Virus record (IMG/VR): IMGVR_UViG_3300036785_000382
Coordinates: 1-39,042 of that record
Length of the DNA: 39,042 nt
Strand: one strand, 5' to 3'
Source: a virus
Position 1 is the first letter of the stretch. Each line of letters starts with the position of its first letter. Position numbers and translations under genes: made by a program. The notes under the pieces were generated by a model that ran no database searches, was not told where the DNA came from, and saw only the letters and a program-made list of their open reading frames with translations. Positions 1 through 39,042 of the stretch are shown here, in pieces.

Positions 1-1
1 T

Positions 2-127
2 TTAAACCTATACGCCAAAGACGTTGAATGGTTTAAACGTCGCTTTAAATACGGCTACCAAGAGCAAATCAGAGAGGCCCTTCGTGCACATATCAAATAT
101 ATAGAGGCAGTAGATGAACACAGTTAA
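2..127 (+). CDS. Truncated C-terminus of a ribbon-helix-helix / BrnA-like protein
   Basis: The reading frame is open from the window edge to TAA at 125-127, giving 41 residues with no internal ATG, so the start lies outside the window. The residues contain DVEWFKRRF, then YGYQEQIREALRAHI. This resembles the WFK...GYQxxIxxxLRA helix-turn-helix core of BrnA-type antitoxins and other ribbon-helix-helix DNA-binding proteins. The start of the next gene (ATG at 114) overlaps its 3' end. If the family guess is right it would be a small DNA-binding regulator of the early region. No BrnT-type toxin is visible beside it, so a toxin-antitoxin role is not supported. The coding call is fairly secure; the family call is tentative because only the tail of the protein is present. 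Confidence 0.55.
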   Translation, partial: LNLYAKDVEWFKRRFKYGYQEQIREALRAHIKYIEAVDEHS

Positions 128-356
128 TAAACTTATGGACATCCTACCTGAAGATCCCGTAGACTGGACAAATGAACATATAGAGCAGGTGATAGCATGG
201 CAAAAGAAGATGTTCTTCAATCGAGAGCAGAACTTCGGCAAGAAGAAGTCGAACTCGAGTCAAGAGGAGCAGTCATCTCTCTTAGAGAAGGCGTTGTTGG
301 AGATAGCACAGACACCAACACCGACGAAAGTGACGACGTTCAAGAGGAGGCTTTAA
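114..356 (+). CDS. Unknown 80-residue protein overlapping the nuclease gene
   Basis: I do not recognise this protein. It is hydrophilic, has a Trp-containing N-terminal half (DPVDWTNEHIEQVIAWQKKMF), then a Lys/Ser/Gln-rich linker (GKKKSNSSQEEQ) and a helical, basic C-terminus. A GAGG ribosome site lies six bases before the ATG, and the start overlaps the end of the previous gene by 14 bases, a normal coupling pattern in this window. Its last 160 bases are shared, in another frame, with the start of the PD-(D/E)XK nuclease gene, which has its own good ribosome site. Both genes look expressed. No function is proposed beyond membership of the DNA metabolism operon. Confidence 0.6.
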   Translation: MNTVNKLMDILPEDPVDWTNEHIEQVIAWQKKMFFNREQNFGKKKSNSSQEEQSSLLEKALLEIAQTPTPTKVTTFKRRL

Positions 357-1261
357 GCCCATTCATTCCAGATACCAATATCCAATGGGCTTGGGACTCG
401 ACTTCGCTTAGTGATTTTAAGCGATGTCCTCGATTATATTACTACAAAATGATCAAGGGCTACCGTCCAAAGGAGGAAAGTGTACATCTTCGCTTTGGCA
501 TTGAAGTCCATAGAGTAGCTCAAGACTACGAGAAATTAAAGGCAGATGGCATCAAGCATGATGAAGCTGTGTTTCTCGTCACTAAGGCCCTGCTATATCG
601 TATAGCAGATTGGAACCCAGATCACAAATACAAGAACAAGGAAAACCTTGTCCGAACAGCAGTCTGGTATCTAGAGAAATACAAAAACGACCCAGCTAAA
701 ACTCACATTTTGAATAATGGCAAGCCAGCAGTTGAGCTTAGCTTCCAATTCGATCTAGACTGGGGCCCAAGAGAGATGCAACAAAACTATGTCTTGTGCG
801 GCCATCTTGATCGTCTAGTCGACTACAATGAAGAAATGTTCTTCAATGATATCAAAACCACAACCTCAACTCCAGGCCCTTACTATTGGAATCAGTTTGA
901 GCCTGACAACCAAATGACTCTCTATACTCTAGCCTCTAAAGTCATCTTTGAGCCAACCATCAAGGGAGGAATGATAACCTCAGCTCAAATCATGATCGAC
1001 GATACCCGCTTCACTAGAGGAATGACTTATCGCACTCAGGATCAACTAGATGAATGGGTCAACGAGCTTAAGTGGTGGTTTGATTGGCAAAACGAATACG
1101 CTCTCCTGAATAAATGGCCAATGAACGACACAGCTTGTGATAAGTATGGCGGATGTATGTTTCGCCATGTATGCTCAAAATCCCCAGGAGTAAGAGAAGC
1201 TTTCCTTAAGTCAGACTTTGAACAAGGTGAACCTTGGAACCCCCTAATCCCTCGGGAGTAA
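197..1261 (+). CDS. PD-(D/E)XK nuclease (RecB/Cas4-like), possible Fe-S cluster
   Basis: This is a predicted DNA exonuclease of the PD-(D/E)XK superfamily used in phage recombination or replication. Motifs are in the expected order: SLSDFKRCPRLYYY near residues 70-83, a conserved His in FGIEVHRVAQ (H105), GHLDR (D205), NDIKTT (D218, K220) and a helix with Q239 in EPDNQMTLYTLA. One cysteine before the core (C77) and three after it (C314, C320, C326) match the layout of AddB/Cas4 nucleases that hold a 4Fe-4S cluster, although the C-terminal spacing is C-x5-C-x5-C instead of C-x2-C-x5-C. Start chosen at 197, with AGGTGA four bases upstream; no later Met precedes the conserved core. The first 55 residues are acidic and overlap another gene. 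The downstream ATPase and ssDNA-binding-like genes suggest a recombination cassette. Confidence 0.85.
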   Translation: MAKEDVLQSRAELRQEEVELESRGAVISLREGVVGDSTDTNTDESDDVQEEALSPFIPDTNIQWAWDSTSLSDFKRCPRLYYYKMIKGYRPKEESVHLRFGIEVHRVAQDYEKLKADGIKHDEAVFLVTKALLYRIADWNPDHKYKNKENLVRTAVWYLEKYKNDPAKTHILNNGKPAVELSFQFDLDWGPREMQQNYVLCGHLDRLVDYNEEMFFNDIKTTTSTPGPYYWNQFEPDNQMTLYTLASKVIFEPTIKGGMITSAQIMIDDTRFTRGMTYRTQDQLDEWVNELKWWFDWQNEYALLNKWPMNDTACDKYGGCMFRHVCSKSPGVREAFLKSDFEQGEPWNPLIPRE

Positions 1262-1265
1262 GCAA

Positions 1266-2123
1266 ATGCCAACTTTAGATCAACATCAATCTAACGAATA
1301 CACCAAGATGCTAGTCGAAGGTGACTCAGGTTCTGGTAAGACTGGTGCCCTAGCCTCGCTTGTAGCAGCTGGATACAAACTCAGGATCTTAGACTATGAC
1401 AATGGACTCGAGGCTCTCAAACAGTTTGTTAGTAGGGACCATCCAGAAAAGCTTAAGGAAATCGAATATAGAACGCTTAGAGATAAGCGCAAGGCCAGCC
1501 CAGATGGGCCAATTATTGACGGTATGCCTAAAGCTTTTGTTGACGGAATTAAGATGCTCGATCGCTGGCGCTACAGAACCGACAATGGTACAGAGATTGA
1601 CCTTGGAGTTCCGGCTACGTGGGGACCGAACTGCATACTTGTGCTCGACTCCCTTACCTTTTTCTCCGACGCAGCTTTCGATTTCCGAGAACCTCTTGTC
1701 CCTCGTTCTAGAGATGGTAAGTATGATCAAAGAGCTGTATATAAAGACGCACAAGATGCAATCGAGAAGGTCATTGCTCTACTTACGAGCGAGTCTTTCC
1801 ACACCAACGTTATTGTTAACACGCACATACGATATGTGGATAACGATGACGGAACCCGTAAAGGATACCCTACAGCCGTAGGCGCAGCTCTTGGGCCACA
1901 GCTTCCTGCGTACTTTAATTCTGTGGCTTTATGTCAAACCAAACCAGGAGGTAAACGTGTAATACAAACATCAGCAACAGCACTCATCGACCTTAAGAAT
2001 CCCAAACCATTCGCTATGCTTCCTCAATATCCTATCGACACCGGCCTAGCGGACTTCTTTGCGGTTCTTAGAGAAACTCCGAAGCAACAGAAACCCAAAT
2101 CCCTCATACTGAAGAGAATCTAA
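1266..2123 (+). CDS. P-loop ATPase, Sak4-like/AAA_24 recombination protein
   Basis: This 285-residue protein has Walker A GDSGSGKTGALASL at about residues 19-32, followed by LRILDYDNGLEAL, and a Walker B CILVLDSLT near residue 125. A later NTHIRYVDN strand could be the sensor Asn. This RecA-like core with no extra DNA-binding domain is typical of phage AAA_24/Sak4 proteins, which support single-strand annealing recombination, often next to an exonuclease and a ssDNA-binding protein as here. GGGAG lies eight bases before the ATG, and the gene begins five bases after the nuclease stop. Some family members are annotated simply as nucleotide-binding protein; the annealing role is inferred from family and neighbours. 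Confidence 0.8.
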   Translation: MPTLDQHQSNEYTKMLVEGDSGSGKTGALASLVAAGYKLRILDYDNGLEALKQFVSRDHPEKLKEIEYRTLRDKRKASPDGPIIDGMPKAFVDGIKMLDRWRYRTDNGTEIDLGVPATWGPNCILVLDSLTFFSDAAFDFREPLVPRSRDGKYDQRAVYKDAQDAIEKVIALLTSESFHTNVIVNTHIRYVDNDDGTRKGYPTAVGAALGPQLPAYFNSVALCQTKPGGKRVIQTSATALIDLKNPKPFAMLPQYPIDTGLADFFAVLRETPKQQKPKSLILKRI

Positions 2124-2124
2124 C

Positions 2125-2667
2125 ATGGCAACACCATCAATCAAACGAGTAACATCATCAAACGAAACACAAACAGGCGGAAGCAAGAAACCCCCAAACT
2201 TTGGCGACATCCTTGACATCCCCTCACAAGATGTATCCAGACCCAAACCTCTCCCTCAGGGTACCTATCTCTGTGTAGTTAAAGGGAACTATCGAGAAGA
2301 CAAATCCACAAAGAAGGGAACAGAGTTCTCTGAATACACACTTGGGATCCTTCAAGCCTTAGATGATGTAGACGAAGAAGCCCTTACCGCTGCCCTTACC
2401 AACGACAACGGAGAGCAGATGAAACTCACTGATAAGACCCTTCGAGTAACCATGTGGCACACTCCAGAGTCTAGATGGCGTCTGAAGAAGTTCCTCAATG
2501 ATCTTGGCATTCCTGAGGAAGATGACTCCGGAAATCCTATGTCCCTACGAGAGCGTATGCAGTTTGTCCCCAACTGCCAAGTCCTTGCTCATGTCAAGCA
2601 TGATCCATCAAATGATGGTGAGAGTATGTTTGCCAACGTTGATCGAACCGCTAAAGTCGAAGACTAA
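2125..2667 (+). CDS. DUF669-like candidate ssDNA-binding protein
   Basis: The 180-residue acidic protein has a disordered polar N-terminus (about residues 1-25) and then a beta-rich core beginning LPQGTYLCVVKG and KKGTEFSEYTLGILQAL, the pattern of the phage DUF669 family, whose members have been proposed to act as single-stranded-DNA-binding proteins. A helical section WHTPESRWRLKKFLNDLG follows, and the protein ends in an acidic tail (DRTAKVED), as in many ssDNA-binding proteins that recruit partners. It starts one base after the ATPase gene and is followed directly by the glycosylase-exonuclease gene, consistent with a replication/recombination role. No catalytic motif is seen. The family assignment is from memory of the pattern and needs a profile search. 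Confidence 0.6.
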   Translation: MATPSIKRVTSSNETQTGGSKKPPNFGDILDIPSQDVSRPKPLPQGTYLCVVKGNYREDKSTKKGTEFSEYTLGILQALDDVDEEALTAALTNDNGEQMKLTDKTLRVTMWHTPESRWRLKKFLNDLGIPEEDDSGNPMSLRERMQFVPNCQVLAHVKHDPSNDGESMFANVDRTAKVED

Positions 2668-3678
2668 ATGAACATTGCCATTGTAGGCGAGGCTTGGGGC
2701 TGGGCGGAAGAACGCCAACGCAAGCCGTTTGTTGGGCCTACTGGATGGCACTTAAACAAGATGCTAAAGGAGGCAGGCATCCGCAAGGGTGACTGCTTCC
2801 TCACCAATGTCTTCAACCTACACCCGCCAGGAAATGATATCGCTGAGCTATGCGGACCTAAAGAGCTTAGTATTAAGGGCTATCCATCGCTTGGACAGGG
2901 CTCAGGATATATACTCGCCAAGTACAAGAAAGAGCTTGATCGACTTAGAGATGAGATGATGGAGGTTTACCCCAACCTTATTATAGCCATGGGCCGTACA
3001 GCTATGTGGGCTTTCTTAGGCAAGACGGGCATTACTAAGGGCCGAGGAGTAGTTCAGTACTCAACTCATACAGTTAGTGAATTTAAGGTTCTACCGACCT
3101 ACCATCCAGCAGCCTCCTTTAAAAACCATTCGATTAGGCCCATCATAATAGCAGACTTAATCAAAGCATCAAGAGAGTGTGAATACCCAGACATCCGCCG
3201 ACCATCCCGTAAGATATGGATCGAACCTACCTTGGAGGATCTTTATGACTTTGAAGAAAAATACATCAAACCTGCTGAAAGACTTGCTATCGACATTGAG
3301 ACAAGTGGAGTATACATTACACTTATCGGCATTGCCCCCTCTGGAGAAATTGCAATCGTTATTCCATTCCCTTACCCAGGACGATCAACTAGAGCTTATT
3401 GGCCTAATGTCATTACTGAAGCTAAGGTTGGAGCCTTTATCGCTAGAATACTTCGAGGGCCGATTCCCAAGACCTTCCAAAACGGACTCTATGACATCAG
3501 CTTCCTCTGGCGAAGTGCAAGAATGAAGGTATATAATGCTGAGCATGATACTATGCTCCTGCATCATGCTTTGCAACCTGAGTCACTTAAGAACTTAGGT
3601 TTCTTAGGAAGCGTCTACACTGATGAACAGAGTTGGAAGTCCATGCGAGTCAAGTCTACAATCAAGAGAGAGGACTAA
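2668..3678 (+). CDS. Uracil-DNA-glycosylase-like domain fused to 3'-5' exonuclease half
   Basis: Residues 1-170 resemble family 4/5 uracil-DNA glycosylases: VGEAWG (6-10) with KPFVGPTG (19-26), TNVFNLHPPGND, IIAMGRTA, and the second active-site motif YHPAAS (145-150). The CxxC pairs that hold the Fe-S cluster of family 4 enzymes are absent. Residues 200-336 are the start of the DNA polymerase I proofreading fold: motif I AIDIET (D209, E211), motif II QNGLYDISFL (N272, Y275, D276) and HDTMLLHHAL (D294). The protein ends with KRED just before motif III should occur. Motif III (YNGLDCCV) is at residues 24-31 of the polymerase gene downstream. The product probably assembles with that polymerase to form a complete exonuclease. 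It begins directly after the previous stop codon with only a weak ribosome site. Confidence 0.8.
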   Translation: MNIAIVGEAWGWAEERQRKPFVGPTGWHLNKMLKEAGIRKGDCFLTNVFNLHPPGNDIAELCGPKELSIKGYPSLGQGSGYILAKYKKELDRLRDEMMEVYPNLIIAMGRTAMWAFLGKTGITKGRGVVQYSTHTVSEFKVLPTYHPAASFKNHSIRPIIIADLIKASRECEYPDIRRPSRKIWIEPTLEDLYDFEEKYIKPAERLAIDIETSGVYITLIGIAPSGEIAIVIPFPYPGRSTRAYWPNVITEAKVGAFIARILRGPIPKTFQNGLYDISFLWRSARMKVYNAEHDTMLLHHALQPESLKNLGFLGSVYTDEQSWKSMRVKSTIKRED

Positions 3679-3679
3679 A

Positions 3680-4054
3680 ATGACACCAAGAGAAGCTCTA
3701 CATCTGATAATAGAAACTGACCAATGGAAGGTTGATTATTGGGGAAGAAACCCGCGCCTTATGACAATAACAGCATTAGGAACAAGAGAGTTTATAGAAT
3801 CCATTCAAAAAGCTCTCAAGGGCGGAATGAGATACAGCCCTAGCGAAAGTCGAAGACCACCATACGATTATAACTATGCTTGGATACCGGCGGATGATGA
3901 TAGAGAGGAGATAGCTAAGCTAATGATCGATATAATGAAAGAGTTTGATCCATTTAGAAAGATAATGTATGCCAAGAAGCTACTACATGAAATAAGAGAA
4001 GAAAGACTATGGTCAAGATTATCGACACCAGCCAACTCTCGCCAGAAGATCTAA
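3680..4054 (+). CDS. Unknown 124-residue protein inserted between the two polymerase parts
   Basis: I do not recognise this protein. It begins MTPREALHLIIETDQWKVDY, has an aromatic patch PPYDYNYAWIPADDD near its middle and a basic helical C-terminus (MYAKKLLHEIREERLW). No HNH, GIY-YIG, LAGLIDADG or intein motif is visible, so it is not an obvious homing endonuclease. I chose the ATG at 3680, because GAGAGGA lies seven bases upstream and the previous gene stops at 3678; a longer in-frame start at 3623 would overlap the exonuclease. It shares 46 bases with the polymerase start. The 330 bases between the exonuclease stop and the polymerase ATG are a multiple of three, so the two polymerase halves remain in the same frame. 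Confidence 0.65.
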   Translation: MTPREALHLIIETDQWKVDYWGRNPRLMTITALGTREFIESIQKALKGGMRYSPSESRRPPYDYNYAWIPADDDREEIAKLMIDIMKEFDPFRKIMYAKKLLHEIREERLWSRLSTPANSRQKI

Positions 4055-5502
4055 CTGCCTCTGAGAGAGAAGCTTGCTACAACGGCTTGGACTGCTGCGT
4101 CACCGCAGAAGTCCTAGAAGCCCTGTTGCCTCAACTCAACGAGCAAACAAGCGCCACTTATGAGTTCTCTAAATCACTTCAAGGCCCCGTCCTACACATG
4201 GGCCTAACTGGCATCCTTGTCGACCAGTTTCGCAAGACCGATGTCATAGACAACTACTACGAGATTATAGAGCGTCTAGACGGATATATCACTAGCTTAG
4301 CCGAAACAGCAGGTCTCCCTTATCTTAATTGGCGAAGTTATAAAGACCTACAAAAGCTATTCTACGATCGATATCAGGTCATGCCTATTCTATCAAAGAC
4401 TGGTCAACCTACTCTAAATAGAGCTGCTCTTGAGAAAATCGAAAGCTACTACATTACATTAACGCTACCTATGATCTATCTCATAAAGAAAATTCGAGAA
4501 CTACAGAAACGCATTGATGTTCTAAGAACCGAAATCGATCACGATGGTCGAATGAGAACATCATATAACATAGCCGGAACTACGACAGGCCGCTTTTCAT
4601 CTTCGCTCTCAGAATTTGGCACAGGTGGCAATCTACAGAATATAGAAGAACATCTTCGATCAATCTTCATAGCTGATCCAGGAATGAAGCTAGCAAATTT
4701 TGATGCTGAACAAGGGGAGAGTCGAGTTGTCGGAGCTATTGAGTGGAACTTATTCGGGGACAGCACATATTTGGACGCATGTGAATCAGGTGACTTACAC
4801 ACCGCAGTCGCCCGAATATGCTGGCCAGACTTGGGTTGGAAAGGTACATTGGAGATCGACCGAGCCCTTGCCGAAGAACCTTACTATAGACATTATTCTC
4901 GACGATTCATGTGCAAGAAGCTTGGTCATGGCGCTAATTACGGAGGTAGAGCTCAAACACTCTCTGCCGAAACTAAGACTGAACTTCCAATTGTCGAAGA
5001 GTTCTGTAGAAATTACCACAGCGCCTTTCCTGCCCATCGCCTCTGGCACCATTGGGTAGAAAGCCAACTCGCCAAGACAGGAAAACTTACATCTCTTACC
5101 GGTAGACTTCGCCATTTCTTCGGCCGTAGAGATGATCATAAGGTTATCCGAGAAGCCATCGCCTACGATGCACAAGGCTCGTTAGTCGATATTGTAAATC
5201 GTGGTATGTTGAAGGTGTGGAACAGCCAATGCTGTCAGCTACTTTTACAAGGTCATGACTCCATAATAGTTCAATATCATGAGGAGGAAGAAGATGAACT
5301 TATACCTAAGATCCTGTCTCTGCTACACATTCCAATTTCCCTTGCTAATCAAAGAACGCTGATGATACCATATGGCTGTAAAACAGGCTGGAACTGGGGT
5401 GAATATGGCGGCACGAACCCAGATGGCCTCAAAAAGTATGCACCCGGTGATAAACGGCGCCGGACGCCGCCAGTGCACATCTTGGATAGAAAAGTTCGTT
5501 GA
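4009..5502 (+). CDS. Family A DNA polymerase, carrying exonuclease motif III at its N-terminus
   Basis: This is the replicative polymerase. All family A polymerase signatures are visible: TTGRFSSS (residues 191-198), motif A FDAEQGESRVVGAIE with catalytic D232, motif B RRFMCKKLGHGANYGG (299-313), and motif C QGHDSII with catalytic D417. Residues 24-31, YNGLDCCV, are the Y-x3-D exonuclease motif III, whose partners I and II are in the upstream glycosylase fusion. At 497 residues it lacks most of a proofreading domain and any 5'-3' exonuclease, so it depends on the upstream product for proofreading. The ATG at 4009 follows GAAGAAAGACT and lies inside the 3' end of the 124-residue gene. The 3' end overlaps the start of the next gene by about 100 bases. 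Confidence 0.93.
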   Translation: MVKIIDTSQLSPEDLTASEREACYNGLDCCVTAEVLEALLPQLNEQTSATYEFSKSLQGPVLHMGLTGILVDQFRKTDVIDNYYEIIERLDGYITSLAETAGLPYLNWRSYKDLQKLFYDRYQVMPILSKTGQPTLNRAALEKIESYYITLTLPMIYLIKKIRELQKRIDVLRTEIDHDGRMRTSYNIAGTTTGRFSSSLSEFGTGGNLQNIEEHLRSIFIADPGMKLANFDAEQGESRVVGAIEWNLFGDSTYLDACESGDLHTAVARICWPDLGWKGTLEIDRALAEEPYYRHYSRRFMCKKLGHGANYGGRAQTLSAETKTELPIVEEFCRNYHSAFPAHRLWHHWVESQLAKTGKLTSLTGRLRHFFGRRDDHKVIREAIAYDAQGSLVDIVNRGMLKVWNSQCCQLLLQGHDSIIVQYHEEEEDELIPKILSLLHIPISLANQRTLMIPYGCKTGWNWGEYGGTNPDGLKKYAPGDKRRRTPPVHILDRKVR

Positions 5503-6637
5503 CTATACATCAAACTTGGAGGTACCTGAAATATGGAGAAGATGGTCAGCAATCTCGATGTTGGGAGCGGTAATGGAGCAAAGGGTATGGATGGAGACAG
5601 GTGGAAACTTGTATCCGAACTTGTACGTGTTTCTAGTTGGCCAACCAGGGATGGGCAAGTCTCGATCTATCATGGCAGCTTCGAACCTAGTGAGGGAGGC
5701 CCTACCGGACATATTCTTTGGTGCCACGTCAATGACTCGGGCATCTCTATCGGACTATATGAACGAGGCAAAGAGGATAATCCCAAAGATCCCCCCGCCA
5801 GCAATCGAGTTCAACAGCCTCGTCTGCATCGCCGACGAATTTAGCGCCTTTATGCATGAATATGACTCGGCACTAGTAGCGGCACTTGTAGAGTTCTATG
5901 ATGTAAATCCCTATTCCGAGGGTCGTCGTGTAAGTAACATTCGTATCAAGATAGCACGTCCTCAGCTTAACATCTTAACTGGTTCAACACCTTCAAATCT
6001 TATCCACACCCTTAAAGACTATGTCTGGGATCAAGGTCTGATGTCCCGTGTAATCATGGTTCACTCAAGTGAGAGACCAATAATCGACGTATTTAATGAA
6101 CCAGCTCGAGACAGACCTCAGTCTCTAATAAATGATCTCAAAATTATCTGGCTTCTAGAAGGGCAATTTAACGTTACAACCGACTTCGGCATTGCCATGC
6201 ATAATTGGAAGACAGGCGGTTTTGAGCCAGTTCCAGACCACCCTAAATTAGCACACTATGCATCTCGCCGATTTGCACATCTGCTAAAGCTAAGTATGAT
6301 AGCCTCAATTGATCGTTCAAACGAACTTATCGTTAGATTAGAAGACTTCAACAGAGCTAAGGGATGGCTGATAGAGGCAGAAGTGACTATGCCCTTCATC
6401 TTTAAAGAGGGTTCGATTGTGCCTGATAGCAAAATCATGGATGAGATAGCTCACTTTGTTCGAACTCGAGGCGAAGTAAGCGAGCACCTAGTCCGCAACT
6501 TCGCTCGTCAGCGAGTCCCAGCTATGCATATCGAATATATAATGAAAACTATGGAAGGAGCTAGAATTTTAGTGGTCAAAAATGTAGCTCCCAAGACTGG
6601 CCTTAAGACGTTTGTGGCTCCGCAAATTTCCAGCTAA
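5405..6637 (+). CDS. P-loop ATPase, DUF3987-like primase/helicase-associated protein
   Basis: With the start used here the product is 410 residues. Walker A is GQPGMGKSRS, Walker B is VCIADEFSAF, and LTGSTPSNLIHTL looks like the sensor strand; DQGLMSRVIMVHS follows. This is the core of DUF3987/YfjI-type ATPases found in phage and plasmid replication modules, some of which act as helicases or primase partners. A C-terminal winged-helix-like section (SEHLVRNFARQRVPAMHIEYIMKT, split by eye) may bind DNA. Several Met codons (5372, 5405, 5423, 5438) are possible starts; 5405 has GGGGTGA just upstream. The gene overlaps the polymerase end and, at its own 3' end, the convergent endolysin gene by 35 bases. 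A replicative helicase role is inferred because no other helicase is in the window. Confidence 0.7.
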   Translation: MAARTQMASKSMHPVINGAGRRQCTSWIEKFVDYTSNLEVPEIWRRWSAISMLGAVMEQRVWMETGGNLYPNLYVFLVGQPGMGKSRSIMAASNLVREALPDIFFGATSMTRASLSDYMNEAKRIIPKIPPPAIEFNSLVCIADEFSAFMHEYDSALVAALVEFYDVNPYSEGRRVSNIRIKIARPQLNILTGSTPSNLIHTLKDYVWDQGLMSRVIMVHSSERPIIDVFNEPARDRPQSLINDLKIIWLLEGQFNVTTDFGIAMHNWKTGGFEPVPDHPKLAHYASRRFAHLLKLSMIASIDRSNELIVRLEDFNRAKGWLIEAEVTMPFIFKEGSIVPDSKIMDEIAHFVRTRGEVSEHLVRNFARQRVPAMHIEYIMKTMEGARILVVKNVAPKTGLKTFVAPQISS

Positions 6638-7826
6638 CCTTACCTTTCCCACTTATTCCTACTTCTTTAGCTATGGGATCTGTGAGATCTATGCCTGCAT
6701 CATTACTCGGCACTTGGCCATTCTGAGCCTTTATGCCATCTTCGTACTGCCCCTCTGACAAGGGCCGAGCTGTTCCTAGTACATAGTCCGGATCATCAGT
6801 ATTCCATGGTCCTACATCCACCACATCAGTCTCTACTTCACCATTCGGACCCTTCACTATAACACGAGGTCTTGGACTATCCCGCCACTTGTAGGGGAAA
6901 GCTACTCCTCTGGTACTGCCAGTAATATAGTTCCCGTATGCTCCCTCCTGCTCATCTCCTCCACCACCAAACTGAGTAGCAGTAATATCTTCGTGCCACT
7001 CGCCAGTTGGCAAAGTACCTTCTACTCTGAGGTAATCCCCTGAGACCCAACCAAAAACCCCAACCTCACTATCAATGTCGTAAAACGAGCACTTGTACCA
7101 ATTACCTGATTGACCAACAACATCCAGTGTCGCACCATTATTAGCCCGTCCAATAACAGTACCACCTGATGAAGCTAAAGCCCGAATATTCAGCTGATCC
7201 CCTGCTGATACACCAACTACAGTACCAATAACAGGCCCTTCCGCCGGAGGCTCTACTGGAGGCTCAATCGGTGGCTCTACTGGCGGCTCAATTGGCACCG
7301 ACTGGCCCGAGATTGCAGAAGCAATTGCCTGACAAACGGCATCGAAGTTGGCACGGTAGGTGTTCGAGTCGCCAGTGTTATCACAGAAGCATACTTCAAC
7401 AAGGATTGCAGGTTCGTCAGTATTGTTAAGGAAGAACAAATCGGTGCGCTTCTTTGGCCCACGATTGGTGAAGCCCACTGCTGCAATGGCGTCCGACACC
7501 TTCTTGGCCAGAGCTTGTTGTGTCACATACAAGCACTCTACGCCATGCGCCGATCCATCATATGCATTGAAGTGGATTGACACATCGAGATCATGCGGCT
7601 GTAAATGACTATTATGATAATTAACTATGGTATTGAGGTTTGTATTCTGATCATGCGAAGTGTTATCGTGAAACGTAGTTACCTCCGTCCCACTAGCATG
7701 CCAAAAGTCTGCAACCTTATCAACTACCTTCCTAGCTTCATCGACCTCATCCAATTGAGGTGGCACTGGTGAACCAGATGCTCCTCGTATGTATTTTCCA
7801 TGGCCGCTACTGATAACGATCTTCAT
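6603..7826 (-). CDS. Three-domain endolysin: amidase_3, SH3-like, RlpA-like double-psi barrel
   Basis: Residues 1-175 are an N-acetylmuramoyl-L-alanine amidase of the zinc-dependent amidase_3 family: SSGHG (H9), an acidic pair at E27/E30, DVSIHFNAYD (H85) and the catalytic strand AILVEVCF (E144). A proline-glutamate linker of EPPV/EPPI repeats (about 179-194) joins an SH3-like domain (about 200-268, LNIRALAS to WVSGDYLRVEG). The C-terminal third (about 280-402) has the RlpA/DPBB pattern: TATQFGGG, VDVGPWN and AGIDLTDPIAKEVGI before a final VSWKF strand. Such barrels bind or cut peptidoglycan. There is no signal peptide, so release needs a holin. AGAAGGAGT sits seven bases before the ATG. It is the last gene of the late operon and overlaps the convergent ATPase gene. 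Confidence 0.88.
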   Translation of the reverse strand: MKIVISSGHGKYIRGASGSPVPPQLDEVDEARKVVDKVADFWHASGTEVTTFHDNTSHDQNTNLNTIVNYHNSHLQPHDLDVSIHFNAYDGSAHGVECLYVTQQALAKKVSDAIAAVGFTNRGPKKRTDLFFLNNTDEPAILVEVCFCDNTGDSNTYRANFDAVCQAIASAISGQSVPIEPPVEPPIEPPVEPPAEGPVIGTVVGVSAGDQLNIRALASSGGTVIGRANNGATLDVVGQSGNWYKCSFYDIDSEVGVFGWVSGDYLRVEGTLPTGEWHEDITATQFGGGGDEQEGAYGNYITGSTRGVAFPYKWRDSPRPRVIVKGPNGEVETDVVDVGPWNTDDPDYVLGTARPLSEGQYEDGIKAQNGQVPSNDAGIDLTDPIAKEVGISGKGKVSWKFAEPQTS

Positions 7827-7844
7827 GTTTGATACTCCTTCTGT

Positions 7845-7970
7845 TTACCATTTCGATCTCGAGTCTGGTGCCGTTCCATGATGGTGAATGGGCATTTTTA
7901 AAGTCCGTGAACACCCATATGCTAACTCCATCAACAAAAGCATGATGGCCAGTAGACCAGCCCATTTCAT
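7845..7970 (-). CDS. Tiny lipoprotein, candidate outer-membrane spanin (o-spanin)
   Basis: This 41-residue reading frame was found by translating the gap before the endolysin. It starts MKWAGLLAIMLLLMEL and continues AYGC, a short positively charged start, a hydrophobic stretch and a lipobox-like cysteine at residue 20. The box (A-Y-G-C) is imperfect at -2 and -3. The mature part is only about 22 residues and is basic and His-rich. The ATG overlaps the stop of the preceding membrane-protein gene as ATGA, and the endolysin starts 18 bases after its stop, so it is embedded in the lysis cassette. This size and place fit an o-spanin, which fuses outer and inner membranes in the last step of Gram-negative lysis. 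Confidence 0.65.
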   Translation of the reverse strand: MKWAGLLAIMLLLMELAYGCSRTLKMPIHHHGTAPDSRSKW

Positions 7971-8257
7971 GGCTTGGGCTCTACTATTCTACAGTTAGCA
8001 ATAAGTTGATTTAATTCTTTGCCATTCTGAAATACTTGATTTAAAAGCTTCTCTCTAAATTGCGCCGCCTGCGTAAGTGCATAGAAAATGAAAACCAAAA
8101 GTGCGAAATTAATTACAGACAACGCCAACACCGCTGGCTGGCCTTTAAGAGCTTCTATGAAGGTACGGGCAGTTTGACCTACCTCTTCGCTTGTGCCTGG
8201 GTTCATCATCTGCGTTAGTCCTTCGGTGACCTCTGCTTTATAGCCATTTCCATCCAT
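7967..8257 (-). CDS. Single-span membrane lysis protein: holin or inner-membrane spanin
   Basis: The 96-residue product has one strong transmembrane segment, PAVLALSVINFALLVFIFYAL (residues 41-61), a polar N-terminus of about 40 residues and a C-terminal helix FREKLLNQVFQNGKELNQLI that could form a coiled coil. It lies between the large internal virion protein, whose 3' end it overlaps by 43 bases, and the tiny lipoprotein gene, with which it shares ATGA, and then the endolysin. A one-span protein in that place is either the holin that permits endolysin release or the inner-membrane partner of the lipoprotein. The helical, charged C-terminus favours a spanin; the small size and the lack of any other holin here favour a holin. 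I cannot decide. Confidence 0.7.
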   Translation of the reverse strand: MDGNGYKAEVTEGLTQMMNPGTSEEVGQTARTFIEALKGQPAVLALSVINFALLVFIFYALTQAAQFREKLLNQVFQNGKELNQLIANCRIVEPKP

Positions 8258-11200
8258 TCACCTGGAGTCTCTGGGGCTCTCTTTTCTCCATGTACCTGAT
8301 CCCAATAGAGTTGCCATGCTCTGCCTGCCTGGTTCCCACCACCAAGTCCCGAAGCCCAACTACCCATCACAAGGCCTGTACGACCAATCTTGCCCCAGTC
8401 TATATCATCACCTTCTTTGTTCCCATATAAATGAGCATAAATTTCTTGAATACCACCTGTTGTACCTAATGTACTAAACAAGCCTCCACTTGGAGATCTG
8501 CCATGCATTAACGCATGAGTTATCTCTCTACCACCAGGAACAAAGCCTGCAACGCCATGACCTACTGTTTTAGCAAAACACTTTGCCTCATAATAGTGTT
8601 CATCCTCACCACATACAGGATCCATAGCAGCCTCTACAGCTATTGGCCAAAACAGATAGGATGAATAATCTGCTGTTATACTTAACAAATCCTTTCCAAC
8701 CTGGCCCCTTCTCTTCAGAGTCGCAACATCCTTAAGTCTAGCCGACGCCAGATATAGATTATTTAAAACATTATTCCAGAACCCCATAAGTGCCATAGAA
8801 CTCTTAGTGCCTGGGTCTGTCTGGCGCATGATCTCCGCCATATTAGTAATTTGCAACGATCCATGCGCCTTTCTAACAGCTGTATCTGCTATGTTACTTG
8901 CTTCGTGAACAGCATCTTTCCATGATAGCCCCTTCTCCATCTGTTCTCTAGCTGCGTCCTTAAATACAGTAGTCCACGTCGTGCTTGAAAAGAAATTATC
9001 AGCTGCTTGAAATGGCAAACTACCTAAATGACGATGTATCTCTACAGCACGCCTCCATCCACCAACCTTACCAAAGGCTTCAGGTATACCAAAATCTAAG
9101 TTATCTCCATAAGACCTCCTCCTAAGCTTCATCTCTTTAGAACCTGCGTAGTCTATCGTTGGGTCTCCATTAAGCATAAAGTCTCGATTAATGCTAGTGG
9201 TATTGCCATCGGCTGCGTGTATGTCTTTCATCGATGCAAGCCAGTCAGCTGGAAGAAGATCCCGGAAGAATTTAGGCCCAGCCTCCTTCATTCCAGCTCC
9301 AGCTAAGCTAGCCACATGCTTAGTTATTGTCGGGATATTAAACAAAACCTCCATCTTTATCCAGTTGCGCAAGACATCATTCATGATATTCTTGAACTGT
9401 GCTGCTGACCTTGCATCTTGGCCATTTCTACCAGCTATATCAGTTAAGAAATCCTCAAATGAATTCATATAATGGCTACCAAGTCGTGTCTCTATGAGCT
9501 TCTGAAACCGTGGATCTCTTGCTAACTTACCGACATTGTATAAAGGCTCTTTCCAAGAAATATAATCCAATCGACGCTTAAACTGATTTACAAGAACATC
9601 AAGATCGAGCCTAACTGGAGCTGCAAAGTTCTCATCTCTTTCCCTATGAAGACCAACATCTCCATCTATCAAATCAGTTGAGGGATGCTTTATAAATTCT
9701 TGTCTACTTGAAACAGACTTATCGTATGATATAGACCAATACCTTCCTTGGCGAACGCCATACGGAGACTCTACATCCCTTAACGGAACTCTAGGAATAG
9801 CAACGCCTGTTAGTCTCATATTTACAGCATTTTCTTCCTTATAAAGTCTTTCATAAAACTTAGCAATAGAGTCTGCTAGATCCCAATGTTCCTTTCTAGA
9901 AACCTGTTTAAGCCACCCATATACATCTTCCTCACTTACTTTATATCCTTTAAGCATCTTCTCCCTAGCACCTGGGTCTAGCCAATGTAATATAGTCGCC
10001 ACCACATGCTCTTCAGTCATTGGCCATTCAGGCTCTACCCCTTCAGGAATATATGACTTACCCTCATCTGTATATTCCCATTGGCGAGGGTGATGAAAGA
10101 CATTATTATCCACATTTCTTCTAAAGTCTACCTTACCATCACCAGTTCCCATAAATGGCTTAACTGCATTTCCAAATTCTCTATTAAGTTCCCTTTCCCT
10201 TAATTCACGTTCACCAGCTGCTGCATTTAGCTGACTCATTATCCACTTAGTAAACGGCCCATTCTTCGCAAACTGATCAAATCTCTGAGATATGTATTCC
10301 CATTTAAGTGCACCAATCAACATTGTCCTAAACTTAAAGTAATTCTTCTGTAATGGACCGGCAGTCTGATCTATTGGCGTCTTTCTGCTCATATTAGCAG
10401 ACTGGGCATCTAGTGCATTTATAACAAAGGTCCTAGTTGCCCTCTCAACTCCTGACTTGATTACATTATATTCCCTACCAATCTTGTCTACCGCCTGCAC
10501 AGCTCTACTTATAGCCTGCATCTCCCCAACAGTCCAATCCTTTCTCTTATTGAATACATTATTCGGATCAAGAAGCCTATCGTAAGGAGGAATAACTCCT
10601 CTATGTTCGACCTCCACTTCTTCCTGTGAAGGTAAACCACTACGCTGCGTTCCATCAGCACTTGTAAATCTAGACTCCATTCCCTTAAAAAAGTCACGTA
10701 AAGATGTGAAATTAACTGCGGCAAGTCCTTCATTTATCTGCCCCTCGGTTAGCTCGGTCTCTAGTCCCAGTCGCCTATAGATGTGCTGTAGTACTAGCGC
10801 ATGTTGAGGGTCAATGCCACTAGGCTTTGCCCCTTTGGTTCTATCATACGTCCTAGTTAGGGCTCTATCTTGTTTCTGTATATCCCTCGCCTGTTTGGCA
10901 ATCTCTATTTGCATTCTCCAATTCTGGGCAAGCCTGTATGCTTCTACTGTTTTTCCAGCCCAATGAGCATCCTCTGTATCTCTATACATCTGACCCGCTT
11001 CTCTTAGCAACCCTTTCAGAGAAGTCTCTGTAACCTTCATCCCTCGAACTTTTTCATGAGCTATAGCTGCTAAGTTCGTTTTAGACAATGGAGGATCAAC
11101 TGAGGGATCAATAGCATTTGCAGCTTCATGAAATCTAAACACTTCTTCACTTACTACACCTACATTAGCGGCACTTAGAGCCTCATCTCTAATTCTCTCT

Positions 11201-13239
11201 AGAGCCTGATCGTCTGGTTCCCCATACTTTAGATGCATTCTACGATCAACTTCGGCCTTTATCTTCTTGTCAAGGTATTGCCGATTTGTCAGACTTCCTC
11301 TATCTCTATGATAATCAGCCAGATCATTCATAAGTGAATGTCCATCTTTATAAAGGAACATCTCAGCAAGTTGATCTGGATTCATTCCACCTTCTTTAAA
11401 CCAATGCGGTGGTAGCTGTTCTTGATGTTCTGGCCATACATACTTAGGATCTATCTTAGGACGGAACGACAGCTTTTGATCGGCAATCTCACCATGCGTC
11501 ATAAACCGTATAAACCTATAAACCGGATTATCCTTAAATTCTTCTGCTACTTCTATTCTCTCCTTTACAGACTTCTCCTTCCAATCCTTTCCCATCTGTC
11601 TTTTTCTTTCGCTTAATTCCTCCTTCTCAACAGCGTCTATCTTCTGTTGCTGTAACCGCTTAATGGCTTTGTTTATGCGAGCTTGCGTGACCTTAGAAAT
11701 AATCCCAGGCCCAAATATCTCTGGTACCTCATCAGGTTTTGCTCCAGCGACTGCCTCCTCTATAGCCTCCTTTCTTGCCGGTCCACGTATTGGGCGCAAG
11801 CCAGAAGTGTCCTCTATATCATCTCTTATTCTAGAGTTTCTTTCTGCAACATCTTTAGGAGCCCAGCCCTCAACTGGCGGTCTTGGCTCAACTTCTGCTC
11901 TAGCTTTGTATTCAGGATCCTTGAGTCTCTTAGCCTCCTCTACAGTCCGAGCATTGCCTATTCTTACATTGCCCCTTAATTTCTCTCTAATTTCAGGAGT
12001 CAGTTTGCTAAACTCACCTGTAGATACTGTGATATCCCTACCGTCATTTGCGTTCTCATCAAATTGCTTAGCTGCTCCTTCAAGATCGCCTAATATGCCA
12101 TCCCCTGGAGTCGGCCTTTCTCCCTCTTTATAAAGCTCAGCTGCGGTATCGTATTTAATGCCTGCTGTTTGGTTCTTAGTAACTATGTCGATAAATTTAG
12201 CCAATTGTGGTGGACTTAGCTCCTTTGTATTCGTCTTATCTCCAGCTTTAACTACCTCCTCTAATATCTTCTCATTAGCATGAGCTTCACCACTAAGAAT
12301 AGAATCAGTCAAAGCGTTGAGCCCAGGTGCAAGGCCCTCTCCAGCTCTTATAAAGGCTTCTTGTCTATCAACTAAGCTTTCTACCCCCATCACCATCTTT
12401 TCCAGTTCTGGGGGCAACACCATTCTTGGGCGGCCTTTAAAGCTCTTTGGCATTGCGCCATATTCTTTCATTGCATGGCGAAGACCAAAGGCTATAAGAC
12501 TGGCATTCATAAGGGCTTCTGCGTCGTCTTTTGGAACACCAGTTGCCTCTTCAATAGCTTCAGACAATGGACCTGTAATAGCAGCAGCTGGAGCTGTAAT
12601 TGGAGAAAATATAAGGTCACCAGTAGACTTAACAAAAGACAATATGTTTTCATCCCATGACGGCTCTTGCAATCTCTTTTGATAATCTTTAGCCGCTTGT
12701 ATCTGTTTCTCCCAAGGTCTATCCCCTTGAACTGTAAATCTCCCATAAGGCTCAAGAGGAATACCTTCCTTTGGATGCCCAAGTAAGGCCCAGAAATTCT
12801 GACTTTCCTCATCCCAAGCTTGTTTAAATGTGTCAATAAAAGCACTGCCCATCCTCTTCCATTGAGCTGGAGAAAGCCCAGGAGGTATCAACTCCTCTTC
12901 GTATGGCTCAGTTAAAGGCGATGCTGCTCTCGAGACATTATCAAGGTTATGCCAATCGTCTTTGCTGACCTTAGAGGCCATTGGATCAGATAAAACATAG
13001 TCCCGTAGAGACGCATTTCTATCCAGCAAATTCCCTAAAAGATTAGATTTCTCACTTTGAACAAAATGGTCATAATCATTGTAAACAGTTTCAGGATGTG
13101 TATTAAACACTTTGGCTATGCTAATAGAGTGTGCAGCTTTCTTTTCATCAGCATCTTGATCAAACGAAGTCTGCTCTAAAGCATTCTGAGTCTGCTTGTC
13201 CCTTACAAAGTTAGCAAAATCTTCTACTGGCTCTACCAT
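8215..13239 (-). CDS. Very large internal virion / DNA-ejection protein (1674 residues)
   Basis: This is the largest gene in the window, second of two long reading frames between the tail tube genes and the lysis cassette, exactly where podoviruses encode internal core proteins that are ejected with the DNA (T7 gp15 and gp16 position). It is mostly hydrophilic and helical, with many charged segments, and has a more hydrophobic C-terminal region (for example YSSYLFWPIAVEAAMDPVCG and HGVAGFVPGGREI) that could enter the cell membrane. I see no transglycosylase or protease active site. Similar giant phage proteins are often listed as polyvalent proteins or as hypothetical proteins. The TAATG overlap with the preceding gene indicates translational coupling. 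The role is inferred from position and size. Confidence 0.75.
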   Translation of the reverse strand: MVEPVEDFANFVRDKQTQNALEQTSFDQDADEKKAAHSISIAKVFNTHPETVYNDYDHFVQSEKSNLLGNLLDRNASLRDYVLSDPMASKVSKDDWHNLDNVSRAASPLTEPYEEELIPPGLSPAQWKRMGSAFIDTFKQAWDEESQNFWALLGHPKEGIPLEPYGRFTVQGDRPWEKQIQAAKDYQKRLQEPSWDENILSFVKSTGDLIFSPITAPAAAITGPLSEAIEEATGVPKDDAEALMNASLIAFGLRHAMKEYGAMPKSFKGRPRMVLPPELEKMVMGVESLVDRQEAFIRAGEGLAPGLNALTDSILSGEAHANEKILEEVVKAGDKTNTKELSPPQLAKFIDIVTKNQTAGIKYDTAAELYKEGERPTPGDGILGDLEGAAKQFDENANDGRDITVSTGEFSKLTPEIREKLRGNVRIGNARTVEEAKRLKDPEYKARAEVEPRPPVEGWAPKDVAERNSRIRDDIEDTSGLRPIRGPARKEAIEEAVAGAKPDEVPEIFGPGIISKVTQARINKAIKRLQQQKIDAVEKEELSERKRQMGKDWKEKSVKERIEVAEEFKDNPVYRFIRFMTHGEIADQKLSFRPKIDPKYVWPEHQEQLPPHWFKEGGMNPDQLAEMFLYKDGHSLMNDLADYHRDRGSLTNRQYLDKKIKAEVDRRMHLKYGEPDDQALERIRDEALSAANVGVVSEEVFRFHEAANAIDPSVDPPLSKTNLAAIAHEKVRGMKVTETSLKGLLREAGQMYRDTEDAHWAGKTVEAYRLAQNWRMQIEIAKQARDIQKQDRALTRTYDRTKGAKPSGIDPQHALVLQHIYRRLGLETELTEGQINEGLAAVNFTSLRDFFKGMESRFTSADGTQRSGLPSQEEVEVEHRGVIPPYDRLLDPNNVFNKRKDWTVGEMQAISRAVQAVDKIGREYNVIKSGVERATRTFVINALDAQSANMSRKTPIDQTAGPLQKNYFKFRTMLIGALKWEYISQRFDQFAKNGPFTKWIMSQLNAAAGERELRERELNREFGNAVKPFMGTGDGKVDFRRNVDNNVFHHPRQWEYTDEGKSYIPEGVEPEWPMTEEHVVATILHWLDPGAREKMLKGYKVSEEDVYGWLKQVSRKEHWDLADSIAKFYERLYKEENAVNMRLTGVAIPRVPLRDVESPYGVRQGRYWSISYDKSVSSRQEFIKHPSTDLIDGDVGLHRERDENFAAPVRLDLDVLVNQFKRRLDYISWKEPLYNVGKLARDPRFQKLIETRLGSHYMNSFEDFLTDIAGRNGQDARSAAQFKNIMNDVLRNWIKMEVLFNIPTITKHVASLAGAGMKEAGPKFFRDLLPADWLASMKDIHAADGNTTSINRDFMLNGDPTIDYAGSKEMKLRRRSYGDNLDFGIPEAFGKVGGWRRAVEIHRHLGSLPFQAADNFFSSTTWTTVFKDAAREQMEKGLSWKDAVHEASNIADTAVRKAHGSLQITNMAEIMRQTDPGTKSSMALMGFWNNVLNNLYLASARLKDVATLKRRGQVGKDLLSITADYSSYLFWPIAVEAAMDPVCGEDEHYYEAKCFAKTVGHGVAGFVPGGREITHALMHGRSPSGGLFSTLGTTGGIQEIYAHLYGNKEGDDIDWGKIGRTGLVMGSWASGLGGGNQAGRAWQLYWDQVHGEKRAPETPGEWMEMAIKQRSPKD

Positions 13240-15167
13240 TACATTCTATCCGGAGAAATAATGCTTCGTGTAGGCGAAGGTGGCGCAGTAGTTTGTGGTG
13301 TCGGTATTGCTGGCTTTGGCTTCTTCTTCTCAACAGCAAATTGTCTACGAAGTTCAGTTTCCCTCTGCTCCGGAGTCAATGACATCAATGTCTTGAACTT
13401 AGTGGTCATTAGATATTGATCATACAAAGCATTTATCTGTTCTTCAGTCATGCCTGGGTTAGCTTTTTTAGCTGCATCTATATACCCCTTTGGAGCTGGG
13501 GCTACCTCTGAACCCTCTTGGACATTAATATCCTTATCCCGTAGAGTCTTACGAACGATATCTTCTCTTGCCTTATCATCTGGATCCCTCTTATTCTCCG
13601 CTGCCCAGATCTTAACTCTAGCTGCAATTTCTTGAGCAACTGCTTTGTACCTATCGCTCTTCTTATTCTTCAGTGAGCCAACAGCAAACTCATCTAGAGT
13701 ACTAAGAGCCGCCCTTACAGCAGGATTTTCAACAGCCTTTTTGCCTATCCTATCTTGCCTCTCTATTTCGTCTCGTATTTCATCTGCGTATCCTCTCGAG
13801 AAGTTATATTTTGGATCATATGGATCTACCTCCATAGCCTTAAGTCTTTCATCAGAGGTACCATATCCCTGCAAGTCATATAATATCTTATTACGTTCAG
13901 TTCTAGACTGTGGTGTCTCAGGGCCTCCAGGCGGCCCTTTACGCATCTCTGCCTCTAATCTATTTTGTGTATCTTGTGGCAAATTATCAAAAGCTGCCCT
14001 AGATTTATCTGGATTTCCGCTTTGTGCAAATAACTCCTCTTTAGTGTATAACCATTGACCAGTATTATTCTTGCCCGAAATGCTTCTAGAAAAAGCATTG
14101 GTATCTTTTACTTGAGTATCATGCTCTGCTGCCCTCTGCATATTGAACTTACCATCAATCGCTTGTTTGGCCTTATCAGCAATGTCCGTAGCCATCTCGG
14201 GAACACCAGCTGCAATTGCATCTTCAGTAGCTTTCTTCGCCGCCTTATCTTGCATCTCCTGAAGCCCACCCTTGGGATCCCAAGCTTCACTAACTGCTAT
14301 CTTTACTCCAGTATCAGTTACATCTCTACGTACAGTAGACTCAAGTTGCGGATAAACCTCGGCTGATACTTTCCCATCTTCATAGGCTTTTTGCAATTGT
14401 CTATATGCCTCAATAGGATTTTTCTTTGACAATAAATGAATAGTATCTGCTGTAACTTTCTGATCAGCTTCCCGTTTTTGATTAATGGTTATCGGATTTT
14501 CATTAGGATTGCCTGGCCTACCATAAAGATGATGTCCAAAATCAATTTGCTTATCTAGATCATCCATTATACGTTTCTTTTCTTCTGGATTATCTGCTCT
14601 ACTAGCTTGGTCTATATACATATTAATCGTTTGCTGATTTGTTTCTTTCTTAAGAGCCAAATCCTGCTGTCTAGCATGCTCAGTTATTCGCCTAGAATCA
14701 GAACCAATAATATTCAAAGTCTTGCCATTAAATTCTCTCTTAGCTACTTCACTTGTTAGCCCACTAGCTATTTGGGCCCGCATATCCATAATACTTTTTC
14801 GAACAGCTGGAGCACCTTTTACGGCGTTCTCGCCTAACGTAGCCCCATGTGCTTCGACTGCATCGCTACTTTGATTATAGAGCTTAAGCGTAGCGTCATC
14901 TACTTCCTTTTGTATATCGAGCTGCTTCATAGCCACAGCCCGATCAAATAACTCATTTCCAGCATTTTTAGCTGAGGCGCCTAACCTTCCCCAAGCCTCA
15001 CCTTCAGCCTTATAAGCCTCGCTAAGAACTCCAGTTCCATGGCCAACAATCTTTAAAGCCTCGCCAACTGCGTTGCTTATCTGAACTTCAGGAAACTTCT
15101 CCGTGATCGACGGAGTCGCCTTAAATTGAGGCTCAACAGTTGGATAAGGTGTATACTTATCAGCCAT
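13239..15167 (-). CDS. Internal virion protein (642 residues, gp15-like position)
   Basis: The product is polar, helical and rich in Lys, Glu, Ala and Gln, with an N-terminus MADKYTPYPTVEPQFKATPS and a helical Ala/Gly-rich section (GEALKIVGHGTGVLSEAYKA). The C-terminus is a Pro/Lys-rich tail (KKKPKPAIPTPQTTAPPSP). It lies between the gp14-like gene and the giant internal protein, which is the place of T7 gp15. These proteins form the internal core and, during infection, part of the channel that carries DNA through the periplasm. No enzyme motif is visible. It is linked to its downstream neighbour by a TAATG overlap. The base composition is AT-rich compared with the tailspike region. Confidence 0.72.
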   Translation of the reverse strand: MADKYTPYPTVEPQFKATPSITEKFPEVQISNAVGEALKIVGHGTGVLSEAYKAEGEAWGRLGASAKNAGNELFDRAVAMKQLDIQKEVDDATLKLYNQSSDAVEAHGATLGENAVKGAPAVRKSIMDMRAQIASGLTSEVAKREFNGKTLNIIGSDSRRITEHARQQDLALKKETNQQTINMYIDQASRADNPEEKKRIMDDLDKQIDFGHHLYGRPGNPNENPITINQKREADQKVTADTIHLLSKKNPIEAYRQLQKAYEDGKVSAEVYPQLESTVRRDVTDTGVKIAVSEAWDPKGGLQEMQDKAAKKATEDAIAAGVPEMATDIADKAKQAIDGKFNMQRAAEHDTQVKDTNAFSRSISGKNNTGQWLYTKEELFAQSGNPDKSRAAFDNLPQDTQNRLEAEMRKGPPGGPETPQSRTERNKILYDLQGYGTSDERLKAMEVDPYDPKYNFSRGYADEIRDEIERQDRIGKKAVENPAVRAALSTLDEFAVGSLKNKKSDRYKAVAQEIAARVKIWAAENKRDPDDKAREDIVRKTLRDKDINVQEGSEVAPAPKGYIDAAKKANPGMTEEQINALYDQYLMTTKFKTLMSLTPEQRETELRRQFAVEKKKPKPAIPTPQTTAPPSPTRSIISPDRM

Positions 15168-15178
15168 GTTAGTTAACT

Positions 15179-15892
15179 CTAAGCCGGCTTAAACATTCCT
15201 AAGCTACTTGCCTTCATCCATTGACTAGACACCGTTCCAGCAGCCCCAAGCAGCGACGCTGTTGCACCAATATCTCCAGCCTTTCCAGCAAGGCCATAAG
15301 CTTCTGTTTCCAGTGGAATGGCTTTCTCAGCTAAGCCCATAGCCGATAAAGTATTCGCAGCTTGCGCTCGATTGGTATCTGCGGTATAACTATATAGCTT
15401 ACTTTGAGCATCATCCATCGTAGCCTCAACGTCATAGCCATAAGCTACCTTAGCTGCATTGGCCCTAGTCATATCTTGATTAAATTGAGCAATCTCAACC
15501 ATACTAGTTCGAACATCCGCAGAGCTTTTTGACGCCATACTAATTCCACTAGACGCCTGATGAGCCTCCATCGTGGCTTCATCGGCCTTACCCTTCATAC
15601 CAATTTGTTCAGCTTGTTCGTTTCCTGTTTCTATAGCATATGTGGAATTTTGCTCTGCTATTTGCTTATTAATCTTAGCTACAGCCGCCTGATAATCATT
15701 AATGTTAGCTGTGTAACCATATTGCTGCGCCTGAGTCTGTAGGCCAAATATCTGACCTACTGTATTTAGAATTTGACCTTGAATACCTAGTTGCTGACCT
15801 TGTGCAGAAACTTCAGCACCTTGGGCGCCAAATATACCGCCAAGCGCACTAGCGCCCATTCCAACACCAGCCATCACAGCAGGACTAGCCAT
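15179..15892 (-). CDS. Internal virion protein, T7 gp14-like
   Basis: The 237-residue product begins with Ala/Gly-rich hydrophobic sequence (MAGVGMGASALGGIFGAQGA), followed by a Gln/Ala-rich helical body (LQTQAQQYGYTANINDYQAA) and ends in another small-residue segment (GATASLLGAAGTVSSQW). This pattern is typical of the gp14-type protein that podoviruses insert into the outer membrane when DNA is ejected. Its place, right after the gp13-like gene and before the two long internal proteins, is the same as in T7. The ATG overlaps the previous stop as TAATG. The assignment rests on order and composition more than on sequence motifs. Confidence 0.75.
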   Translation of the reverse strand: MASPAVMAGVGMGASALGGIFGAQGAEVSAQGQQLGIQGQILNTVGQIFGLQTQAQQYGYTANINDYQAAVAKINKQIAEQNSTYAIETGNEQAEQIGMKGKADEATMEAHQASSGISMASKSSADVRTSMVEIAQFNQDMTRANAAKVAYGYDVEATMDDAQSKLYSYTADTNRAQAANTLSAMGLAEKAIPLETEAYGLAGKAGDIGATASLLGAAGTVSSQWMKASSLGMFKPA

Positions 15893-16299
15893 TACACAGT
15901 TATCCTAAATGGAAGACCACCGCCGATTGGATGCTCAAACTTAGCCCCTAACCACTTCAACCAGCGGACGGCCTTATGATTGCTGACAACGGCATGTCCA
16001 CAGATGCTTGAATATTCTTTGAGCATTTCCTTTACGACCATCTGGGAATGCCGAACTAAAACAAACTCATGTCCTTCCATAACATCTGTAGTGTAGAGCC
16101 AAAGATACGCCTGATTAGACAACACTGTAGGTGGCATTAAGCCCCACATAGCAGCTAACTTGCCATCAATCAATCCTGCCCACATAGACACACTCATAAG
16201 CGAACAATAATCCATTGCCGCTCGATCTTGTTTACTAAGCTTTAGCGTATTTAGGTACTTCTCAGCATTAAGTGGATTTAAGCGTTCAATCGTAGTCAT
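15892..16299 (-). CDS. Internal virion protein A, T7 gp13-like (DUF2833, acetyltransferase fold)
   Basis: The 135-residue protein has the pattern of the DUF2833 family, which contains T7 gp13: an early helix LSKQDRAAMDYCSLMS, the beta hairpin MWAGLIDGKLAAMWGLMPP, a strand YLWLYTTDVM, and the end KAVRWLKWLGAKFEHPI, similar to the C-terminal part of GNAT acetyltransferases (VRWLKWLGF). The acetyl-CoA loop is not convincing, so it is probably structural. In T7 the equivalent protein is needed for virion assembly. It sits between the gp12-like and gp14-like genes, and overlaps them by four and one bases. Confidence 0.78.
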   Translation of the reverse strand: MTTIERLNPLNAEKYLNTLKLSKQDRAAMDYCSLMSVSMWAGLIDGKLAAMWGLMPPTVLSNQAYLWLYTTDVMEGHEFVLVRHSQMVVKEMLKEYSSICGHAVVSNHKAVRWLKWLGAKFEHPIGGGLPFRITV

Positions 16300-18890
16300 T
16301 TGCTGGTGTCTCCCATCGTCACTTCTGGTATGACACCCAAGACCGTAGCAGGAACAGGATCATCTATTTGCAGACATATCTGACCAGGGACATCCCATAA
16401 GGGATCCATAATGATACGTTCGTCCCTAGTAATTAGTCCTATGGGCTGTCCCATAGCTGTAGTGACTTTGTTAAGCTCCTTTATCGGCACAAGATGATCG
16501 AATGTTCGACCGGCCTTAATGCCACGACTGTCTTTAACCCTAACAGATAGTGCAGAAACCTTCTTACGCTTACCTTGAACGGTGTTGGCTTCTTGCCCTA
16601 AGTCTAAATACATCGTTTGTAATTGTGCCTGAAACCCAAGTCCTGCTATAACCTTAGTAGCTTGATTTGGAAGTGTTATAGCACCATTTTGAACTATTAG
16701 TCCAGGCACAACTCCACCATCCGCTAACACAGCAACTGTATATCCATCTAAATGATCTAAACCAAAAATCTTAGTAAAGGGCTTGTCAATTGACCATTCA
16801 CCCATCACCGCCACATTGGGCCTACCAAGAGGGTCATTGGGAATTATGTCAGTAATCGTCTGAGTCACAGTACCAACAAGTGTTTGAGTATCCTGAAAAG
16901 CAGTTATTTGAATAATCCCAGACCCCGCCCTTAGCACCCATCCAGACATTGTTGTAGTAAATATAGGTGCATCAGCTTTAATCGTCACATCGCCTGTAGG
17001 AGCACTTATAGTAAGATTAGCCATAAGCATATTAGATGGTGTCTTCACTCCAGCATCAACACACCATGCATCTTCGACTCCAAACTCAAATGTTCTATCC
17101 GCTAATCTTTCGATCTGCTTAACCACAGTTCCATTAGGCAAGGGACGATCAACAACGACATAAGTAGCGTCCAAGGTACCTTCTGTGACAGTACAAATAG
17201 ACTTAAAATTTCCCAAGGTATCATGGCGAGCCCAACCATACATATCTTGTTCTTTTAGAATCGTCAATGAGAGCAAGACCCCATCATCCCTGACAGCCCA
17301 AACGATCTTAAATGGCTCCTCAGCATAAGCCCACTCAAGGATGGTATGCCCGTAAAAGAAGTGAGATGAGAGTATAGAAATGTCATTGCCGGTATAGATA
17401 TTTGCATAGATATTATAGGAGAGGTCTCTAATAATTGATCCCTTTTGCTGGACAAAGACAATGTCATAGTTAATGAGGATTGGCGGGACATCATTAGCAC
17501 CTATATAAGCTTGCGGTGTTGCGGTAAGCGTCGATGGTGTAACAGGCCCACCTTGTGTAGCTACGCCACCAGCGCCGCCTGAAACTTGCCATGCGCCATG
17601 AGTAGTGAGCATAATAAGCCCTGACGGCATTGGGATCATCGACTTTATTTCATTAACTTCGAGACTCACTAATCTGGCGTCAATTGCATCATCATCGACA
17701 GTAGGATTGCTAATGTCAAAATTATTATCAGTCCCAGGCTTAGACATCCAGAACCTATCTTTGTCATTGCCCCCGCCATTAGCATAAGTCAGGCGTTGCT
17801 GAAAATAGGCGCTAACACCTGGGTGTTCAGAAACAAACGGGTTTTCATGAATAGGCGGAGTTTGGGAGAAGTCTGGATTTATATTCGAATCAAGAAATAC
17901 TAAACTACTAGATGAACCAATAAAACCCAAAGGCGCACCTGTCGAAACAGCCCCAATAAAGGATGGGCTACTTTTATAAACGTTATATGCTGTTGCGCCA
18001 GCACTGGCGGTCCAATCTATTTCAATCGTTCCTGAAGTTGTACGCAAGTCAAGAACACCATTAGCAACTCCAAAAGAAGCTACTGGAGCCTCTTGGCCTT
18101 GAGCGTCAACTGCCGTGACTGTATAAAGTAAATTAGCTGTTCCTGTAGCAGAAGCAGCAATTGTAATAGACGCTGGTGAGACAACTGTAGCACCAATCGT
18201 GACAGGTGCTAGCACCCAATTTGTAGCATTGATTAACGTCAAAACACCTGGAGCATAGTTGTTATGAGTGATATTCATCACATTAGTCTTTTGCGAAAAC
18301 TTAAGCAGCGCCAAGTCAGCTGCTGCATATGAAGTAGTAATAGTATAAACTCTTTGTGCAGTTCCGCCGCTGCTATAAGCTCCCCACATAGTTGAATTTA
18401 CAGGCTGCCCAGTAAGTGAATTAAACATAGGGAAACTAGCGCCTGTTATAACACCAACTGTAAAATAGCGCCCGTTTATCTCAGGCATGCCCATAGCGCC
18501 TGAGACAAAGATCAGATCGCCTGCATGGAAGTTATGGCCAGGAGCTGTTATGGTTGTAGATGTGCTCTGGACAATTGAAGTTATGCTAAAGGGCGGCTCT
18601 ACTATAGAGTCACCCTGAGAAATAAATCTGAGATACTTATCCCCAAACTCTAAAACATAAGTAGTGTCAACATCCTGCTGAAATCTAACTAACCTAACAG
18701 GCCCAGAATTTTGTTTAGTCGGCCTAATAAACTCTGTTCCAGGCCTTGTGCTTGCGCCACTTCGATAATCGACAAAGAAATTTCGCATCCTAGCAGCACC
18801 AGAGTGGTACTTAGCAAAATCCACTCTAGCAAAAAGACTAGGAGATAGTTCTCCAGCAGCGAATGAGGTTTGGATGATGTTATCAGACAC
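16296..18890 (-). CDS. Tail tubular protein B / tail nozzle-like protein
   Basis: This 864-residue protein starts with the phage signature of TSFAAGELSPSLFARVDFAKY followed by SGASTRPGTEFI, widely seen in podoviral nozzle or stabilisation proteins (T7 gp12 class). It is predominantly beta. Around residues 238-330 lies a fibronectin-III-like segment (YTVTAVDAQGQEAPV to WTASAGATAYNVYKSS), a common insertion in this protein family. The C-terminal half has WAVRDDGVLLSLTI and a GRTFDHLVPI strand. It forms the end of the short tail through which DNA leaves. The preceding gene is the adaptor-like tail protein nine bases away; the next gene overlaps by ATGA. Confidence 0.82.
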   Translation of the reverse strand: MSDNIIQTSFAAGELSPSLFARVDFAKYHSGAARMRNFFVDYRSGASTRPGTEFIRPTKQNSGPVRLVRFQQDVDTTYVLEFGDKYLRFISQGDSIVEPPFSITSIVQSTSTTITAPGHNFHAGDLIFVSGAMGMPEINGRYFTVGVITGASFPMFNSLTGQPVNSTMWGAYSSGGTAQRVYTITTSYAAADLALLKFSQKTNVMNITHNNYAPGVLTLINATNWVLAPVTIGATVVSPASITIAASATGTANLLYTVTAVDAQGQEAPVASFGVANGVLDLRTTSGTIEIDWTASAGATAYNVYKSSPSFIGAVSTGAPLGFIGSSSSLVFLDSNINPDFSQTPPIHENPFVSEHPGVSAYFQQRLTYANGGGNDKDRFWMSKPGTDNNFDISNPTVDDDAIDARLVSLEVNEIKSMIPMPSGLIMLTTHGAWQVSGGAGGVATQGGPVTPSTLTATPQAYIGANDVPPILINYDIVFVQQKGSIIRDLSYNIYANIYTGNDISILSSHFFYGHTILEWAYAEEPFKIVWAVRDDGVLLSLTILKEQDMYGWARHDTLGNFKSICTVTEGTLDATYVVVDRPLPNGTVVKQIERLADRTFEFGVEDAWCVDAGVKTPSNMLMANLTISAPTGDVTIKADAPIFTTTMSGWVLRAGSGIIQITAFQDTQTLVGTVTQTITDIIPNDPLGRPNVAVMGEWSIDKPFTKIFGLDHLDGYTVAVLADGGVVPGLIVQNGAITLPNQATKVIAGLGFQAQLQTMYLDLGQEANTVQGKRKKVSALSVRVKDSRGIKAGRTFDHLVPIKELNKVTTAMGQPIGLITRDERIIMDPLWDVPGQICLQIDDPVPATVLGVIPEVTMGDTSK

Positions 18891-18899
18891 ACCTTAACC

Positions 18900-19712
18900 T
18901 CAATACATCGTCAACATAGGTCCCCAGTCAAATAACATACTGGGTGTGAATTCCCAAGCTTGGTAGCTGATACCACGAGTTCTGATCCAATCAGGAGTTA
19001 CATCATTAATCGTCAGACCCTCATTTCCGTCTGTAACTCGAGCTTGCCTGATGAACTCATTAGCCATCTGGACTTGCATCTGAGCTAAGCCCTTCTCGCC
19101 TGTAAGGGCAATAGCTAGTCTTGCGCCTAGTGCAGCAACTAGAGCTTGTTGAAATTGATCATCCCATACATCTGGATTTACAACTCGCCTAACATAACAT
19201 AAAATAGCAGCCTCTTGATTTGTCAAAATAACCCGTTGATCTAGGCCTAAAGCAGTTGGCTTACCGGACTTCGGATCAATTTGATCAATAGAGACTTGAA
19301 ATCTTACAGGAGGTCCGTTCCAAAATGCAGGTGCTCCACCTGTGACGGCTGTAGTTATTGGAACGCCACTAGAGAAGCCTGTAGAGAACTGAGGTACAAT
19401 ATAGACTGGCCTAAGACAATCCGAGGGATATGCGTACTCATACGTCCAAGGCGGGGGAGGTATGCCCTTATCCCAAACCAGCGGTGCAGCTGTTGGGTTT
19501 TCTGGTGTCCCTGGAGCTGCGCAAATTAACGACAAATTGATGAAGTTTCGTGCACAATTCCAAGGAGCCATACGCAGCAGCTCATCTCGAAGAGGCTCCA
19601 ACAAGAGCTTTACCTGAATACTCTCGTTGGAGCCCTCATCGAGCGAGGCTATCGAGCTGCGAGTCCCTATAGCCGATAGTGCTCGATTGGCGATGTCGAC
19701 TTCACTTGTCAT
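18900..19712 (-). CDS. Tail tubular protein A / head-tail adaptor, T7 gp11-like
   Basis: The 270-residue product begins SEVDIANRALSAIGTRSSI, continues LLLEPLRDELLRMAPWNCA and contains YEYAYPSDCLRPVYIV and QEAAILCYVRRVVNPDVWD with QFQQALVAALGARLAIALTG. These are hallmarks of the gp11-type tail tubular protein that joins the portal ring to the nozzle. The helical C-terminal half and the IANRAL...LRDELLR beginning are typical of the family. It lies directly before the gp12-like gene and shares a TAATG overlap with the small gene upstream. Confidence 0.88.
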   Translation of the reverse strand: MTSEVDIANRALSAIGTRSSIASLDEGSNESIQVKLLLEPLRDELLRMAPWNCARNFINLSLICAAPGTPENPTAAPLVWDKGIPPPPWTYEYAYPSDCLRPVYIVPQFSTGFSSGVPITTAVTGGAPAFWNGPPVRFQVSIDQIDPKSGKPTALGLDQRVILTNQEAAILCYVRRVVNPDVWDDQFQQALVAALGARLAIALTGEKGLAQMQVQMANEFIRQARVTDGNEGLTINDVTPDWIRTRGISYQAWEFTPSMLFDWGPMLTMY

Positions 19713-19969
19713 TACTTCTGCGACCCAGATCTATGAATAGTGCCGCCAATGCCAGGACCACCACTGCCCCGCTGAGCCACTGGACATTGAGCATAGCCAT
19801 GACTATGACCATGCAAGCCAGGACCTTTAGCATCGCCAATATTAGTCGGGCCCTTTGGCGTTGCATAGTTCATAACATCACGGGCAGACTTTACACCACC
19901 AGTTGTTGCTCGAGCAGCCTGTGGTTGAGATGAGTCTTTCCCATATTCAGATAGAATATCTCTAGCCAT
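19712..19969 (-). CDS. Unknown small disordered protein with C-terminal TIHxSGSQ motif
   Basis: I do not recognise the 85-residue protein. It is rich in Gly, Ala, Pro and His and looks disordered (GLHGHSHGYAQCPVAQRGSGG). It ends GIGGTIHRSGSQK, nearly the same as the end of another small protein two genes upstream (GGGRTIHPSGSQGKHK). The start overlaps the preceding stop as TAATG, and the stop overlaps the adaptor gene start. The shared end suggests a common binding target in the virion or an old duplication. It may be a minor virion component. Confidence 0.65.
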   Translation of the reverse strand: MARDILSEYGKDSSQPQAARATTGGVKSARDVMNYATPKGPTNIGDAKGPGLHGHSHGYAQCPVAQRGSGGPGIGGTIHRSGSQK

Positions 19970-20160
19970 TAGTCTTTCTCCTCTTCTTTAGCTGGTGGAT
20001 GTAGGGCATTCTCAAGAGAAGCACAAACCTGTGCAAGATGCAGATTAGCGACCTCGTTTAGGGCCCTATAAACTGGTGTCCCAGAAGTTTTCTGAATGAT
20101 ATCGAGCAGCGCATTGATCCCAGCTGCATCGATTTTTGGTAGTCCTTCATCTTTTGCCAT
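19969..20160 (-). CDS. Unknown 63-residue acidic helical protein
   Basis: The product, MAKDEGLPKIDAAGINALLD and onward, is acidic and helical, with ALNEVANLHLAQVCASLENAL and a charged end PAKEEEKD. I chose the ATG at 20160 because TGAGGAG lies six bases upstream; a longer frame reaches back into the previous gene but has no better start. It lies among several tiny genes between the tail fibre and the tail adaptor. No function is recognised; size and surroundings suggest a virion accessory or assembly factor. Confidence 0.6.
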   Translation of the reverse strand: MAKDEGLPKIDAAGINALLDIIQKTSGTPVYRALNEVANLHLAQVCASLENALHPPAKEEEKD

Positions 20161-20170
20161 AACTGTCTCC

Positions 20171-20401
20171 TCACTTGTGCTTACCTTGCGACCCACTAGG
20201 ATGAATAGTTCTACCACCACCTGGGCCTAAAGCGGGTCTATCAGGCCCAGGCGGCGTATATCCTTTACTTCCCATCATTGGATGATGCTTAAATGCAAGC
20301 GCCATTCCCATTTGAGCTACACCCTCCGGACTAGCTGCCTTAGACTTTGGCTCTGTTTTCCATGAGGCTCTACCTTCTTTACTGGCTCTACCTTGTCGCA
20401 T
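20171..20401 (-). CDS. Unknown basic small protein with C-terminal TIHxSGSQ motif
   Basis: The 76-residue product has a basic N-terminus (RQGRASKEGRASWKTEPKSK), a Met-rich middle (QMGMALAFKHHPMMGSK) and a Gly/Pro-rich tail ending GGGRTIHPSGSQGKHK. The tail matches that of the 85-residue protein downstream. AAGGAG lies eight bases before the ATG, supporting translation although the first 85 bases overlap the end of the 110-residue gene in another frame. Function unknown; probably a minor structural or assembly protein. Confidence 0.6.
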   Translation of the reverse strand: MRQGRASKEGRASWKTEPKSKAASPEGVAQMGMALAFKHHPMMGSKGYTPPGPDRPALGPGGGRTIHPSGSQGKHK

Positions 20402-20649
20402 TTCTCTGGCTCCTTTCTAAATGCCCCTCCTTGGCCTTGCTCTCGATCGAGTTGGCTAAGCAAGGAGGTCTCTGCTCGTGCCATCTCGCCCTTAATCCAC
20501 TGTGGCGGCTGTTGACCTATACTCTCATAGAAGTACCGAATGTAGATCAGATTATGTAGATGTTGAGTAAGCCGCATTATGTTAGGCGGCACCAGCTTAT
20601 CTATGTCATCACCAAACATACCATCAGTCGGGCCTAACGGATTAACCAT
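20317..20649 (-). CDS. Unknown 110-residue protein near the tail fibre genes
   Basis: The N-terminal half is well structured (MFGDDIDKLVPPNIMRLTQHL and HNLIYIRYFYESIGQQPPQW), rich in aromatic and aliphatic residues. The C-terminal third is Lys/Glu/Gln-rich and overlaps the next gene, so it may be disordered. A purine-rich AGAGGAAGAAGCAGA run before the ATG can serve as ribosome site. The start overlaps the end of the 54-residue basic protein by eight bases. I do not recognise a family. Confidence 0.6.
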   Translation of the reverse strand: MVNPLGPTDGMFGDDIDKLVPPNIMRLTQHLHNLIYIRYFYESIGQQPPQWIKGEMARAETSLLSQLDREQGQGGAFRKEPEKCDKVEPVKKVEPHGKQSQSLRQLVRRV

Positions 20650-20806
20650 TCTGCTTCTTCCTCTTCTTCTTCAAAATGCCTGTTTTGGCATCAGCTTGAT
20701 TAAACTCTTTAGCAACGCCTGTGGGGATGCCTACTTTCTTAGCGAACTTAGGATCATGTGCCGCTGCCGCCATTGTTCGAGCTTGCTTTGGACTTGAACT
20801 TGGCAT
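20642..20806 (-). CDS. 54-residue basic phage protein (MPSSSPKQ... family)
   Basis: Found by translating the gap between the fibre gene and the 110-residue gene. The sequence MPSSSPKQARTMAAAAHDPK, then FAKKVGIPTGVAKEFNQADA and a Lys/Arg tail, follows a pattern I recall from many podoviral and other phage small proteins (M-P-S-x-S-x-K-Q...MAAxAH-x-P-x-FAKKxGIPxxVAxEF). A strong AGGAGG lies five bases upstream of the ATG. Function unknown; the charged tail may bind nucleic acid or a virion partner. It is too short for many gene finders. Confidence 0.75.
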   Translation of the reverse strand: MPSSSPKQARTMAAAAHDPKFAKKVGIPTGVAKEFNQADAKTGILKKKRKKQNG

Positions 20807-20815
20807 AACGTCCTC

Positions 20816-22507
20816 CTAGCTTACAAAGAAACTCCCTGTGCCGACATTCGGGCCACCACCTGGATTTGGAATGGACCCAGCTGATTGAATATTTAATATG
20901 GAGTTATAACTAAGCGAGACTCCATTACCACCACCACCAACAAACCCACCACCAACGAAGTTATTGGGAGTTGAAGTTGTTTCTGGAACACTGATAGTTG
21001 AATTGGCCGTACCCCAAATGAATGCAAATCCAAAATTCGATGTAGAGTCAATAGTTATAGTTCCTGCTAAAAACAAAACCTCTGCACCTATTGTAGCGGC
21101 TAAATGAACATTAGCATCGCCAAAAATGTGATATGGACCAGTGATATTAATCTTAGCTCCACCCTGTGCCCAGATATGGAGGCCCATACCAAACTGCCCA
21201 AAGTTCACTCCATTTATATTGGCAACACCGCCCTTAGTAGCCTTTATACAAGCAGAATTTCCCCCAGACACATTAGGAACAACCGAACTCATTTGAAAGC
21301 CACTTAAATTAACAACGGCATTATCTTGAACTATTATTCCACAACTTCCTGCACTGCCACTTGATTGTATTATAACACTATTTGGTGTTGATACATTTCC
21401 TTGAATAGTATAGCCATTAGCACCAAGTACTCTAGTATTGCATATCACTCCACCACCAACTGCATACGTACCATTAGCTAGATTTATTACGAACGGCCCA
21501 TCGGCAATCTGCTGAACAACATTTACAGCCCTTTGAATAGTCAAAAATGCCGCAGTACCAACAGCAAGACCATCGTTATTGTCGTTGCCGTTAACTGGAT
21601 CTACATGAAAGTTGACTGTTGTAGTAGACTGCCATCGCCCAGGGTCTGTAACCACCCAACTGACAGTAGTACCATCTTGAGCTATCATCATCCATTGACT
21701 TGGCCAAAGAATAAACGGTGTCTGGCTGAAGACTGAGATTGTTTTACCTCGAGTGTCATTGTTAAATAGGACTATCCAGAAGGTATTATCAAACCCTGTA
21801 TTGGGATTACCAATCTGAACTGTATAAAAGGCTGCACCTGTTAGATTTAGGACTTGCCTGTTATTAGCTTGAGTTATTGTATAGCCACTACTTACAACTA
21901 ATGTCGGAGCAGTAACTCCAAGTAAGTTACGAGCTATAGCTAGTGTCGCCGCACCAACTACAGGGATCATAGCAGCTGAAATGAAAACTCCGCCTGCTGG
22001 TGGAGCTCCTCCAGTAAGATTACCTAGAGAATCAAAGATCGCTGCTAAGTTTGCTCTTGCCGCTACAGGCGGGACTAGAGCTGGAATAGGATCAGTTAGG
22101 CCAACCTGAAAGGCTCGATCACTTGCACTTGCGCTATCTTGATCCAGCATCGTCAAATAATCGAGAGCCTCTTCAACTACTGCTGGATACATGATCCCTT
22201 GATTGGCAATTGAAGTGTCTTGGACTACCGGCAAGATCCTAGCAATAGTTATAGTCCAACCAGTTGGTAAGGGCGACCCTGTAGCTGGGTAAAGGACTTG
22301 ACCACCAGTAGGAGTTGGGTCAGAGCCAATTAGCGGATTGAGTGTAACAATATATCCATTTGCTGGGACAACAGTAGAGACACCACTTAAATCGGTAGTA
22401 GTGACTTGAATGAAATTAATTGCTGGAATAGCAAAGTTAAAGGTAAACGAGGTTGTTGTCCCATTACCTATAAAGGCGACCTTGCTACCAGTGCTAGAGA
22501 CTGTCAT
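20816..22507 (-). CDS. Tail fibre/spike with T7-fibre-like N-terminus and beta-helix
   Basis: Residues 1-125 look like the virion-binding N-terminus of T7-type tail fibres: TGSKVAFIGNGTTTSFTFNF, TITIARILPVVQDTSI and VEEALDYLTMLDQDSA. After a linker, residues about 298-530 have the right-handed beta-helix pattern, opening with FHVDPVNGNDNNDGL and AFLTIQRAVNV and containing many short Asn/Gly-rich strands. Such helices form trimeric tailspikes that bind or degrade surface polysaccharide. The C-terminus (NPGGGPNVGTGSFFVS) is short, with no chaperone domain. It follows the 1202-residue spike after 15 bases, so this phage probably carries two receptor-binding proteins. Confidence 0.8.
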   Translation of the reverse strand: MTVSSTGSKVAFIGNGTTTSFTFNFAIPAINFIQVTTTDLSGVSTVVPANGYIVTLNPLIGSDPTPTGGQVLYPATGSPLPTGWTITIARILPVVQDTSIANQGIMYPAVVEEALDYLTMLDQDSASASDRAFQVGLTDPIPALVPPVAARANLAAIFDSLGNLTGGAPPAGGVFISAAMIPVVGAATLAIARNLLGVTAPTLVVSSGYTITQANNRQVLNLTGAAFYTVQIGNPNTGFDNTFWIVLFNNDTRGKTISVFSQTPFILWPSQWMMIAQDGTTVSWVVTDPGRWQSTTTVNFHVDPVNGNDNNDGLAVGTAAFLTIQRAVNVVQQIADGPFVINLANGTYAVGGGVICNTRVLGANGYTIQGNVSTPNSVIIQSSGSAGSCGIIVQDNAVVNLSGFQMSSVVPNVSGGNSACIKATKGGVANINGVNFGQFGMGLHIWAQGGAKINITGPYHIFGDANVHLAATIGAEVLFLAGTITIDSTSNFGFAFIWGTANSTISVPETTSTPNNFVGGGFVGGGGNGVSLSYNSILNIQSAGSIPNPGGGPNVGTGSFFVS

Positions 22508-22522
22508 GATATTGTTACCACG

Positions 22523-25500
22523 TCACACTCCAGTTGTTGTATCAGCAAATTGATCAGCGCCAGACGTTGTCGTAACTGTCACCATTGACGAAAAATCAAC
22601 ACCCTGATCCGTCTGCGCAGTCATGATAAAGAATGGCATATTTGCCAACGTGTCACCACCAGTTGGATTGAACAACGGTGGTGTGCCTATACGAACGTAG
22701 TGGGATCCACTTATCCAGAATGGTATGGCCGCAATTGCATCGGCACCCACGTTGCCGGATATACCAGCCGCTGTTATCGTACGCAGACCGATCGTCTTCA
22801 AATCAATGGACTGGGTGATATAAGTCGGATAGGTGATCCCGCCCGAGGTAGCAAAACCTCCTACATGAAACTGACATACATAAGTTGCTCCTGCACCTGT
22901 GTAGGGTTTCAGGACATTGATCGTAAGAGTCAGCAAATTTCCTGTAAGAAATAGTTGTCTTTCAGATGTATTCACCAGCAACGTCGAGCCGGAAAAGGCT
23001 CTTCTGAAATAGCTGAATATTGGAATATCAGGAGGAGCACCAGCCCAATCCGCTACAAACCGACCGCCTGTACAATTTATCACAGTCATCCGTGGGCATA
23101 AATGTGGCAGGTAGTTCAGCTTCAAGGATGCAGTAAAATTCGTTGATGTTCCTATAGTTGCTGAGTTGCTGAGAGTAAAAGTCCCCGTATTAGGCCCCGG
23201 CATTCCACCATTATCGACTGTAACAGTTGTTCCAGCAGGAAGAGTTCCGCCGGAGATGTTTGCCCCCTCCAATAAATATGCATTAGCAGGAGAAATTGCT
23301 GTGACAGTCAACGTAGTTCCAGAGACCGTTCCGGTAACGGTTATGGCCGTATTTGGCAGAGCCGCCATGTTGGTATCGATGCAGAATGCACCAGCACCAT
23401 CAGTGTAAACATCCAAGACCGTAAAGCAGCTAAGCATTCCACAAAGACCATCCACCGGACTTACAAAACCGCCGGTGCTGATGGTGGCAAAGGCTACAAT
23501 CTCAACCCTAGCTCCAGGCTGCGCCCATGGGGCAGGACACGCCGCCGATACAATAGTTGGTGACCACGTCCCGTAGACAGTGTTTGTTCCTGACGCAATC
23601 TTGATCGTACCGTTGACGAATGTCACGCCTGCAATACCAATGATTAATACCTCTGTGGACTGGGCATTATTAGCAAGCCCCTGAATGTGACTATTCACCC
23701 ATGTCATCCGTGACGTCGAACCGTATACAGGGGCAAGAGTAAATACCCCTGCTATGTAACTATCCCTGATAGTCAAGTCCTTTCCAGTTCCCGACATTGG
23801 CCCCATCATCTTGCAGCGATCAATCACTACCTTGTTTATCGATGCACTCTGCAAACGCAGATACGAATGCATGTCAAAATCGCAATCTTTATAAATCATC
23901 GTATCGATCATCTTGTCGACTTCAGGAACATAATTATGAAACCTGCAATTCTCCATTATGAACCTTCGTACAAATACTTGGGCTGGACCAGAGTCAAATC
24001 CCCAACCCCATATGTCGCAGTCGACAAACCTCAAAGATACGACACCGCCACATGTTTCCTCAGTGACGCCATACATATTCAGGCCATGGACCTCGATCTC
24101 TTGATCAAATACGTCACTCATTTGCACTATCGTTGCAGGTCCGACACTGGCTCCTGTAGTAGCGTTGGATGTAGAAAGAAATTTCGGGTACGTCGAACGA
24201 TAGTTGTATTGAATGGTGTCCCAAAAGCCTATAATGCCAGCACCATAATCGATAGATTTTATTCTTACATACTCAAAAATGGCCTGGTTCCAATTTCCAT
24301 CTGAACCACCCAGCATCTCAATGCACATGAGAATGACCCAGCTATTGACATAGAAATTGACCGCCTGGGCCGGTGTGGTTAGCGTAACCGAATTGTTAAA
24401 TTGTCCATTAAGATCTGTATTGATTGTTGTTTGAAACTGGGCCGTATAGGCGAAAGTCGAACCACCCGTGTTTGCATTAACATCGAACTCTGGATCTCCA
24501 AAGAAATAAGCGTTCGTCGCCAAGCGTGCTCCATAACCAAAGAGCCGCCACTTTTGAAGCCCAGCCCCAACTCCAGGAACTTGGTTATTACTTGCGTAAT
24601 AAACCCCAGGATCAAGGACGATATCCGTCCATGACTCTCCATAGGTCGTGTAGGAATGCACGCCGGATTGCGTTCCAGTAGTAGCAATCGGAGTTCCCTT
24701 AGCCACGGTCCGTTGGCCGCCAAATGAATTGGCATTGAAAAGGGATGTTGCTGAAATTTGAAATGAATTAGGCGTAACAGTACCATATTGAATGTAGTAT
24801 ATTTGGCCTGGAACAATACCAGTCGGCAACTGACCGGTAGTGGAGAAACTAATCGCTTGCCCATTGCGCAGGGTTATGTTTTGGTTTTGGCCCGTATGAA
24901 ATGGTGGATGTGACGTGATGACAGCGGGATTACCTATGCTGATTGTCACCGTCCCGGCGTCAGTTCCCGCCCTTGCCTGACCTAACACTCCACCAGAGGG
25001 AGCCGCTATTGTCCCTAGATAATTACTGAAATTTCGGAATGGTAGAAGATTGTCCGGTGTAGCAGGATCAATACCAGCTTGAGCTGTATGCAGTGGAAGG
25101 GTAGGCATCAAGGACCAGAACCCAGCATTAAGTGAGGGCGTCGGAAATGTCTTGAATGTTACAAGAACCATCCCCAAAATGCTGTTAAAAACAGGCCACG
25201 TTGGATTAAACGTAACTGGGGAATTACTATTGACAACTGTGCATGCCACCGGATTGCGGAAATTAATAGGAGGTTCGATATCTACCCAACCTACCGGAAC
25301 CGTATAATTAGGTCCAGGCGTTGTATTAACAGGACTGGCTCCAGCAAATACTATAGCAAAAGCAAGTTCTGGAGACGTATTCAATGCAGGTGACGTAATT
25401 GTTGCCCCTGTCCTGGCAATATTGGATGCATCAAAGCTGTTCGCTATTTGATCCAGCACAGCCCCAGTAAAGGTAGAAAAGCAATAAACATTTGCAAAGC

Positions 25501-26131
25501 GCGCTCCGTCACCGGGAATATTGAATGTGGTCCCGATCGGGGCAAATGCTGGGTTGGAGCAGTAGTAGACGAGTGTATTGCCCCCATTATTCGCCGCCAG
25601 TGAATAGATATTGCCAACACTATCGATAACAGTTGAGGTAAAAGTTGCCCAGCCCCAAACAGTCACAATCGTAAGACATCCGGCATTAATTGGCGCACTC
25701 GTCGGACCGATAGTGCTTTGGTTAGCAGTAGTGGTAGCAAAGCAAAGAGTTGGTACACCACCAGACGTGAAACTAGGCGGAACTGTGGATATGGTTGTTC
25801 CATCCCCGGCATAAAGAGATTGCAAGCTGTTAACTCGGCCGAAGGTAGCAGCCCCACCATCGCCCGGGATCCTGTTACCTTGAACTGCAACAAACTTGGT
25901 GCCAGTTGCTATCGAGGCTTGCTGTGCATCGGCAGGAGTTGCAAATACTGGAACACTTCCGGCGAAACTGCCTCCACCACCACCGCCACCCCCGCCTCCA
26001 CCGGCACCGCCAGCAACCGTACCAGTAGGGGGTACTTGACTAGGAACCACCTGCGTCCTAATACGACCCAAAGTCGGGCCATACGTGACATCGACTGACT
26101 CGAAGTTGGTACCGCTCTGATCTAAGTCCAC
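22523..26131 (-). CDS. Large tailspike (1202 residues) with poly-Gly hinge and beta-helix
   Basis: The N-terminal 40 residues are followed by an almost pure glycine run (about 41-54), probably a flexible hinge. FVAVQGNRIPGDGGAATFGRV (79-100, first 20 quoted loosely) resembles the entry to beta-helix tailspikes. A Thr/Asn-rich beta module follows (VWGWATFTSTVIDSVGNIYS to LAFAIVFAGASPV), then the helix proper with repeated short strands and Cys/Asp/Asn turns (RFVDCDIWGWGF, FIMENCRFHNYV, MIYKDCDFDMH, VVIDRCKMMGP, LTIRDSYIAG). This should recognise or cut a surface glycan. Sample lines suggest higher GC than the internal virion genes, so it may be a recent acquisition. Confidence 0.75.
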   Translation of the reverse strand: MDLDQSGTNFESVDVTYGPTLGRIRTQVVPSQVPPTGTVAGGAGGGGGGGGGGGSFAGSVPVFATPADAQQASIATGTKFVAVQGNRIPGDGGAATFGRVNSLQSLYAGDGTTISTVPPSFTSGGVPTLCFATTTANQSTIGPTSAPINAGCLTIVTVWGWATFTSTVIDSVGNIYSLAANNGGNTLVYYCSNPAFAPIGTTFNIPGDGARFANVYCFSTFTGAVLDQIANSFDASNIARTGATITSPALNTSPELAFAIVFAGASPVNTTPGPNYTVPVGWVDIEPPINFRNPVACTVVNSNSPVTFNPTWPVFNSILGMVLVTFKTFPTPSLNAGFWSLMPTLPLHTAQAGIDPATPDNLLPFRNFSNYLGTIAAPSGGVLGQARAGTDAGTVTISIGNPAVITSHPPFHTGQNQNITLRNGQAISFSTTGQLPTGIVPGQIYYIQYGTVTPNSFQISATSLFNANSFGGQRTVAKGTPIATTGTQSGVHSYTTYGESWTDIVLDPGVYYASNNQVPGVGAGLQKWRLFGYGARLATNAYFFGDPEFDVNANTGGSTFAYTAQFQTTINTDLNGQFNNSVTLTTPAQAVNFYVNSWVILMCIEMLGGSDGNWNQAIFEYVRIKSIDYGAGIIGFWDTIQYNYRSTYPKFLSTSNATTGASVGPATIVQMSDVFDQEIEVHGLNMYGVTEETCGGVVSLRFVDCDIWGWGFDSGPAQVFVRRFIMENCRFHNYVPEVDKMIDTMIYKDCDFDMHSYLRLQSASINKVVIDRCKMMGPMSGTGKDLTIRDSYIAGVFTLAPVYGSTSRMTWVNSHIQGLANNAQSTEVLIIGIAGVTFVNGTIKIASGTNTVYGTWSPTIVSAACPAPWAQPGARVEIVAFATISTGGFVSPVDGLCGMLSCFTVLDVYTDGAGAFCIDTNMAALPNTAITVTGTVSGTTLTVTAISPANAYLLEGANISGGTLPAGTTVTVDNGGMPGPNTGTFTLSNSATIGTSTNFTASLKLNYLPHLCPRMTVINCTGGRFVADWAGAPPDIPIFSYFRRAFSGSTLLVNTSERQLFLTGNLLTLTINVLKPYTGAGATYVCQFHVGGFATSGGITYPTYITQSIDLKTIGLRTITAAGISGNVGADAIAAIPFWISGSHYVRIGTPPLFNPTGGDTLANMPFFIMTAQTDQGVDFSSMVTVTTTSGADQFADTTTGV

Positions 26132-26141
26132 AGTTGCATTC

Positions 26142-26435
26142 CTAAAATGAAGACGGCGGCTGCGGCCAGATCGGCTCCACCGTCGACCACGGTACTAGTG
26201 AGGCAATCTCATTGGGAGTTAGTCCCTGTAACGCATTAGGCCCCGGTTTAGTGCCGTACGGCCCGCTTGGCTCGATCACCATGCAAGCCGTCCCATCCGT
26301 TAATTCCACCTGCCAGTGCCAATATAACGTATGTGTGCCGTCGCAACGCATACTGGTTGCCATCTGTTTGGAGCGGGCCTGCGCTGACGCAAGGTCAGCG
26401 AATGGAAGAAAGCTGCACGTAGCTAGATCAGCCAT
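26142..26435 (-). CDS. Unknown 97-residue protein between fibre-associated genes
   Basis: The product begins MADLATCSFLPFADLASAQA and contains TLYWHWQVELTDGTACMVIE, then a Pro/Gly-rich C-terminus with LTPNEIASLVPWSTVEPIWP. I chose the ATG at 26435, one base after the stop of the arabinofuranosidase-like gene; a longer frame would start inside that gene. The ribosome site is weak, so translation may depend on coupling. The WHWQVELTDGT strand pair suggests a small beta fold. Its place between a carbohydrate-binding-like gene and the large tailspike suggests a fibre-assembly or capping role, which is inference only. Confidence 0.6.
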   Translation of the reverse strand: MADLATCSFLPFADLASAQARSKQMATSMRCDGTHTLYWHWQVELTDGTACMVIEPSGPYGTKPGPNALQGLTPNEIASLVPWSTVEPIWPQPPSSF

Positions 26436-26436
26436 G

Positions 26437-27276
26437 TCAGTACCCGTAGTATGATTTGGATTGGCTATTGATGGAGATGGCATTTACTGTGCTTATGCCA
26501 AGGGTGCTGGCAGAAATACCAAATTCTACTGCATTTCCATCCACCCCGGCGCCACCACCACCAAAATGTCCTAAAGAAAGAGCATTGGATGTACCATTTG
26601 TTCCAGCAGTACCAGAATTGGATGCAGCATCAACTTGCATATTGCTCGTTGCACTATTGAACGTGCCAACCAAACCATGCCATGTGCTGTCAGCAGCCGC
26701 AACAAAAAGAGCAGTACCACTATTCAACATCACTGTGTTAGTAGTATTAAAAGACATTTGTGTACCAACATTGTCTGAAACTATCGCTTGATTAACAGTA
26801 AAGTTGGCTGTTCTCTCAACAACCGCCGTAAAGGAATATGGCTGGACAAGCGCACCAGCAACAACAGAAGAATTAGTCAGATTTAGCTGGCCACTGGATA
26901 CAAATCCCATCTGGGGGCCACCACTAGGACCGCCCGTCAAACTAAATGATGGCTGATTTGCAGCAGTGGCCTGTATGAAATTATTACTGTGCCCTGTCTG
27001 ATCATAAAGTGTACTGACAAATAGATTAGCAGCACCTTTAAAAGCAGTAATAGATGCAATATCCAAACCACCGCCAGCTACAGTTACAAAAATCTGTGTA
27101 GCCTGGTCACTATCCCTCCGTAGCTGAATAGCATTGCCACCAATCCCAGCTAAAGTAAATGCCCGCAGTCCGCCCCAGTAGACCCAATTAGTGGCGGCAA
27201 CGATGTCTCCTACGCCTTGATAGACCGTGGCCACTGTCTTAGGCATAAACAAAGCTGGTGAGAAAACTGGGATCAT
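26437..27276 (-). CDS. Virion protein with arabinofuranosidase-B / LamG-like carbohydrate domain
   Basis: The 279-residue product carries GLRAFTLAGIGGNAIQLRRD (36-55), LDIASITAFKGAANLFVS and the diagnostic LYDQTGHSNNFIQATAANQP (90-109). The YDQTGNGNDLTQA-type pattern is that of the N-terminal beta-sandwich of alpha-L-arabinofuranosidase B and related LamG-like proteins, which occurs in many phage fibre proteins. The remainder is beta-rich, ending in GNAVEFGISASTLGIS. No clear signal peptide is present. It overlaps its upstream neighbour by ATGA and lies next to the tailspikes, so it is probably a virion surface protein that binds host sugars. Whether it cuts them cannot be told. Confidence 0.7.
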   Translation of the reverse strand: MIPVFSPALFMPKTVATVYQGVGDIVAATNWVYWGGLRAFTLAGIGGNAIQLRRDSDQATQIFVTVAGGGLDIASITAFKGAANLFVSTLYDQTGHSNNFIQATAANQPSFSLTGGPSGGPQMGFVSSGQLNLTNSSVVAGALVQPYSFTAVVERTANFTVNQAIVSDNVGTQMSFNTTNTVMLNSGTALFVAAADSTWHGLVGTFNSATSNMQVDAASNSGTAGTNGTSNALSLGHFGGGGAGVDGNAVEFGISASTLGISTVNAISINSQSKSYYGY

Positions 27277-27791
27277 TGATGCGCTGCTATACGGTATCCA
27301 CTAGTGCCATTGATACGCCATATACTAATAGTGAACTTGTTAGTACTAACGATAGTAAGAGCATCGCCTGTATTAGCGCCTACACTAAAGCCGGAGAATG
27401 TAATAGCTCCGGCACTGGCGCTGTTGGTAACTAGCAACATACAAGATCCATCAGCAGCTGGTGCTGTGATGGTAAAGGCGCCGTTGTTGGTGATGAATTG
27501 TAATGGACAGGCCCCACAGTCTACCGTTATATTACCTGTAGTTAGCGATTTCGACGTTACATTAGCGCCACCAGAAACAGTTTGATCTGCAACATCAAGT
27601 GTAGCTGGTATCCCTGCTGTCTGACCAATAACACCAGCGTTATTAACAAGTCCCCGCCCACTAATTCCACCTGAGACTGTAGATGTGCCTATAGTAACAC
27701 CAGATGCACCCCCGACTAAGGCAGACACATCAGCTACAGTCAGACCTCCAAGCTCCTGTTGAGTAGTTTGGAACTTAAGAGTATCGGCCAT
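27273..27791 (-). CDS. Fibre/decoration-like beta-rich protein
   Basis: The 172-residue product starts MADTLKFQTTQQELGGLTVA and continues in Thr/Ser/Gly/Ala-rich beta sequence, ending FTISIWRINGTSGYRIAAHQ. The last third (NNGAFTITAPAADGSCMLLV onward) resembles a repeated phage adhesion domain in which a DG turn is followed by alternating strands and a closing W/R strand; the exported 159-residue protein nearby ends similarly. GGAGG lies five bases before the ATG, which overlaps the preceding stop as TGATG. It is probably a minor virion surface protein. No enzyme motif is seen. Confidence 0.6.
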   Translation of the reverse strand: MADTLKFQTTQQELGGLTVADVSALVGGASGVTIGTSTVSGGISGRGLVNNAGVIGQTAGIPATLDVADQTVSGGANVTSKSLTTGNITVDCGACPLQFITNNGAFTITAPAADGSCMLLVTNSASAGAITFSGFSVGANTGDALTIVSTNKFTISIWRINGTSGYRIAAHQ

Positions 27792-28336
27792 CACAACCTC
27801 CTAGCAGATACTTTCTTCTTCTCTAGAAGCTCGACTTGAAGAACTGCATTCAAATCCATAAGCTGTTTGACTTGCTCTTGTAGTTCTTCAAACTTCTTTG
27901 GATCGACACCCTTTATCGAGACATTAGGGAGAGGTTTGTCCGCCTGAACCATCTTAGTGGCCATTAGCTGAGCTATTTCCCTTTCGAAATCACTAAGCCT
28001 ACTCTCAGAATAGGTCATGTTTAGTGACTCGATTGGATGCTTCCAGTTGGCTCTGTGTTCGTTAGAAATGCTTGTAGCCTCATCATCAAGCGGCTCCATA
28101 TCAGGCGTTGGTGGTCCGGTAAAGACAACATCTCTTCGATGAGCAACGTCGTAGCGATTTGAGACTACAATCCCATCCGGATCATTCCAATCTTGCACCC
28201 AGGTTGGGTTTAGATATAAGGGAACCTCATACACCTTTCTAGCGGCTCGCCCTGTTTCACGATCATTTTCTTTATATTCCCACTCTATCCCAGGCACGCT
28301 GAGATAATGGGCATCCTTTAGCATCCATCTGGCCAT
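27791..28336 (-). CDS. Unknown 181-residue protein with C-terminal coiled coil
   Basis: The N-terminal part is polar with many aromatic and charged residues (WMLKDAHYLSVPGIEWEYKE; VPLYLNPTWVQDWNDPDGI), and the C-terminal 50 residues form a likely coiled coil (PKKFEELQEQVKQLMDLNAV) ending in a basic tail. It lies between the capsid-related genes and the fibre-related genes. I recall similar proteins next to cement and capsid genes in BPP-1/Bcep22-like phages but without a known role. Gene edges are tight: four bases after the previous gene and a TGATG overlap with the next. Confidence 0.6.
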   Translation of the reverse strand: MARWMLKDAHYLSVPGIEWEYKENDRETGRAARKVYEVPLYLNPTWVQDWNDPDGIVVSNRYDVAHRRDVVFTGPPTPDMEPLDDEATSISNEHRANWKHPIESLNMTYSESRLSDFEREIAQLMATKMVQADKPLPNVSIKGVDPKKFEELQEQVKQLMDLNAVLQVELLEKKKVSARRL

Positions 28337-28340
28337 GATA

Positions 28341-28589
28341 TCATCCTATACTGTTGACGCCAGAAATTGTACATGGAACTATATAGTTAGCAAAAACACT
28401 GCCATTCATAATAGTTGTAGCTGCACCATCAAGTGGAATCAGCATTGGAGACATGCTTCCAGATAAGCCACAACCAGCCCATACTACATCTCCAGCTACA
28501 GCATTACCCACAGTATCGGCAAAGATAGTGCCTGCTTTGTAGCGAGCGTGCCCGATAACAAAAGCAGCTTGAGATCTAAACCTAGCCAT
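28341..28589 (-). CDS. Unknown small beta-rich protein in the head module
   Basis: The 82-residue product MARFRSQAAFVIGHARYKAG, then GTIFADTVGNAVAGDVVW and GLSGSMSPMLIPLDGAATTI, looks like a compact all-beta protein similar in style to head-decoration or adaptor proteins. AGGAGAAAATCGG precedes the ATG. It lies eleven bases after the lipoprotein-like gene. No family is recognised. A decoration or fibre-attachment role is possible but not shown. Confidence 0.55.
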   Translation of the reverse strand: MARFRSQAAFVIGHARYKAGTIFADTVGNAVAGDVVWAGCGLSGSMSPMLIPLDGAATTIMNGSVFANYIVPCTISGVNSIG

Positions 28590-28600
28590 CCGATTTTCTC

Positions 28601-29020
28601 CTAGAATTGGCCGTAACTAACTACGGCATTGATTGGACCTGTGCCAGTTATAGTGTGGCATAACTGAGCACCTTGCGCAGACGAGAACCAAGCATTACCT
28701 GGTCTGCTGACCAAGACCCCATTTATGCCTAACGTAAACACAGGGGTGACGTTGACTGTGTTGGCATTGCAGTTAGTGCCTGTACCAACCGTTAGTTGGT
28801 AAGTCCCAGCAGCTGCGCCTGCGTTTATGTCGTAGCCACAGATGTGGATTGCTTGACCCGTAATAGCAGCAACAACCTGAGTAATAGAAGTAGCACCTGC
28901 ACTAACTACAACTTCCTTATTGCAGTATACCGCAGACGGCCCTGCTGTTTGGGACTTAGCTGGCTCACCACAGCTAAAGAGCAGAAGTAAGCCAGCAATG
29001 GCTAAGAGCCTTAACATCAT
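28601..29020 (-). CDS. Exported lipoprotein-like beta protein encoded in the head module
   Basis: The product opens MMLRLLAIAGLLLLFSC followed by GEPAKSQTAGPSAVYCNKEV: a basic start, a hydrophobic core and a cysteine at residue 17 preceded by LFS, a plausible lipobox. After it comes a small all-beta domain with paired cysteines (IHICGYDINAGAAAGTYQLT; GTGTNCNANTVN; GAQLCHTITGTG), consistent with disulfides formed in the periplasm. I recall similar ICGYxINAGAAAGTYQL proteins from phages of alphaproteobacteria. It overlaps the preceding exported-protein gene by ATGA. A lipoprotein in the capsid region is unusual; it may block superinfection at the cell surface, or the signal may be removed before virion assembly. 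Confidence 0.7.
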   Translation of the reverse strand: MMLRLLAIAGLLLLFSCGEPAKSQTAGPSAVYCNKEVVVSAGATSITQVVAAITGQAIHICGYDINAGAAAGTYQLTVGTGTNCNANTVNVTPVFTLGINGVLVSRPGNAWFSSAQGAQLCHTITGTGPINAVVSYGQF

Positions 29021-29496
29021 CGCACCCTAAACCATTTAAGAGCAGCAAAGTTGAACTGCCACTCCACAGTAGTGCCAACAGCCAAAGTCTGAGCAGCATA
29101 AGCCACTGGCAGAGTTTGGTTTTGTGGTGAGACTGCGGCCGTGACCGTAACCATGGTCGTTAAAGTTGTGTCAGTGCCTACTGTGACTATCTCTCCGTCA
29201 AACGCTGGGTTAGGCAGAGTTATCGCCCAAGTAGTAGGCGCAGCTCCAGACCACATCAACGTGCTATTTGCATTGGTTGCTGTAGTTACAAAAGCACCTG
29301 CCCCTGAGACAACAGTAAGGGCTGATCCGTTCCTCACTAAGTTTATGCAAAGGAACTGACTTGGGCCCCCTGGGCCTTGCCCAGCATTCCAGCACTCATT
29401 ACCAGAGACATTATTTTGAGTTACTGGTTGAGCCCAGAGGACGGTGGAGAGGGCGACAAGCGCCGCCCCAACCAACCAACTTCTGTATTTGCGCAT
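29017..29496 (-). CDS. Exported beta-rich protein with signal peptide, after the cement gene
   Basis: The N-terminus MRKYRSWLVGAALVALSTVL, followed by WAQP, is a textbook Sec signal peptide: basic start, hydrophobic core, and a cleavage site after WA or WAQ. The mature protein has NNVSGNECWNAGQGPGGPSQ with a Cys pair, then beta strands TWAITLPNPAFDGEIVTVG and ends VEWQFNFAALKWFRVR. The C-terminal pattern resembles the 172-residue fibre-like protein. The gene overlaps its upstream neighbour as TAATG and its downstream neighbour, the lipoprotein-like gene, as ATGA. Together they form an exported pair in an operon that otherwise encodes cytoplasmic virion parts. The role is unknown. Confidence 0.7.
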   Translation of the reverse strand: MRKYRSWLVGAALVALSTVLWAQPVTQNNVSGNECWNAGQGPGGPSQFLCINLVRNGSALTVVSGAGAFVTTATNANSTLMWSGAAPTTWAITLPNPAFDGEIVTVGTDTTLTTMVTVTAAVSPQNQTLPVAYAAQTLAVGTTVEWQFNFAALKWFRVR

Positions 29497-30017
29497 TAGT
29501 TGTTAACCACAACGCCTGGAGGATAGCCACCAAGCACTGCATTGCTGAGTGCATTGTAGAATGCATCATGGCGATCAAGCACGATGAATGCTTTGATGAC
29601 TCCACCAGTACCTCCACCAACTATGGTATAGGAAAGTTGAAGGAATCTAGGCTCAACAACACCAGCTGGAGGCCTAGGCATATCCATATCGTATAGCCTA
29701 GCCCCAGCAACTAGAGTGGCAAGGGCATAGACAGGGCTAAGCCACCAATTAACGAATGTGCCTGGGAGGCCAGAACCGTTGTCAGGAGCCCCTTGCAAAG
29801 CCACCTGAAGTGAGGTCAATCCTGTAAAAGCTGTGGTTACCTGAACCAGAAGCTTCATTGCAGGATCATCACCGATGCCAATATCCCTTGCCCCTTGCCC
29901 TGCGGCTAGGACAGGAATACCAGCCATGTGGAGGTCGATGATATTGGTGCTTACACCAGTAGCAGTTGGTGCATCACCAGTCGCACCAGAGAACTGAAGT
30001 AGTCCATCAAGAATCAT
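29496..30017 (-). CDS. Capsid cement protein, Bbp16 family
   Basis: The 173-residue product starts MILDGLLQFSGATGDAPTAT and continues with STNIIDLHMAG and ARDIGIGDDPAMKLLVQVTT, which is the signature of the Bbp16 family first seen in Bordetella phage BPP-1 (MILDxLLxFSxxQ...TNxIDL...RDIGxGE). These trimeric proteins sit on the outside of the head and stabilise the mature shell. The rest is beta-rich, with LPGTFVNWWLSPVYALATLV and YTIVGGGTGGVIKAFIVLD. It lies directly after the major capsid gene, as in BPP-1-like phages, with a GGAGATAACCC ribosome site. Confidence 0.85.
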   Translation of the reverse strand: MILDGLLQFSGATGDAPTATGVSTNIIDLHMAGIPVLAAGQGARDIGIGDDPAMKLLVQVTTAFTGLTSLQVALQGAPDNGSGLPGTFVNWWLSPVYALATLVAGARLYDMDMPRPPAGVVEPRFLQLSYTIVGGGTGGVIKAFIVLDRHDAFYNALSNAVLGGYPPGVVVNN

Positions 30018-30028
30018 GGGTTATCTCC

Positions 30029-31072
30029 TTATACCACTCGGGCTTCATTGTTCAAAATGGCATCACAAGTTCGGATTGGGATGCCACGGAAGGTAGTGAC
30101 AGGCTTGCCATCGAACTCCTCAATTCTGAGCAAGACGTTGGTTTTGTTCATAGCTTGGAGGTCGAGATATGTTCGTAGCACACGATTGGCGTACATGACG
30201 GTACGACCCATGTTGGCCCTGATCTCAGGGGTATCTGAGGTTTGGATGACAGTTGCGCCTGCTGGAGCGGTTGGTAGACGATACAGCCCTCGCACAAGCA
30301 AGTTGATGAGGTTTGCTGCATTAACGCCGGTAAGTTGGGTGACGTCGATGTTTGCAAGTCTGACGACATACCGCCAATCCCTCCCAACTAGACCTATCTC
30401 CCATTTGAAGTGGTCTCGATAAGCTTGGTAGGTGTTGCCTGCACCGTCTTGGACAGGCCACTCTCCCATGTCTCGATGCTGCAAGCCAGTTATCTTGCCC
30501 TTAGGGAAAGTAGCATGAGTTGTGTCAGGGCCCCAGACCACTATCCAGATGCTTGAGTTTGTAGAGGCTGTTCCACCACTGTCCAGAACATTGGCTGCTG
30601 TTTGAGACTGAGCAGCATTCACGGTAGAGTATCTAGGACTAAACCCAGTAAATCTCTCAGGATTGATGAACTGGTTGCCGTAGACCAGCGTAGCTGCAAC
30701 TTGTTGTGACATGCCCTCTAAGAAGGCCTTAACCTCAGAGAGTCTGAAGTCAGCAGTATTTCCATTGAGATCTGCCACGTCCTTATCGATAACTGCATAG
30801 GTTTCCAGATTGCCGCAGGTATCGACAATTTGGGCGGTCGTCGACTTGGCATTAGGCACACCTGTATTGAGCGTACGCCAAGTAGCTTGTGGCAAGCCTG
30901 TCCTGACGGTAGTCTTATGACCCGTCGGAAGGTTACCTTCAACGACAAGCATATCATCGAGGATCTCATTGGTTTGAGACAGTAGTTCAATGATTGTGGC
31001 TACGTGGTAGCCGTCATCAAGTCGCTTAGCCCAGTCCGCATAGGTTAGGGCAGTAGAGCCTATAATAGCCAT
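30029..31072 (-). CDS. Major capsid protein (BPP-1 Bbp17-like)
   Basis: The 347-residue product has the look of the HK97-fold capsid proteins of BPP-1-type podoviruses: MAIIGSTALTYADWAKRLDD, IELLSQTNEILDDMLVVEGN, HKTTVRTGLPQATWRTLNTG, then LYGNQ-type strand LVYGNQFINPERFTGFSPRY, and TVMYANRVLRTYLDLQAMNK near the C-terminus with FDGKPVTTFRGIPIRTCDAI. These blocks match the E-loop/spine/P-domain order of the family. GGAGATAACAG precedes the ATG, a strong ribosome site fitting high expression. Upstream is the scaffold and downstream the cement protein. Confidence 0.92.
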   Translation of the reverse strand: MAIIGSTALTYADWAKRLDDGYHVATIIELLSQTNEILDDMLVVEGNLPTGHKTTVRTGLPQATWRTLNTGVPNAKSTTAQIVDTCGNLETYAVIDKDVADLNGNTADFRLSEVKAFLEGMSQQVAATLVYGNQFINPERFTGFSPRYSTVNAAQSQTAANVLDSGGTASTNSSIWIVVWGPDTTHATFPKGKITGLQHRDMGEWPVQDGAGNTYQAYRDHFKWEIGLVGRDWRYVVRLANIDVTQLTGVNAANLINLLVRGLYRLPTAPAGATVIQTSDTPEIRANMGRTVMYANRVLRTYLDLQAMNKTNVLLRIEEFDGKPVTTFRGIPIRTCDAILNNEARVV

Positions 31073-31149
31073 CTGTTATCTCCTGTTGCATCGGCTCCTT
31101 CTGCTTAGGCCCATCTGAGCTTGGCTGTTCATCCTCTCATGAGGCTGGG

Positions 31150-31842
31150 CTACGGCAAATTCGGGAACATGGCCCTAGCACCCATTCCTGCTGTGGTGCC
31201 CGGACGCTGTTGACCTGCTGCTGAGGGGCCTTTGCCTGCAACATGGCCACCTTCAGTAATTTTCTCTGCTAGCTTGAAGAAAGCCTTGATAAAGGCCGGA
31301 TTGTTTCCTGCTCCAGTATAGTCCATAGCCGCTCTAAACTCTGACGCAAGCTTAGCATCTCCGAGTGAGTCAATAGCTCTGGATATAGTCTGAGTAACCT
31401 GGCTAAGTCTTGGGCCAATGTTTGGATCTGATTTGACCTGCTTAACCCACTCTTCCTGAGTCTTACGCCATGCGTCATAGGGGGCATTTACGGCCTCAAG
31501 AGTTTTGGAGGAATAGAAATCAACTAGCTTCTGAGCTTCAACTTGAGGGAGGTTCATGCCCTTAAACAATTCCCCAGCTTCCTTAGCGACACCTTCATTT
31601 AGCTCAAAACCGTCTGGGACTGTGAATGGCTCATACGCTTCCGGAGCACCTGTAGGGGCCTGATTGGCTAATGAAGTTCCAGTTTGGCTAACTAGACTCT
31701 TTTCCGTCGGCTCCGATGTAGTCTCGATAGTAGTGCTCGTCTGCGGAGTCGTCGTCAGTGGAGTCGTCGTCTGACCCACGTCCTTGATGTCCCCCATCGC
31801 TGTCCTTGCGATTTCTGACGTCTGAGATGGTGCTTCGCTCAT
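31150..31842 (-). CDS. Scaffolding protein candidate
   Basis: The 230-residue product is acidic, Thr/Ser/Pro-rich in its first 75 residues and then helical: YEPFTVPDGFELNEGVAKEA and FKGMNLPQVEAQKLVDFYSS resemble the head-assembly scaffolds of T7-like podoviruses, where a VPDGFELDE...FK..GLSQEQAQKLVD block is typical. The C-terminus is Gly/Pro-rich (GGHVAGKGPSAAGQQRPGTT). It directly precedes the capsid gene, the usual place. AGGGAAAG lies just upstream of the ATG. The disordered N-terminal 51 codons overlap the 3' end of the Bbp19-like gene. The gap of 77 bases to the capsid gene holds only its ribosome site. Confidence 0.8.
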   Translation of the reverse strand: MSEAPSQTSEIARTAMGDIKDVGQTTTPLTTTPQTSTTIETTSEPTEKSLVSQTGTSLANQAPTGAPEAYEPFTVPDGFELNEGVAKEAGELFKGMNLPQVEAQKLVDFYSSKTLEAVNAPYDAWRKTQEEWVKQVKSDPNIGPRLSQVTQTISRAIDSLGDAKLASEFRAAMDYTGAGNNPAFIKAFFKLAEKITEGGHVAGKGPSAAGQQRPGTTAGMGARAMFPNLP

Positions 31843-32125
31843 TTCTTTCCCTCATCATAGTTATGTAGTGATCGGGACAAGCTGACATAATGTCGTTAAG
31901 CAGGTTAAGGCCCACTTCTCGCTGACCTTCCATGAACGCCATTCGAACCGGGACATCTGCAAATGAAGTGGCGAATATGTGACAATGCTCGAGAAGCCCA
32001 CACATCCACCCTCGACCAGCAACAACTGACATGATGCCTGTAACGATTTCACGTCGCTGCTGCTCCTCAAGCTTCGCTTGTTTCTCAAGTCGACGTACAT
32101 CTTTCTTGTTCCCTGCGTCGTACAT
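31688..32125 (-). CDS. Bbp19-like head-module protein
   Basis: The 145-residue protein carries RGWMCGLLEHCHIFATSFAD, then RMAFMEGQREVGLNLLNDIM and ACPDHYITMM. This corresponds to the Bbp19-like domain (WRLLEQCGVFR...AFxEGRRxVGLxLLxEIxxADPxxY) common in BPP-1-related head modules. The N-terminus is basic and helical, and the C-terminus is Asp/Ser-rich (DDDSTDDDSADEH) and encoded over the scaffold start in another frame. Its exact role in assembly is not known to me. It starts inside the 3' end of the ribbon-helix-helix gene. Confidence 0.75.
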   Translation of the reverse strand: MYDAGNKKDVRRLEKQAKLEEQQRREIVTGIMSVVAGRGWMCGLLEHCHIFATSFADVPVRMAFMEGQREVGLNLLNDIMSACPDHYITMMRERNERSTISDVRNRKDSDGGHQGRGSDDDSTDDDSADEHYYRDYIGADGKESS

Positions 32126-32270
32126 TTAAGGTCTCATCATAAATGGCGTCTATCACTATTGCCCTTAGCATCACTTGCATACTACAGCCGTTGCGCACGC
32201 ACATATCTTTAAGGACATTATGCTCATCATCGGTAAGTCGACATGATACAACATGGCCTTTTAGCATCAT
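32085..32270 (-). CDS. Small ribbon-helix-helix-like protein in the late operon
   Basis: The 61-residue product (60 if the second ATG is used) has the CopG/ribbon-helix-helix pattern: a short strand HVVSCRLTDDEHNVLKDMC, turn RNGCS, and second helix MQVMLRAIVIDAIYDE, with a basic tail. Such proteins bind DNA as dimers. The AGGAG of the portal end overlaps the start region: the first ATG is only two bases from it and the second, four bases, is the better spaced. The gene begins inside the portal stop (ATGA) and overlaps the Bbp19-like gene by 41 bases. It could regulate late genes, or be a structural relic of a regulator. Confidence 0.65.
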   Translation of the reverse strand: MMLKGHVVSCRLTDDEHNVLKDMCVRNGCSMQVMLRAIVIDAIYDETLNVRRREQERCTST

Positions 32271-33994
32271 GCTCCTAGCATCTGCTGAATTGCATTCTTG
32301 CCGCCGCCTACATCGACATTACTTAAATTCTCAGCACCCTGCGAGAGTTTCTGGGCTCTATCAGCCATAGCATTTTGTTGCTCTTGTTGCTGTTGTTGAG
32401 CACGCATCTGGCGGATTTGCTGAAGTTGCTGTGGACTCCGAATGATTCGTGGATCATTGTTCATTAAGGTCGAGTATTTCGCCAGGGCAAAGTCGGTGTC
32501 GATGTTGTCCATAACTCCTGGGTCGAGACCAGCGAGGGATCCTGCCATTTGTAGAGTTCGTTCAATACCTGAAGTAGCTGATGCAAGCTGGGCCTGGAGT
32601 AGCATGGAGATATACTCGATATCGATATTAGCTCCTTGAATTTCAGCTGGGGGTGGCGGCAGAACTCCGGCCCTAGACATAACTGCGAACACTCGCTCGA
32701 TTGTAGGAGACAGCAACTCATGTTGGATTCTCTCCAAGACGGGACCTAACATGATCAACGCCTCTGAGCGACGAGCGTCAATCTCAGTTGCACTTACATT
32801 CGATCTAGTTTCGAATTGACTAATTACTTGAAAGACATCATTAAAGAACACCTTCCGAATACGCTCTCTGACTTCGTTTAAATCCTCGCTTATAGCGGCA
32901 ATGTCAGGCCGCCAATTACCGTACGCTGTGGTGAATCCGGAATTAGCGGCCTGCATCATCCCAGCTATGTAGGTAACACCGCCAGGAAGAAGTGACGCTG
33001 GCTGGTTCTTCAATTGAACATCTGCAAGCATTGGAGGGTTGACGGTTTTATCTATCGCCTGCCCCTTACGACGCACTTCTTGTTGAAGTTGCTTAACGTC
33101 CGGTAGGGCGTCCATGCCCGGGCTTCTTCCGTACGCATCGTTAGAGACAAGGTCCCATCTGACAGCAATGTTTGGAGCCTCATGAAATCCTCGTTTACGA
33201 AGAAAGCCCTGATGGATATTAGCATACCCTCCCTGCGGATAGACAGAACCACCCCATTCCCAATAAGCCTCTCTAAACTTGAAATTCTTCGGGATACCGA
33301 AGTCCCGTCCGTCGTCATTAGGTTCAATAGCATGGGCTACAATGATCTCCCGAGTTAGGGCGGCCTTACCTTCCCCATATAACCGCTTGACTTGGTCCGA
33401 GACATTCTCCTCGCCAAACTCATTAACGACCTGATCGACTGTAAGCGTGAACTCTCTGAAGAAGATACTCGGCCGGTACTTACCATCATTGTCAAGATAA
33501 TACTCTCCAAAGCAGGGATTAACGCAATTGATAACATTGTCGAAGTCCTCATAAATGAGCATTACAGCCGAGCCAAAGATAACAAGATCAAAATATACAA
33601 CTGCGATAGAGTTGTAGAAGTTTGAGGCCTGGAATACAAGCATCATCAAGCGCTCACATTCAGCTAGCCAAAGGCTAATTGGAGATGTTTGAGTTGAGTC
33701 CTGCCAACCAACCTTCAATCGGAACCAAGGTCGGGTAGGGGATGAAATACCAGACATCATGCCGGATGCTAAGTTGCGGGCTGCAAGAGTACCGGTAGAA
33801 TCTAATATATGTTGATTGATTGGCGACCCACGTGTCATCTGATTTGGCGTTATCAACCATTTATATCTCCTAGGCAATAAAAAGTCTGCTAGCTCACGAC
33901 CGTGCACCCACCAAGAATAGCGATTGACACGCAACCCAAGCAGGCGCTCGTTTACGTGAGAGTGGTATTTCTCGTCTACTTCGCTTAGAGGCAT
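32267..33994 (-). CDS. Portal (head-to-tail connector) protein
   Basis: The 575-residue product has the head-to-tail portal pattern of T7 gp8 and BPP-1-like phages: RYSWWVHGRELADFLLPRRY, HILDSTGTLAARNLASGMMS, SSPTRPWFRLKVG, AVVYFDLVIFGSAVMLIYED, NDAYGRSPGMDALPDVKQLQ and FFNDVFQVISQFETRSNVSATEID near the last third. Twelve copies form the ring through which DNA is packaged and ejected. The C-terminus is Gln-rich (QQQQEQQNAM), common in this family. An 18-base tandem repeat lies upstream of the ATG and no clear Shine-Dalgarno is visible except TTGAG. The small gene upstream stops just before the repeat. Confidence 0.92.
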   Translation of the reverse strand: MPLSEVDEKYHSHVNERLLGLRVNRYSWWVHGRELADFLLPRRYKWLITPNQMTRGSPINQHILDSTGTLAARNLASGMMSGISSPTRPWFRLKVGWQDSTQTSPISLWLAECERLMMLVFQASNFYNSIAVVYFDLVIFGSAVMLIYEDFDNVINCVNPCFGEYYLDNDGKYRPSIFFREFTLTVDQVVNEFGEENVSDQVKRLYGEGKAALTREIIVAHAIEPNDDGRDFGIPKNFKFREAYWEWGGSVYPQGGYANIHQGFLRKRGFHEAPNIAVRWDLVSNDAYGRSPGMDALPDVKQLQQEVRRKGQAIDKTVNPPMLADVQLKNQPASLLPGGVTYIAGMMQAANSGFTTAYGNWRPDIAAISEDLNEVRERIRKVFFNDVFQVISQFETRSNVSATEIDARRSEALIMLGPVLERIQHELLSPTIERVFAVMSRAGVLPPPPAEIQGANIDIEYISMLLQAQLASATSGIERTLQMAGSLAGLDPGVMDNIDTDFALAKYSTLMNNDPRIIRSPQQLQQIRQMRAQQQQQEQQNAMADRAQKLSQGAENLSNVDVGGGKNAIQQMLGA

Positions 33995-34004
33995 CTCAAG
34001 ATTA

Positions 34005-34022
34005 TCTCAATCTCAATCTCAA
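34005..34022. repeat. Tandem 6-base repeat before the portal start
   Basis: Three perfect head-to-tail copies of TCTCAA (TTGAGA on the coding strand) fill the space between the stop codon of the upstream 82-residue gene and the portal start region. Each copy holds GAG(A), so the repeat may offer several weak ribosome contacts, or it may be a replication slippage product. A further TTGAG lies directly in front of the portal ATG. Confidence 0.8.
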
Positions 34023-34271
34023 TTACTTGCCCTTACGACCAGTACCTGAGCCTCTGGTTACATGTGGCATCTTCATTCCACCTTTAGCAGCTCCACCTAA
34101 CTTTCCACCGGGAGACTCGACTAAGCGGCCCATATCGTGCATAGTTGCAGCAGCCATTAAGACATGTTCAGGCGTTACGTTGTCCTTACCACCACCCATA
34201 AGACCTTGCCCACTGGCCTCACCGGAAACCATAGATGGATCGAGCATTGGTACTTGTGGCATGCTACGCAC
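34023..34271 (-). CDS. Unknown 82-residue protein next to the portal gene
   Basis: The product is Gly/Met-rich and mostly disordered, with one likely helix NVTPEHVLMAAATMHDMGRL and a basic C-terminus MKMPHVTRGSGTGRKGK. Proteins of this style lie between terminase and portal genes in BPP-1-like podoviruses, with no known role. Its start overlaps the previous gene by eight bases. It may be a minor head protein or a packaging accessory. Confidence 0.6.
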   Translation of the reverse strand: MRSMPQVPMLDPSMVSGEASGQGLMGGGKDNVTPEHVLMAAATMHDMGRLVESPGGKLGGAAKGGMKMPHVTRGSGTGRKGK

Positions 34272-34536
34272 CTAACAGTGTTTTCTTAGCCGACTGACCG
34301 GCTGTAGCGGCTGCACCAAGCATCGACGTTGCTGTGCCACTAGCCTTTTGGGCTTTTGCGCCTGGACTAAGCTCTGGGATAAACGAAGGTGGAGTTGGTG
34401 CTGCTGTAGGTGGCGCCGGAGGAGTGGGAGGGGCTGCGACCGGCGCCGGTGGTGGGACAGCGGGAACTGAGGGGGCACCAGCACCGCCACCACCACCACC
34501 AAATATCGAACCAAAGAACTTAGGCACGAAACTCAT
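34264..34536 (-). CDS. Unknown Pro/Ala/Gly-rich 90-residue protein between terminase and portal
   Basis: The product starts MSFVPKFFGSIFGGGGGGAG, has a long Pro/Ala stretch (PAVPPPAPVAAPPTPPAPPT) and ends with a small-residue helix and KKTLLGA. A hydrophobic N-terminus plus proline-rich middle and a TLLG(A) end recur in small proteins found next to terminase genes of related podoviruses. The start overlaps the terminase stop as ATGA. No function is known to me; membrane or head association is possible. Confidence 0.65.
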   Translation of the reverse strand: MSFVPKFFGSIFGGGGGGAGAPSVPAVPPPAPVAAPPTPPAPPTAAPTPPSFIPELSPGAKAQKASGTATSMLGAAATAGQSAKKTLLGA

Positions 34537-36071
34537 TGCATGCCTCCATACATTGGCTCAGACTCAAAGGGCTTATGGACTTCAGCATAAATCGACTCTT
34601 TGCTGTAGGGATCATATTCACTAACGACAAGCGGCTTAAATGGAAATTCTCGGTTTTGAAGTGCAACCGGCATGGCAAAGGTTAGGGCGAGAGCATCTGC
34701 TAGGTCAGGTGACTCTAGACCTCTAGACATCATCTGTTCTTTTTTCTCTAGGAGAATTTCATTCTTGAGCGTGTAGGTATATAGCGGGCCTATGAGTTGG
34801 GCCTTGAGATCGGCGTCGTTTGGGATTGAGCCTGATTTGAGCCAAGCTCGCATTGCTCCCCACATTTCGGCTCGCTTGTTAGCGTAGCGTTCACCTTCAT
34901 TACCAGTAGCCCAGCCCATACCCTCCGCCCTTGAGCCGAATTGAATATCAAAGACACTAAGATGAAGGGCACGACAATTATCAACAACACCACCGCCGAC
35001 ACCGCCGCCATCAATAAATACAGCATCAACATGATACCGACCATGAACCTCCATAACCTTACCGGCAAGCGTAACAGTTGATGCGCCCCTGAGCCTGATT
35101 GGTGGGATTGATCGAGCATCCCTGCCCTTTCGGAACCAGATGACTGACTCATTTTGGCCGTACCTTGCTACATCAACTCCTATAACTAAGGGATCGTTTG
35201 GGAATAGCTCTAGTTCTCTAGACGCCGCTAATTCGACATCTTCCTGCGAGATAAATTCCATCTCGCCTGTTCGTGGGAAGACACCCCGAACACGTACTCT
35301 AACGAAGTCGGAGTCTTCACCGTAGGTCTCGATCCACGAGTCCATTTGGTCTTTATTGGTAAGCGAGACCTCACGGCTATCGATCTGACGGGAATTCCAT
35401 TCTTTGGAATGCCTTTGACCAGGAAAACACTCCCTGAAGCGGCCGGTGTTACGAGTTGGATTGCCAAATACGCACCAGACGATTTCAGTGTTAGAGTCGG
35501 TAAGAGCACCTTCGGTAGTCTCCCATATAATATCTGGTATTGCAGACGCTTCATCAAATACGACAAGTATCCGTCTTTCCTTATTATGTAGGCCTGCAAA
35601 TGCTTCGGTATTACGTTCGGACCAAGGAACCATGTCAATTCGCCAAGTACGTTCATGGGCACTGTCCTTACTGAAAATAGCGGTTGCTGTAAGCTGGAAT
35701 AGATCCTTAGCTAGAAACATATGAAACCATTTACCCAACTCGGCCCAAGTCTTGGTTTTGAGCTGAGTTTCAGTATTGGCGGTGACAACGCCTCTGGTAT
35801 CTGGCATCGTGGAGAGAGCCCAAAGCATGATCCACGAGACAAGTGCTGTTTTGCCTATCCCGTGACCCGATGCCACCGCCAACTGAATAGCCCGATTGAC
35901 ATCCAACAACCCATCACGGATAAGGTTGAGGATGTCCCTTTGCCAAGGTTCGGGTCCATTAGGGTACCCTGCTAGGCGAGTATCATTCTCACCCCAGGGA
36001 AATGCGCCCATGACAAAGGCGTATGGGTCCCTAGAGGTTTCGGCCAGCCAGCCTAGCAGGGATTCGTTCAT
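34533..36071 (-). CDS. terL: Terminase large subunit (packaging ATPase-nuclease)
   Basis: The 512-residue enzyme pumps and cuts phage DNA during head filling. ATPase: Walker A ASGHGIGKTALVSW (K74, T75), Walker B ILVVFDEASAIPD (D173, E174) and coupling strand WCVFGNPTRNTGRF. RNase-H-like nuclease: PLVIGVDVARYGQNESVIWF (D300), DAVFIDGGGVGGGVVD (D354) and ESPDLADALALTFA (D456, D459). All the key acidic residues are present. It follows two tiny membrane-protein genes with an ATGA overlap and precedes the portal region, the standard order. The start fits the family length. Confidence 0.95.
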   Translation of the reverse strand: MNESLLGWLAETSRDPYAFVMGAFPWGENDTRLAGYPNGPEPWQRDILNLIRDGLLDVNRAIQLAVASGHGIGKTALVSWIMLWALSTMPDTRGVVTANTETQLKTKTWAELGKWFHMFLAKDLFQLTATAIFSKDSAHERTWRIDMVPWSERNTEAFAGLHNKERRILVVFDEASAIPDIIWETTEGALTDSNTEIVWCVFGNPTRNTGRFRECFPGQRHSKEWNSRQIDSREVSLTNKDQMDSWIETYGEDSDFVRVRVRGVFPRTGEMEFISQEDVELAASRELELFPNDPLVIGVDVARYGQNESVIWFRKGRDARSIPPIRLRGASTVTLAGKVMEVHGRYHVDAVFIDGGGVGGGVVDNCRALHLSVFDIQFGSRAEGMGWATGNEGERYANKRAEMWGAMRAWLKSGSIPNDADLKAQLIGPLYTYTLKNEILLEKKEQMMSRGLESPDLADALALTFAMPVALQNREFPFKPLVVSEYDPYSKESIYAEVHKPFESEPMYGGMQ

Positions 36072-36172
36072 CTCACATCAACTTCCCAACTTCCAGTGAA
36101 ATATCCATATCCAGCTATAACCAACAGAATTGCGATTACTATTGCAAAGGTCAGAACAAGTCTTTGGCCCAT
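36068..36172 (-). CDS. Tiny 34-residue single-span membrane protein
   Basis: Found by translating the gap upstream of the terminase. The sequence MGQRLVLTFAIVIAILLVIA then GYGYFTGSWEVDVR has one transmembrane helix (about residues 5-24). It starts as TAATG on the stop of the 53-residue membrane gene and its stop overlaps the terminase ATG as ATGA, the coupling style of the whole operon, which is the main evidence that it is real. It could be a membrane-active lysis accessory or an inner-membrane effector; the sequence alone does not say. Confidence 0.6.
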   Translation of the reverse strand: MGQRLVLTFAIVIAILLVIAGYGYFTGSWEVDVR

Positions 36173-36333
36173 TAATGAAGAACTCGCCCTAAACCACCTA
36201 TAAGCTCAGAAGCTATCCAGAATGCAATCGCCGCCCATCCAAGATGAAACCTTCCGGCTTGCACCATTATGGTGCTGGCTATAACAGCAAAGACAAAGGC
36301 AAAGACTAAAAAGATAAGGCCTATGTTTTGCAT
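36172..36333 (-). CDS. Small 53-residue membrane protein with two hydrophobic helices
   Basis: The frame reads MQNIGLIFLVFAFVFAVIAS, TIMVQAGRFHLGWAAIAFWI and ASELIGGLGRVLH. Two hydrophobic segments (about 4-24 and 31-50) with a short polar turn are typical of small two-span holin-like proteins, but also of other phage membrane peptides. It begins five bases after the lytic transglycosylase gene and is joined by TAATG to the 34-residue membrane gene. The GAGATA run before the ATG (TTGAGATAATG) is a weak ribosome site. The neighbouring cell-wall enzyme makes a lysis or entry role attractive. Confidence 0.62.
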   Translation of the reverse strand: MQNIGLIFLVFAFVFAVIASTIMVQAGRFHLGWAAIAFWIASELIGGLGRVLH

Positions 36334-36337
36334 TATC

Positions 36338-37123
36338 TCAAACTCCTGTGAACTTCGGTACTAAATCAGGAACTTGGAATTTGGGGATGTTGGGCTTGTA
36401 GGGCTCAACATCATCTAGCTCTTGATTAAGTAGGCTTCCTTTAGCAGCATCAGCAGCGCCTCGACCGGCTCTGGTTCGTTTACCACCTTCAGCGCCAGCT
36501 TCGCTTGTCTCTACTGCACCTGAGGGGAGACCAGCAGCTTCATGTTCTTCATCATACTCACCAGCTTGTCGAGGCATACCAGCTGATTCGTGACCACTTA
36601 ATGGAGCGCCGCCTTTAGCCAATTTGCTGTCCCACATATCCATAAACTGCTGGCTAGTTATCTTGTCAGTGCCACCAAACTGAGCTGTACCGCCTGGAGT
36701 ATTGAGTGCAATAGCTTGTCTACACCAGCCCATTCCTTTAGACTTACCTTCGCCTGTCGAACACATATTTTGCACAGCCGAAGCATCGGGGTTGGCCATA
36801 TGCTTATCATATCCATCTACACCTTGCTGATGTATCAAGTAGATATCCTTTAGCTCTGCCTCTCGGCCGTATTTGGCCTTAAAGTCTCTGGCCTCTTGAG
36901 CCATCTTATTGGCAGCAGCCATTGTATTTTGCTCAGGATCAAAAATTGATCCTGTACCACCATGACGAGTAAATTCCTTTTGGCTCATCTGGAATAACCC
37001 ACAATAACTCCCAGTGCAGCCGGTTGCTCGCTCGGAGTTCTCTATCTGTGCCATTCGCTTAAGCCAAGAAGGGTCAATACCAGTTCGATTTCCATGCTTC
37101 TCATATAAGTCATCATAAGGCAT
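36338..37123 (-). CDS. Lytic transglycosylase (SLT/lysozyme-like fold)
   Basis: The N-terminal 110 residues have the SLT pattern: GIDPSWLKRMAQIENSERAT with catalytic Glu28, the GLFQMS motif (42-47) and DIYLIHQQGVDGYDKHM, the usual closing helix. Two Cys residues (36, 41) flank the GLFQ entry. The rest (about 150-261) is a Gly/Ala/Glu-rich tail, probably disordered, ending PNIPKFQVPDLVPKFTGV. It cuts peptidoglycan glycan strands. Its position at the start of the late operon, far from the endolysin, and its lack of a signal peptide suggest a virion-borne enzyme for DNA entry, though a lysis role with the neighbouring membrane peptides is possible. Confidence 0.8.
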   Translation of the reverse strand: MPYDDLYEKHGNRTGIDPSWLKRMAQIENSERATGCTGSYCGLFQMSQKEFTRHGGTGSIFDPEQNTMAAANKMAQEARDFKAKYGREAELKDIYLIHQQGVDGYDKHMANPDASAVQNMCSTGEGKSKGMGWCRQAIALNTPGGTAQFGGTDKITSQQFMDMWDSKLAKGGAPLSGHESAGMPRQAGEYDEEHEAAGLPSGAVETSEAGAEGGKRTRAGRGAADAAKGSLLNQELDDVEPYKPNIPKFQVPDLVPKFTGV

Positions 37124-37126
37124 CGC

Positions 37127-37318
37127 TTATGGCGCCAAGGTTGCCCAAAAACCACACCAGTCTGTTTGCAAGACTTGCGGCCAGTTATTTGAGTTTCTTG
37201 TTGAGTCTGGTGGATTTTTTTGGCACTGATACGACACTGGGGTTGTTGGCTTTTGAATCATGGAAGTGCAGCTTCCACAATTTTGACCTGTTGGCGGTGA
37301 GCCTGCGACTTGCGGCAT
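37127..37318 (-). CDS. Small cysteine-rich protein (possible zinc or Fe-S binder)
   Basis: The 63-residue product contains GQNCGSCTSMIQKP, YQCQKNPP and WPQVLQTDWCGFW. The C-x2-C, C and WCG spacing recalls a widespread family of small phage and bacterial proteins (CGxCxxF...xCRRxPP...WPxVxxxDWCGxW) that probably bind a metal. GGAG lies eight bases before the ATG. It sits three bases before the transglycosylase gene. Function unknown. Confidence 0.68.
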   Translation of the reverse strand: MPQVAGSPPTGQNCGSCTSMIQKPTTPVSYQCQKNPPDSTRNSNNWPQVLQTDWCGFWATLAP

Positions 37319-37348
37319 AGAACTTTCTCCAATTCCGGGCCTTAGACT

Positions 37349-38074
37349 TCAACGCATATCTTCGTCCATGTAGCGGTGCATTTGGCTATAGCGAGCATTT
37401 GCCTGTTCACGACTGTCATACGAGGGGAATTTCTCTAGGCCCAAGTCATCAGCCCTTTGTATGGCTTCATCTTTGCTTAGGACCTTGTTGTCCCAAATAG
37501 TAGGAACAACATAAGTCTTAGGGTCGGACTTATCGGCACTGCCAACTGTTATAGCTAGAAGGGATGATGTCTTAGTGCCGCCTGCTGATGAAACACCGCC
37601 TTTAGCAAAGTTGTCGAGATGATGCTGATATAGAAATTGCTCTTGCTCGTTTAAGTTCATCTCCTTAGTAGCAATGCCCTTCATACTAGGTTGCATCCCA
37701 GCAGGGAATTTCTCTGGCTCAGAAGGCTTTTCCTCAAAAGCCTTCCAACCCTTTTCTACCTCCTGCATATGAGCCTGACTCTCGCCTACAGTCTTTGGCA
37801 TAGTCGCTTTACTAGCTGGACCTCGTATATCTTCAATGTTCTCTGACTTCGGCAATTTAAGAAGGCCAGTTGGCGCTGATGCCGCCATCTTCTGTATCGC
37901 TTCTTGCTTTGCTCTCTCTTGCAAATGGCGCTCATAAGGAAAAAAGCGATCACCAAATGCTGCCCTTGCTGCTGTATTAATCAGCTTATGAGGTGACAGC
38001 CATGCGTTTGCTATCTTGCTCATCAAGCTCCCCTGATCTTCTGCCTCAGGCTCGCTTGTTGGCACAGTCGGCAT
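37349..38074 (-). CDS. Unknown protein with a C-terminal phage-shared domain
   Basis: The first 150 residues are polar and rich in Lys/Glu/Pro. The C-terminal 80 residues hold a domain I recall from many phage proteins: FLYQHHLDNFAKGGVSS, TYVVPTIWDNKVLSKDEAIQ and GLEKFPSYDSREQANARYSQ with MHRYMDED, equivalent to YxHHLxNLxxGGV...TVWDGKxLxxxEAIxRA...FPSYxSxxEAEARYxxMH. This domain is often at the end of virion or internal proteins, and its role is not known to me. It is followed by the Cys-rich gene and is preceded by three bases after the small terminase candidate. Confidence 0.7.
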   Translation of the reverse strand: MPTVPTSEPEAEDQGSLMSKIANAWLSPHKLINTAARAAFGDRFFPYERHLQERAKQEAIQKMAASAPTGLLKLPKSENIEDIRGPASKATMPKTVGESQAHMQEVEKGWKAFEEKPSEPEKFPAGMQPSMKGIATKEMNLNEQEQFLYQHHLDNFAKGGVSSAGGTKTSSLLAITVGSADKSDPKTYVVPTIWDNKVLSKDEAIQRADDLGLEKFPSYDSREQANARYSQMHRYMDEDMR

Positions 38075-38077
38075 CTG

Positions 38078-38713
38078 CTAAAACCTTCGCTTAAACTTCG
38101 GCCTTATGATATCTTCGATTACGGCACTAGCCTCGCTTATAGCCTGAGCCTCAATTATCATTGAACTACTATCGGAACGCATAGGGCCTTCGGCCTTTAC
38201 AGTCCGAGTCCTAGCGATTGCTCTATCTAACGACACTGCAAAATCGACACTAATGTTCGTCTGCACTGTTCTTTTGCTAAGGCCAACCCTGTCTGCTGAG
38301 TCTCGGCTAATCGAGATTAACTCCCGAACTGACATTTCCTCAGTTTCATCGTCATCATCAAGCTTGTCTGCTAGCTTACGCTCGGCCTTAAGGCCGTTAT
38401 CTAGAATCATTTGGTAGTAGGCTTGCATGCCGTCTTTGAGGTCGGACTCATCTAGACCTCGCTTTTGATCAACTAAATCATCAAACGCTGGAGTTGAGCG
38501 AAGCAAACTAACACGGGCGAGGCTATAGCCTGTGAGTTCGGCAACCTCCTTTGGCCGGAGCCCACATGCAAATAACTGCGCCATTTTATGATGACTGTCG
38601 CGAAATCGCTTAACCGCAGGCACACTACCTCGCTTAACGCCTTGGACTTCGTCTAGACGCAATTCGCGCACTTCAAGCACATTAACGGGTTTGGGAGGTC
38701 GTCCAGCTGGCAT
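38078..38713 (-). CDS. Candidate small terminase subunit (helix-turn-helix)
   Basis: Residues 39-80 (DSHHKMAQLFACGLRPKEVA, ELTGYSLARVSLLRSTPAFD) form a helix-turn-helix of the type in small terminases, which recognise phage DNA and load the large subunit. An oligomerising helical segment (MQAYYQMILDNGLKAERKLA) and a charged C-terminus follow. I chose the ATG at 38713, giving MPAGRPPKPVNVLEV, because GAGG lies five bases upstream and the longer GTG start at 38755 would be upstream of the transcription start predicted from the promoter. It is the first gene of the late operon. It could alternatively be a regulator. Confidence 0.72.
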   Translation of the reverse strand: MPAGRPPKPVNVLEVRELRLDEVQGVKRGSVPAVKRFRDSHHKMAQLFACGLRPKEVAELTGYSLARVSLLRSTPAFDDLVDQKRGLDESDLKDGMQAYYQMILDNGLKAERKLADKLDDDDETEEMSVRELISISRDSADRVGLSKRTVQTNISVDFAVSLDRAIARTRTVKAEGPMRSDSSSMIIEAQAISEASAVIEDIIRPKFKRRF

Positions 38714-38758
38714 AAGAGCCTCGATTCTGCTGCCAGGCCCTGCCTTATGATTCACATC

Positions 38759-38787
38759 ATCTTACCATAGTTTCGCCACTTTGTCAA
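38759..38787 (-). promoter_or_regulatory. Sigma70-type promoter of the late operon
   Basis: On the - strand: -35 TTGACA (perfect consensus) at 38787-38782, a 17-base spacer, and -10 TAAGAT at 38764-38759 with TG one base upstream (extended -10, TGGTAAGAT). Transcription would begin near 38752 and run through the whole late operon. No other promoter of similar quality was noticed in the gaps of the window. Confidence 0.8.
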
Positions 38788-38897
38788 GTCTCGCTTACGC
38801 CGCTGTATACATTTCACTAGGTTTTCAAAGGTATGGATCATTGAAAAGATAGAAAATTTGCGTGAGCACTTTGCGGCCAGCCCAAGCCTCGAGTTTG

Positions 38898-38909
38898 ACC
38901 CCCGGGGGT
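38898..38909. repeat. Perfect 12-base palindrome ACCCCCGGGGGT
   Basis: A perfect inverted repeat with no spacer, in an otherwise AT-leaning genome, located about 110 bases upstream of the late -35 box. It could be a dimeric repressor or activator site; it is too close-packed to be a normal hairpin terminator and has no T-run. Confidence 0.7.
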
Positions 38910-38956
38910 GCCTCGATCGATGGTGGCCGTGTGCTGTTACCGACCGGTCACACACT

Positions 38957-38988
38957 AGCGCCTGGTGCACAAGCGCCACACCAGCGCC
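38957..38988. repeat. Three direct copies of AGCGCC with an embedded inverted repeat
   Basis: AGCGCC starts at 38957, 38972 and 38983. Between the first and third copies, CTGGTG and CACCAG form an inverted repeat with an 11-base loop that contains the middle copy. Possible binding sites for a phage protein such as the small terminase or a regulator. Confidence 0.55.
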
Positions 38989-39042
38989 TAAGTTATCGGT
39001 TTGTTAGCGAATGTCCCCTCATGATCCTTAGTGTTGTCTCCA

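Follow-up and report, generated by a model that had tools for sequence, protein, structure and literature searches.

Gene fission caused by mobile elements is usually regarded as recent and scattered. In T4-like phages, genes in pieces have been described for nrdA of phage Aeh1 with mobE and for 43A/43B of an Aeromonas phage with seg43 (PMC2988022). The nrdA/mobE junction has a UAAUGA layout, and the nrdA pieces assemble into an active enzyme (PMC2988022). Family A DNA polymerases in two parts have been reported as well. In LUZ24-like Pseudomonas phages, an exonuclease gene (part I) lies upstream of the polymerase gene (part II), with small ORFs in between (PMC3890496, NC_010325); part I holds all three exonuclease motifs (DLEGDG, NILDYD and YCLQD), and the cut is located between the domains. 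The family A polymerase of the OM43 phages MEP401 and MEP402 is likewise spread over two ORFs, which flank a small unknown ORF; in this case, the exonuclease is intact and the cut lies within the polymerase domain (PMC10580990). In the open-access literature searched, no report was found of a family A polymerase that is cut inside the exonuclease site, nor of the split described below for one clade of phages.

The window analysed here is a stretch of viral DNA of 39,042 nt (IMG/VR record IMGVR_UViG_3300036785_000382), in which three consecutive genes on the plus strand make up the polymerase locus. Gene A (2668..3678) encodes a protein of 336 amino acids with a UDG-superfamily domain fused to the N-terminal part of an exonuclease, which contains exonuclease motif I (DIET with D209 and E211, 3292..3300) and motif II (NGLYD, N272 to D276, 3481..3495). 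Gene B (4009..5502) encodes a protein of 497 amino acids, which starts with exonuclease motif III (YNGLD, Y24 to D28, 4078..4092) and continues into the family A polymerase domain. Between them lies an inserted gene of 124 codons (3680..4054) with a predicted LAGLIDADG-like fold. An earlier note on this sequence had motifs I and II at the end of the upstream gene, motif III at the beginning of the polymerase gene, and a gap of 330 nt with a 124-codon ORF and both halves in one frame, and all of these features are indeed where it placed them. It had further suggested that the 330 nt between the stop codon of gene A and the ATG of gene B keep the two halves in frame. This is true for the window; however, the gap contains numerous in-frame stops and the gaps of relatives occur in all three frames (e.g., 329, 337 and 339 nt), so that the common frame is a coincidence. 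Likewise, the ribosome site ascribed to the insert is present in the form of a site-like GAGAGG (3668-3673), but it sits within the last codons of gene A, which argues for a coupled rather than an independent start. The insert starts 1 nt past the gene A stop, and its last 46 nt (4009-4054) lie within gene B.

Residues 2-154 of the gene A protein match the Pfam family PF03167 (E=1.3e-17), a domain that had been missed in the earlier note, and the UDG motifs GEA.G and HP(A/S) are present and conserved, as expected at the sequence level for a member of the UDG superfamily. The gene A product is thus predicted to be mainly a UDG-superfamily domain, onto which an exonuclease part is fused. A search with about residues 95-336 of gene A against plasmids gave no match. 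Gene B matches PF00476 from residue 88 (E=3e-30) and possesses the motif A Asp, the motif B Lys and Tyr and the motif C His-Asp of family A DNA polymerases; the residues D232, K303, Y311, H416 and D417 are kept wherever the alignment has a letter, the sole exception being one Phe at Y311. On the PHROG DNA polymerase profile phrog_17, gene A covers positions 549-788 and gene B positions 809-1235, i.e., gene B resumes the profile around 20 positions past the end of gene A. All three motifs of a DEDDy exonuclease, I (DxE), II (N...D) and III (Y...D), are present, but they are spread over two chains, and in 94 of the 94 sampled loci they are found in separate ORFs rather than in one polypeptide. 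The match to PF01612 in gene A of the close relative L007 is weak (E=0.0066) and stops at position 123 of the 173 profile positions, which points to an exonuclease fold that would be truncated without gene B; in one fused relative, the match extends to position 165 of 173.

Including the window, 94 distinct loci have the exonuclease cut at the identical point, and no fused gene is among them; some of these loci are near-identical, and the number of independent lineages is therefore lower. Searches of IMG/VR identified 31 relatives for gene B and at least 545 for gene A, 80 of which were kept. The search patterns favour the split clade, and an additional search was therefore run with the fused sister group. 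In 78 of the 80 loci of this group, a single open frame was verified to span exonuclease motifs II and III, and the remaining two are broken or truncated contigs. The same split is present in the cultured Caulobacter phage Kuura, whose description mentions just a DNA polymerase hit (PMC9959647), in its relative L119 and in contigs of metagenome-assembled genomes (MAGs); in Kuura, the gap is filled by two unrelated small ORFs. A sequencing artefact that creates the stop codon, which the earlier note had considered, is excluded by the recurrence of the break in around 93 other contigs from many metagenomes as well as in Kuura and the MAG contigs.

Fused UDG-exonuclease-polymerase proteins are encoded by the known phages ctMlz233, Mel-JY34, vir526 and LS06. 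The alignment with fused relatives, which had been recommended in the earlier note, places the break inside the exonuclease, in the linker that precedes motif III, as had been proposed. Relative to their closest fused counterparts, the split proteins have around 20-25 extra residues around the break, with conserved tails at both edges: gene A ends with a TTIKRED-like sequence and gene B begins with MKII.T. In the window, the new C-terminal tail of gene A is TIKRED (3658..3675), of which K333 is kept in 92 of 93 sequences. The new N-terminus of gene B is MVKIIDT (4009..4029), corresponding to M-K-I-I-x-T in relatives; I5 (or V) is found in 95 and T7 in 91 of 95 sequences. A first tree, rooted on four distant fused proteins, had long branches, and whether the split arose once was examined on a broader tree of 47 proteins. 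There, the split members all group together in a single clade (SH-aLRT 100), with Kuura-like phages and the Sphingomonadales MAG contig L127 at its base, and the split needs one change. The single clade and single change thus point to an old, fixed gene fission and not to an error or a recent insertion.

In the fused sister group, other sites have been broken independently. An HNH gene lies between the UDG and the exonuclease in L182 and L203, small genes including a dUTPase precede polymerase motif A in L197, L198, L199 and L202, and an intein-like insertion is found at motif B in L177-L180 and L183.

Over the 94 split loci, the slot between the two genes is empty (<10 nt) in 26 cases, measures 10-60 nt in one and 60-1224 nt in 67, and on the first of the two trees its occupancy has undergone at least 17 changes. 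The slot is empty in L007 and L008, whose halves share 82-88% identity with those of the window, and these two loci provide a clean empty-site comparison; L009, L029 and L034 are equally close to the window and carry a different insert. An insert of at least 100 nt is found in 66 of 93 slots, at 49 of 82 junctions before gene A, at 17 of 76 junctions between AAA and the next gene and at 1 of 71 junctions between the polymerase and DUF3987. The slot is hot for insertion, yet it is not unique, since variability is seen at the junction before gene A as well. The slot occupants comprise 14 small groups and 47 single ORFs (blastp), which are mutually unrelated. Recognised slot proteins are HNH_3 in seven loci, DUF7768 in six, DUF3102 in two, and GIY-YIG and LAGLIDADG_3 in one each; DUF1937 and HTH proteins also occur, and recognised endonucleases account for 9 of the 69 slot proteins scanned. 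In L037, the polymerase N-terminus is duplicated at the beginning of the HNH gene (VKILDTLTLE versus MKIIDTLNLE), and the insert of L061 terminates in VKRDE, which repeats the tail of gene A. These duplicated ends suggest that recombination at the junction is the route of insertion.

The window insert has no match to a Pfam or PHROG family, and no sequence-level relative of the 124-residue protein was found in other phages or in IMG/VR; a profile of the insert family gave no meaningful match against PDB sequences. Same-sized slot proteins of close relatives form a loose family, which has a GG turn, a Trp strand and the last helix in common, and which the window insert joins weakly, with L013 as the clearest partner. 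A core family of related slot proteins is found solely in this slot, and three of the four core members tested match phrog_5046, which is annotated as HNH endonuclease (E 2e-4 to 3e-3). MAFFT pairs the sequence LHLIIETDQW of the window insert with the LAGLIDADG helix of the slot protein L117; the signature is degenerate, and neither a recognisable LAGLIDADG motif nor a Pfam match is present. An AF2 model, for which an alignment of 11 rows was assembled partly by slot position, reached a pLDDT of 86.7 and a pTM of 0.77 and has the order a-b-b-a-b-b-a-a. Foldseek ranked the LAGLIDADG enzyme I-Vdi141I first among PDB structures with a modest E-value (prob 0.72, TM 0.47, E 0.18). Among viral models, endonucleases take the first nine places, and five of these carry the name LAGLIDADG or I-AniI-like, again with modest E-values (prob 0.60-1.00, best E 2.6e-3). 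Judged from the predicted fold, we lean towards the window insert being a single-motif protein of the LAGLIDADG type that has diverged. A candidate for the catalytic acid is D14, close to where the first helix ends, but an acid is missing at this position in several sister inserts, which makes endonuclease activity doubtful. The proposal that the insert may be a mobile element is thus supported in kind, by slot endonucleases in relatives and by the predicted fold in the window, and the 124-residue gene probably belongs to the homing-gene kind as a decayed or remote member.

The explanation that we regard, as a whole, as likely starts from a fused gene for a UDG-exonuclease-family A polymerase, which would have been cut a single time, in the linker that joins exonuclease motifs II and III. 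The two chains would associate after translation, thereby forming one DEDD-type site with three acidic residues from A and one from B, and stop-start coupling would link their synthesis. The conserved tails born of the break (K-TTIKRED and MKII.T) may aid docking. The stop/start junction tolerates insertions and, in most relatives, is filled by unrelated small genes including HNH, GIY-YIG and LAGLIDADG endonucleases. The 124-codon gene of the window may be a highly diverged, possibly inactive descendant of a single-motif LAGLIDADG-type homing endonuclease and would have no role in proofreading. The original fission might have been caused by the entry of such an element, which is the weakest step of the explanation. 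The present insert, to which the earlier note had implicitly attributed the split, is not the cause, as the split is much older.

A second reading departs from this explanation just on the identity of the insert and the cause of the fission, and we judge it rather unlikely, albeit worth considering. It takes the slot genes as ordinary small accessory genes at tolerated junctions, with few homing endonucleases among them and none responsible for the split, and the window insert as an unrelated small protein. Indeed, the slot ORFs are mostly devoid of an endonuclease match, and DUF7768, DUF3102, DUF1937 and HTH proteins are found among them, and the junction before gene A is variable to a similar degree; however, all three common homing-endonuclease folds are found in one slot, and the fold predicted for the window insert is LAGLIDADG-like.

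The proposed fission with a shared active site is further supported by the conservation of both halves. D209, E211, N272 and D276 of gene A are invariant in 93 of 93 exonuclease halves, and Y24, N25 and D28 of gene B in 95 of 95 sequences. Between close relatives, dN/dS is 0.07-0.15 for gene A and 0.07-0.13 for gene B. As in other genes in pieces, a host gene is split compared to its relatives and both pieces are under selection. In DEDD exonucleases, the Asp of motif III is required for metal binding, and the natural conclusion would be a single site built in trans by A and B. Based on the invariant motif residues and the low dN/dS in both halves, it is a well-supported inference, already drawn in the earlier note, that the two products must come together for proofreading. 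It is improbable that the split killed proofreading and left the exonuclease as a relic, with gene A kept as UDG and gene B as polymerase. The intact UDG-type motif set of gene A (GEA.G, HPA) alone could preserve this gene, but a relic would have lost some of the residues D209, E211, N272, D276, Y24 and D28, which are invariant in the 93-95 loci of a deep clade, and the whole of gene A is under strong purifying selection. When the two halves of L007 were modelled with AF2 as one chain read through the stop codon, the result was poor (pTM 0.53) and of low confidence at the junction (pLDDT 30-45).

Overlapping or nearly abutting stop and start codons are the usual anatomy of termination-reinitiation. 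Of 25 tabulated empty junctions, 11 are at -4 nt (ATGA-type), eight at -1 nt (TAATG or TGATG), three at 0 and three at 2-3 nt, and in most empty-slot relatives the start of gene B overlaps the stop in another frame without an obvious slippery site. This layout together with the frame change in most loci makes a fused product unlikely. As the insert of the window begins directly behind the gene A stop, at a distance of 1 nt, and runs into gene B, coupling is probably relayed through all three genes. Introns and inteins occur in phage polymerases, and an intein-like insertion is present in the fused sister group (L177). In L007 and L008, moreover, the halves share one frame and are separated by just one TAA. 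A single polypeptide produced after all by an intron, an intein, stop readthrough or frameshifting is nevertheless very improbable: an Rfam search of positions 2500-5600 gave no match, and hence no group I intron, at E<=1, the gap of the window is full of in-frame stops, the other-frame overlaps of relatives show no slippery site, and the conserved start codon and new N-terminus of the polymerase fit separate translation. Least probable of all is the bridging factor that the earlier note had considered, i.e., an insert protein that stabilises the two halves. The insert is translated between the halves and inserts of 100-130 amino acids are common in the subclade of the window, but 26 of 94 equally split loci, including L007 and L008, have no insert and the inserts of other loci are unrelated. 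The empty slots and unrelated occupants instead indicate that the inserted gene is no part of the enzyme.

The fission described here may have consequences for how these phages control replication fidelity. It is conceivable, though we would put it somewhat short of even, that the whole phage clade has an obligate two-chain polymerase with a shared proofreading site, to which the UDG-exonuclease subunit contributes three acidic ligands and the polymerase one. Proofreading and uracil handling would then reside on a dissociable subunit, whose dose may differ from that of the polymerase, and proofreading could be tuned by stop-start coupling and the slot gene. With one long-standing cut and a gap that has been repeatedly emptied and refilled, the clade offers a natural series on the tolerance and upkeep of a split active site. 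It might also provide polymerases that already come in two parts, so that proofreading could be given or withheld via the second protein. For annotation, gene B alone resembles an exonuclease-deficient polymerase, which it probably is not.

Compared to the known systems, the fused proteins of ctMlz233 (UOF77826.1) and Microcystis phage Mel-JY34 (XAI96477.1) have the identical domain order and are homologous throughout; they differ in being a single chain and in lacking the around 20-25 extra residues at the break. The window insert resembles LAGLIDADG enzymes such as I-Vdi141I (PDB 3e54) and the slot protein L117 in its predicted order of helices and strands, its length class and the acidic D14, but differs from them by its degenerate helix and the lack of a significant sequence match. 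The LUZ24-like arrangement shares the family A polymerase, the upstream exonuclease gene and the small ORFs in between. It was rejected as the same split, as its part I contains the whole exonuclease, whereas the present cut runs through the exonuclease active site and the N-terminal half bears a UDG domain. In the T4-like phages, an essential gene is likewise split and a free-standing homing endonuclease or another insert is located in the gap, and the window junction shares the UAAUGA-type coupling layout with nrdA/mobE; the genes concerned, however, encode a ribonucleotide reductase and a family B polymerase. An endonuclease in the gap, as in nrdA/mobE, is clear in relatives of the window (HNH, GIY-YIG and LAGLIDADG) and is indicated in the window by the predicted fold alone. 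The theme of genes in pieces is thus known, but the fission described here is unusually deep and crosses an active site. In contrast to the recent and scattered events usually ascribed to mobile elements, a single active-site cut seems to be long established in many phages (at least 545 gene A relatives matched, 94 loci examined), and, unlike the T4-like cases, it has become fixed throughout a deep clade and is retained where no endonuclease is present.

The upstream gene of the split pair in the window, gene A, carries a UDG-superfamily domain (2668-3129) with conserved GEA.G and HPA motifs, and the fusion of this domain to the exonuclease half suggests that uracil surveillance may be tied to proofreading. 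The junction 5' of gene A (2667/2668) is variable too, reaching at least 100 nt in 49 of 82 loci of relatives, and gene A therefore has a tolerant site on either side. The HNH gene (40-546) that occupies the gap between the two genes in L037, a locus of the split clade, starts with around 22 residues that duplicate the polymerase N-terminus. Downstream, the polymerase gene shares 131 nt with a DUF3987 gene (5372-6637; PF13148, 3.8e-8), and nearly all relatives retain this overlap. The opposite (-) strand carries virion genes of a podovirus-like module, for a GP7-type major capsid protein (30029-31072; PF20911) and a head-tail connector (32267-33994; PF12236).

The fused sister group is broken elsewhere. 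In L182 (1343-1684) and L203 (3626-3967), an HNH endonuclease gene (PF13392, 2.8e-10) lies between the UDG portion and the portion with exonuclease and polymerase, which is an independent fission at a site other than the A/B split. In L197, L198, L199 and L202, the polymerase is interrupted directly 5' of motif A, at about residues 549-563 of the fused protein, and the small genes in this gap differ: L197 has one for a Lon-C/ChlI-like protein, L198 one for an HTH protein and L202 one for a dUTPase (6.6e-20). At motif B of the polymerase, L177 (3001-6231) has some 285 residues inserted in frame (HG^C...VTGN^SNYGG); this insertion, which is shared by L178, L179, L180 and L183, looks like an intein.
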